Shown piece by piece: positions 1-64,000 of a DNA stretch of 64,000 nucleotides. The stretch lies in the NCBI GenBank assembly GCA_029945375.1, contig CM057065.1, positions 496,001-560,000 of the forward strand, read 5' to 3'. Numbering within the stretch: the stretch's first letter is position 1; every line of letters starts with the position of its first letter. A program made the translations under genes and the position numbers. The notes under the pieces are model-generated. The model had not been told where the DNA came from, made no database searches, and worked only from the letters and a program-made list of their open reading frames with translations. Source of the stretch: Agaricus subrufescens (taxonomy: Eukaryota > Basidiomycota > Agaricomycetes > Agaricales > Agaricaceae).

Positions 1-21
1 AACAATTGCACTTAGCATAGA

Positions 22-2716
22 GTGCCATCGCCCCACCACACCGCTCAACTGATACAAAAAATGACAACATTGGGATCCTTAAAGTGGGCTTTGAAGGCGC
101 CAGAAGGATTGGCCACCATGGTCAATGGTGATATTTACTTTTCTCCTAACTCAACCCATGCCTTGAATTCTGTTCTGAGACCAAACACACCTTGGAGATT
201 TGTAGAGAGAGTCTCAACCGCTGCTGACTTTCAGGAAGCCCGCTGGTGGACTGCTGGCACTGAGTGGCTGGGGTTCGTGCCAAAACAACCCATGCTATAT
301 ACAGGAGTTTGGTTTGGGCCCTTGGGCATTATTCCAAATAAATTGTTGTGCAAAAACTGCATTGAATATAGCTTACCGGCGTTCTACAGTGACAAGTGGC
401 TCAAAATAGATTATATGTTATGGGAGACCTGCAAGATCCTCCGGGAGTCCTATGCCTTGCAATATGCACTTCCTTTCCCACCTTGCTGCTGGCATTATCA
501 CAAACAATTTCAGTCTTGGGCAACTGCCATGGAACACATCACCAAAGGTTGAGACTGGTTTGGGATGTGGCTGGGGTTATTATACTGGTCAACACAAAAA
601 ATTCCCAATGGTCCAGACTTTGCTGAAGGACTGACGCCACCAGAGTGGTTTAAAACTGTGGTCTTCAAGAGATCAAATAAAGTGAATGGCTCATATGTTG
701 ATGCCATATGAACCTCCCAGCTTCTGCAAAACTGGTGGCAAGTCAAATGTGTTGGGTTGTTTTTGCTCCATCCCAAAGATGCTCTGGGGCAACCCATGGC
801 CCAGTGGTTTGTACACCAGAATGTTCCTATATGGTATCACTGGGGGGAGAGAGAATGCTGTGCGTCGAGTTCTTCAAGTTTTCCCCTCATAGTTCCTTTG
901 CCAGAACACCTTCAAAATGCCACTACTTGGATCTCGTCATCACCAGCAGTCCCCCAATCTCACACTATGCCATCACTGACCTCTGGCTGTCATGAAAATA
1001 CTCCAGAGGCTGAATATTTGTCATCTACAGATCTTCCAGCCTTCGACAATTGGAACAACCCCTCTGCATCCTCCTCCATTGAACCACCCCTGGCCCCACA
1101 GAATGTCATTGAACCTAAGGAGCAAGTCTGGATTACCAAATATGGAGATCCAGTATGGGACTACAGTTTGGGATGGTCAGTATGGGGACCTTTCTTCAAA
1201 AGGCAGGAGGAAAGACACAAGAGGAAGCTTGAGAAGGAGATGCCTAAAGCTAAACAAGCACAGGAGTCATGGATGAGGCAGCCACCAAGGACCTCATGCC
1301 CCATATTTGTCTGGGACTGGAATGACGCTGAACCTTGGAAGTTCATAAGGACATGTGTCAGAAATGACGATCAAGAGGACATGTTGAACAGCTACAGCAA
1401 GAAACAGAAAAAATATAATGCTTTCAACAATGAGTGGGATTGTTGTAGAGAGTGGGGAGAGGATCCAGATGAGGAAGATTATATTGAACCACTTCCTGCT
1501 CATGCATTACCTGCAAAAACGGATCAGGAGCTCTTGTCTGAATGCTTGGCAACTGAGGTTGCTCACTTACTTTATGAGTACTATGGCTGGGTTGTACTGT
1601 TACCTCTACTGCCTGCGGAATACCCCATTTCCTGGATCTCTGAAGGGGATCAGAAATTGTTTAAAGCAGTCCTTGGACTTCCATCAGCCCCCCTGGACAG
1701 CATTTTCTTTTTTTCACTGTTGGCTAAAGCAGCCTTGCCATACATTTGACTCCTGGCAGGCAAGGATAGCACCAGGCCTTCCGGGGATGTTTGGGATCTG
1801 TTGCAAGACAATTGTTTGTGCCTGGCATACACCAGCACCCTCAAGTGTATTCAGACTCTGAAAAGAAAGGAGGAATCATGGTATATGTTTGATTTTGGTT
1901 CACTCAGAACTGTACCATGGAATATTGCAGTGCCCACAGCAGCAAGTGCCCTGATGGTGTGTCGTCTGAAAGAGAGACTCGATGAGGCAACAAAAGATAG
2001 GCTGGACAAATCAGCTGTGGTGTGCAATTTGTTGATGGAAGGTGTTCACTTCCACACAGTCATTTGTTGTGACAGTCTAGGAGCAGCCAAGCCAGACCCT
2101 CCGTCAATGTATGTGCCTATGAGATTGTCAGACCATGTCTTCTCCTTGGAAGACCTCAACTTGTACCAGTGTCAATGCCACCAAATTATGTCTTCTCCCA
2201 GGGCTTGTGTGGCACTCATGCAGGGAGGTTTTATACAACGCTGAGCACTGGAATTCATGCTCCCTTCAGAGGGTTTGTGAGGTCCCTGCGGTACTTATGA
2301 AGATCCTGGCATGATGTTCATTGCACATGATGTGAATGGCTTTGAGTATGTAGATGATGAACTCACGGATGAGGAATATGATCTGTTGGCAGGTGTATAC
2401 ATTAAATTCACTGGTAAGTTGAATTAATATGAAATGTAATGTTTGCTCTCATTGATATTCTTACAGGGGACAACCTACATATGGCTAAAGTCTCATGGTT
2501 TCCACAATGCTGGGTGTTTGAGGGCTGTGGTTTAGATATAGGTTGTTGGACTGAGCACGCTGAAAGATTTTGAAAAAAGCACACAGAGGCCATCTTTTGT
2601 GATAAGCTAGCAAACTCGGAAGAACCCCTCAATTGGGAAAAGCAAATACAAGCTGTAAATCATCCAAATAACATTGAGTTTGGGTGGCCACCTCAATGTC
2701 CATAGCACTGGAAAGC
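22..2716 (+). pseudogene. Decayed gene of an unnamed agaricomycete protein family
   Basis: Three open stretches (22-552, 757-1749, 1801-2244) and further readable pieces to about 2716 join into one protein-like sequence only if several frame changes are accepted. The parts in order are: an N-terminal region with WTAGTEW and TGVWFGPLGIIP; a middle part with AQWFVHQNVPIWYHWG; an acidic, glutamine- and serine-rich linker; and a C-terminal part with SWFPQCWVFEGCGLDIG. I recall this layout (a W-rich N-terminus, a VPVWYHWG-type motif and a C-terminal SWWP-type motif) from uncharacterised agaricomycete proteins, but I know no function. Frame breaks lie near 550, 710 and 2245, and stops occur after 2244, so it is probably dead. 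The start may lie outside the window. Confidence 0.5.
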
Positions 2717-3329
2717 TAGGCATTCCTCTCAACATAACTGAATGGTGGTCTAATCTTTGGGGGCTGGGAGATACTAGACAAGCATGGTCAAAAGTGGAGA
2801 TATGGTCTAAAGAGTATATAAAACAACATGTGGCAAACATCTAGCTGGTATTGTCAGACCTCAGTAGCTGTTATTCTTTTTTTTGGACTTTCAATTATTT
2901 TTTTTTTCAGTTCCAGAGATATATGTATGTCATGAATAATAGCCTCTAAGTATTGACTAGTGAATAAATTACATTTTTGTGGTATGGCCATCCCTCCCGT
3001 GTCTGGCCCACACCTGGTCCACGCCCTACCTGCGGGTGCATTTGACATGTCCTCGTCAATGCAAGTCAAGCCCGCATCAATGCAACTCATGCATCTGAAA
3101 GCCTGCATCTCTCCACATCTCTCTGCGCCTTCCCACGCCCCCCTGCAGCCTTCACTCACCTGTCCGCATCACAATTCCATAGGGTTGCAGAGTCCTTGTG
3201 GTGATTGTATAAGTCGATGCAGACTACTTATTCTACTTGATATGCACAACTAGTATATGTAGGTATTGGCTACGTAGCATAAATTTTAAATAATACCTCA
3301 TTTCCATGAAAGATCTGAGTGCTCATCCT

Positions 3330-3374
3330 GCATCCATCCACATCCATCCACATGCAGTCTGCATCCATCCACAT
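3330..3374. repeat. Short CATCCATCCACAT tandem repeat
   Basis: The unit GCATCCATCCACAT recurs about three times with small changes. It lies in the non-coding stretch 2717-3460, which otherwise holds only CAT- and CTGCA-rich low-complexity DNA and no gene that I can support. Confidence 0.6.
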
Positions 3375-3461
3375 GAAATCATCATCCGTGCACAGGCTCC
3401 TCGTATTTCTGGTAACCCTCCGGTTGTCAATGTCGGGGCAGTTTAACCTGGTAATTGTCCA

Positions 3462-5135
3462 ACTGTTTATCTACAAACTGAAATCTAAAAGAGCTTTCTT
3501 CACCTTATTTCAGATTTCTGCACCATGTATCCTTTCTCTCCCTTAGTATGGCTCATCGCCTCCTGTCCGAAGATGCACATCACATCGTTCTTCTTTCAAC
3601 AAGATGTCATTCCCACGTTTGAAAAGGAAAAAATTATTGTTGACTCAAACAAAGTTTGCGCCAATGTTGAGCAGTTTCTTCATGACAAGTTGGCAGAGAT
3701 TACAGACACACTAGACTCCCTTGACCCCCATTGGCCTTATGAACGGGACACTCAGAAGCCCACTAACGCTCCTGGTGGACTGTTTGCTTATGCCCAGGCA
3801 GTCATCAGATATATCAGTGACTTGATTATCACAAGTCCAGTCTCACAACTCTCTGACGTCCTGCATGTCATTGATCAACACGCAATGACTGACATATCAA
3901 AGGAGAAGCACCCAATGGCGTTGCTTGATGCCTTATATAATCAGATTGCGTCGAGTGTTCCTGCAAAAATAATGGTCAGCACCCAAAAATTTTTAATGGT
4001 GCTGACCCATAGGAATTCATTTGTGCCAGCCCCCAGGACTGATGGGAACTTTATTGCACTATGTAATTGGTTAGGTATGACACCTGACGATGTGTATGCC
4101 ACTGTCAATCATCTATGATCTGTTCTATGTGACAAAGCCCACAAGGACCTACCCAGACCATTTCATAAATCATTCTTTGACTACATATCTGAATTTACGC
4201 AATCAGGGTTCTCGCGTGATATCAAAGATGAGGCTCAAGAATTGGAGTCTCAATATGCGCTTCGAGTCTTGAACCAGGCCCATGAAGGCATTGATTTTGG
4301 CTATGTGGATTATAAATTTTGGTATGGTACTCTGTCGTGTGGTCCAGGGACTGGAGATCAGGTTTCGCTTAGCTGGCCAGTTGAGGAGGGAGGTGATTGG
4401 AACAATGATGAAACAAAGTTGTGGATGTACAAGATGGCAGTTGGGGAAGCTGTAGATGGGATGAGACATGGCGATCCAATCTTCCTGACTGAGCCCTGCA
4501 TTCGCCTCTTAACCACTGTTTTTCGGAAGTATTGTCATGACTTTCTACATTATCCGTTTCGTGATAGGGTATTTGTGAGTTCCCTATATTTTTATAATTG
4601 CACGTTGGTATCACTGATAATCTATAACCAGGAGGAATCTTGACGACTTGAATTTATGATGAGCAGCATACTCGAGCAAGTCCCTCTCAATACCATCAAC
4701 AAACCAGACAAATATGCGGAGGTTAAGCTACAATTTTGTTGTCCTCTTACAGCAATACCGCATCTATCTAACCCTTGGAAATCATCTTGCTCAGTAAGTG
4801 ATATACTTAAGTTTGCAACTCAATGCTAAATTTGTATTTTGCAGCATGAGTGCGAAGGAGAGTGGGATAAAGGAAAGGACCAAGATTGGAAGAAGACATT
4901 TTGGGAATATGATTGTGGGTGTTTTGTTCAGTTTCAAGATCAGTTGGCGGACTTGAAAGACTGTTCTCCTCATCACACTGTTGTGATGTTGTTTACGTCG
5001 ACAGCGGAGCATTGTGTGGAGTTGCAATTTGTTGATCTGGAGGATGGTGTGTCGGAGTGGACTTATTGGTTTTGGGTCGCACTTTCATCGGAGGATAGGC
5101 AGAAGTACGTATGGCCTGTAAGGATATATGGCTAG
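3462..5135 (+). pseudogene. NACHT copy A, 5'-truncated relic
   Basis: Homology to the other family-1 NACHT genes starts abruptly near 3462, after the Walker B region, so the N-terminus and the P-loop are missing. What remains is the sequence after Walker B (SPLVWLIASCP), the helical region (HPMALLDALY, LCNWLGMTPDD), the C-terminal part and the last exon with VSEWTYWFW, ending at 5135. Two premature TGA codons lie at 4116-4118 and 4641-4643; paralogues have arginine codons at both sites. The two C-terminal introns of the family are still recognisable (about 4577-4632 and 4793-4843). With no nucleotide-binding site it cannot be a working STAND NTPase. Confidence 0.85.
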
Positions 5136-5584
5136 ATGGGATACCTTGTTCTTTGACTGGGCTTGAGTTTCGGAGTGATGTGGTCAGCTGAGCGAGTGTA
5201 GTGACAATTAAATCAGGTTATCTGAATGGTGAAAAGTTGAGTGAAACGCCTTTGTCGCTAAGGATGTGCGAATGCGAAGGCTCATTCACATGCCCTGAGT
5301 CTGAGCTGGTCACATGGGAAGTCGAGTGAGCGCCAGCAGAGAAGGCGTAAGATAGGTTAGATTCATCTCTTGTGTCTGCTTGCTGTTCGCTACGTTTATG
5401 TTGGAGCTCTCGTGGAACAGAGGAGTCTTGGATTTGAGTGTCTATCAGGGCAAATTTATAGCCTACACTGTGATGATCAACATTGCCACAGTGGCGTGTG
5501 CATTCCGCACGCACCTCCAGATGTATATAAGATGAGGATAGCCTTGCTCCGGTCTTTCCTTCCATCCTGCCACAATGGCTCTCA
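5136..5584 (+). promoter_or_regulatory. Upstream region of NACHT copy B with TATA box
   Basis: No gene is seen here. A TATA-like box (TATATAAG) lies at 5523-5530, about 55 bp before the first ATG of copy B. The segment GAGTGAAACGCC near 5232 also occurs upstream of the minus-strand copies C and D, so part of the flanking DNA is shared by the family. Confidence 0.5.
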
Positions 5585-7180
5585 ATGCCAGATCATTCAT
5601 GCTCGTACTTGCCAAAGGACACTTCAACACATCACTGCGGCGACTATCTACCTGCCTCTTACTTCTGCGCCTCCGGCTCTTCATCCTCTGATCCTGTCTA
5701 TAGAGCTTGTGTGCCAGAGACGGACATTAAGCCAGCTGGAAGTTCTGCTAGCCCATCCATTACTCGGCATCTTAGCAGTTCTCAAGATTCCAGGTATCAA
5801 TTTGTTGTTCAAGACTTCGGAGGACAAACCTCGCAAGCGTCACGACAGACAGGCTGGCAAGGCGCCATCAATTCTGGTGTGGCAGCAGAGACCAGTGCTC
5901 CCCATGTTCTCCGCCACTCTTCGGATCTCGATTGTCTTCCCAGCCCATCAGATCTCATCCAACTACATGAGCCCTTCTATCAGAGCCCAGGCATGTTCTA
6001 TCAGGCCCGTAATTTTATTGTGAAGGGGACATTTGTGGATGGCAATGGTAAGACCCACTCAACAAGTAATCTTGCTCTACCCTGACTGGGCTATAACGAG
6101 TAACTTACAATGATACGTTCTCAAACCAATGTAAGTTCAACCTGTGTTCGGGTGACTTTTGTTGATGATCTTACCTGTTGCCAGTCATGGACAAACTTCT
6201 GGAGAAAACAATACCTGGTGCAGAATTTGATTCTTCCAATCATGATCCTCCTCCCCGATGTCATCCTGGCAGCCGCCTAGCGGTTCTTGAACGGTGTCTG
6301 TACTTCGTTCACAACTGCGACGGAATGAAAAAAATGCGTTGGATATTTGGTGTGGTGGGAGTTGGAAAATCCACCATCATGCAGAACGTTGCCGAGTCAC
6401 CTGACCTGGCGGTGAGCTATCAGAGCTCGATCTTCTTTTCCATCAATGGGCGCCATGATGGAACGAAAGCTGTGATAACTCTTTCATATCAGCTTGCAGC
6501 TAAATCCCAATCATATCATCAAGTTATTGAGCGTGAGATCTGCCGCGACCCATCACTCCTTTGATCATCAACCGCAAAGCAGTTCAACAAGTTGATTGTT
6601 GAACCCCTCATACTAGATCCCCAACTAAAATCCAGCAATCGCATCTTGATCATCATTGATGGGCTTGATGAATGTGCTGACACCTGCACGCAGCTAGAAC
6701 TCCTCCGCCTCATTTCTGATATCTGTATCACGCACCCTTCTTCACCCCTCGTATGGCTCATTGCCAGCTGCCCGGAATCACACATCATTTCTTTCTTCTC
6801 TAGACGTGATGTCATTCCTGTATATGAGCAGGAGGAAATTCTTGTAGATACAGATGAGGCTCGTGCTGAGGTTGAACGGTTTCTTCGTGACAAGTTGATG
6901 GAGATTAAAGAGGCATATTCACTTGATCCTCAGTGGCCCCAGGAGCGAGATATTTGGAGGCTCGCCAGCGCTGCTGGTGGTTTTTTTGCTTATGCAAATA
7001 CGGTCATCAAATATGTTGGTGACTTGATAGTCGGAAGCCCAGCCTCGCAGCTATCTGATGTGCTAGACGCCATTGATGATCACTCAATGTCGGATATTCC
7101 ACGAGAGGATCACCCCATGGCTTTACTTGATGCGTTGTACGACCGGATTCTTTCGAACGTTCATCCTAAAGTTATGGTCA

Positions 7181-7184
7181 GCAC
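7181..7184. repeat. Target-site duplication, left (GCAC)
   Basis: GCAC directly precedes the element and is repeated directly after it at 13011-13014. Paralogous sequence expects a single GTCAGCACCCG at this point, so one copy is the duplicate made on insertion. Confidence 0.85.
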
Positions 7185-7207
7185 ATCAGGGAAACGGGAG
7201 AATGATA
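7185..7207 (+). repeat. Plavaka left terminal inverted repeat
   Basis: Reads ATCAGGGAAACGGGAGA inward and matches the right end (12988-13010) at most positions over about 23 bp. Confidence 0.8.
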
Positions 7208-7398
7208 AATCCGAATAAATTATCTAAATACAGGTTAACATAACGTTGTTAGCATTTTTAGAGTATATGTATTTGTTATTAGCGGACTGTTAACATCAGG
7301 TTCAAACCGGCCTACTAAAATAGCCTAAATCATACACAATTATCACACAATATTCCCTAGAAACACATTACGGATTATGTATAGTACATCAACAGCCT

Positions 7399-10300
7399 CT
7401 ATCCAATAAGACGATATAAATGTTTGTCAGTAAAAGGATTCACAAAGAACGAGTTGCATTGATCTAATATGTTATCTCGTGTCCATTCAACAGGTGCAAA
7501 GGCACCAAAGGCCGGGAAAAGGTGAATACTTCGGACAACATCTGACAATGGAACTATACTTCCTATGCCAGCTCCTGATGGATCCGAGCGATCGCGTTCT
7601 ACAGACACCTTGTACATTTGGTGGTGAGGATCAGGAGTTCGGGTGAACTGCGTGAACCACTCTACATAAACGAGGTGATCCGGGACAACACATTCACGAA
7701 ATACTAGTTGTCGGATACTTGGTGGCATTGAAAAGACGGCGTGAATACGTCCAATGCGGAAACCTAGGAACAAGTATCAGTAGTGCAGCAACAAAAAAAG
7801 AGAATAAATCATATACCGTGTATCCCTTCAAGATCGTTGTGTATCCGAAGCAGAGCAGTATCGAATCGCTGTGTTCTTGGGTTGGCATGAATTGCATCGG
7901 CTGTGTTTGCCATTTGAGTAAATGGATCGAGGGAAAGAAATTTGATTCGATGCCATAGCCAAAAATTTTGCATTGGCATCTCGACTGCCCAAATTGCACG
8001 TTCAAGCTGGGCTGAGGTTATTGATGGGTAGCGTAAAAGTGTTACGAAGCGTGAAAAGGCCTCATGAAAGTATGTCGCTCCATATTTAGTGATGAGATCG
8101 TCAAGAGAAACTCGTCTTGTACTTGGGCACTCAGACAAATGAATAGTTCTGTTTATTGAAAGACCCAGGGTGATCTATTCATATGAAGAGGGGTGAGATG
8201 AGGGGACTTTACCGAGCCGCCATTGAATCAAACGCTCATGTTGAAGAATCTTTTCCTTTTGTTCCAACCAGGTTGTCATCTGAGTATATTCATCCTTCCG
8301 ATTAGTTGCTCGATAAGCATCCTTTGCTAGATCGATATGTAAGTGCTCTGTGTGCTCGGTATTGAAGTTGTTAGTTGTGCCAAAGAATTTGATTTTCTGG
8401 GCATAGTGCTGTGCAAAGTGGAGCTTCGGCAAGTTGAAGTCCTTGCGGATAGCAAGGTCAATGAAGATATCCTTGTTTTCATGGAAACAGTCAAGTGCGT
8501 GTTGAAGGAGGTCCAAAGTTTTGTCGGTGTGAACAGAATATTGCGTGAGAAAAAGGAAGTCAAGTAACGCACGGACCGCATGGATGAGCCAAACAGCCGA
8601 CTGGCCATTGCCAAGCTGCAGGCCAACAACGAGTTCCATGAGAATGTGGGACATTTGGTCATGTTCCTTGCCAGAAACATGCGACAAGGCACTGATGCCT
8701 TTGTTGAACATTCGAATGTTATGATTGGGTGGAAGTCGACGGCAGCGGGCATCGATTTCCAGTGGACCAAAGGCTTTGATAAGCCAGCTGACAATGTGTT
8801 TTATCAACCCCTGATAAAGCTGATGCAGCACATCAGGTGTTATCGAGGAGTAGATGTTCAGATAAGGTAGATGACGCCAGAATGGTGTGGCCACAGGCTT
8901 CACACGAGAAAGTTTACATAGGCCGATGAACTCTGAAGGGTCATCATCAAACGATGATAAAATCTTGAGTACATTGTCAAGGTCCCGAGGTTGTCCGAGA
9001 TGAGGACTACCCCCCAGGTCATTGTGGGGCACATCACAGGAAGGGCAATCCCCCGAATATGTGCAAGTGGTGAGTACCTGTTCGGGGTAATCACCGATGA
9101 ATGCCGCCATGATTGGGTGCATCCGGCGAAGCCTGCCATCAGCTGATGCCATGACCATCCCTTGGGCCCCTATCTTTTCCAGAGGCCGGAGGATTTCGCC
9201 CATGCATGAATGGTATAAATTTGCAAGCATGCGGCGACGCGAGGCTTTATTCGAGACATTTTCAAGTCTCGTTGTCAGCAAATAACCCAGAAGCACGTAA
9301 GCACGTGCTGATGGCTTACGTCGAATTTCCTTTGGAACATTCCCAATTGTGAGATAAACCGGGTAAGTGCTTTTGTTGCGAAACAGAGTGAGTTGTGTCT
9401 TGTCCGTTGAAACTATGACCGGGATGATCGAGCCTCCAGGTGAGTGCTTCTCAATTTCCTTCTGTGGGATATCGGTTGCTGATGAGAAGACTGGAATAGT
9501 TGAAGGAACGAACCTGCATAGCCCACCACCACTTTGCTGTGTGCATATCGTGATACATTCGAATTGTTTTTGACTCGTCTGTATAGTGCTTTTCTGGAGT
9601 AAAGATCATATGCGGTGAGAGCCTGTTTATTGGGAAAACACCGTAGCTAGCGCAGTAGTTAGGACTACGATAACACACCTGTGTAGACTCGTAATAGGAT
9701 TCTTTATGAATATAACGAGGTTTAGAGAATAAGTAGATGAGTTCAAAGATACGAGGATCAAGTCTAAAATTCATTCATAAAACATAGGTACTTATATACA
9801 TATCGCATACTGATGATTTTGATCTAGGTGTAAATGGGAGTCGAGTAGCTACCAAGGAACTGGGTAGCGAATGTTCTAGAGCTACATAATGCATGTTAAT
9901 CTATTGGTTAGAATATCGTAGAAGGTCCATGATATCAGTCATGGACCTTCGAATATTGCTCCAGTATTGTCTGGAGTAAATCTACTGCTTATGGGGACTT
10001 TACCTGGCGTTTTGGACAAGTCCAGGACGTCTCTGAGCTATAGCGATCTCAACACTGTTGTCATATAGCAGCGCCTGAATGCATTGAATGACATCTCGGA
10101 AATAGACATCACATTCTTCAGAGCCCACTACAACTTGATGACGAGTGAACGGAGGCCGCACATTCGGCAACTTTTCATCAATGATATTGTTCAGTTCAAC
10201 AGATGATTTGAAGGAGAGGCCCAACTGTTTGGAAATCTATGGAGTATGATTTCCGTGAGTTGTTTACACAGTACCAGAGATATTTACATTCGCTTACCCC

Positions 10301-10990
10301 CTCGATGGACACCAGATCGGTGAATGCAGTTGAACTCGGGCCACGCTCCTTTGCCCACCTCGCGAGCTCCCATTCCATCTTCGATGAGAATGGCATGTAT
10401 ATCTCATCTAAGTTTGATTCCCCCATTCCCCCCCCTTCGTTCCGATGTTCAAGACCATGTACCATTCCTGCATTGCCGGGAAATCGAGAAATGACCGGTG
10501 AGTCATATAACTTGCAACTCGCATCATACACTCTGCATTGCGCTTCGTCCTCTGAGTCAGCTTCGACATCTTCGTCACTGTCATCAACATCAACTTGAAG
10601 TCGTTCTGGCTCGATGCTGTCGAGGTCACCAGAGTCATCGCTATCTTCATTTTCATGTTCATCGCTATCCGTGTCTGCAGTGGGTTCCCTTTTGTCTATG
10701 TCCATCTCCTCGCCTTTGTCATGATCTTCACGAAGGTATGTGTGATAATCTCCAAAGATATCACCCGTTTCATCAAAAGCTAACATCGGCCTGTCAGAAG
10801 AAGCAACCACTATCATGGAAGAGAACTTACATGCTGGTAGTCTGCCTGCCTCTACAGTACAATTTTCGCCAAGTTGTTTAGCTTGGTGTTCAAAATACTG
10901 CTGACATTGACGGTTTTTAGCACTTCGAAGATGACTCTGCAGCCCACGACGTCGGATGATGATTTTGCACGTGGGACAAATCATTGTCAA
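7399..10990 (-). CDS. Plavaka transposase
   Basis: Multi-exon gene read from 10990 down to 7399. The N-terminus has a zinc-finger-like motif (CPTCK...HLRSAKNRQC), then a strongly acidic linker of about 80 residues rich in Asp, Glu and Ser. The core contains SPHMIFTPEKHYTDESK, MYHDMHTAKWWW, then TLFRNKSTYPVYLTIGN, LLGYLLTTRLENVSNKASRR, CPSCDVPHNDLGG and a long conserved C-terminal part. Likely exons are 7399-7763, 7817-8174, about 8200-9461 and 9514-9622, with upstream pieces around 10000-10224 and 10280-10990. Splice boundaries at 9462-9513 and 7764-7816 fit the family well. The 9623-10060 interval is unclear and may be a long intron or a small internal insertion. The protein should cut and paste its own element in the nucleus; whether it is still active cannot be judged here. 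Confidence 0.8.
9921..9950. repeat. Perfect 12-bp hairpin
   Basis: GAAGGTCCATGA and its exact reverse complement TCATGGACCTTC flank a 6-base loop. It lies in the unexplained 9623-10060 interval of the transposase gene, which may be an intron or a nested insertion. Confidence 0.7.
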
Positions 10991-11288
10991 AATGTGTGGC
11001 TGCTCAAAGGTGTAATTGGTGAGTTGAGTGGGCTATTGCTTGAGTTACACTCACATAGACAAGAGAACAGCATACTGGCCTTGGTTACACCGGTCTCGAT
11101 TGAGTTTTTATGGCATTTACTCAATCGTAATCCTTGCTGTCAGGCCAAAGGAGGTACTCTGTGCATTCCACAGTCACCGTGTCGGCATTGAATGGTGGTG
11201 CACGCTTTCGTCGAGTCATTGAGCTAGTATAAGAGAGGTGCAAAGCCTTATGTTGGTGCGTGGTTTCACTTTCCTTTTGATTATCACC

Positions 11289-12600
11289 ATGCCGTCTACT
11301 GCTACCTCTACTGAGGCCACTGATTTGCGTCGCAAGACTCGAGCTCGACAACAAGAACCCAGGAATGTCTTGAATCAAAGGGCCCGGGCAAAGAAGCGGA
11401 CACACTTGCCTCTTGAAGATGACGCACAAACTCAAAGAAGTAGGTCTCACGCAGATCTGCTTTAAGTCGTTGATCACTAACATCCATTCAATTTTTTTTG
11501 AAGATGTTCGGGCAAAGAAGACACCCGCAGTGCATCAGAAGGCTGCCCAGGCAGCTCTTCCGCCACGCCCACCACCTCTCTTCGAATTGTCCAACTCATC
11601 TGATGATGAGAAGTCAGTTCAAGATGGTGGTAACGGTACTGAGCTCGACGAAGATGAGGAAGATGACAAGGATCTTGACCTCCTTGCACGCGGACAAGCT
11701 GCTTCGCAATTCAGCTCGGAGCTTGTCCAAGTGCATCGTACCCCCGGCGAAGCTTCAACTTCCAATGGGGGCTCGAGACAAGGCGATCAATATCGCTCCG
11801 AGGTAACTATCCGTTCGTTTACTCTGAGCATTGTACTGACTAATATAGGTTCCATGTTGGTCCAAGGACAATGAGCCTGGAGATGAAAAGCCTTCGATCG
11901 ATCTTCAAAATGCGAGTACTATTTAAATCATTCTGATTAATTACTTATTATTCCGTAGGCCATGGTCAATGCACAATGGCCCGTTGAGGCTCACTATGCG
12001 TTACCGAGGCCAGGCCAGCGCCTTATCACCATCGGTGACCAGCCTCAACCCCTGCACGATATTATTTCACAAGGTATAACACAGGCAACGAAAATGTGCC
12101 TCCAACAAGGATTTTTCATTGTGAACGACAGCGAGTTTACAGTTCTCACAACAATACTGATCAATGCCACATGCAATGCGTCACTTGACCAATTAGCTCG
12201 CCGTTTCAAGGAGGACCGAAGGTTCAATCTGTATGCTGTGCGGATGGTATGTGAACTTAAATTTTACATTTTCATATAAATACTGAATTACCCCATAGCC
12301 GAGGATGTTTTTAACGGACACAAGAACTGGCTTATGAGCATCAAAGACAAGGCACCAACGAAATTTCATGTAATGATGCACCGGATTTATAATGAATGCT
12401 GGTACGTGATTCAATAAACTATTAGTTCTATTACTCAATTGTATGTTAGCACCAACACAACCACTGGTTCGGGAATAGTTGAGGGAATTGATAGGGTTGT
12501 TGACATAGACCAAATGGAGGATATTCCCACTGACACCGAGGTTGCTTCTACTGCCTCAGCTAGCTCTAATACCCTTGTTAACGTGTCACAAGAATTGTAG
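11289..12600 (+). CDS. Plavaka passenger gene, unknown function
   Basis: Six exons join in frame: 11289-11439, 11504-11802, 11849-11911, 11959-12246, 12304-12401 and 12450-12600, giving 349 residues. The N-terminus is basic (DLRRKTRARQQEPRNV). A disordered acidic stretch follows (TELDEDEEDDKDLD), then a compact part with ATKMCLQQGFFIVND, LDQLARRFKEDRRFNLYAVRM and FNGHKNWLMSIKDKAP. The third intron (11912-11958) needs a GC donor (GCGAGT). A TATA-like TAGTATAAGA lies near 11226. I do not recognise the domain with certainty; a relation to the fungal DUF6532 group is only a guess. It lies wholly inside the transposon and opposite to the transposase, so it probably belongs to the element. Confidence 0.65.
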
Positions 12601-12987
12601 TTTGCTGCTGATCTCTAATCTCTATATAGTTTCATCTCGTGATTCGTCAGAATGATAAATGATGTTTTGTTGATTCCCCTAATTGGCTGAACAATTATAA
12701 GTCAATGTTAATCAAATTGATGCACACCCAGTATAAACGACGTCAAAGTTAGCAGTAACTCTGAATAATACTGAATAAAATTGAACTACGAGAGCGATAA
12801 TTCAACTGAGTTTTATTCATTCCAATGACACGCAAGTGTCAAATTTATGAATAATTTATGTATAGTTAGTGATCACCAATCAGGGCGTCGAAACCGGCAG
12901 TTTAAACCTGGCTTCGTTTAGCTAAATTAGCCAAATTGACTTGATAAGGCATAATGTAGTACAATTTAGTGTAAAAAAATACATTTT

Positions 12988-13010
12988 TTACCGTCTCCCA
13001 TTTTCCTGAT
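12988..13010 (-). repeat. Plavaka right terminal inverted repeat
   Basis: Reverse complement begins ATCAGGAAAATGGGAGA and pairs with the left end at 7185-7207. Confidence 0.8.
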
Positions 13011-13014
13011 GCAC
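13011..13014. repeat. Target-site duplication, right (GCAC)
   Basis: Second copy of GCAC; the NACHT reading frame of copy B resumes here as ...ACCCGAAAACTC, matching paralogues. Confidence 0.85.
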
Positions 13015-14384
13015 CCGAAAACTCTTATTGGCATTGTCATCTCAGTGGGATTTTGCCTTAACAGATGATCGTGGAAACTTTGTTGTACTATGCAACTGGT
13101 TAGGAATGACACCCGATGAAGCTTATGCCGCCCTCAATCATCTACGTTCTGTTCTATACGCCCCCCAACGCGACCAGGCTCACAAGGAAGCACTCGGACC
13201 TTTCCATAAATCATTCACCGACTATATATCAGACTTGACCAGATCCAAGTTCTCCCGCGATAATCGAGGCGAGGCAAGACAACTCGCAGCCCAGTGCGCT
13301 CTAAGAGTCTTGAAGGAGGCTCCAGACGGCATGAATTTGAATCATGTGAATAATCCATTCCGCTATGGTTCGCTCATGCGTGGCCCTGGCATGGGAAACA
13401 ATATTTCGCTTACTTGGGTGGTTAATGAAGCCGATGGTTGGAATGACAACGCAACGAGGTTGATGCTGTATAAACTGGCAATGGGCGAAGTCGTTGCCGG
13501 AATGAAATGTGGTGATCCGTTGTTCAAGAGCGAGTTCTGCATTCGGTTCTTGACCACTCGATTCCGGACTTTTAAATATCCGGCTTTTTCTTATGATGAG
13601 TTGTGTGATTTGGTGTTTGTGAGTTCATCACCGTCCTTCTCTTTTGTATTTCTGTTGCTGAAGCAATTTACAAGGATGAATCCCGGCGTGTGGAGCTCAT
13701 GACATGTGGGATACTCAAGACAATGCCCCTCAAAGTCGTTGAAGTTTCTAACTTAGATAGAGATACAGAAGCCAGATTATTAATCCGTTCTCCTGCTATA
13801 TCAGCGGCAAATTCAACTGATCAATGGAAGGCGTCCTACCAAGTGAGTCAAATGCCTCATTTTTGCACTTATGTATTGAAATACCTTACGCAGCATAGAC
13901 GAGAAGGGGATTGTGGAGAGGGGAAGTGGACGACCACGTTTGATATGCAGTATTGCAACCCATACTTTCAACGTCTGACACACCAGATGACAAAAATGAA
14001 AATTGAATCGCCCAATCATACACTCACAATTCTCTTCACATCGACTATACAACATTGTGTAGAATTCAAATTTGTGGATCCAGAGGACGGTGTGTCGGAG
14101 TGGACGTACTGGTTTTGGATAGAGTTCTCGTACAAGGATCGTCAAAAGTATATATGGGAGTATGGCATGATGTATGACTAAGTATCTCGTCATTTGAATA
14201 GTCACCTTTATCAAGATCAGCGGTTGATCAGCGCCGCCACCTGAGCTCTTTTGCATCTTAAAGGCTTAGTTCTCCGAACCTCGGAAGGATCATCTTTGAG
14301 CTAAGATTGCAGTATCATGCACCAGGAAAGCAAGGGTGCTAGAAAAGCATTCGAGGATGCAACGAGGTATTTATATGGCTCCGG

Positions 14385-14500
14385 GGCTCAGTTTTCGGCC
14401 AGGCTGAGGCTTTTAACCTGCTGTCAACTCAGAGCGAAGCACGGAAACCCACGCCGGGACCGTGCCGGCCCGCTGTTGGCCGAAAAGCCTGACCTGGGGC
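14385..14500. repeat. GC-rich inverted-repeat (MITE-like) element
   Basis: TTTTCGGCCA at 14392-14401 pairs exactly with TGGCCGAAAA at 14477-14486, and the pairing extends imperfectly outward (GGGGCTCAG against CTGACCTGGGG). The segment is much richer in G and C than its surroundings. It lies between the 3' ends of convergent copies B and C (14182-14718), where I see no gene. Confidence 0.45.
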
Positions 14501-14718
14501 TTTGTCACGGCGCGGAGTTTAAACTAACAGTAGCGATATTGTCAATGCTGTACTGGCCGTACATCCTTGCTGCCACTCTGATTACCATGGGAAAGGCCGG
14601 ACAGACATATTTGAAATTGACTGTGTCAGAAGACCTCTCAGTGACCAGACAACATGGGCCTCCTCAAATGCATGGCCTCATCATTCTTACCGAGGTCAAT
14701 TCAGTATCGCATAATACA

Positions 14719-17704
14719 TTATATTGTACTCCCGAGCGCCTCGCGTTTGGACTGCACAAGGAAAGGCGGCAACCAATATGTCCACTCCGACACACCATCC
14801 TCCGGATCAACAAATCCAACTTCTATCCAACTGTGGAACGCCGAAGTGAACATGATCGGAACAACATAATCTGGAGAACGGGCAACCAAACTTTTCAGTT
14901 GGCGTCTAAGCCTATCAGAGCAGAAAGTGCATTTCTTCCATTTAAAGGTAGTTGTCCAATTCTGCTCCTCTCCTTGTTTGTACTGGCCGTCCCGTTCATG
15001 CTATACAGTACAAGTTCAATGGGTGTTTGGAAATGCTAACATCTCACTTACCTTACAAGATGATTCCCATACATCAGGTAAAATCATTGACGTGACGGGA
15101 CGCCGGAAGCACATCTTGCAATCAAAATTATCATCAATGTCGGAAGTGCGGATTTTTTTGGCGAGAATTTGCTTCAGTATGCCGTGCTGCAAGAATTCAT
15201 CGCGTCGAGATGTATCCTTAGGTATATTTTCAGCCACAAACATGGAGGAAATGTACCATGAGACACTCACAAACACCATGTCGCACAATTTATTGAAGGG
15301 AAAGGTACGGCCATAACCATAAAACCGAGTAGTCAAGAGCTTGATATAGGGCTTTGTCTGGAACACCGGATCTCCGCGTTCTACGCCTCGCACAACTTCT
15401 CCAATGGCCAGCTGATACATGCTCTGTCGCGTCTGTGCGACATTCCAACGAATCTTGTCCTGAGCCGGCCACGAAAATGAAATCTTATCTATAACGCCAC
15501 CACGGTGGGACAGCGTGCCATAATGAAAAGTCGCATTGGGCGTATCGTTGCTACAGCCATCAGGAACTTCCTTTAATACTCTCAAGGCACATTGGATCAT
15601 GATCTGGCGAGCTTCAAGACTGAGATCGTTGGAAAATCCGGACCTGGATAAGTAGTCGAAGAAAGATTTATGGAAAGGTCGAGGTGCTCTCCGATGGGCT
15701 TCATGGCGCTCTGGGAAATCCAAAACGGCGCGAAGGCGATTGAGAGCAGTATAAGCTTCATTCGCGGTCATCCCTAACCAATTGCATAGAACAACGAGAT
15801 TCTTACCCCTTCCCGCGGCCAAATCCCAACCTGATGCCAGCGCCAACAAGAGTTTTCGAGCATTAACCATGATTCTCGGCGGAATGTGGGATAAGATTCG
15901 CGTATACAGTGCATCAAGTAGAGCCATTGGATGGTCTTGCGACAGCCCAGACAATGGAAGCTCATCAACGACATTCAAGACGTCAATGAGCTGTGAGTCC
16001 GGGTCACGAACATTCGGGTCACCAATATATCTGATGACGGTCTGCGCATAAGCAAATAGACCGCCGGCAGCATTCGCCAACTTCCACAAATGTTGTTCAT
16101 CGGGCCATGGTGCATCAAGTAGAGACGCCCTTCCGATCTTAGTCAGCTCGTGGCGAAGGCATCGTTCAACATCTGCTCGAGCCTCATCAGAATCTACCGC
16201 GATCTCCTCCTTCTCATATGCTGGTGAAACATCGGGGTCAGTGAAGAAAGAGATTATGTGTGGCTCAGGGCGGCTGGCAATGAGCCATGCGATGGGCGAA
16301 GATGGATATGAGATGCAGAAACTAGAGATAAGGCGAAGGAGCTCGACTTGGGTACGTGTGTCCTTGCACTCGTCCAGGCCATCAACAATGATCAGCACAC
16401 GACCGGCAGAGTGAAGGTCTGTGTTGTGAATGAATGGTTGGACAATGAACCTCTCGAATTGGACAGCCATCAACGATTGAAGGAGGGATGGATCACGGTT
16501 GATCTGATCCTCGATGACCCGACGATATGACTGTGATTTGGTGGCGAACTGGTAAGAAAGTGTAATGATGGTCTTCGTTCCTTCATCGCGGCCATTGATA
16601 GAAAGGAAAACCGATGTGCGATGATCGACTGAAAGCTTGGGAGACTCGGTGACGCTCTGCATAATAGCAGACTTTCCTACTCCTGCAGCTCCAACGACCC
16701 AGCGTGTCTTTCTGCTTCCCTCGCAGTGACCAATAAAATGGAGGCATCGTTCGAGAATTGCCAAACGAGTTCCGGGATGACATCGAGGGGGTGGATCGCG
16801 GGCCGAGGAATCAGCTGCCGCACCAGGAATTGTTTCCTTCAAAAGGTCTTTCATGACTAGCAGAGCGGCGATCAACACTAGTTCCAAAACTCAGTATGCT
16901 GCTTACATTGGTTCGAGATGTCTAGTAGAGTAACGATCAACAACAGTAACAAAATTAGGTATGTTGCTTACATTGGTTCGAGATGTTGATGTTCGTGACT
17001 AACAAAGTTGTATGTTGGCATTGGGAGACCATCATGTGAAGTCAAAACGACTTACTTGCAGCATTGGTGGCTTCAACGAAGTTTGACCCCACAACAGAGA
17101 CGCCCTGTGCGTTTTTGAATACTTCTTGGCCCTGATGCTGCGATGGCAATGGCGATGGCGATGGCGGTGACGTGAGATCCTTGGATGAAGATGGCTATGG
17201 ATTGTTTATCATCGTTATCTTCCAGTCAAATTTAAAGAGGAGACTCACGTATTGTTGTTCAACAACCAAGGATTGTTGCGAATGCGTTGCAGGTGAATAA
17301 GACGGATGCAGGGCATGGGTCGAGTCCGTCAAATTAGAGATAGGTGGGACAGAAATAGCTGTATGAGCAGCTATATCTGGGGGAAGGGGCTTGGGCGTCG
17401 AGATCGATGTGATTGGAGGCGATGCTGGCAAGGATTGACTAGTGGAATCTCCCCGCGCCTTTGCCACATCAAGACTGTCTGGGGAATTGTTGAGATGTGT
17501 TATGCCACTGCGATTGAATGAACAAGACGTACCAGCGTCAGCATGCTGGTGCTGCTCCGGAGCATCCTGTCTGGAGGAAGGACGGGAGGACAGAGCAGGA
17601 TGAGGGGAATGGGAGTTATTGAGAGAATTGGGTTGTGATGGGTGTGAGCGAGATGAGTGGTGAGGACGTAGGAAGCGAGAAAGGCGGGAGTTGAAGTCGG
17701 GCAT
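14719..17704 (-). CDS. NACHT-domain STAND NTPase, copy C (intact)
   Basis: Seven exons keep one frame of 889 residues: 17704-17249, 17194-17056, 16998-16972, 16921-16907, 16856-15271, 15216-15052 and 15000-14719. Residues 1-150 are Ser/Pro-rich and probably disordered, starting MPDFNSRLSRFLRPHH. Then comes EVFKNAQGVSVVGSNFVEA and two micro-exons. The NACHT core has DPPPRCHPGTRLAILERC, Walker A GAAGVGKSAIMQ and Walker B VLIIVDGLDEC. After it come HPMALLDALYTRIL, LCNWLGMTANEAY, PFHKSFFDYLSRSGF and a C-terminal block with EDGVSEWTYWLP. No WD, ankyrin or TPR repeats are seen. Such proteins bind ATP or GTP and oligomerise on sensing a trigger; the trigger here is unknown. D is the closest relative. 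The first ATG was chosen because D shares it and a TATA box lies 70 bp upstream. Confidence 0.9.
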
Positions 17705-17770
17705 ACTGGCGTAGGTCGTAGGCAGGAGCAAGGTTCACTTCAGCCATTGTCCATGCAACCACAACGTGCC

Positions 17771-17782
17771 ACTTATTTATAG
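17771..17782 (-). promoter_or_regulatory. TATA box of copy C
   Basis: Reverse complement reads CTATAAATAAGT, about 70 bp before the ATG. The same 12-mer with flanking bases occurs before copies D and E. Confidence 0.65.
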
Positions 17783-17949
17783 CACACGCACTAGTGTCCC
17801 CGTTTTGCCCACGCTCATATGCCAATGCTGAATCGGGTGTTCTTCCAATTCGCGAGGTGTGTATGTTGTGCATTGGCGCATTTCAACACCGCAGAAGCAC
17901 TATGGCCCCGAGGCATCCATCCCACGGGCATACCAGTTTGTAAGACGCT

Positions 17950-18160
17950 TTCTTTGGCTTTAGCATAGTGATGCGCTCCGAATTCAAAGACATCAGGGTT
18001 ATGAGTGAAACGCCGCACAGGCAACAAGCAGAGTGTGTTTCTCAGAACAACAGTCACCACCTGACCAGTAAAAGAATTGTGAATGGCTCACTCAGATTTG
18101 GCCAGGATGACCTCGTCGGGGTAATGACTTAGACAAACATGGATCGTCCAAGAGAGAGGT
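17950..18160. repeat. Upstream repeat of the C/D/E array, copy 1
   Basis: This segment contains GTGAAACGCCGCACA and GGCTCACTCAGAT. It recurs at 21419-21606 and 25019-25215, marking the ends of the ancestral tandem unit. No gene is seen between the copy C start and the first exon of copy F. Confidence 0.65.
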
Positions 18161-18266
18161 TGTGACGACCAGACTACATGGGGACCGTGAAGCATGAACG
18201 AGCCGACCATGCTAATTGGGAATTCCCACGAGGCGCTTCTCTGCCTGCCACCCTACCACCCGCCGT

Positions 18267-20158
18267 ATGCCACGATCTTCGTTGCAACTTTTTCAACCCC
18301 TGCGCTTTCGCAGATCACGCTCACCCCAGCTGTCTTTGTCACACCCTTCAAATGATGCAGGCAATTCCCGGCTCACCAGACCTTATCACGCCTCCTGCCC
18401 TGCGCCCGTACCCTTTGTCAGAGCAGGCGGTGTATGCGGCCGCTACCACTTCTCGATCAGATTCAGACCATCCGCTTGCACCTGAAATTCCTGTTTGCGG
18501 ACGACGCTGTAGACCCCCTTAGCAGTCAATCTTCATGAGCATCACGTCAGGCAACTCCTGATGCCGAACAGCCTACACACTTTGTATCTTCTTCCAGCCC
18601 CACTACCGTCATTCAAGCCCAAAACAATATTGAACCGCGACCTGCGACATGTATACTTACGATGGCACAACAACAGCCGTTGAGTTCTTAAGCTGTAACC
18701 ATGAGCTTCTTTGTGTATTTTAATCGCGATTGAAAAATCACAAACTCTCATAGCCTTCATCAAGGCCCGATCTTTCACAACCACAGGTTCAGAATCAAGG
18801 AATGTTCAATCAAGCCCAGATTGTTTCTGCGACGGGAAACTTCGTCTATGGCAACGAGGCCAACGGTGAGAGAATGGCACTGAATATTTCATTTGCCAGT
18901 ACTAACAACATTTTTACCAGTCGCTATCAACACGACCTCAAGTCAATGTAAGGAATCAAGGTCCCTCTTTCATCGCTTCTATTGATTCTCATTTTTGGTA
19001 GTCATGGAGAAGCTTCTGAAGGAAACTATCCCTGGGGCAGCATCCGATTCCTCTGCTTGTGACCCCCCTCTGCGATGCCATCCTGGAACCCGCTTGGCCA
19101 TTCTTGGATGGTGCATAGCCTTCAATCACAACTGCAATAGCATGAAAAAGATACGTTGGGTAGTCAGTGCGGCTGGAGTAGGAAAGTCAGCTGTCATGCA
19201 AAACATTACAGAGTCTCCTGAACTGTCAGTAAACTACCATGTGTCAGTTTCTTTTCTGTCAATGGACGTCAGGATGGAACAAAAGCTGTGACTACACTCT
19301 CCTCTCAGTTCGCCGCCAAATCTAACGTCTATCGTGAAATCATCGAGCCAGAGATCGTTCGTGATCCATCACTTCTTCAATTATCCATGGTAAAGCAGTT
19401 CAACAAGTTGATTGTCAAGCCCTTCATACACAACCAGGAACTGAACTCTGCTAGTCGCGTCCTGGTCATCATTGATGGCCTTGATGAATGCGCCAATCCA
19501 CACACCCAGCAAGACCTCCTACGTCTCATATCTGATCTCTCTATCGATCATCCTTCGTCACCCTTAGTCTGGCTCATTGCCAGTCGCCCCGAAACGCACA
19601 TCACATCCTTCTTCTCTGGGCGTGGTATCATCCACCCTTATGAGAAGGAGGAGGTTCCTGTAAATCCCAACGAGGCTCGTGCTAACGTTGAACGGTTCCT
19701 CTGTAACCAATTGATGAGGCGTCAGACTCACTCGATCCGCTGTGGCCTGAGCAACAACACATTTGGAAGTCGCGGATGCAGCCGGCGGGCTATTTGCATA
19801 TGCACAGACTGTCACCAGATATATCGGTGACTGGAGAGGTGGAAGTCCCGTATCACAGCTGTCCGATGTCCTGAATGTCATTTACGAGCACCCCATGACA
19901 CACCTCTCGCGAGAGGAGCACCCGATGGCTCTACTGGATGCATTGTATGCGCGAATTCTATTGAACATTTCCCCTAAAATCCTGTTTATTATACAAAAAA
20001 TTATGTTGGCATTAGCATCGCATTGGGATTGGGCTCTGGCGCCTGAGGATAGCTGTAATTTTGTTGTCTTATGCAGTTGGTTAGGTATAACACCCGACAA
20101 AGCCTACGCCGCTCTCAATCGCCTTCGTTCTGTGTTCAAAATCCCTCTGCGCGACGAA
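18267..20158 (+). pseudogene. NACHT copy F, frameshifted and 3'-truncated
   Basis: The N-terminal exon begins MPRSSLQLFQPLRFRRSRS, parallel to the starts of C and D, but its frame runs out near 18480. The motif GMFNQAQIVSATGNFVYGN (from about 18797), a micro-exon and the NACHT exon (from about 19003) follow. The P-loop is SAAGVGKSAVMQ and Walker B is VLVIIDGLDEC. A one-base loss near 19240 and two further shifts between about 19700 and 19770 break the frame. Homology stops near 20158 (after IPLRDE), so the C-terminal half is gone. The stretch 20160-20600 matches nothing I recognise. Confidence 0.8.
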
Positions 20159-20615
20159 ATGATGATCCTGACCATGGCGTTAAGTACAGGTTTGATGAGG
20201 CCTTTAACGAAAGCTCCCCCCTACTTTGATGAGTGTACCATTTTGTTTCTGTTCCGTCTCAAGGATATACCACTCTTGGTGAGGCTTGAGGTGCTCGTTA
20301 CAAAATGCTGGAATGCGTATAGACTTGTCACATCTCAAACAGTTCCTCTACGTACGTGCTAAACCCCGAGTCTTTTACGCTTCAAGGGCATCTGGAACCA
20401 GTTGTATTTGTCGGATGAGACAATGCAAAGACTCATGTTAGCTACAAGAAAGAGAACCGCACCGAATACTTGTACTACTCACACTCCTCGATATTTGGAT
20501 GGAGGATGTGGTAAAGGGTTGGCGGAATTGTGGGAAGATGCTCCTTGGTTGTTTATTAGTAGCATCTTCCTCTGGCCGTCTACTATGTGAAGCGCCTCGA
20601 CTCCATGTGATCAAC

Positions 20616-21411
20616 ATGCGTGTATTTTCCTTCTACCTTCTTTTTATCTCCCAATGCCCGATGACTGACTCTATCCCCCTCAAGCTCAAAGTTATCGTCC
20701 TTTTCGCTCGCATTTCTTCAAGCCACTCCCGCCACTTCCTCATGAACATGTTACTACATCTCACTCCCGCTCCCCTAGTGCTTCTCCCGCTCCATCCTCT
20801 CGTCTTACTTTTAGACCTACACTGGACCAGCCACATCCTGTTACCCCGGTTGAAGTTATCCACCGAGTCGGTCCTAACTCAAATGAACATTAGCAACCAC
20901 CCCGGTGACCATTCTAGCTGTCCAGACCAACCTTTGCACAACCAAAGGGGCATGTTTAATCATGCTCGTGATTTTACTGTCACAGGCACTTGTGTTGATG
21001 GAAATGGTGAGATCAATTCAACGGTATCACTGTCTATATACTGATAGAATCAACCCAGTCACTTATAACAATGTACCCTCAAACCAACGTAAGCTTCATC
21101 GCATTTTTTGTTACTGCTATTGACTCTATATGCGCTAGTCATGAGAGAACTCTTGGAAAAAACAATACCTGGCGCAGAGTTTGACTCATCTGATCGTGGT
21201 CCACCACCACGATGCCATCCTGGAACCCGTTTGGCCGTTCTCGAACGTTGCCTATACTTCATCTCCCACTGCAATGGTGTGCAAAAGATCCGCTGGGTTG
21301 CTGGAGCCGCAGGAGTCGGAAAGTCAGCTATCATGCAGCCAGCGTTGCTGAGTCTCCCAGGCTTCAGGTGGACTACCATGCGTAGGTATTCTTCTCCATC
21401 AACGGACGTAT
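20616..21411 (+). pseudogene. NACHT copy G, 5' fragment
   Basis: Contains the N-terminal part ending GMFNHARDFTVTGTCVDGN, the 30-bp micro-exon (TYNNVPSNQ) and the start of NACHT with GPPPRCHPGTRLAVLERC and P-loop GAAGVGKSAIMQ. A frameshift follows directly after the P-loop (about 21338). Homology ends at 21411 in the ING(R) motif, where the array's upstream repeat begins a few bases later. The upstream N-terminal frame is uncertain; 20616 is only the first ATG in frame. Confidence 0.75.
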
Positions 21412-21418
21412 TTTATTA

Positions 21419-21606
21419 ACATAGTAACAAGCTCTGAGTTCTCAGGAATCAGGGTTTTGAGTGAAACGCCGCACAGACAACGAGCAAGGAGTGCTTTACC
21501 CGACTGGTAAACGACCAACATCCAATAAACAACTAATCAAGATGGCCTGATGGCTCACTCAGATTTAGCCGAGACAGCCATGGCAAGTAACTGAAAACTT
21601 GGAATG
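21419..21606. repeat. Upstream repeat of the C/D/E array, copy 2
   Basis: Carries GTGAAACGCCGCACA and GGCTCACTCAGATT like 17950-18160, but here it lies directly before the 3' end of D instead of before a gene start. The rest of 21607-21766 is the 3' flank of D, similar to the flanks of C and E. Confidence 0.65.
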
Positions 21607-21766
21607 ACTTATAGTAATTTTGAACAATTTAAACAAGAGGCAGCACTATCAGACATACCTTGAATGGACTGCGTTGGAAAACCTCTCAACGGCCAGACAA
21701 CATGGACCACTTCAAAAGTCCACCCTCATCATTCTTAACAAGATCAATCCAGTAGTGCATAATACA

Positions 21767-24744
21767 TTATATTGTACTCCCGAGCTCCTCGCGTTTGGAC
21801 CGGTCAAGGTAAAGCGGCAACCAATATGTCCACTCCGACACACCATCCTCCGGATCAACAAATCCAACTTCGATCCAACAGTGATCCGACGAAGTGAACA
21901 TAATCGGAAAAGCATAATCCGGAGAACGGGCAACAAAACTTTTCATTTGGCGTGTAAGCCTATCAGAGCAGAAAGTGCATTTCTCCCATTCAAAGGTAGT
22001 TGTCCAATTCTGCTCCTCTCCTTGTTTGTACTGGCCGTCCTGTTCGTGCTATACAGTACAAGTTCAACGGGTGTTTGGAAATACTAGCATATCACTCACC
22101 TTACAAGATGATTTCCATACATCAGGTAAATTCATTGACGTGACGGGACGGCGGAAGCACATCTTGCAATCAAAATAATCACCAATGCTGGAAATGGGGA
22201 TTTTCTTGGCGGGAATTTGCTTCAGTATGCCGTGCTGCAAGAATTCATCGTGTCGAGATGTATCCTTATGTATATTTTTAGCCACAAGCATGGAGGAAAT
22301 GTACCGTGAGACACTCACAAACACCACGTCGCACAATTTAATGAAGGGAAAGCTTAAATCATGAACATAAAATCGAGTAGTCAAGAGCTCGATGTAGAGC
22401 TTTGTCTGGAACACCGGATCTCCGCGTTCTACCCCTTGCACAACTTCTCCAATGGCCAGCTGATACATACCCTGTCCCGTCTGTGCGTCATTCCAACGAA
22501 TCTTGTCCTGAGCCGGCCACGAAAACGAAATCTTATCTACAACGCCGCCACGGTAGGCCAGCTGGCCATAATGAAAAGTCCCAGTGGGCGTATCATTGCC
22601 ACAGCCATCAGGAGCTTCCTGTAATACTCTCAACGCACATTGGACCATGATCTGGCGAGCTTCAAGACTGAGATCATTGGAGAATCCGGACCTGGATAAG
22701 TAGTCGAAGAAAGATTTGTGGAAAGGTCGAGGTGCTCTCCTATGGGCTTCATGGCGCTCTGGGAAATCCAAAACGGCGCGGAGGCGATTGAGAGCAGTAT
22801 AAGCTTCATTCGCGGTCATCCCTAACCAATTGCATAGAACAACGATATTCTTCCCCTGTCTCAGGGCCAAATCCCAACCTGATGCTAGCGCCAACAAGAG
22901 TTTTCGAGCATTGACCATAATTCTCGGCGGAATGTGGGATAAGATTCGCGTATACAGTGCATCAAGTAGAGCCATTGGATGATCTTCTTTGGACAGCTCA
23001 GACAACGGAAGCTCATCAATGACATTCAAGACGTCAATGAGCTGTGAGTCTGGATCGCAAACATTCGAGTCACCAACATATCTGATGACAGCCTGAGCAT
23101 AAGCAAATAGCCCGTCTGCAGCATTCGCCAACTTCCATAAATGTTGTTCATCCGGCCATTGTGCATCCAGTGAATTCGCCGCCCTTCCGATCTCAGCCAG
23201 CTCGTGGCGAAGGTATTGTTCAACATCTTCTCGAGCCGCATCAGAATCTACAACAATCTCTTCTTTCTCATATACTGACACGACCTCAGGCCTAGCTAAG
23301 AAAGAGATGATGTGTGGCTCAGGGCGGCTGGCAATGAGCCATACAATGGGCGACGATGGATATGAGATGCAGAAACTAGTGATAAGGCGGAGGAGCTCGA
23401 CTTGGGTACGTGTGTCCTTGCACTCGTCAAGCCCGTCAACAGTGATCAGCACGCGACCGGCAGAGTGAAAGTCTGTGTTGTGAATGAATGGTTGAACGAT
23501 GAACCTCTCGAATTGGACAGCCATCGACGACTGAAGGAGGGACGGGTCACGATTGATCTGATCCTCAATGACCCGACGATATGACTGCGATTTGGCAGCG
23601 AACTGGTAAGAAAGTGTAATGATGGTCTTCGTTCCTTCATCGCGGCCATTGATAGAAAGGAACACCGACGCATGATAGTTTACTGAAAGCTTGGGAGACT
23701 CGGTGACGCTCTGCATAATAGCAGACTTTCCTACTCCTGCGGCCCCGACGACCCAGCGCGTCTTTCGGATTCCCTCGCACTGTGCAATAAAATGGAGGCA
23801 TCGTTCGAGAATTGCCAAACGAGTTCCGGGGTGACATCTTGGGGGTGGATCACGAGCCGAGGAATCAGATGCTGCTCCAGGTATCGTCTTTTCCAAAAGT
23901 TTCTCCATGACTAACATAGTAACGATCAACGGTAATTCCAAAACTCAGTATGCTGCTTACATTGGTTTGAGGTGTCTAGTAGAGTAACAATCAACAACGG
24001 TAAAAAAACTAGGTATGTTGCTTACATTGGTTCAAGACGTTGATGTTATTTGTGACTAGCAAAGTTGTATGCTGACATTGGAAGACCACTCATGTGAAGT
24101 CAACACGGCTTACTTTCGGCATTGGTAGCTTCAACAAAGTTCGACCCCACAAGCGAGACATCCCGTGCGTTTTTGAATACTTCTTGGCCCTGATGTAGCG
24201 ATGGCGATGACGTGAGATCCTTGGAAGAAGGTGGCTGTGCATTGTTGATCATCGTCATTTTCAAGTCAAATTTAAAGAGGAGACTTACGTTTTGTCGTTC
24301 AATAACCAAGGATTGTTGCGAATGCGTCGCAAGTGAATAAGATGGATGCAGGGCTTGGGTCGAGTCCGTCGAATTAGGGATAGGTGGGACAGAAATGGCT
24401 GTACGAGCAGCTAAATCTGGGGAGATGGGCTTGGGCGTCAAGATCGATGTGATTGGAGGTGATGCTGGCAAGGATTGACTAGTGGAATCTCCCCGTGCCT
24501 TGCCCACATCGAGACGGTCTGGCGAATTGTTGAGATATGCTGTGCCACTGCGATTGAATGAACAAGATGTACCAGCGTCAGCATGCTTATACTGCTCCGG
24601 AGCATCTTGTCTAGAGGAAGGACGGGAGGACAGAGCAGGATGAGGGGAATGGGAGTCATTGGGGAAATTGGATTGGGATGAATGCGAGCCTGGTGAGCGG
24701 TGAGGACGTAGGAAGCGAGAAAGGCGGAAACTAAAGTCAGGCAT
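21767..24744 (-). CDS. NACHT-domain STAND NTPase, copy D (intact)
   Basis: Seven exons give 886 residues in one frame: 24744-24289, 24234-24114, 24056-24027, 23975-23961, 23910-22319, 22264-22100 and 22048-21767. The domain order matches copy C: a Ser/Pro-rich N-terminus starting MPDFSFRLSRFLRPHRS, EVFKNARDVSLVGSNFVEA, two micro-exons, RDPPPRCHPGTRLAILERC, Walker A GAAGVGKSAIMQ and Walker B VLITVDGLDEC. The helical middle and the C-terminal EDGVSEWTYWLP follow. Exon sizes are identical to C except for an 18-bp shorter exon 2, a 3-bp longer exon 3 and a 6-bp longer exon 5. Two introns are 54 bp long and stop-free, so retention would keep the frame. The role is inferred as an NLR-like sensor. 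Confidence 0.9.
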
Positions 24745-24794
24745 GCTGGTTGGGCAGGAGCGAGGTTCATCATGCCACGAAAACGTGTAGACGC

Positions 24795-24806
24795 CACTTA
24801 TTTATA
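24795..24806 (-). promoter_or_regulatory. TATA box of copy D
   Basis: Reverse complement CTATAAATAAGT, about 55 bp before the ATG, in the same sequence setting as for copies C and E. Confidence 0.65.
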
Positions 24807-25018
24807 GCACACGCACTAGTGCCCCCATTTGCCCACGCTGCCGCTCAGATACCGAAACTTGGTCCAACCCAAACAGGTCCGATTGGTGAACTGTGTATGT
24901 TGTGCATCGTAGGAACATTGGCGCACCCAACACCGAAAAAGCACCATAGCCGCAAGACACTCATTTCACAGGAGTACCAGTTATTACAGCAGTTGATTCG
25001 GTATGGCTTCGGGTTCTA

Positions 25019-25215
25019 GCATAGTGACAAGTCGTGAATTCGAAGGCATCAAAGTCCTGGGTGAAACGCCGCACAGCCAATGAGCAACAGTCACCCGACA
25101 GTCACAAAGTCACTCGACTGTCACCTGATTGGTACACGACCAAGATGGCCTGGATGGCTCACTCAGACCCAGCCAGGACGGTCATGTCGAGTGGCAGAGC
25201 TTGAACTGACTGAGG
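25019..25215. repeat. Upstream repeat of the C/D/E array, copy 3
   Basis: Contains GTGAAACGCCGCACA at 25061-25075 and the GGCTCACTCAGA segment. It joins directly to the 3' flank of copy E, which shows that D and E are head-to-tail repeats. Confidence 0.65.
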
Positions 25216-25363
25216 TAAACATGGAGGATCAACACTAGAGGCAGCACTATCAGACTGGCATATCTTGAATCGACTGCGTCGGAAGACCTCTCAATGACCA
25301 GACATGCTTCAAAAGTCTGGCCTCATCATTCTCAACAAGATCAATTCAGTAGCAAATAATACA

Positions 25364-26903
25364 TTATATTGTACTCCCGAGCTCCTCACGTCCCGACTGC
25401 ACAAGGAAAAGCGGCAACCAATATGTCCACCCCGACACACCACCCTCCGGATCAACAAATCCAACTTCGATCCAACTACGAACCGACGAAGTGAACATGA
25501 TAGGAACAGCATAATCCGGAGAATGGGCAACGAAAATTTCCAGTTGGCGTGTAAGCCTATAAGAGCAGAAAGTGCATTTTTGCCATGTAAAGGTAGTTGT
25601 CCAATTCTGCTCCTCTCCTTTTTTGTACTGGCCGTCCCGTTGGTGCTATACAGTACAAGTTCAATGGGTGTTTGGAAATGCTAACATCTCCCTCACCTCA
25701 CAAGATGATTCCCATACATCAGGTAAAATCACTGTCGTGACGGGACGCCGGAAGCAGATCTTGCTATGAAAAACACTAGTAATGTCGGAAATGGAGATTT
25801 TCTTGGCAGGTATTTGCTTCAGTATGCCGTGCTGCAAGAATTCATCGTATCGAGATGCATCCTTATATATATTTTCAGCCACAAGCATGGAGCAAATGTA
25901 AGATGGGACACTCACAAACACCACGTCGCACAATTTAATGAAGGGAAAGCTTAAATCATGAACATAAATCCGAGTAGTCAAGAGCTCGATGTAGGGTTTT
26001 GTCTGGAACACCGGATCTCCGCGCTCTACCCCTTGCACAACTTCTCCAATGGCCAGCTGATACATGCTCTGCCGCGTCCGTGCGTCATTCCAACGAATCT
26101 TGTCCCGAACCGGCCACGAAATTGAAATCCTATCTCTAGCACCACTACAGAGGTCCAGTATGCCATACTCGTAAGACATATCGGATTTATCACAGTGATT
26201 GCCATCGGGAGCTTCCTTAAGTACTCTCAATGCACATTGGATCATGATCTGGTGAGCTTCAAGTTTGAGATCGTTAGAAAATCCGGACCTAGATAAATGA
26301 TCGAAGAAAGATCAATCTTAGTCAGTTCGTGGCGAAGGCATCGTTCAACATCTTCTCGAGCCTCATTAGAATCTACAGCAAGTGGCTATGAATGGATCGT
26401 CAATTTCCAAGTCAACTTTGAAGAAGAGACTTACATATTGTGGCTCCATAATCAAAGACTGTTGCGAAGGCGTCGCAACCGAATACGATGGGTGCAGAGC
26501 TTGGGTCGAGCCTGTCGAATCAGAGATAGGTGGGAACTGAAATAGCTGTACGACCAGCTAAATCTGGGGAGATAGACTTGGGTGTCAGGATCGATGCGAT
26601 TGGAGGTGACGCTGGCAAGAATTGACTAGTGGGATCTCCCGACTCCCTGCCCACATCAAGACAATCCGGGCAATCTTTGAGACGCATTGGGCCACTGGGA
26701 TTGGATGAACAAGACGTCGCAGCGCAGTCATGTGTGTCCTGCTCCAGAACATTTTGCCTAGAGAGAGGACGGGAGGACAGAGCAGCAGTCGGGTTAAAAT
26801 GAGGGGAATGGGAATCACTGCGAGATTTTGCTGGTGATGAGTGCGAGCGTGAAGAGCGGTGAGAATGCAGGAAGCGAGAAAGGGGAAAGCAAAAAGCAGG
26901 CAT
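25364..26903 (-). pseudogene. NACHT copy E, core deleted
   Basis: The N-terminal exon starts MPAFCFPLSRFLHSHRSS and parallels C and D until a one-base insertion near ISVP gives a stop at about 26520. Directly after the first intron the sequence jumps into the middle of the gene (VDSNEAREDVERCLRHELT), then jumps again to LSRSGFSNDLK. The motif segment, the micro-exons, both Walker motifs and most of the helical region are therefore missing. The C-terminal exons (26245-25691 and the last ending at 25364) are still open, with WTYWLP. It cannot bind nucleotide through the usual site. Confidence 0.85.
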
Positions 26904-26959
26904 ACTCGAGCAGGTCGAGGGCAAGAGCAAAGGCCATGCGATTCCAACGTGCAGATGCC

Positions 26960-26971
26960 ACTTATTTATAG
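26960..26971 (-). promoter_or_regulatory. TATA box of pseudogene E
   Basis: Reverse complement CTATAAATAAGT, kept although the gene behind it is broken. Confidence 0.6.
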
Positions 26972-28020
26972 CATAGGCACGAGTGACCCCATTTCGCCCA
27001 CGCTTCCGCCCAAATACCGATGGTTAATCCAATTCGAACGGGTAGTTTCACAATTCGCAACTTGTGTATGTTGTGCGTTGCAGGAACATTGACGCTTTCA
27101 ATACCGAAAATGCTCTACAGCCCCGAGACATGCATATCATGGGAATGCTAGATTTTTGTAGGAAGGCGGCACCTTTTAATTGGCCCCGAGTTTTAACATA
27201 GCGACGGCTTCCGAATTCGAAGATATCAGGGAGTGAAATGGCACACGGCCAACGAGTAGAGAGTGAAGATTGCTCGTGTGAACTTGTTGAGGCAGCGAAC
27301 ACCTGATTCTCGCATAACATTTTAATACTCTCCCCATTACGTTTCAAACCCACTCTTGCCACTTGGGCGATTGAAGGCCATCCATCCTCGGTGTCTCTAT
27401 CTCCCAATCCGCAATGCCAACGGTCGTCAGAAAGGCCATTTTCACTTTATATGTATTCACAACCCCGGTTCCCTGAGAAAATGAAAGCATGATACATGGT
27501 ATCATGTTGATAAGAAACTGGAGTATCCGATGATGTTTGAGCGGAAGCACCAAGGACTAGTAGTGACTATAGAGTGCCAGGAAGAAAACTGTCGGCCTCA
27601 AGCACCTGGTCTGGTTGATGCATCAAAAATAAAACCCATGCCCGAAAGATTTAGGTACTCCACCTCCTTCGATTCCTGCATTTCGGCCGCTCGTGGTCAT
27701 GTTTACCCAATCTGTCTGTGCATGTGTCGTGACATGCAAGTGGCCTGGTATAGGGATGGGCCCACCATCGTCATCGGTGAACAGCCCGCGAAACTTGAAG
27801 GTCGACGCGCCAGAGATTGCCTCCAAGGTCCTTCCAGTCCTCAAGTAGGCAGCATGGCTCAACACTGCGACCGCCTCCTGAAGAACTAATGGTGATGGCA
27901 AATTTGTGGTACGGCAATGATGTTGACAGTACATACCAACTAGGATGTCCGAGTCCTTTAGAAACCTCGTGGCTGTGCCAATGTTCGTTACGCGTCACTC
28001 ATAACAACAAGGGTCAACGC
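26972..28020. other. Spacer between the array and the PIG-X-like gene
   Basis: The first 300 bp are the diverged upstream repeat of E (AGTGAAATGGCACACGGCC near 27232). From 27344 to 27998 several overlapping minus-strand ORFs of 69-103 residues are open, but I recognise none and see no clear start or splice pattern, so I do not call a gene. Confidence 0.4.
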
Positions 28021-28804
28021 ATGTCGACCTTCTCCAGTCGTATTGACAATCCCAAGTCTTTCCACCCTGTCTCCCGGATTTCTCTCAACCTTTTGCCTTC
28101 AGACGCGGAAATTACAAAGGACAAATGTTCCCTCCATATCTACTACCAACTACCTTCTTTGGTCTTCATTGACCCCTATGAGCTCGTCCAGCGGCGAGAG
28201 GAATACACGTTTTTCCAGTGGGGACATGCAGACCTAGAGAAACCAGTCCATGCAGTGGAGGGGCTGAACGTGTCTATTCTATTACACGTCAAGCCTTCAC
28301 GGGCCTGGCTCGATAATCTCTTCGATCTACCACTTGACGTGAACGTTCCGCTTCATGCTCGCTATGGCATCCCCTCCTCTAGTCACTTATCGAAACCTCT
28401 TATCGGGGCCTACCATGACATTGTTCTCCCGTTCCCAGAAGCATTCATTGCTTGCGAAAAGAGTGAGTACATCTATCAGCTTCCATTGTTTCTTTATCTA
28501 ATGCTGTTGCTTTCTAGAGCGTCCTCGATATTCTCATACACCACCACCATATCTCTCAGAAATGCAACTCCATGAAGCTAGTCTTAAATCAAAAACGTTC
28601 ACGATCCTCCATCTGAACTACTCTTCATCCGACCACATCAATACCGTTCGCGTGCCCCTCGGACATGTTCAGGATGTTGATTGGGTACAATTATGGACCG
28701 CCAGTATCATTCTTCTATGTTTTATCTGGGTTCTCGTTATTGCTATACGGACTGCGACTCGACTTAGTTGTGTACCCGGCAGTTTGCAGGGGAAATCTGA
28801 TTAA
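28021..28804 (+). CDS. PIG-X/PBN1-like subunit of GPI mannosyltransferase I
   Basis: Two exons (28021-28462 and 28518-28804, 55-bp intron) give 242 residues. The start MSTFSSRIDNPKSFHPV leads into CSLHIYYQLPSLVFIDPYEL, WGHADLEKPVHAV, VPLHARYGIPS and DIVLPFPEAFIAC, the conserved order of the PIG-X family. A single hydrophobic segment near the C-terminus (ASIILLCFIWVLVIAI) fits an ER membrane anchor. In other eukaryotes PIG-X or Pbn1 stabilises the catalytic PIG-M/Gpi14 subunit that adds the first mannose to GPI anchors in the ER lumen. Unlike the surroundings, it is a single-copy-type gene with clean splice sites. The upstream in-frame sequence shows no better start. Confidence 0.8.
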
Positions 28805-29325
28805 CCGCCTGGTCAGGGCAGTCATTACCCTGAAACGATGTTACGCTTGAGTCAAGGTCATGTGCGACCTAAGATGGCACGGGCACTCCTCATGATCACT
28901 TGTGCCTCCCTTGTTACATGACTTAACGCTCTCAACTGGGCGGTTTGGAAAAGCAATACACAGCAACTCGAGGGGCCGATATTCATTGTCCTACCCATTC
29001 TCTGAAGGTTAGACTGATCTCGGGACGTAGCAAATTCTTATATACGGACGATCCACGTAGGCTGATTGCCGGAGGCACCCCTGGAGGCCGAGTGGGTGGC
29101 ATCACTCCCAAATTCCACGTTCCTTCCATTGATCCGAGTAGGCCACATTTCTTTTAGCCGACTCTTCTGATTTCTCATCGAAAAGACGTCTTAGGACCGG
29201 ATTGAGACGCTCTCCGGAAGCTATCTTCGCTTGGCGAACCAATTGCAGCCGTCCACTGCAACTTTTTGTTCTATTTTTGTTTTCTACTCCACTCTGCCGA
29301 GAGGCGGCTGCGACGAGCGTAACCA
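28805..29325. other. Gene-free stretch
   Basis: 3' flank of the PIG-X-like gene. Only short ORFs with no recognisable motif are present. Confidence 0.4.
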
Positions 29326-29402
29326 CGCTACACAAGTGAACACAACTGCGCCACACAGGTGAACATCACGACGCCACACAGTAAACATAACGCCACACAA
29401 TG
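29326..29402. repeat. Tandem CCACACA repeat upstream of a TATA box
   Basis: Four diverged copies of a unit like CGCCACACAGGTGAACA lie in a row. They are followed at about 29410 by GGTATAAAAACCCC, a good TATA box, and then a pyrimidine-rich stretch. No long ORF follows. It could be the promoter part of an LTR or of a lost gene. Confidence 0.5.
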
Positions 29403-30194
29403 AAAAGGTATAAAAACCCCTCCCTCCTGGACAACCTATCTTCACAACTTTTTCTCGAGCTCTCACTTCAAATGCCCCCCTCGCTTAATACGAGAGGCTG
29501 CATGCGATCGACGTGATCGATGTTCGACCTCGGTGGTCAGGCAAGAGATCCCAGCTCTGTCGTTCGTCTCTCTATGCTCGACCTCATCGTCAACGGCTAG
29601 CTGATCGTTCTCGCCTTACTAGCTTGCTCACTGATGCTGATAACCTGGGCGTCTCGCAGTCGGTGGCCCAACCCCCCAACATCGACCAATGCGTATGTTT
29701 TTCCTATTCGTTGCTATCATTGTCATTGACACCTTACTACTAGTTGCTAATATACCCCGGCCTCGGCCACAACCTGCAAGCGGCGGCGATGGTTTGTCTA
29801 TCCTCATTCATTTTGCATGAACTTTATGAGCCACCGACGCCGCCGAGGGATTTAAATCTGGTGCCGCTCATCGCTAACGCGTGAGAGCACCATAGCGGGG
29901 CTGACGCGCCGCAATTGTATGCCAACCTTTCTTACTGTGCTCGGTGACTGACCGAGCTCCCATCAGGTCGCGTCAGCTAACCTGACTGAATTATTTGCGT
30001 TGCACGAGATCCGTGCGGCTTGCATGCTGACGATTTCTTTAGCAGATCATACTATTATTATTCTCAATCGTGAGTCCCTTCTCTGATATGTATAACCGGT
30101 GATTGTTGACGTGAGCCGTAGGCGTGCCTCAAGACAAGATTGTGTGCTCCAAGATACAACGTACATACTCTGTGGGGCTTGATCTTGTCTATTG

Positions 30195-31500
30195 CTAGTC
30201 TCATGTTCACTCTGGTAGGTCTCAGTAAGATTCTAAGTTCTCGGCGAGACGAGTGCCGCACGATGATCGAGTTCTCTTTCGATCATCCTATTCCTTGCTC
30301 AGGCAGTAGCTCGACCACCTTTCTATCCATTCTATTCGCCGACTACCGCAGCTCGTGTGAGCATATCATTTGTATGTGGTCGTTTATTCTTCCCTTGATC
30401 TTGCCTTGACTTGTTGGATGATCAGGTGTGACTTTGAGTGCCTCAAGAGTCAACAGCGTGACAGCAAGATATGCAGCAGCTGGGCTAGAGAAAGCTGCGG
30501 ACTGCTGCAATTGATTTGAGTGTATCTTTTGTATGTCGTTCAGCCTCCTTTGATTCTGGGATCGTATACTAATGCTGCCTTTGTTTAGTACGCAGCGATT
30601 TTGTGTGCCTCAAGACTCGACACCGACGGCAAGATGTGCGGCGGCTGGGCTAGAGGTAGCTGCGGACTGCTGCAGCCGGTTTAAGTATATACTTTGTATG
30701 TTTTCTGTCTCTCTTTGACTTCGGGATCGTATACTCACGGTGCTTTGTTTGATATACAGGTGTGATTCTTTGTGCGCCTTAAGATTTCAATGGTGTACCA
30801 CATAATACACAGCAGCTCGGCGCCTCACCCATCACCGGCTATGCGCTCAATCTGGTAGGGTTAGAGTTAAAGCTCGAATTCTCGGCGAGATATGGGTCCC
30901 CCATCGACGGACCCACGATGATTGAGTTCTTTTCATTGTTTCGCTTAGGCGGCAGCTGGGTCACAAGAATCAGTATGGGCTTCGTGTCCATTTTGGTCGC
31001 AGACTGCTGCAGCTTGTGTGAGCATATAATATGTACGTTGTTGCTTGTTCTTCCCTTGACATTCCCTTGACTCGTTGAATTATCAGGTGTGATTTTGAGT
31101 GCCTCAAGAGTCAAGACTGTGTCGGCAAGATGTGCAGCAGCTGGGTTAGAGAGAACCGCGGACTGCTGTGGCCAGTCTGGGTATATATCTCGTACGTCTT
31201 TCAGCCCCCATTTCGCCTTGAAATTGTATACTGATGGTGCTTTTCTTGGTACACAGGGGTTTTGTGTGCCTCAAGATTCGACATTGACGCCAAGATGTGC
31301 AGCGGCTGGGCTAGAGACAGCCGCGGACTGCTGCGGCAGGTGTCAGCGTATGCTTTGTATGTTTTCACTGTCTCTTTGGCCTCGGGATTATATACTCATG
31401 GCGCTTTGTTCGGTATGCGGTTGTGGTTCTTTGTCTGCCTCAAGATTTCAACAGTGCGCTACAAGATATACAACAGCTCGGGTGTAGACTGGCGATGTCA
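30195..31500. repeat. 0.64-0.66 kb tandem duplication with inner 168-bp repeats
   Basis: The anchor G(T/C)GCCTCAAGA occurs at 30438, 30605 and 30774 and again at 31099, 31266 and 31435. The second set is exactly 661 bp after the first at all three points, and inner spacing is 167 and 169 bp. Earlier parts of the units (TCTGGTAGG, TTCTCGGCGAGA) are about 640 bp apart. Inner units contain GCAAGATGTGCAGCAGCTGG followed by GCGGACTGCTGC. Intron-like pieces beginning GTATG and ending TACACAG lie between them. No frame stays open through the units, so I take them as non-coding or long dead. Confidence 0.75.
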
Positions 31501-31956
31501 ACCGAGTCGTTTACAGGTGCGGTTGTTTCTGTTTGTTTTCGGGTTGGGTTTGTGCAATAAGATGCGCATTGGCTTGGCTGACAGGACCACAGACCACCGC
31601 TGTGAACTGGTGCGTTTCTTTTCTTCTTATCATACAAGGAGAGTGAGACGATATCACATTGTGTGAGTAAAGAAAACTCAGGGGAAAGGATACGGGGTAG
31701 AATTAAGTAGATGTCCTCGAAAGGTTAGTATAATTGTACTAGCACATAAACGTGAAATATATGGACGCCATGACATCCGATGACAGTAAGCGCAGTAACA
31801 ACATTCTATAGAACGCTACCATCTGGATGTTTATTGTGCCAAATATAAGAACGGTTTTGTGATCATTATCAACTTTCAGCGGGACATGGGCATTTCCTAT
31901 ACCTGTGCTGGACAGTCTAGGGGATCTTTTTGTTCATCCACAACCAGCAGCTCTGT

Positions 31957-33812
31957 ATGCCCGCGTTTTCACTCCACCTTCCACAATTTCTACATTTTCA
32001 TTCACGCTCACGTTCACCAAAGCTATCCTTGATAGGTCCTCGCGGTAACGCGCTGGCCGAAATTTCTGAGCCAGAACGAATTGAGGTTGTGACCGGTTTG
32101 GATGCTCCGTGCCAACGAACACCTGTGCATCCAGTCGTTCCTCAAAACGCTCCTGGTCGCCTCCTTGTAGAACGAGTACCGGAAGCCTTCAATAGTGAAC
32201 GCTCGTGGAAACTGCAGCCGGTAACGCCAATTAAGGCTGCTGAATCCGATCCATTACCAACGACTACTACCCACGGTTTTGTTGCCCGACACTCATCTTA
32301 TCCCACTGAGTCTTCCCAACCCACCTAGCCCCCGGTACCGCCGCATTTTTTAACAGTGTCACCACAACCGTCATCGGATCTGCAGTATCTCACAGTTAGT
32401 TTTTTTTACTACGTCTACGTGTCTACGTGTATAATAACTCACAATTCTGTAGCCTCCTTCGAGCCGAAACTCGCCTCCGCCAGAATGTCAGAAACAAGGC
32501 ATACTGACCGATGCTCACAACTTTAGTATGATTGGACCAACACTTATCGATGGCAATATGGGCAACAGTGAGGCATACTGACACTTTGTGTAGGTAGTTC
32601 GCCGATACTGAGAACATTCCTTACAGTTACTTTGACAAACAACTTCAGTACTACGTCCAGCCAGTGTAAGTGGAGGACTTGATTTTGTTGCTGTAATTGA
32701 CCATCATTTTTGCCAGTTATGGAAAAGTTGTTGGAGAAAACGATACCCGGAGCAGAATTTGACTCTTCTGATCGTGACCCGCTTGGCCGTTCTTGAACGG
32801 TGCCTAGCTTTCATTTCCAACTGCACCGGCGTCAAAAGATACGCTGGGTGATGGGTGCTGCCGGAGTGGGCAAGTCGGCCATCATGCAAAGCGCTGCCGA
32901 GTCCCGGGATCTTCCGGTGGATTACCATGCGTCGGTCTTCTTCTCCAGTGTTAATGGGCGCGGTGATGGAACGAAAGCTGTGATTACTATTGCGTACCAG
33001 TTTGCAGCCAAATCCGACTCATATCGCCAAGTCATTGACCACGAGATCAGCCACGATCCGTCGCTCCTTCAATCGTCAATGTCAAAACAGTATCTTGCTT
33101 ACTTGGCCTGTTGATCAGCTTGTTGACCCTAAAGCGAGGTTGGGTGTGTATAAACTGGCGATTGGAGATTTTATAGGCGGTATAAAACAGGGATCTCAAA
33201 ACTACCAAAGAGTGTTCTGCAGTTTCTCCCCTTCTCGCTTCTACAATTATTATAACAGCTTTCCCATTAGAGAGCTCCGTGACTTGATATTTGTAATTAA
33301 ATTCTCCAAGTACGTATCGCTGAATTCTATGGCAGCAACAGTCTCACCGTGCTGAGTATATGAAGCTTGGAGTAGTCAAGCAAACAGCTTTTAAAATTGT
33401 TGACATCTCCACTTTGCTTCGATTTTACGAGGTCAAGTTGCAGTTCTGCCGTCCTGCTACAAAAAAGAAAACTTTTTCTGAGCCCTGGAATCCATCCTGC
33501 GTCATGAGTAAATTATTCCTATTTACAAGCATGCACTGGATTAATGTTGTGCAGCACGTACAATCAGGCAAGTGGGGAGAAGGGGGCCACTTTGACTGGA
33601 CAACTTCATTTTGGCGTGGTCACTGTAGCTGCTTTGACAGGCTCGTGGTCCAGATGAATATTTTGAAGGCTAAATCCCCTCACCATACGGTCCCCATCCT
33701 GTTCACTTCAACGGGACACAATTGTGTAGAGTTTCGTTATGTAGATCAGAAGGATGGTATGTCAGAGTGGACATACTGGTTCTGGTGTCAGGTCCCAACA
33801 AAGAAGCACTAA
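31957..33812 (+). pseudogene. NACHT copy H, multiply deleted
   Basis: The N-terminus starts MPAFSLHLPQFLHFHSRSRS. The exon later shows GILTDAHNFSMIGPTLIDGN and MEKLLEKTIPGAEFDSS. A deletion removes most of PPPRCHPGTR and shifts the frame. The P-loop GAAGVGKSAIMQ remains, but after DPSLLQSSMSKQ a large deletion jumps to LLTWPVDQL in the C-terminal part. The last exon, with GMSEWTYWFW, ends at 33812. Walker B and the helical middle are lost. An in-frame TAG also ends the N-terminal exon at 32328. Confidence 0.85.
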
Positions 33813-34299
33813 ACAACGTAGAGTCATTGTATAATACACAACCTGACACACCATTATTCAATTTCATTTGAGATTATTTGACATAATTTGCAGAGTATGC
33901 AGAGAGCTTGGAACGTTGACTACTTTCTCAATGAACCAAAATCCCACTCATAGTGATTATGAACGCTGTTGTGCCAACTTAGGAACTTCTCATCGCATTT
34001 TGATCACAAACTTGTCCCTAGTCATCCGCTTTAACATATGAGGCCCTGTCAAATTTCATACGCAAATTCAGAAACAGTGTAATTTGTGATCAACAAGAAT
34101 GGTGATTTGTTCACCATCATGACATTGAACAAGTGCAGGATTAACAGTCCAACGTTATCAGGGAATACTGGTACCAAAGGCCAGAAGCTTGCATGCCTCA
34201 GCAGCCAGAGATACAACTGACACTACTATATGAAAACAAACCAGTGTGCTTAACGTTAGCAAAGCCTCTCAATGGGTTCATATATGGTTTTCTTCATTC
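33813..34299. other. Gene-free AT-rich stretch
   Basis: I see no coding, RNA or repeat feature here. Confidence 0.4.
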
Positions 34300-34920
34300 C
34301 ACAGATAGAAACTGTCAAAGGACTGAGTGTTCTGTGTTCAGTCCTTCCTCCTTCAGAACACCAAGGGTAGACACTTCAGACTATCACCCAGCCAGAATGT
34401 CATCTGTGTCAGAGAAAAATAAATATCTATCACTTTATGTGTCATCATGTACAAACCGTCGACATGGCATCCCATCCAAGCCGTTCGAAAACTGATGGAT
34501 AATGATGGTAGTACTGGACCTGGTACCATGTGGATGACTTGGAGGCTCACTTGTGTAACCCTCAGTGAACAACCAATTCTGATCGATTTTAAGGCCCTTG
34601 ATTGTTGGTAGAATCCAGTAGAGTATACTCCTAGGGCCTAGTAAGCTCCGACAACCAGGTAGGAACCTTGTCCATGTGAGACTCAGCACCCACTGAGTAT
34701 ATGACTAAAATTGTCACATACCCAATTGACTGTGAAGTTTTATATGCTTGGACAGCCTTACGCATGATGAACAAGAGTCCGAGAGTTGCTGCAACTGACA
34801 AGGCAGATACCGTGTTAATTGTGAATTGAGTGAGCCCTTGGAATTTAAAGCTGTGAGGTAGGACAGTTGCTAATACATCACTAATCCATAATTAGTGAGT
34901 TGAATTGCATACCAATCCTC
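34300..34920 (-). pseudogene. Cytochrome P450 relic 2 (N-terminal part only)
   Basis: The minus strand from about 34900 reads an N-terminal membrane-anchor-like helix (SALSVAATLGLLFIMRKAV). After an intron comes SILYWILPTIKGLKIDQNWL, parallel to TLYWILPPIKGLKLCWEWL in relic 1. At 34320-34400 it meets sequence similar to the 3' flank of relic 1, so the middle and the haem-binding part are deleted. It cannot encode an enzyme. Confidence 0.6.
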
Positions 34921-35935
34921 CCCACACAAGTCAGATCAAGATTTTGATCATACTGAACATTTGATTAAGGTTGACCCCTAAACACTTAAAGCAGCCGCCC
35001 AACGACAGATTGACTCCCTAATTATGCTGTTCTCTGTATATGGTATGACCATGCTTTGTCACTCAAGACTTACATGACATCTCTGTCTTCCAAATGGCCA
35101 GCTACGTCATGTACTCACATTGATGAGAAACAAAAATGATTTAACTTCGTAACTTGGCAAAAAGAACATGCGAAAGTCGCTTGTCACTCATTGTTAACCA
35201 CAGGGAGATATCACCATGAAAAAGGTAATAGTGCAGCAATGAATGGATTGTCCAAGTCATATCCATAAGTTTGGCCACTTTGGGAGCAGCTGAGCACTGA
35301 AGTACTAATCAATTGACCACCTCTTCTATAACAAATGATATTCTCACAACAACTGATGCCCAAGTCCGTAGTTTTTGGTAGTCAGGAAATAGAGGCACTT
35401 CACCAGCATCTCACTTCTATCATAAGGATACGTTGTGCTAATCAGCTTTGTGAATCAGGGGCATTCTTACAAGTGCCCAGCAGTCAGTGCGATCTCCACT
35501 TTTGACAATGATTTGGCTTGTGAGATTGTACCTCAGGCTTGCAACCTGACCAGAGCCCAAGCCAGCTGTTTTTAGCCCAAGACATGGCAGACATAGTCGT
35601 CAATTGCCACAGCTTAGGGGCCAGGTGTGGCCTCGAAGCCCAAGCCTGAGCTTAAGCTAACTTGAATGCCCCCCCAATTTTGCCTTAAGCGTCAATCAAA
35701 ATACACAAATACCTGAGCCCGGGCCCACACAACTCATTCACGCAGGCTGATACAACCCCTCACTCCTCCTTCACCCAGATTCCTGCATCCCTGTAAAGCA
35801 TGATGCTGCCACCTTTCACATCTTACATATATTGACCCAGCATGCATTATTATTCTAATTGAGGTTACAATGAACACTTGAGTACAAGGAACAGGGTAGG
35901 CGCCATCCTCATAACCTCACAAAGGATTTGAGGGC
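34921..35935. repeat. Gene-free stretch with a decayed AGCCCAAGCC element
   Basis: Between about 35520 and 35740 the words AGCCCAAGCC, TTTTTAGCCCAAG, AAGCCCAAGCCTGAGC and CCTGAGCCCGGGCCC recur. This is the style of short GC-rich inverted-repeat elements in agaricomycetes. Nothing else is recognisable. Confidence 0.35.
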
Positions 35936-38540
35936 ATGCAAAGGGGACCCCTTAGAGGATTGAGTATTCTGTTTCTAGTTGGTGCACCTTTGGAACACCA
36001 AAGGCAGGTGTTTAGGACTGATAACAGATTATCAGAGAGCCACCATGTCTATGCTGTCAGAGGGACACTCACAACAGAGTCGTTGTCATTTTTACTGCCA
36101 AAATACGATCACAATGTTGCTCAAACATTTCATGCCTAAACTGAGGCTCATCCTGAACCTTGATTCTGTAACGACTAATCAGGGAAGTAAGAGTCACCAC
36201 AGCCTCAGTCTCGTTGAACCTAACAAGGAATATCAGGTAGAGTTGTGAAAGTAGGATGATGGCAATGCACTTCTTTCCCAGGCAAGCTTGCAGACCTATG
36301 ATAAGTCTATTTGAGTATAATGGTGCCATTTAGATGAGACTGTACACACCAACTGAATATGCCGCGAATGCATCCCTATTCCAATCACCTAGAAATTGCT
36401 CTGGGATGAACTCAGTCAGTTTTTCCCAGTATCTAGCTACCCCGCAAAATGAGAGACGAGCGAATTACAACATAGCAATACTTACAATTCCTATGAACAG
36501 CTACAATATCAAGGTCTAGTTTGGTTCCTTTGGGTATTGTAATTGTTCTCTGTTTGTCATTATAGCAGTTTCCAACTATAATTGAAGTATCTTCAGGTGC
36601 AATTTTGGTGATTGCATCAAGCTGATGGAAATCTAGCATTATTCTTTGTCATGTAATGATAGCACATACAGGACAAAACAAGTGAAGTGTTTCATAGTTA
36701 ACTCTGAGAACATGTATTTCAGAATTACTGTAGGAACGATGTCACTATTTAGAACGTATGCCAAGACATAGTTCAAGTTGGGCATGTCTTCATATGTCTG
36801 AGTAGTAATCAGTATATGACAAACAAAGTTCCAATGCTGAGCTTACAGGCCTTTGCCCATTGGGAAGAACATTTTTGATGTGCTTTAGCAGCTTCTCTTG
36901 TACTTCCAGATGACAGGCAAGTAGAGCAAAAGTGAACACAAGTGTGTATGCAGTTGTCTGGATTCCCACTTTCATCTCGGAGACCAGAGTGGCCATTCCA
37001 CAGTCAACATACCTCATGACCAGCCAACAAAAATACAAAGATATTTCCTGTAGATCCCTTGAGCTGGACAGAAATAGAGGATCATAAGAGTAAATGAACC
37101 CATTACTTCCTCTTCCAAAAGACTTATCCCCCTGAGCTCATCCTTCTTTGCCTGAATAAGACTGCTAAATAAGTTGTGTTCATCACAAACGTCAGAATTG
37201 AGACAGTCATTGATCATCTCTTGCATATAAAGCTGTAGAACATATCAGTCATTGATTGGCTATTGCATGCATTAATGATACATTCTCACAAACCTGCAAT
37301 TTGTTTTTTGCTAGTCGTACCTTCCTTAACCCAGGGTGTAATGATTTTGCCCACTCTAGGAAAAGATAATTAGTGATAATGTTTGTTGCAATTGTGTGTA
37401 ATGATTCATGGAATGTAAACAAGTGGTTCTTTGACTTGGCATTAGCATTGTCCTCCCAGGACAGTCTGTGGCCAAAGCCTACATATTCCCCACTGAGTAC
37501 TGTCTCATGCAGGTGGCAGTCGCATGCTTACCTGCAGAACTAATAACTAGGAATGCCAACTGAAAATGGGTTTATGGGTCAGCACTTGGTAAGTTCCTCA
37601 CCTAAAACATGAAAGTTAACTAACCAATGACGTTATTTCTACCCCATCAGTTACTATCGCATCTTTATTATTCCATACATTATCAACCAAGTCGTCTACT
37701 ATTCTGAGAGACTCAGCCAGAACCAGTCTGTTGTTTTTCTATTCTAGTGATTAAGTGTTTGTCGGGTGGGAAGTTGAGATATACTTACTTCTGAAAAGGA
37801 TGGAGCAGAAGTTCTTCTATATTTTTTCCATAATTCCCCCTTGGTAGACACAATATTTTGACCATATATATTTAAAAACTTGTATTGGTCGAGTGGTTTG
37901 GGAAAACAGCACAATGTAGCCATAAACTTTATCATAATTTGAATACAAGGCAAATTTATTACAAACAGAATTTACTTACCTTTATAGCAGAGGCGTTGGC
38001 CAGTAATATACTATAACCCATGTGCAGCCAAAAGGTCATCTGTGACATTGCAAGATCAACGTTTGTCTCATTATATAGGATTCTGTACCAACCACTAACA
38101 TTGCATCCCACCCAACTTGTTCAAAGGCTAGAGGGATATTTGTTATACTAGCTGGAGTACCAAACGGATAGTATTGAGACTCACCTGTATATCCCTCAAG
38201 AAATAACCACTCCCAGCACAGTTTTAGTCCCTTTATTGGTGGTAAAATCCAGTAGAGGGTGCTCACAAGGGCTACTATACTCAGATGGCCGGGTAAGGAA
38301 CTTGCTCATATGGTATTTAGCCTATGCCGGATAGATAATTAGAATTGTTACATACCCAACAGACCATCAAATTTTGTATGCTTGAATAACCCTATGCATG
38401 ACAAGCAAAATTCTGAGAGTTCCAGTGACAAGGAAAGTGGATATCATGATTGTGTTGTTGGATGATTGAGCTTTGGACCTTTATTTGAAGCCACGTCCTG
38501 AGCAGTCGCAATGACATGACTCTTTAACCTAATTTCTTCC
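35936..38540 (-). pseudogene. Cytochrome P450 relic 1
   Basis: Fragments lie in the expected order on the minus strand. They are a membrane-proximal part (TLYWILPPIKGLKLCWEWL, 38266-38036), the C-helix-like KGELWKKYRRTSAPSFSE (about 37830) and the I-helix part GIQTTAYTLVFTFALLA (about 36950). Then come FIPEQFLGDWNRDAFAAYS (about 36400) and ACLGKKC with the C-terminal EAVVTLTSLISRYRIKVQDE (about 36270-36130). The usual AGHETT of the I-helix has become KVGIQTT, and stops and frame changes lie between the pieces, so the gene is dead. Live members are ER-anchored haem monooxygenases. Confidence 0.75.
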
Positions 38541-39690
38541 ACACAAATCGGACCGTGGATGACATTTCACCTGCACCCAACAGTTGATCAACAGTAACTC
38601 AATGACCCCTGAGCACCCACCCACCCAATGACAGGAGTCATTCATTATCCCTATTTATTCTCAAAATATGGAACAGCAGGGCATATGATATTGTAGACCA
38701 CACTCACAGGAACCATCTCCGTTTCTTTTGCAAGGCGAGTTAAGTACCTCCAGAGTAGTGAGAGTACCCACTTTGATGTGGGGTAAGAATGACCTAGCAT
38801 GACAGGGGAAAAAGAAAAATGTGAACAACACTTGGTGCCCATTACTCTCCAGTCAACACCAAGACACTTACAATCATATGACAAAGCTGCCTTGAATCAA
38901 CTACTGGTACTCTCATGAACGGGATGTTTTGTCGCAGATAACAAAAAATAAGTAGGGAGACGATCACTGCTATGGATGCGCTCTGAGGGCAGTGATCGCC
39001 CCGGACCTAGCCAATGAGCACCATTATGGCAATATTCTCAATGTGCCCTTATACATAATCTGTAACTCTTGGCGGACGATTCAGCTAAAGGTAGACCCCT
39101 AGATGCAAAGCAAAGGGCGACTTACCATGGGTCAATGCGAACATTCTGCCTGCTCCACTCCCATCTGTTAAGCATCTTTTATGTGTCTCTGATGTACATT
39201 TCTTGCATCCAGCCTGCATTTCAACAGGCACAACTGAGCACAGACTGCACACTGCAGGCAGGTCTCCACTCCAATCAGCAATCTCATCACCCAGTTTCCA
39301 AACCAATGTGCAATCCTCCTCCTGTTTCCATGTTACCCTTTTTCTGTTATCAGACCACGGAAGAGAGACTAGTTGATGGTAACACTATTTATATAACTTA
39401 CCAGTGCAGAAAAACATATGCCAGTACCTCTTCCCACGTCGATTTCTTGATTGTTTGACATTGTGATTTCTTCAATCTATATATAAGGGGCCCTACATAT
39501 TCGAGGAGTATCCTCGTGTGGGCTGGAAATTGACTTCCATTTTTTGACACAGGTTTTGCTATGTGTAGCCAGGTTTTTCTTTACACGTTTGGTTGAGGAC
39601 ACAGGTGGTAAGTTGGTACAAAGATTGCATCTAACAATTTAAGTACTGCATATGCCTCTTAGCCTCTGCTAATTGATAAGTATTGAAGTC
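38541..39690. other. Gene-free stretch
   Basis: Only short ORFs without recognisable motifs are present, the longest being 129 residues at 39069-39458 on the plus strand. I see no support for a gene. Confidence 0.4.
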
Positions 39691-40670
39691 ATGGAGAAAC
39701 TTTCTGAAGGAAGTGATATTTGGGCCAACGTCCGATTAATCAGTTTGTCATACCTCCCCATGATAAACTCCTGCCAGAACCCGTTTACGTAGCTTTGATC
39801 GTTGTCTATCTTTCATCGCTGAGAAAAAGGTGCATTGAGTCGTTGTCCCCTAAGCCGCATTTTACATCCCAATTATTTTTTATCAACAGGCATAGTGATG
39901 GAAGTAAAGTCATTAGTACACTTGGCTATCAGTTTGCGGCAAAGTGTGACGGCGACATCCCTGTGTTCCTGAACATGAGCTCCATTCGATGTATTACATG
40001 ACCAAATACTGTGTAATGCCTCTCCAGAAATCACGATTAAACCACAAAAACTCTTATCGGCATGAGGTCATCCTGGGGCCGGTTGTTTTTTTTCTCAAGG
40101 AAACTTTGTTATATTGTATAATTAGTTTGCTATTACTTGTGATGAGGCTCACAGTACTATAAATCATCAAGTTCTATTCAGTTTTATGTGTTCCCCAATG
40201 CGAGAATGCCAATGAAGAACAACTCAAGCCTTTTCATTAATCATTCGTCGACTACATCGCAAACTACATGGGATCTGGGATTTCTTCTGATAAGCATCGT
40301 GAAGTTCAAGGGATGATCAGTGAAGGTTCAATGTGCAGTAATAATTTGAAAAAGGTTCCGAATGATACTGCCGTCCGTGATATGAATTGTGAATTTCATT
40401 ATGACATCTTGGGTCGTTGTACTCGGAGTGTAGATAATATTCCCTTACTTGGTCTGTCTATGCAGGTGGTTGGAAGCGGATGATGGGGCGAGGTTGTGTT
40501 TGCATAAATTGGCGATTGGAGAGGCTGCATTTTCGGGGTTTGGGGCGACTGGAAGTGACATTTGTGATTTGTTTCTTAACGCTACGACGAAAATTTATTG
40601 GTGATGGTTTGCCTCCGTCGGACGACCTGTCTACTAATTGCTTGTCGAAGTATATGAACTTGACATAGAT
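39691..40670 (+). pseudogene. NACHT copy I, strongly decayed
   Basis: Recognisable pieces are MEKL at 39691 followed by a shifted TIPGA-like segment and HFTSQLFFINRHSDGSK near 39860. Later pieces are ISTLGYQFAAK, a SFVDYIANYMGSGIS segment near 40245 (paralogues SFFDYISRSGFS) and KLAIGEA near 40505. The P-loop, Walker B and C-terminal block are absent. It is the oldest-looking copy in the window. Confidence 0.7.
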
Positions 40671-40933
40671 ATAAATTTTGTACGGATTATATTGATCTTA
40701 TTATGTTGGTCTTTGGCCCTGGTTCCACGGGATGCTATTTCCGCGTAACTGACAATCAGTAGGATGGTGACTTATTAGAGCTGACTTTTCAAACTCTTTT
40801 GGCTCGCGTAGCGGTAGAGTTGAATAAGCTACAGATAAGCTATGACAAGCCGGGATCGATCAGTGTTATTTGATAGCATTTTCCCGGAAGGAGCTAACCC
40901 CTCGGGCAACATTATTACATAAGCTATACTTTC

Positions 40934-43900
40934 ATGCCTTCGCCTTCGCCTGAGCCCGAGTCGTCTGCGGTCCAGAAAAAACGGTTCCAGCGGTTGCGCT
41001 CGCCGACGCCCGACTCAGAGTTAACGGCGCCACGAGCCAGATGGGACCACCTTCGTCAGCAGATTCTGCCGCCGAGACGCTCGGCGACTCCCCCCTCTGC
41101 GTCATCTTCGACCCTCCGTTTTTCCTCTACCTCTACTCCTCACTTACCCCTGACTCCACATGCGGCATCGTCCACGGCCTCAGTAGTCACCCGCCCACCA
41201 TCGCGCTCAACTACACCGAAACCAACTAGTTCTCGACTCGCTTTTGCGGCGACCAAACTAGGGTTTAAACAAGTGGTAGATCATGCCCGTGAAGCTGCTG
41301 TCGATGAGAATAGAAGATTCAGCGAGGACATCTTGCGAGCATGCTGGGCCGCTAGGTCTACCGACCCAGCATTTCATGGGTTGAAAGGTAGAGGAACATC
41401 AGGGTTGAATACAGACTATTTGATCGGCTCAGCATACGCCAACCCTAGTACCCAGGCAAAAACTAAAGCAACACTGTCATCATTTGCTTCTAGTTCGACC
41501 TCCGTTGCCGTTTCTCCTGCTCTCACTGCCAGTGGAACCAGTATGAAGCAGACTCAGGCCTCCTCGTCCTCGACAAGTTCTGGCCTTGTTTCCGGTAATA
41601 CCTCTTCTTCGACTATGACGACTACAGCTACGACGGGTTCCACTCCGACTGTCAGATATCTTCATTCGATATTATGGCAGTCATCAGGAACGTCTTCGAG
41701 TTCACTCCGATCTGTATATCTACCACACGAATCTCTCGTGCTGTCTTCCCTCCTACTCCCCTTTGTATCACCTGTCGGATCCGATGCCCGAATAGAAGAA
41801 GAAAGGTGGCTATCCATAGACGTATTCGAAGTCTTGGTTAAGTCTTTCGAACCAGCTAGTGAGGTACCATTATCAATAATTTCATCCCTATATGCGTTCA
41901 CTCAAATTTTTTCTCTTCTCAGCTGGCTAGTGCCGAACGTTGTACATGGTGTTCACAGGCCATTTCAGCCCTTACTACACCCAGTCTGTTGAGGAGTAGG
42001 ATCCTTACTCAACTATGGAGTCTTACGGAACCAGCGGAGAACAAACATCTAGTCGTCACCCCGGAATGTGTTAAAACTATTGCTAGCGCGGTGTTCATGC
42101 TTTTCCCTATTATATCGCCACCGCCAGTATACCCCCAGAATCAATCACAATTCCCTCGCCGGCCAACGCCGCCGCCGCCATTACCAAACCAACAAGTGCA
42201 GATTGACAATGATATTACTATCGCGAAAGAAATTTTGGATCATCTGCGTTCGGGAGGAATTATAGATGAAGACGCATGTGAATTGGAATACGGCATGAAG
42301 GGAAAGGGCAGAGAGAACTCCGAACTTTCCTGGGATATGAAGGGGGATTCGGCGGAGATGACAAGGAGATTGATGGTTTCTGAGGCGAGTCTAGCCTGTT
42401 TGGAAGTGTGTGATAGGGATGTGAAGACTTATTTGATCAATAACGTTATCGAAGTGGGGTTCAATTTCAACTCAAAGGGTTTAAATATCTAACGATTGTA
42501 TGTTCTGTGTTTAGGAATATTGGGAGCCGCTTCCTCAAATATCAGTCACGCCATTGCAAAGGGTGATATCCTCGAACCGTATCAAGCTTTTCTGTAATGG
42601 AGTATTGGAAGGGTTGATATGTGCACCGGCATACGAGATGAGGTATGATTTACGAAATACGGTTATCGATAAGATCGTCAAGATCCTACAAGTAACGATC
42701 ATACCTGAACTTACATCGCTCGTCGGTTCATCTCCCATTTCTCTGTCCCCATCCTCGGTCCCTCTCCCCTCATCTAATGTACCTTCGTCTTCTCCCTCTA
42801 TCCCGCCGTCTTCGTTTTCGCGGCATAATGAGTTTGGCCGGAAAGGAAAAGGAAAGGCGAATGCGGAAGGCGAAGGAAGGCGTTCTCAACGAGAATCTAC
42901 ATTCTCAGTCTTCGGCGGTGAAAGAATGGTGAAGGAAGAAGAAGAAGCGAAGAAGGCTGTTACCCGAACGATAGTTGAATTGATTTGTTGCATTGAGCTT
43001 GATAACAGTAATGGCGGAGTTTATGGTATTGGAATGGTATTTCCTCCTGTCATGGATAAGTTTGGGAACAGAAAGTGGGCCAAAGATGTTATCGAGAGCT
43101 GGTTTATTGGTAACGAAAGTGTAAGGCCACCAGTCTTGGTATCATTGGAGGAGGAAGGGACAAGTGGAGGGGAAGGAGAGTGGAGGTTAAATTGGAAAAA
43201 TTCGTTGAAAGAAATGCTTAAGCATCTCGTATGTTTCTTTAGTCTTGCGAGCACGATGATGGAAAATGATTTACTTTTCTGATTTAGGTGGCAAATGCGG
43301 AATGGAAGACGGCTGTGAGAGTACTGACAGGCATTATGGAGAAATTGGGAGATAATGCGCGAACGGAGATCTTCGCGAGCGTTTTCCGGACTTTGATCGA
43401 CGTGAGTCATTCATCCTTGCCTGGGGTTCATTTCCATGAATTTAATTTACTGGCAGAGAATAATTCAAGACCCACCACCGACTAATTTATTAATATCGTT
43501 TCCTTATTCCTCTTCGTATAATGCAGCAGGACAACATTCCCGTTCGTCATCTTATCAATCTGACATCTCCCTTCCTCCAGTCCTCACCTCACTCTCGACA
43601 ACGCCGACACCATCATTAACGAGTCTATTACAAACCGTCTCGACACTTTTACCGACTATCTTCTTCAAGCCTCTTTTTACGCTCTCAGCCATGAATGTGA
43701 AATCGGAATATTCGGTGTTGTCAATTGCGAATGCGTTGAGTAATGTTTATGGATTAGGCGGTGTTGTTAAGGATTGGTGGGTTAGGGATGATGAGATGAT
43801 TAGTGTTGCTTTGATGAGCGATGTTCAAGGTGGTGGTGTTGGTCGTGGTGAGAAGAGGAGTAGCGCTACAGCAAGAGGGAAAACCGGGGAAGAGGCCGAG

Positions 43901-46900
43901 AAAAATAGGCGAGGGGGAGAACGGTTGGGTCAAACATGTGTTTTGCTGGAACTGGTGAATAAATTGAGGACGATTAGGAGGTTGAGAGATTATCTTCATG
44001 CTTCTGGTGGTAATACGGAGGATGTTGCTAAATTACTGGTAAGTCTCTTCTCTCTCTCCCTCTCTTGTGATAGCTGATGAACGTAGGGGAGCGAAACTGC
44101 TAGATTGAATTTGATGAAGTTTGTTACTGGATTAGAAGTACGTTTGGCTGTGTTAATCGAAGCGAAGGTATCGTATACTATATCTTCTTAACTCACACTT
44201 TGCTGACGACTTTTGTATTCTTTTTAGGAAAAGGGTCAACGGATATCACCTACGCAAAGAATGTTATATTGTGTCTTATTTCGTGAGATCAGGCTTTTGA
44301 CGAGATCGTTGAGGCCTGTACCGTGGTTGGGTATAGTATTGCGCTGGTTTGAGGAGTACTTTAATGATTGGGTTGATGGCAATGAATGGGATGAGGAGAT
44401 TGAGAGTGTTGTGGAAGAGATCAGAGAGGTATATGTTCTTGCCAGTGGAAGTACGGGCTCGATGAAAAATGTACGTGGTTACACCCTGGCATTGGTTTAA
44501 TCTGACGCCATCGATGTTAGAGGAGAACAACGTTTATGCTGCCTGGTAGTACAGGCCTTGCTACGACATCTAGGTCTGGAAGCGAAACGACGGGAGAAAC
44601 AGAAACATTCAATATTCCAGAAATGCTCGGCCAAACATTGAAACTCATCAATTCGCTATCAAAAGGATTCGTACCGAGGATTGTTAAGTTGTTGTTTACA
44701 GTCAGCACGTTATTAGGAGCCCAGGACTGGGCTAGAGTTGCTCCGGTTGTTTGGAGGGGTCGATTTTTGTTGCTGGATTCCGACTTTTCGTCGTCTTCGG
44801 TTGGAGGCAAGAAAAAGGATACTGGATGTTTGATGCCTTCAATCTGTTATCTCGTTATGCAATGTGCGGAGAAGAATCCGTTGGGATTTAGAGGTATGGT
44901 AGAAGTTGATATGCGAAGGTGACTAGTGCCCCCCTTTCAATTTCATCTACTGTATTCTAATGATGATCGTTCTCTTTCTAGTTCGGATGACACGACGCGT
45001 CTTGAATCAGTGCAAAAACTCAATCAACTCATACATTGGAGGTTTCAATTGTTATCAGACTCGAATGTTATTCTTATGGATCGGACACATCGGCCTTTCA
45101 AACTCGCACGCGCGCCGCTACCTTTTGTGCCTACTGATATTGGATCGCCCGTCTATATCCATAATGACAGTGCGGAGGAAGCAGATCCGATTTGGGCTTT
45201 GCATCATGCTACAACCCGTGTAAAGGCCAAAACGAAGACGGGAAAAGCTGTTGCCGTGTCAGGAACTGGAAGTCATAGTAGTGGTGCTGGTGGTGCTGGT
45301 GGTAGTGGTTATAGTGGAGGTACAGGGAGTGGGAGAGTAGTTGCGGCAACCAAAAATACGATTCCGCTTGAGTTACGGAAACAACTCGTCGAGATTGGGT
45401 GGGTTAACGACGATGGGGATGGGGATGAGAAAGAAACGTGGATTCGGACGCCGATATCAATGCTATCTGTGGACCAGATTGAAAAGTTGGATATGCAAAG
45501 GTCACCGAATCATCGAGAACAATACTATTCTAACCAACAAGAATCACCTTCGAGTTCTCCGCACCATCTCGCGAGCGTTGCTACTGCGCAAGTTAACCCG
45601 TTACTGACTTCTCTCAATAACAAAGGAGCGAAACTCGATGTTGATGGAGTGGGAGAGTTATTAAGACGCAACTCAAGCTCGGGAGGACCAACATATGCGA
45701 AGCGAAGAGCAGTATTTGTTCCGTCACTTTCATTGATCTTGAAGGTCCTCGCGATGATGGTTTATGATTCAAACTTCAGCGTTGCTACGGCGGCGAGGGA
45801 TACTTTAATCGATTTGATGAGGAACGATTCCGCGCTGTTGTTACGGCCGATCTTGGATCTTTTCTGCGGTGATCAAGGTCAAGAGAGCCCCGGGGCACGA
45901 GATTCGAAAGAGGATGTGGCGCAAGCTGTGAACATCCTCACGGCTTTGTTGCATGCGAAGCATATGCTTCCACCGCCGATGGTTCATGCTATCTTCAATA
46001 ACCTAGCTGGGTTTTTGAAACACGCTCTCAAGCGGAGCGATCCTGTGAGTCTCTATAACTGGGAGGGGGAGAAAGAGGAAAGGGGAGAGGATATGCTAAT
46101 TAGTTTTGCATTGGCGGTGCCGATTATGGCGCGGCTGGCGAAACACGTTGGAGAGCTGAGTATTCGAGAGATTAGGAAATCGAAGATGGAACATTTTTTG
46201 ATCCCGTACGGGACATTGTGGTTCAATCAATCAGGCATTCCCAATGGAACGATGTTTCCGAGAGGACTTGGGATGGATGAAATGGTTATCAGGTATTCAT
46301 CTATGGAAAAGGGAGCGTCGGAAGGGGAAGGAGAGTTGAATCGGAAATTGGTGGGCGTGATGATGATACGGATTGCGCAAAATATGATGTTCGTCGACAT
46401 GCTCAGGCGGAATGCTCAGGATGTTGTTTTGGTGCGTAAGGCAATGCCGAGGTTTTTGGTGCCTAGTACGGAGGAGTGTGAAGGAGAAGGAGATGATGGA
46501 AGATTCCTGGAATTGAGTGACTTTGTACCGTTTATGAAGAAGGAAGGGACCAAACTACGTAGGACAAGAAAGGCAGACAAATTGTTAGACGTTCTATCGT
46601 TGACATTAGCGAGGAGCTACGTGGTGCTAGTAGCGCAGGTGTTCAGATGTATGTCGCGAAATTCAAGTGACAGAGAGGAAATTATGAATTTCGTCGACGG
46701 TCTGAACAGGATCTTGTTGGCACATGGAGATGACATTGGTATAGTCGGGCATGTGATGATTGGTGAGCGTATCCTGATAACTTTATCTTGCTTTGTCCTT
46801 ATTTCTCCCCTAGCATTCATGGTTGCCACTGCTCGATTCCGTAGACTCTTCACTTCAGGAGGTGGTTATGCGCTATTCATGCCTGCACTTTCTAAGGTCT

Positions 46901-49581
46901 ATGCAGAGGCTCACCAGCGTACTGATGTTACTCTTGCAATCGAGTACGCGGTACACCGCTTCTATGCTCTGCACCGGGAGGCCTTTCTCTTCCAAAGTTT
47001 GGATGCAGTCGCGCTAGTAGTAGCGTTACCGGATGTCAACGCTAAGGAGTACACGGCACGGATCTTTGAGTTGTTTTACTCCCTTAGAACGGGAGCTGCT
47101 CCCGCGAACTTCGATCCGGCTGGCATTCAAGGTATCAATCAATTACAGGAGAGACAGGCATTCCTCTTTCGCGCTGCAGATGAAACACCGCAAACCTTCC
47201 TGACAGCGATACGTCGCGGTGATGCACAAACCAACGGACAGATATTCTTCGAAATACCTGATTCTTACGAGAACTCGAGGCTTAAAATGGAAGATTTCGT
47301 CAAGCTCTTCCTCACTATTATTGCCCACGATCCTAATATCCTTCGAGCGCAACACTTTATGCGGATGTTCAGGCACCTTACCTTTCACCTTTACAACGCC
47401 TCGGCGCACGCGAGGAATGTACTTCAGGAAGGGCTAGTAGCGCTGAGCAATATCCTATTACGGACTTTTTCCAAAACTAAAACTGGAGAAGCTGGTGGTG
47501 GTGATCGTATTGGGGAATATGAGCTCGCAGATGGATCAGACGGTCACGAAAAGAAGAATGCCAGCAACCCAAACGTAATGAGACTCGATTTTCTGTTTGC
47601 ATTGACTGGCGTTGGTGAAGCCGGAGGCGTATTTCCACCTCAAATGGTCAGAAAGGCAATAGATATTGCCACGCTGATTCTTCGCGATGCCCCTTTAGAT
47701 ACGTCGGGACCGCTTTCTACGTTCTTTGCCGATCTGGCGAAACACGTTGTCCTGCGCGGCGAACTTTCTAAACCCAAATACGTGAAGCCCTTCTTACGAG
47801 ATATAACACCCATCATTCGACAATACACTTCTGTCCTCGACTTGACGTCTGTGCTTGAGACGTTCACCAAAATTTCCACTAGTGGTCCTTACACTCAAGA
47901 TGTTGATTTTGCGCGCCTAGTAATCAATGAGGTGTGCTCAGCAGGATTAGATGCTTGCGGCCTGATGACCTCAGATACGCCCAAGGGGGGCACGCGCTTT
48001 GTTGAAGCCTTGGCCTCTCTACTTGCTGAATGTGTGTTCCTTCGTGGCGCCGACGTCATCGCGGAACTCGAGAAACGCCGCCCTTCTCCTTACTTCCTAA
48101 CCAGAGTAATATTACCCATGGTTCTTTCACTAAAAACTATGGACGAATTGAATTCGGAGAGTGGGAAATTAGAAGTATCGCATCGCGCGACAGTTGCATC
48201 CTCTTGGATCAGACTTCTTCTCTACGCTATGACAGCATCCCAACGAAGTTTCAAAGCTTCCGAAACCCTTGCCCTAACTCGATCGAAGTCGCACGAGAAG
48301 AAGAACGACGACGAGAAGAAGTGGCAGACGCCCTTGGCGACATTCACCACGTCATTACAAATAATCAAGTGCATCATTATCCGAGCAGAGACAGAGATAT
48401 CGACCGCATTTCCGGATTTATGGAATCGTTTAGCAGTTTTCCTGAAGTCAACTCTTAAAGATGGTAACGCAAATTTTGCCCTTCGTGCCGCGGGACCTGA
48501 CAAGGGTTCACCTTCACCCTCTCCAACACCCTCTCCGAGAGCCAGCATCCACATAAATCGAAGTGGCCAGTCCCCGTTCCTTGATCTACTAGAGAAATCC
48601 CCACCGCTCGCTGAACCACGAGTAATTGATTATACCCTGTGGTCCGTTCTCGAGTTCTTGTGCACATACCGGTCCCCCCTCAGGCTTCAACTCCGCTTAT
48701 TTACTGTAGAGAAAGTTGTATCATTGGATCAAGAACTTAGGCCACAACAACGACGAACGAGCCCTTTTACAGCCTCTACAACCCCTTTCGTGTCACCGAC
48801 TACCAGTCCAATGAGTCGGCGCATTTCAGCCTCTGTCTTCGCCAAACCTCGTCGATCAGCCATGTTCTCTTCAGCGGATTCTTCTCCGCACGGCAGCCGT
48901 TCACCTTCGCTGATACACATTCCTTCCACTCCCTCCATTCACCTCACTCCAGGCGGCAACTTACAAGGCCTCACGCAACATGGGGCCCTGGAGACACCTA
49001 CTTTGACTCAGGGGAGCGAGCTCCGATTACCTGGTTATCAATATGTGTCTCCAACAGTATCACCAGTGAGACAAGGTCCTGGAGCATACATTCAAGACGG
49101 CCAAGGGCCACGGATCCTCCATCTTGGCCCTACGTCCCCTTCGGCTCTGATACCACCCGCTCCTCCCTCGCCAAGCGGAGGAGGTAGCATGGGAGTTAGT
49201 AAATTGAGGCTTGCCGCTCAATCAACCAAAATTCAATCTCCGACGATCATTAGGATGACATATCACAGTATCAGGGCAGTGCAAGCTTTTATGGGATACG
49301 ATACATTATTACCTATGCCCACACTACGTGCCGGTCTAGGTATCTCAGGGATTGGTATGGAGAATGATGACGTGTCAGCTGTGACTTGGACGAGGCGATC
49401 TGCCCTAGAGGCTGTACTGAAAGAAGTAAAGCTGTTAGAGGAAGAGTTCAGAATCGTTCCGTCAAAAGAAGAGAGATTAGAAGACGACGGATTCAACGAA
49501 AAACTAATGCACGATTTCCGAAGTAGTGATGAACAATCGATTGAAATACCTAATTACCCACAAGCACGTAAATATCAATAG
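40934..49581 (+). CDS. Large conserved protein, possibly UNC80-like
   Basis: Ten exons keep one frame of 2713 residues. The introns are 41864-41922, 42454-42514, 43229-43287, 43402-43456, 44039-44086, 44168-44227, 44471-44520, 44919-44981 and 46763-46813. The N-terminal 110 residues are Ser/Pro/Thr-rich, and other disordered patches lie near residues 560-600 and 2400-2540. The rest is helical without a catalytic motif, consistent with a HEAT/ARM-type scaffold. Distinct segments are RRFSEDILRACWAARS, LLTRSLRPVPWLG, FRRLFTSGGGYALFMPALS and FVKLFLTIIAHDPN. I recall similar single-copy proteins across agaricomycetes and tentatively link them to UNC80, the scaffold of NALCN-type channels (fungal Cch1 is the NALCN relative). 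The coding frame is certain; the name is not. Confidence 0.85.
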
Positions 49582-49965
49582 TATTCAAATTTAAATTAAA
49601 TAATTTCCCTATACGACTTCACCACCCAGGGTGTCCACGATGCCTTCTCTCACTGACAGCCACATTTTGTTTCGTGATAATGCAAAAGCAGATAAACGAA
49701 AACATGTTTCGGTGACCCCTCTGGATACAGTGGAACGTTGTGTGTGTATAAAGGCACGGTAAACTCCATCCACCTCCTACTCGCGATCTGTTACCACCGC
49801 CTTTATTCGCTTGATAACAGTTATTCATCAACCGTACCACCCAGCTTGAGAAGCGATTAACTGAGCCCAAGCCTCGGCTCCCGAGCTTACCTAAGATAGA
49901 AATACCCTGACCACATCAACAGGGATATGGAACTCAACCTGGGCCCTCCACAAGGCCGTAACGCC
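49582..49965. other. Convergent 3' flanks
   Basis: 3' ends of the large gene and of NACHT gene J. A GTGTATAAAGGCAC TATA-like word lies at about 49744 but no gene follows it. I see no other feature. Confidence 0.4.
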
Positions 49966-51612
49966 CTATGATGATCTGGGTTCCCACAAGGAGGCGAGGA
50001 TCCGAGCAGCGAATACATAAACATTTTTTCGTTCCTCCTCTTCATTACTACCTGTTGGACACCAACTAAGCTGTATATTCTCGAGTCCTCCAGCTTCATC
50101 AGCTGCCGAATGGTATGAAATGTAATAAAATAAGATACCGATCTCAAGTGAAGGGAAAGGAACTTACGGGTACCATTCACTTGTTGAGCAATAACAGTAC
50201 AATACTGTTGTATTACCACCGTATGAGTCGCAAGCTTGATGCTCTGTTCACCAGATCTTGCCGGATCCAGAAGAAAATCCTCAAACGAGCTATGTAAAAA
50301 TTTGAGTGGACGGGCTCTCACCGCGTCGCCCGGTGGGATTTCTAGAAGGGTCGAAAGTTGGCACAAAGAGGAACGGGCAGCACTCTCGGACAGGCGGAGT
50401 ATATTGCATGCAACCACGATAGAGGGAGGAGTTTTGGAAAACCGGACAGAGGGAAGGAGGAAGAGGCTGGTAAGAAGCATGGCAGTGGACAATTCCGATG
50501 GAGAAGCTCGGTGGAGCGTGCCGCTGTATAAGGTGTCTAATGTAGCGAAAGGGCTAATGTCACGGCTACGACCTGTAATGTAAGCAATCGCGGCACTGAG
50601 TCGTCCAACAGGATCTGCTACACTTGGGTCGCCTACAAAATCAATGATACTGGTGGCAAAGGCAAAGTAACCAGATGCTGCCGTCGCCAAGCGGATAAAG
50701 TCGTCTTCGGATGGCCACTGTTCTGGGGTGCGAGCTGGGAATCGCGAGCTGATTGCACGAAACTCGTCGCAAAGAAATTTCTCCAAGTCTTCGCAAGCGT
50801 CGTCGGAGTCAATAGGTATATCAAGTTCCATGGCTGTGAGTGGGGAGGGCAAATCCAGCGGTTCCGGTGGGTTGGTAATGATCCAGGAAATACATGATTG
50901 ACCAGCAGTGCAAGCATGACGGCTGATCAGTTGAACCATCTCGATATACAAATCTTTGTCCATGCCACGTCCATCTAAACCATCTAAGACGATCAAAAAC
51001 GGTTTGCGATATGTCTCCCCAGTATTTTGCCTATCGCATGGCCCTGCGATCAACACGTTGAATTGCTTCTGCAGCGATTCGCCGAATACTGATTGACGGT
51101 CCAATACCTCCAAAACGTGAGCGGTATATGAATCGTCTTGGAGAGCAAGTTGGTATGCAAGAATAGGAAAAATTAGGCGACCAAAGTTGCTGGCTTTCTC
51201 AGAAAATTTGGGTTCATAAAAAATGGTGGCGAGTGATCTTTTAACTTCACTCTCCCGTTTCGCGAGCGTTTGCATGATGGCAGTCTTTCCTACGCCTGTG
51301 GCACCACGAACGAACACAAATCCACTGCGCCCTTCAATATTACGAATGCTCTCCATGACGTTCTCTCGTGTGCCAGAGTGACAGTACGGCCGTGTGGAGC
51401 TGGAATGTGAGTTACATAGGGCAAGCTCTACAACTTGTGGGCCAAATGCAGCAGACACTAAAGGAATTATACGAGTTGTATTAGTGCATAACCCCTTTTT
51501 GGTAAGCGTGGCACACATAGAGCTTACGTCGGGTTTGTCTAGAATGGAACGCTAGTAGAGAAAGTGGGTTATCAACTGTGGTATAAGAGATCGCGGCACT
51601 TCGCGCCTCTGT
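49966..51612 (-). CDS. NACHT-domain STAND NTPase J, start codon unclear
   Basis: Exons 51457-50168 and 50102-49966 are open and match gene K throughout. The order is ELALCNSHSSSTRPYCHSG, Walker A GATGVGKTAIMQ, a Walker B-like FLIVLDGLDGRGMD, AASGYFAFATSIIDFVGD, SPFATLDTLY, RPLKFLHSSFEDFLLDP, and a last exon with GGLENIQLSWCP and KNVYVFAARILASLWEP. A first exon parallel to that of K (51612-51538, joined at a GTAAGC donor) is readable, but the codon matching the ATG of K is ACA (51612-51610) and an in-frame TAG precedes it. J therefore lacks an obvious start, and would need an unseen upstream exon or retention of the intron (ATG at 51518). It may be a very young pseudogene. The Zn2Cys6 gene ends only 13 bp upstream. 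Confidence 0.75.
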
Positions 51613-51625
51613 CTATTGGTGAATA

Positions 51626-54011
51626 TTATTCATGGCGCATTGAGAGATGCCTACTTTCGAATGTTTTCCCTGGAAGTTCCATTCTTACCCTCCCTTCTTT
51701 CTTTTCTCCTCTGATATTCGACTCCTTCAAACCAATGCGATGAAGGACAGGCAATCGAGTAGATCTCCTCGCCCCGACTAAACTTTCCTCACTTAGTAGA
51801 CCTAAACTCATTGCTGACGTCATCGCAGTGCCTGGGCTAGAATATGCGGCTGGCTCCGGTGAAGGACTATTTTGGAGCTCTTCATCTTCATCTGTGTCCG
51901 GGCCAAAGTCGGAGAAACCATAATCGTAACCCCCCAAATCTGAGCCATGCAAGCTTTCGTTTTCAGTGTGATCGGGATCAGGTAATGAGTTTTCAAATTG
52001 AAGGAAGCTTTGTCTCGCCCCCGAAAGCCACTCCTCGATTCGGGGGTTAATGCCCTGGCTTACCGGAACTGAGTCATGTCGAGAGTGATCGTAGACGTCT
52101 GGCATCAATGACGGACTGTGTTCCGGATCGGGTGACGCTTCTTTAAGATGTTGGTTAGACTCTAACATCGACATCAGCTTATTGATTTGTTGCGCCTGCA
52201 TTCGGATACTATTGATAAGATCTTCCCTCTTCCTACGGTGGTCATTAGACAATGTTGGAGACATATAATTCATACTAACGGTGGCGCGGCGCGGAGTTTA
52301 CGCTTCGTTCTGACGCATTTATGACCACCGTTTAGGCATCGTTTACAAGTCGCTGAATCCGCACGAAATTCGCATTTGACTTTGAGCGATTTGCAGCGCG
52401 AGCACGCACCAGAGCTGCGAATGTGATAAATGCGAGGAAATAACAGGTGAAGTGAGTTTAGGCAACGCACGGCTGATTTGGTGCCAACTTAGTGGTATCC
52501 TTCGAAACATGGTTATTCAGAATGGCCTCTTCGAACTGAATGAAGGAATCTTTAGCCTTTGCAACCCATTCAATAAGAGCACGTTCGGCATCGGTATTTT
52601 GTACAACGTATGGAGAGTTCTCTCTTCTGCCGGTCGAGGAGGACGTTGATGCCACTGCTGTCGGTGAAGCCTCCATATGCGACATAGGTTTGGGGGACTG
52701 TGAAACAGATTCCATCTGTGCAATGAGTCTCTTTATTTGATCTGCTTGCAGTCGGACCTGGCTCGTAGAGCTCTGTTCCCTATAAGCACATTAGAGATTA
52801 TTCGGGTAGAATTGACCTTTACCTACGGTACCCGACTGCTCATCTGGCCTGGTATGAGACACTCATGGCCCCCATGTAAGCAACGTTCGCAAGCATTCGG
52901 GTCTGTAATGTAGCTGCATTTCATTTTGAGCTTGCGGCAACGCACGCACGTGACAGTGCTACGCCTATAATTACTAGAGGATGAGCTAGAAGATGTAATA
53001 AACATAAGACTCGCCTTTTTTCCTCTACGAGCTTATTTTTATCGGAATCACGGTCCTCTTCTAAGCCACGTACTGGTAAGCCTGGCATACTTGACCAAGC
53101 CGAAGCAGCAGACGGAAGGGAAGACGTAACATCAGGAAAATTTAAGATCGGCTGTGGCATGACAATCAGATAATGAAAATTGGTGGGTGAGTAAATGGGT
53201 GAATGATATTTATGCTACTGATGACACTATTTATCATACCTGTTGACTGTGACCTCGAATGTGCTCAATTGGCTGCGCCGAGTAATTCACAGCTGCAGAT
53301 TTTGAAACATCGAGCTGAGGCTGCTGTAGCGGAGTAGAAAGGCGACTGAAGGGATGTGAAGCTGCAGTTCGTTGTTTCTTGTTCACAATATCCTATAAAG
53401 CTTTATAAGATATCGAGTCCACAAAATTGAAGAAAGAAAACCACAAAATCCTGAAAGCCTGCTGCATCAACATCTCTGATAACACCAACATTGACTTCAT
53501 CGCCCTCAAAACCATTTCGTCGCCTCTTAATGTTTGAACTTTGAGATGTAGGCATTTCTTCATCCTCGAGATGTTCTCCGGGTGACTTGATCTTGAGAAG
53601 GTCGTCTGTAAGTAACGGGTGCGTCTCATTGGAGAGAGTGGATTGTGTCCCCGCCAAGGCTTCCTCGAGCTGTCCGATTCGATGACTCATTTGGGTGATT
53701 TTTCGGAGAAACAAGACTTCTCTGTCGCTAAAGAACAGGATTGGACACGATAAGAAGGGTACGAGAAGAGCAGCGTACCGTTTAGCTTGACTGGTCGAAG
53801 GAATACCATCTCGGCACATGCTGGCCTCTCCTCGCCGGATACAGCTAGACTTTGTATAAGTACAACGGATAGGCTAAGAAACAAGTTTCATGCTTGGAAC
53901 AAGGCAACATCCCGTCACACCTCACTCTCCGCCTGAAGTAAGGATTAGGAACACAGCAGAATCGATAGAATGGACAAATGCAGACCGCCTGCACTCGGAA
54001 CATGCGACCAT
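51626..54011 (-). CDS. Protein with three Zn2Cys6 clusters
   Basis: Ten exons join in phase to 637 residues: 54011-53986, 53932-53894, 53844-53779, 53727-53445, 53392-53240, 53151-53015, 52985-52827, 52779-52471, 52414-52280 and 52232-51626. Cluster 1 (residues 4-32) is C-SE-C-RRRRVR-C-DGMLP-C-SN-C with the last Cys eight residues on; a coiled coil (ITQMSHRIGQLEEALAGTQ) and HPLLTDDLLKIK follow. Cluster 2 is CVRCRKLKMKC...CERCLHGGHEC. Cluster 3 is CSRCKSLKVKC...CKRCLNGGHKC, followed by KREDLINSIRMQAQQINKLM. The units behind clusters 2 and 3 resemble each other (IEWVAKAKDSFIQFEEAI against IEEWLSGARQSFLQFENSL). Two introns need GC donors. Zn2Cys6 clusters bind DNA in fungal transcription factors; the large C-terminal regulatory domain usual there is not seen. 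It could also be two adjacent genes. Confidence 0.7.
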
Positions 54012-54307
54012 TACGCGGCCTAGAGGGTAAGTGTGAGCATGATAATACTAGTCAAGATGATAAACAATAGGACTTTTGGTTTCGCCTTGCCTGGGGGTTA
54101 TTCCTGAGGACTTCAGCGGCGGATATAGCTCCTCGCCTGTCGGTTGCATTTCTTGCAGGAAGGGCCTCTTTCCAGAGCTGAATAAAATCAAAGTGCCAAG
54201 AGGTGTGACGACTACTGTGGATATCGGCGTGATTTGTTCCCACAGATTGCAAGCAGACGCTCGTGACGTTTCGTTCCACCCTTATCGCCGACTGTATGCT
54301 GCAAACG
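54012..54307. promoter_or_regulatory. Divergent promoter between the Zn2Cys6 gene and NACHT gene L
   Basis: Only 296 bp separate the two start codons, which point away from each other. I see no strong TATA box; the two genes may share regulatory DNA. Confidence 0.45.
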
Positions 54308-56022
54308 ATGCACAGTGAAGATGCAATGAGTAAGTGCTCCAGAAATCAGCTCAATAGATCCTCAAATTTTCCATGAGCTCGCATAGGCACTAGCTTTCAC
54401 AACGCTCACAGTTTCACCATCAATGACGGCTCCTTCAAGAACGAGACACATTTCCACCTCATAACGCCCACATCCTCTCTAGTTCACGAATGGTTTGAGA
54501 AACATATCATTTCTGGTGCGGAGTTCGACTCTAGCGAGCGCGATCCACCACCTCGCTGTTACCGTGGCACGCGGCTGTATATCTTGAATCAGATTCAGGA
54601 AACTTCGCCTCCCACTACGGCCCAAAAACAGATACACAGACTGTTGTGGGTTCGAGGCGCCGCGGGCGTGGGTAAAACCGCCGTTATGCAGACAGTCGCA
54701 GAACTCGAACACGAGGATGAAGGAGCCATCGTGACTCTGTTCTTCCCTGAACGAGACGGGCACGATGATCCCCGGCTACTCTTCCCTACCATTGCCTACC
54801 AACTGACTTACTGCGATGAGGCCTATCAAGACTATATCAGACGCTTGATGGCTCGGAACCCACGAATTCTCGATAGAACGATTTCTACCCAATTCAAGAA
54901 ATTGATAGTTGAGCCTTTCATCCGACACGGTATTGGAAAAGGGAACAACAAACCTTTCGTTTTCATATTAGATGGATTAAACAAATGTGGGACATGTGAA
55001 TGTAGATCGCATCTTCATTCTCGACCGTCCGCTGACGAGACACAGCGGGAGATAATTCGACTCGTCGGGGAGTTTATATCCGAGAACCCGTCCATTCCTA
55101 TCCTATGGGTTTTTGCCAGTAGATCAGAAGCACATTTGACGTCTGCCTTTACGGATATTCCCCACGAAGAGATAAACATACCAATGGACTCCCCCGAGGC
55201 CCACGAAGACATCAAGAAGTATCTGCTCGGCGAGTTCCGCGAGATCCGAAAACGATACCCTAATCACATCTCATCGAAGCACTGGCCTGCAGACGATGAT
55301 TTCCTGCGTGTCCAAACTGCGGCGTCCGGATTCTTTGCGTACGCCTCCACGATCACCAGATTCATCAAAGATGCCCAAATAGCCGACCCTGTCAACCAAC
55401 TTCAGCTCATCATCTTGTCTATCGCCCAGCGTAATAAGGGGGTCAAGTGTGGCGAGAATGACCCCTTTTCTCCCCTCGACGACATGTATACCACGATTCT
55501 TCAACAAATTCGCGAACCTGCACTATGCCATGCTCAACAACTTATCGCGTTATACCTCATTCTCTCGACATTTGAACATTATCCCTCTCTATTAGTCGCG
55601 TGTAATATCTTGGGTTTGAAGCAAAACGTTGCATATGGTTGTCTAGAAAAACTCTGTGCAGTTCTCGATATTCCATCAGCCGGTGCTGCTATCAAAAAGC
55701 CTTTAAAAATACTCCATACTTCGTTCGCAGACTTCCTCCAGGAGCGTGCGACGTTTCGGACTGGTCTAGCGATTGACTTGGAGAAAGCGAAGAAACAGAT
55801 ACATCAACGCTGCATCTATATATCCCAGGAAGTCAATAAACCCGGTAAGTGCCAATCCAGTGGTTGTATACGTTTTGACGAAACGCTACTGTGACAGGCA
55901 GGAGGGTCGGGGAACTTGGAGATATCCCCCTGAGTTGGTGTCCTGTAGATCCTTCTCTTGTGATGGATGTTCGCCGGAAAGTGTACGAGTACTCGGCAGA
56001 AATTTTCGTTCGCACCCTCTAG
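54308..56022 (+). CDS. NACHT-domain STAND NTPase L (intact)
   Basis: Exons 54308-54329, 54387-55844 and 55898-56022 give 534 residues. The first exon codes for only seven residues; an in-frame ATG at 54296 is an alternative start. The motif TSFHNAHSFTINDGSFKNE comes next, then RDPPPRCYRGTR, Walker A GAAGVGKTAVMQ and Walker B-like FVFILDGLNKC, in which the acidic pair of DGLDE is replaced. Then come ILWVFASRSEAHL, AASGFFAYASTITRFIKD, LLVACNILGLKQ and KILHTSFADFLQER, and a C-terminal block GELGDIPLSWCP plus RRKVYEYSAEIF. No sensor repeats are visible. The nearest relative is N, with the same exon sizes to within a few bases. The likely role is an NLR-like nucleotide-controlled switch. Confidence 0.88.
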
Positions 56023-56154
56023 ACGATAGTGGCTTTGGACTTGTTGGAGAGCATTTCGTTATTTTTTGGGGATGTGTTTTTTTGTGGTACAAATTTGTAA
56101 TGTAAATGTAAATAGGTACAAATAAACCGTCTCAACCGTCTTCCATTCAGGTTG

Positions 56155-56330
56155 GTGATGTTCACCAACTTTCTCCAACTTCCCTAATCTTACTATTTTC
56201 GTCCGCCAGCATTGAAAATAAGAACGATTTTCGTGTCCGCTTGCTATGAAATCCAATTTTTCATCCGCCTATGTATTCCTAGACCAGGAGTGCTTCTTTG
56301 ATTTATCACTTCAAATCATATCGCTTCGAG
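56155..56330 (+). pseudogene. Decayed 5' fragment of a CFAP20-like gene
   Basis: GGTGATGTTCACCAAC at 56151 is identical to the start of the CFAP20-like gene at 63551. The following 170 bp align with it (ATTTTCGTC, CGTGTCCGCTT, GGAGTGCTTC) but carry an early TAA and deletions. It is a truncated copy that travelled with the L/N duplication. Confidence 0.75.
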
Positions 56331-56697
56331 ATTCCCTTTTCCACGATTACCAGAAATATATACGCTGACGTCACTGCACTGATAGTAATAGGATTCCACA
56401 ATGAACCGCAGGGCCCCGACGAGGTTTCTTTTCATTGGGGGACATTTTTTAAAAAGTTTAGTTTACCCTTCACCCAGTGGACCTGTGTTTTACATTAAGA
56501 CGATATAACGCCGTCTTTACGCAAATCGTTCGATCTTTAACAAAACACGGATCCTAAGAACTGAAAGATTAATTTATTTGACAATCGCAGTCAAAGCAGT
56601 ATCGAATCTCTTCTCGAGCTGAACCAAGCGCGAGCTAACCATGATGAAAACGAAGTAGATATGGAATTCAATCGTAGTAACTAATCGTCCTCCAACC
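56331..56697. other. Gene-free spacer
   Basis: Lies between the CFAP20 fragment and the 3' end of K. Nothing is recognised. Confidence 0.4.
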
Positions 56698-58344
56698 CTA
56701 TAGTAATCTAGGTTCCCACAGGGATGCCAAGGTCCGAGCAGCGAACATATAAACATTTTTTCTTTGTTGCTTAACGTCGCCTTCTGACCAAGTAAGCTGT
56801 ATACTTTCAAGTCCTCCAGCTTTTCAGTCACCAAATTAAAAAAAATTTAGATAAATGTGATCATAATTGTAGGGCAAAGGAAAGTGACTTACGAGTGCCG
56901 CTCGCTTGTTGGGCAATACTTGTACAACACCGCAGTATCTCCATCCTATAAGCTGCGAACTCGATGTGGTGAGCACCGGACCTAGCAGGATCTAAAAGGA
57001 ACTCTTCAAACGAGCTATGCAAGAACTTGAGTGGACGGGCACCCGCAAAGTCATCTGGGGGGATATCCAGAAGGGTCGAAAGTTGATTCAGCGAGGGATA
57101 AACATCGTCTCTGGATAGCCGAAGTATATTGCATGCGACTACCATCGAGGGAGGCATATTGGATAGCCTAACAGAGAAAACGAGGAAGAGACTGATTAAA
57201 CGCATAGCAATAGACAGTTCTGATGGGGAAGCTTGACGGAGCGCGTTACCGTATAAACGATCAAGGGTAGCGAAAGGACTCATATCACGACTGTGGCCCG
57301 TAATGTAAGCGATCGCAGACCTGAGTTGCCCAACAGGATCAGCTTCACTTGGGTCGCCTACAAAATCGATGATGCTTGCAGCGAATGCGAAGTATCCAGA
57401 GGCCGCAATCATTACGCAAAGAAGATCATCTTCACTTGGCCACATTTTTGGAACACGAGTTGGAAATCGTTTGCAGATCGCATTAAACTCGTTGCGAAGA
57501 AAGTCCCCCATATCCTCCAATGCATCATCGGAGTTAACGGCTATCTCAAGTTTCGTAGCTCGAAGTGGAGTGGACAAGGCCAGTAGTTCCGGAGGATTAC
57601 TGATGATCCACGAAATACGCTCTGTAGTAGCAGTGGAGGTATAATGGCTGATCAGTCGGACGATCTCGGCATATGATTCCTTGTCCATTCCGCCCCCATC
57701 CAAACCGTCTAAGATGACCAACGGCGGTTCCAGCGGCGTTTCTTCAAAATGTCGCATACCCCATGGCTCAACGATCAGCTCGTCGAATTGCTTTTGCAGT
57801 GACTCATAGGGCTCTGGTTGACGACGGCCTAGTACCTCCAAGATGCCATTTGCATATGACTCGTCTTGGAGAGCCAATTGATACGCCACAATAGGAATGA
57901 CTAGACGATCAAAGTTCTTGAATTCTTCAGAAAACCTTGGTTCATGAAAGATAGTAGCGACAGTTCTTCTATTTTCGCTTTCTCGCTTCGCCAGCGTCTG
58001 CAAAATGGCAGTCTTTCCTACGCCTGCTACGCCACGAATGAACAATAACCTGTCCCGTACATCGGCGCCCTGAACACAGGATCGGAATTTCCTCAAAATC
58101 TTCTCTCGGGTATCAGAGTGGCAGCGCGGTCGTGCGCCATTAAGGTGTGAGTTAAGTAAGGCGAGGTCCACAATATGTTGACCAAATACGGCTGATACTA
58201 TACGAAATACAGGTGTGAATCTACGACTGCCGGTTGAGTTGCGCGATGGATGTAGAACTTACGTCGATCTTCTCTAGTCAGGGGATGTGGAGAGGGTGTA
58301 TCATCGGTTGTACGACCCGGGGTCCTCGTACTTCGTGCTTGCAT
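56698..58344 (-). CDS. NACHT-domain STAND NTPase K (intact)
   Basis: Exons 58344-58263, 58197-56893 and 56819-56698 give 502 residues in one frame. The N-terminus (MQARSTRTPGRTTDDTPS) is short and polar and lacks the F-x-x-A-x-x-F motif of the other subfamilies. Then come VFGQHIVDLALLNSHL, ARPRCHSDTREKIL, Walker A GVAGVGKTAILQ, Walker B-like LVILDGLDGGGMD, AASGYFAFAASIIDFVGD, SPFATLDRLYGNAL, RPLKFLHSSFEEFLLDP and the C-terminal GGLESIQLTWSE with RKNVYMFAARTLASLW. The C-terminal block is the same type as in L and N, so this subfamily and L/N share an ancestor. Its start lies about 45 bp beyond the broken 3' end of M. Confidence 0.88.
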
Positions 58345-58389
58345 CGAACGGTAAATATTATTCACGTAACAAGGCTGACGACTTACAAT

Positions 58390-60503
58390 GTAAGCAGACG
58401 TACTGAAAATGCTGAAATTGAGTGGCCAACAAATCTGTGCAAAACTCGGTCTGGAACTCCGGGTCTCCTCGTTGAATCCCAGTTGTAACTTCCCCGACCG
58501 CCAGTTTATACAAGCTCAATCGTGTTCGCATATTATCCCAACTAATTCCCTCACCAACCGGCCAACTTAACGAAATTTTGTCGACAGTACGAGCATCGCG
58601 ATCTAGCTTGCCATAACGAAAATAATAATCCACATCGTCAAGACGAATGTCACGAGGAGCTTCCTTTAGTACTCTAAAAGCGCATTTGGCTCTCATCTGT
58701 CGTGCTTCGTGTTTGATATCAGAGGAGAGGCCGGACCTGGATATGTAGTCAATGAATGATTCGTGCCAAGGGTCAAGTGCTCGCTTGTATGCTTCATTCC
58801 GGCCGGGGAAGTTCAAGACCGAAGGAAGGTGATTAACAGCAGCATAAGCTTCATCAGCGGTCATACCCAACAAATTGCACAAGACGATAAAGTTCCTGCT
58901 ACTAGCGAAATTCTTCAAGGCCGAATCCCAATGTGATACCAGCGCCAGCAAGAGCTTTCGAGTGTGTACCATGATTTGGGGCGGAACGCGGGACAGAGTC
59001 TGGCGATACAATGCATCAAGTGGAGCCATCGCATGCTGTTCTTGTGGCACGTTGGGCATTGGGAGACCATCTATGATATTCAGGACGTCGGACAACCGCG
59101 ACACTGGGCTTCCAAAGAGTGGATCGCCGATGTATTCCGTGACAGTCTTCGCATAGACAAAAAGCCCGCCCGCAGCATTGACCAGTTTTGACAAATCCTG
59201 TGCATCAGGCCAACATGAATTGAGTGAATTTGACGCTGATTGGATCTCCGCCAACTCTTGGTGAAGAAATTGCCCAACATCGCGACGAGCTTCGTCAGAA
59301 TCTACGGTGATCTCCTCCTTCTCATAAACTGGTACGACCTCAGCTCTCGAAAAGAAGCTTGCGATGTGTACCTCGGGACGGCTGGAAACAAGCCATACGA
59401 GGGGCGAAGAAGGATATGTGATACAGAAATTAGCGATAAGGTGAAGGAGCTCAAGTTCGATGCGGGGGGAGTGGCACTCATCAAGGCCATCAATGATCAC
59501 CGATGCAGGGCCGGCAGAGGTAAGGTGAGGGTGATCGCGAAAGGGTTCGACAATGAATTTTTTGAACTGGACTGGCATCGACGAATAAAGGAGGGAAGGG
59601 TCACGGGAGACCTTGTCCAGGATGACATGACGGTACACCTCTGATTTGACAGCAAACTGGTAAGATACGGTCATGACGGCCCTGGTTACATCATCGCGTC
59701 CGTTAGTAGAGAAGAAGACTGACGCGTTCAAGGCACCAAGGAGGTCTTGAGTTTCAGCGACGCTCTGCATGATGGCAGACTTTCCTACCCCGGCTGCCCC
59801 GAAAACCCAGCGCATCCTTTTCTCCTCGTCGTAGCGTGTGGTGGAACGTAGACATCGTTCAAGGATAGACAGGCGTGTCTCTGGATGGCATCGCGGGGGA
59901 GGGTAACGATTAGAGGAATCAAACGCTGCTCCAATGATCGTCTCCTTCAGAAGATCCTTCATGACTGACAGGGGGTAATTAATAATGGCTACAAAACAAA
60001 CGTGTTGCTTACAATTTGTTGAAAGGTTATAGTGGCTCACGGGAACTAGCAGAAAAACAGCTCAGTAGGGAAAAATTGCGCGATGTGTCAATTTCTCACA
60101 GTTCAGGTCACTGTCGACAAAGGTTGAATTGGTGACAGTGAAGTCACTGCTGTTAAAAAATGTTGCGTTCTGGCGCAGTGGCGACTGCTCCTTTTCTGAA
60201 GGCCTCTTTTTGCACTTTAAGGTCGCTGTCAACAAGTGAATTTTGCGAGAGACCCACAATCTGCTCGAAACTGTCCTGTTCCTGGCGCTTCAGCTGTGAC
60301 GAGTCCAGATCAGCGGCATCCTTTGAATACTTCAACACTATGGCTCGCAAGTGAAATGTACATGGGAGACTCACGCCCTTTTCGGATAAAGGTAGTTGTG
60401 AAGGCGCTACCAGAGACGTGCCAGTGGCAGCAAGCACCTCCTGCTCAGGATCACTGTGCGTAGAGAAAGAGGAAGTGGGGGGTTGAAAAGAAAACTCAGC
60501 CAT
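58390..60503 (-). pseudogene. NACHT copy M (family 1), 3'-truncated
   Basis: A 500-residue NACHT stretch is open: MKDLLKETIIGAAFDSS, Walker A GAAGVGKSAIMQ, Walker B ASVIIDGLDEC, HAMAPLDALYRQ, LCNLLGMTADEAY and KISLSWPVGEGISWDN. After FQTEFCTDLLATQFQHFQ it breaks off where the upstream DNA of K begins, so the WTYW block is missing. The N-terminal exon starts MAEFSFQPPTSSFSTHS at 60503. The motif FFNSSDFTVTNSTFVDSD (about 60165-60110) is out of frame with it, and the intended intron after SEKG is only 37 bp and gives a stop. A spliced product could still be made, but I judge it broken at both ends. Confidence 0.7.
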
Positions 60504-61552
60504 GTTGAACGGTGGCAGAGCCTGAGCTTGGCTTGGGCAAGAGCAGACTCATCCCAGTTGGGGTGGCATCGGAGAATCCTGAGAATCTCCCTCCTTAATC
60601 AAACCCATACTTTGTTCGCGTTTGGCCGAGTCCGCTATATGACGTACGCACGTGAGTCGGCTGGGTAGGAGCCTGAGATTATTACCCAGTCATTTGTGTG
60701 ACATACGTAACATTTTGTATTGAAACCGTGACACTATTACCGTCTTGTCCTGATAAAGATTAAGTGATGCCTGTTGTCTTATTCAGATAGAAAAAATGAT
60801 AATATTTCAACAATGATTTAATAATCCAGCCACCTTATTGATTCAGCGGCGCATTGTACAGGTGATTTGTGGTAATTTACTGCCAGTAAAAAACTCAGTA
60901 GGACGAGTACCATAAGTCCTCCAAGGTGTTCCACCCAAAGTGGTAATGAGAGTCCACGAGGTCTATAATTCTAACCACAATAATTTCTAATATATGCTGT
61001 TTCTCCAGATGCTGTTAACCTATACCATCTCCCGCGTAGATCGCAAGAAGTCGTTATTCATCAGGTTCTGCACCGTTTTTAGTAAAGACCCTTCGACCTG
61101 TCATCGAAGTTTCTCGGATTTCTCCGGTGCTGCGACTCTGGAACTTGTCCGCTGCCAGGGGAGGAACCTCACCAGTTGGATCCCGGATTTTTTTGATGCT
61201 CTCCTCCTCTGCATAGCTGTTTACTGGAGAAAGAGCTCTTGAATAGAGCGAAACCTCGTAAGCTAACATCCATTAACCATCCGTTAATTCCAAGCTTGAG
61301 CCAATGTACAAACAAATAACCTATGCAATGCTGCTCTTGGTCCATGCTCGCTGGGCCACGTTTGGCCAAGCTTGTAGACTGGAGTGGCGCACGCAATCAC
61401 AAGCATATCTTTCGCTCATTTACTCCTCCGGAAATAAGCCGGGGCCTAGTCAGTTTATGTTTGCAGTCACGGGCGCCCTGATGAGATTCATTCCCACTCG
61501 ATGACAAGTAAGCGCTCGCATCACTCTTCTCACCCACTGCACACCAAGAACA
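60504..61552. other. Spacer between M and N
   Basis: An 82-residue ORF at 60994-61242 (plus) and overlapping antisense ORFs show no recognisable motif. I see no gene. The last few hundred bases are presumably the promoter of N. Confidence 0.4.
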
Positions 61553-63266
61553 ATGAGCAATAGTAATGCATTGAGTGAGTACCTTCTAATATCCTATCGA
61601 TCTATTCATCTGTGAGCTGGCGCTGTAGATATCGGTAGTTTTCCCAATGCTAGCCATTTCAATATCTACGGCGGCTCTTTCAACGAAAACCACCTCTACG
61701 GCGAACAAACACCCATCTCTATGCTAGTGTGCAAATTGTTCAAAAAACACATCATTTTTGGTGTGGAATTCGACTCAGACGAACGCGATCCACCACCTCG
61801 CTGCTATCCTGGGACACGGTCACATATCTTGAATCAAATTCAAAGCATATCACCTCACACAGCCGAAACGCAGGTGCACAGACTGCTGTGGGTTAGAGGA
61901 GCAGCAGGAGTAGGTAAGACTGCTGTCATGCAGACGGTCGCAGAAGTCGAAGACAACGGCGAAGGGGTCGTTGTGACTTTGTTCTTCCCTGAACGAGACG
62001 GACCAAATGATCCCCGCTTACTCTTCCCTACCCTTGCCTACCAACTCACTTACTGCAATGACGCCTATCAAGACTATATCAAGCGCTTGATGGCTCGGAA
62101 CCCACGAATCCTCGAGAAATCCATTTCCACCCAGTTCAAATATCTGATCGCGGAGCCCTTTATTCGTCATGATATTGGAAAGGGGAACAATAAACCTTTC
62201 GTTTTTGTGTTAGACGGATTGAATATGTGTGGAACCTGCAAATACGGACCAGATTTTCAATCCCGATCATCCGCCGACGACAAACAGCGGGAAATAATCC
62301 AACTCGTCGGAAATTTCGTATCTGAAAACCCGTCCACACCTATCCTATGGGTTCTTGCCAGTCGACCTGAAGCTCATCTGACCGCCGCATTTACAGACGT
62401 TCCTCACAAAGAGATAAACATACCCATGGACTCACCCGAGGCCCACGAAGACGTCAAAAAGTATCTGCTTGGCGAGTTTTGCGACATCCAAAAACGGTAT
62501 CCTAATCACATCTCATCGACGGACTGGCCTGCGGCCGAGGATTTCGTCCGTGTCGAAACTGCGGCGTCCGGATTCTTTGCGTACGCCTCCACGATCACCA
62601 GATTTATCAAAGATACCCAAATAGCCAACCCTATCAATCAACTTCAGCTCGTTATCTTATCTATCTCTCAGAACAAAGGAGCCCTCTGTGGCGAACAGAA
62701 CCCCTTTTCCTCTCTTGACGACATATATATCACCATTCTTCAACAAATTCGCGAACCTACCCTACGTCACGCTCAGCAACTCATCGCGTTATACCTCATT
62801 CTCTCGGATTCTTATCGCTCGCCATCTCTACTGGTGGCGTGTAACGTTTTGGGCTTAAAGCAACACGATGCGTATGGTTGTCTTGAAAAACTTCCTGCCG
62901 TCCTAGACGTTCCATCAGCACCTGAAGCTATCACGAAGCCTTTGAGAATACTCCATACTTCATTTACGGACTTCCTCCTAAACCGCGCGTCCTTCTGCGC
63001 CGGCCTATCAGTTGACCTAGAAAAAGCGAAAAAACAAATACATCAATGTTGTATTAGTATCATCCAGACCGTCAATAAGCCTGGTAAGCGTCGGTTAAAT
63101 AGTGGTGTGTGTTTGTCGTAATGCCCTCGTGACAGATAGAGAGATCGGGGAACTTGGAGATATTTCCCTGAGTTGGTGTCCTGGGGACCTACCTGCTGGC
63201 AACGTGGTAGATATTCGTCGTCAAGTATACGAGTATGCCGCGGAGGCCTTTCTTTGCGCCTTTTAG
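61553..63266 (+). CDS. NACHT-domain STAND NTPase N (intact)
   Basis: Exons 61553-61574, 61629-63083 and 63136-63266 give 535 residues. The 22-bp first exon (MSNSNAL) and intron positions equal those of L. The motif GSFPNASHFNIYGGSFNEN comes next, then RDPPPRCYPGTR, Walker A GAAGVGKTAVMQ and Walker B-like FVFVLDGLNMC. Then come ILWVLASRPEAHLTAAF, AASGFFAYASTITRFIKD, LLVACNVLGLKQ, ILHTSFTDFLLNRA and the C-terminal GELGDISLSWCP with RRQVYEYAAEAF. The ATG at 61553 is the only one that joins the motif exon in frame with a consensus donor. The 3' neighbour is the CFAP20-like gene, 288 bp away. Confidence 0.9.
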
Positions 63267-63554
63267 AAGGCAGGGACTGGACGAATGAAATCTTTTGTCA
63301 ATGGATCGATTTTCTCGATATCTCTTGCCTTGTGTAGGCCCTCTCTAGGTATAGATTGAGCATAATTTTTTGGGTGGTTTGAATTTGGTAGAATTGAGAG
63401 AAGAGTTTGAACAGGGAAAAGGAGAATGGCACGGAGAAGGATCCGTCCTCGGGCGGGTGTCCGGAGTCCCTAGAGTGTGCTTACCAAAAATGGTAGCTAC
63501 AGTCAATAAGTGCATACAAATAACTCACCTCACGCTGTTTTCGATCAGGCGGTG

Positions 63555-64000
63555 ATGTTCACCAACCTACTACAACCTCCCTCTATCTCATTATTTTCGT
63601 CTACCAGCTCTGAGCCACTACAACTCTGGACTGTCAAAACAGATGACACGTACAAACACGACTCTTGTGTCCGCTTTCTGCCCGACACTACCTCTCAATC
63701 ACCATACTCCAAAAGTGCTTCCTTGATTCCACCACCTCCGCTCGTAGAACTCGGAGGCGCCGAGCGAGGATCAGAACAGGAATCAGAAAATCTAGGCTAC
63801 AATTTAGAGCAAACTGTACTCCAAATCCAATCCCCAAAGTTACCAACCACTTTCATTCAATGCCCGCCACTTCGGAGTCGTTCGCCATTGGGCTTAAAAC
63901 ACTCCTGGATGCATTTACAAGTTCGAAATATGGGCAGGGATTGGTCTTTTGAAGTCGGACTAGTCGACAATTCCGGGCGAACAGGAGTGGTTCGAATGTC
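63555..64000 (+). CDS. CFAP20 (DUF667)-like protein, partial at window end
   Basis: From ATG 63555 an unbroken frame of 148 codons runs to the window edge. It reads MFTNLLQPPSISLFSSTSS, EPLQLWTVKTDDTYKHDS, a Ser/Pro/Glu-rich insert, TVLQIQSPKLPTTFIQCP, LGLKHSWMHLQVRNMGRDWS and FEVGLVDNSGRTGVVRM. This follows the CFAP20 plan (start MF, KPLQIW, LVLEI...TTYITCP, LGIKLPFL, FTFEVQVLDD). CFAP20 proteins are ciliary and also act in chromatin or transcription; in a non-flagellated fungus the ciliary role cannot apply. The variable insert in the middle is longer than in animal CFAP20. Its 5' end is duplicated after gene L. Confidence 0.8.
   Translation, partial: MFTNLLQPPSISLFSSTSSEPLQLWTVKTDDTYKHDSCVRFLPDTTSQSPYSKSASLIPPPPLVELGGAERGSEQESENLGYNLEQTVLQIQSPKLPTTFIQCPPLRSRSPLGLKHSWMHLQVRNMGRDWSFEVGLVDNSGRTGVVRM

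Follow-up and report, generated by a model that had tools for sequence, protein, structure and literature searches.

A chimeric zinc-cluster region within a NACHT gene array of Agaricus subrufescens

Introduction

In regulators of the Zn2Cys6 class, the zinc cluster together with its coiled coil makes up a DNA-binding, dimerising unit, and Fungal_trans is the regulatory half. The priB-type regulators of Agaricales, first described from Lentinula edodes according to the sections of the literature covered here, share with two modules of the gene reported in this study the cluster, the heptads, an EDW-like segment and the intron phases. Fungal proteins with two clusters are already known as well. 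In the covered portions of the literature on two- and three-cluster proteins and on NACHT combined with Zn2Cys6 (PMC5415576, PMC7295025, PMC10305253, PMC6471507, PMC4986451 and PMC5103288), the published cases are PoZCP55 of Pleurotus, in which a septin is accompanied by two clusters, CCG_02279 and CCM_00582, with a further mention for Alternaria. Like the gene reported here, these proteins are predicted to carry more than one Zn2Cys6 cluster; however, PoZCP55, CCG_02279 and CCM_00582 have only two and belong to other families, and none of them combines three modules of two kinds, which is what is new here. No three-cluster protein was recognised in the literature searched, as judged by titles and abstract openings.

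Fungal NLRs of the NACHT type are represented at this locus by the neighbouring genes Y', X and L with their NPHP3_N matches, whereas the zinc-cluster model is NACHT-free unless fused to Y'. The main text of the two fungal NLR surveys searched does not mention zinc clusters in NLRs (the term counts were zero in PMC9815663). Here we describe a region in which three zinc-cluster modules of two kinds occupy the place of a NACHT gene, and weigh what it may encode.

Results

We analysed a window of 64,000 nucleotides (C9:496001-560000) from an assembly of 44.65 Mb in 44 contigs. On the minus strand, exons from 54011 to 51626 join in compatible phases into a single open frame with three Zn2Cys6 clusters. 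The initial annotation had proposed ten exons and 637 residues; the frame was reproduced, but its intron 6 is incompatible with a second copy of the locus on contig C6. The 29-nt intron of that model (53014-52986, leaving 52985-52965 coding) is broken in C6 by 10 extra bases and an in-frame TGA, and the same insertion and stop rule out a version with no intron ahead of cluster 2 (frame RRGKKASLMFITSSSS). A GC-AG intron at 53014-52965 is possible in both copies, measuring 50 nt in C9 and 60 nt in C6. With this correction exon 7 begins at 52964, and the protein comprises 630 residues in a frame that is open in the C9 and C6 copies alike.

Exon 1 (53986-54011; all exons are on the minus strand) provides the start codon and the first cysteines of cluster 1, which continues in exon 2 (53894-53932) and ends in exon 3 (53779-53844). 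The donor of intron 2 is GC here and GT in C6. Exon 4 (53445-53727) contains the heptads of module 1 and the HPLLTDDLLKIK stretch, and terminates at the weak donor GTGGTT of intron 4. A linker follows in exons 5 (53240-53392) and 6 (53015-53151). The second half consists of two consecutive units: exon 7 (52827-52964) with cluster 2 of the priB kind, exon 8 (52471-52779) with the module 2 heptads and EWVAKAKDSFIQF, exon 9 (52280-52414) with cluster 3, again of the priB kind, and exon 10 (51626-52232 in the earlier model) with the module 3 heptads and EWLSGARQSFLQF.

In the corrected model the three clusters are located at residues 4, 241 and 388, and all satisfy the pattern C-x2-C-x6-C-x5..12-C-x2-C-x6..9-C. 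Scanned one module at a time, they match PF00172 with 38.5, 25.5 and 21.1 bits, the score of module 3 being barely above the cut-off of 21 bits. In addition, the loop of module 3 reads ADSATC where five Agaricaceae relatives have a proline, the absence of which may weaken this cluster. As originally proposed, cluster 1 is of another Zn2Cys6 type than clusters 2 and 3 within one open model, and the units of clusters 2 and 3 both possess an EW-type downstream segment, which corresponds to the priB-family motif. The coiled coils were read by eye from the a/d spacing of the heptads. Comparison with solved structures yielded 13 matches at E up to 1, among which module 1 resembles Cep3, Hap1 and Put3, and module 2 weakly resembles Rsc3 (E 0.17); a match to the TRAF7 structure (E 0.09) was regarded as chance. 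Searches of NCBIfam and Rfam gave no match. Fungal_trans (PF04082) is missing from the 637-residue protein at E up to 0.1, and at its place after the linker a NACHT gene comes next instead.

Module 1 resembles genes on C11, C5, C2 and C8, and is assigned by sequence likeness to one large unnamed family of agaric regulators; modules 2 and 3 are assigned in the same way to priB. The ordinary priB gene of this genome, on C7, has nine introns and encodes 1019 residues with one cluster and Fungal_trans. Its nearest counterparts, at 60, 60 and 58% identity, come from Macrolepiota and Leucocoprinus, both members of Agaricaceae, in keeping with a source fungus of that family. Over the roughly 72 residues compared, module 3 is identical to the C7 protein at 50 of 73 positions and module 2 at 38 of 71, and the two modules are identical to each other at 27 of 71, below the value of either one against priB. 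The sequences compared were nearly all priB, and it is possible that module 2 is closer to some unsampled family. The downstream part of module 2 scores 176 against priB, compared with at most 63 for shuffled sequences, and 16 of the 30 residues compared between module 2 and a gene on C4 are identical. Furthermore, a seven-residue stretch found in all seven other Agaricales in the alignment is absent from five of five Agaricaceae priB proteins and from modules 2 and 3. Given that both modules lack this stretch, they group with the Agaricaceae priB lineage.

An internal duplication had been proposed as the source of clusters 2 and 3, but the comparison does not support it: each is nearer to priB than to the other. 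At 114 conserved columns, module 2 deviates in 46, module 3 in 26 and both in 9, where 10.5 double changes are expected if the two changed independently; in none of the nine do they share the new residue. In the absence of common changes, a shared history of modules 2 and 3 inside the gene is not supported. Two separate acquisitions of priB would fit the pattern, as would a single duplication at the outset.

We then examined the priB family for cluster number with a family profile, scoring the best 120 of 168 hits by cluster pattern. One cluster was present in 118 of these 120; P0111 had none by the pattern, and only P0001, itself part of the query alignment, had two. The gene described here differs from these in having two priB-type modules, and from the C7 gene also in lacking Fungal_trans. 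The general statement that fungal regulators normally have one cluster agrees with these 118 proteins, but it needs qualification in view of the two-cluster proteins in print and one locus here. P0001 corresponds to Moror_15750 of Moniliophthora roreri (782 aa), which has two priB-like clusters in a row and no Fungal_trans listed. Unlike in our gene, its clusters are separated by about 30 residues and no heptad-EDW unit intervenes, its long N-terminus is unrelated, and module 1 was not seen in it. A protein search with the 441-residue second half, under a length filter that excludes relatives of 780 residues and more, found nothing; as the search was bounded by words and length, this absence of relatives is weak evidence. 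Separately, in the region C8:1549201-1553200 of the same genome, a 532-residue frame with two Zn2Cys6 clusters comes after an open frame for a septin, an arrangement like that of PoZCP55.

The introns follow the same division as the modules. By eye, introns 1-3 agree in position and phase with those of the ordinary C11 gene, introns 1 and 2 being absent from the related C5 gene; introns 7-9 agree in position and phase with those of the C7 priB gene, from which intron 6 is displaced by two codons. Given these two sets of matches, the model is not a product of chance. For introns 4 and 5, through which the two halves are connected, no homology support was found. Exon 5 has no relatives above the level of shuffled controls, and priB N-termini were rejected as the origin of exons 5 and 6, the best scores of 52 and 45 lying within the range of shuffled sequences (maxima of 52 and 55).

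Since the one-gene reading depends on introns 4 and 5, the region could also comprise two adjacent small genes: gene A from 54011 to a stop at 53403, with one cluster, and gene B from an ATG at 53160 to 51626, with two. Exon 4 does continue open to the stop at 53403, and the ATG at 53160, a possible start of a separate second gene, is in frame with exon 6. The weak donor of intron 4, the length of intron 5 (88 nt, against 47-56 nt for the other eight introns) and an exon 5 without sign of constraint or relatives point in the same direction. On the other hand, exon 5 is open in both copies with in-phase joins on either side, and gene A would amount to a bare cluster with heptads. We consider two genes unlikely, and one gene the likelier arrangement.

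A DNA search with 51640-54230 revealed one further copy in the genome, that on C6. Identity between the copies is 99.47% across 20,000 bases of C6, the differences being 79 substitutions and 2 indels. Sixty of the 79 substitutions and both indels (10 and 18 bases) fall in the tract 52663-54915, where 2.7% of the sites differ; the remaining 17.7 kb compared has 19 differing sites (about 0.1%). Candidate readings of the divergent tract are an old haplotype, gene conversion and introgression. The sole indel in the exon region sits in intron 6, the remaining junctions hold in C6, and all 18 cluster cysteines as well as the open frame are kept in both copies. The chimeric zinc-cluster region is real and conserved in two copies. 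Further C9 stretches also match C6. For two C9 pieces used as a test no second copy was found, and C6 and C9 were accordingly rejected as whole homologous chromosomes; for this reason, the C6 copy may be either an allele, from the other nucleus of a dikaryon, or a recent duplication.

Coding differences between the copies number 21, of which 12 are synonymous and 9 nonsynonymous. With the observed transition share (15 of 21), 6.04 of the 21 are expected to be synonymous without constraint (P 0.0064), an excess that argues against a plain pseudogene. By part, the synonymous share is 2/4 in exons 1-4 (P 0.33), 1/3 in exon 5 (P 0.65), 3/4 in exon 6 (P 0.08) and 6/10 in exons 7-10 (P 0.037); as a result, the case for a coding function is stronger for the second half than for the first half and the linker. 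Outside intron 6, the introns carry 9 differences in 443 bases. That no new stop separates the copies says little, the chance of this being 0.48.

These data also bear on the notion that the region consists of recombination fragments decaying in an unstable array and yields no working product. Several features are in line with decay: the parts end before Fungal_trans, only four of nine donors fit GTRNG (five of nine in the C6 copy, seven of nine in the C7 priB gene), a GC donor is present in one copy, module 3 is at the Pfam cut-off, and the paralogue Y has 2 in-frame stops. The frame, however, is open and every cluster cysteine is retained in both copies, which together with the synonymous excess makes decay quite improbable.

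The proposed NLR-like setting was borne out, as the gene is flanked by NACHT genes with NPHP3_N matches. Downstream lies Y' (49887-51551, minus strand; open frame, 44.1 bits), and upstream lies the divergent neighbour L (54377-55891, plus strand), the gap to its likely first ATG at 54299 being about 290 bases. A twin block, block B (56612-63278), contains Y (56864-58258), X (58361-60061; NPHP3_N 55.1 bits) and L2 (61616-63118), whose order and orientation match those of the zinc-cluster block. Homology between the blocks extends from 51632 down at 68% and from 54231 up at 75%. Given that the flanks match block B, the zinc-cluster gene occupies the place of the NACHT gene X. In block B itself (56864-60061, minus strand), a 49-nt phase-1 intron could join X and Y in frame, which hints at a double-NACHT gene.

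The 3' end of the zinc-cluster gene allows a further reading. Module 3 extends to an exon end like that of priB (GAA A|GTAGGC at 51655/51654), in phase 1 as in C7; the stop at 51626 is located beyond it, in sequence common with block B, and the residues after 51655 in the 637-residue model represent reading past this exon end. Instead of stopping at 51626, the transcript could splice into Y', and the three clusters would then precede NACHT in a receptor-like product of about 1170 residues; such a gene would have originated from a break inside a priB intron that was joined to a NACHT-array intron, that is, by intron-mediated exon shuffling. The priB-like donor at 51654 and an acceptor at 51609 define a 46-nt phase-1 intron (51609-51654, minus strand) that contains the stop codon of the 637-residue model and leaves 1171 open residues, through a possible linking exon at 51528-51612 (minus strand). 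A second donor, AGG|GTAAGA at 51688, leads to 1161 residues, and the five open pairs among 44 GT-AG pairs all enter the NACHT frame. Moreover, block homology begins at 51632, within the supposed intron, the paralogue Y could start at MQARST with an ATG that is ACA here, and a comparable join of X to Y is available in block B.

Nevertheless, Y' has an in-frame ATG of its own at 51518 and does not need the intron. Compared with the paralogue, the linking exon has 13, 12 and 12 differences by codon position in 27 codons, without bias, whereas the NACHT exon is biased (107, 83 and 181 differences in 415 codons). Several AGs occur nearby, and a chance in-frame join is not very unlikely; the zinc-cluster NLR also goes unmentioned in the survey texts cited above. 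Splicing into Y' is rather unlikely, as is the corresponding origin by exon shuffling, and the fusion is probably a minority case. Some plant receptors carry integrated transcription-factor domains. Were the fusion true, these would have a fungal counterpart, namely an NLR with an integrated transcription-factor DNA-binding domain, whose head of three zinc-cluster modules stands in place of a neighbouring NACHT unit.

Discussion

Taken together, our preferred reading, to which we assign a probability of about 0.47, is a young chimeric gene whose single product, some 630 residues long, carries three complete clusters but no Fungal_trans and would act as a decoy or dominant-negative-like regulator. 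In the putative course of events, the N-terminal parts of ordinary agaric regulators, each with zinc cluster, linker and dimerising heptads, would have been joined, one from the unnamed family and two from priB. The joining would have left out the Fungal_trans regulatory domain, and the chimera would have been placed where a NACHT gene stood in a tandem NLR-like array. The product, presumably made from a single transcript and able to dimerise, might bind DNA at several sites or compete with its parents for theirs. With the usual regulatory half absent, a decoy or dominant-negative-like role would be conceivable. If one protein is made, the locus exemplifies how agaric regulators minus their regulatory half may be chained into a multi-cluster DNA binder in an immune-receptor-like array.

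Three further observations concern the genome and the window. A first look through the genome with Y' gave 857 NACHT candidates, 82 of them scored and listed, which indicates a very large NACHT repertoire. Positions 1-3000 of the window have 46 matches in the genome, three of them on C6 at 92-97% identity. On the plus strand at 44923-49578, a 1552-residue open frame matches UNC80_C (PF20262) with 50.1 bits and is unrelated to the NACHT array around it.
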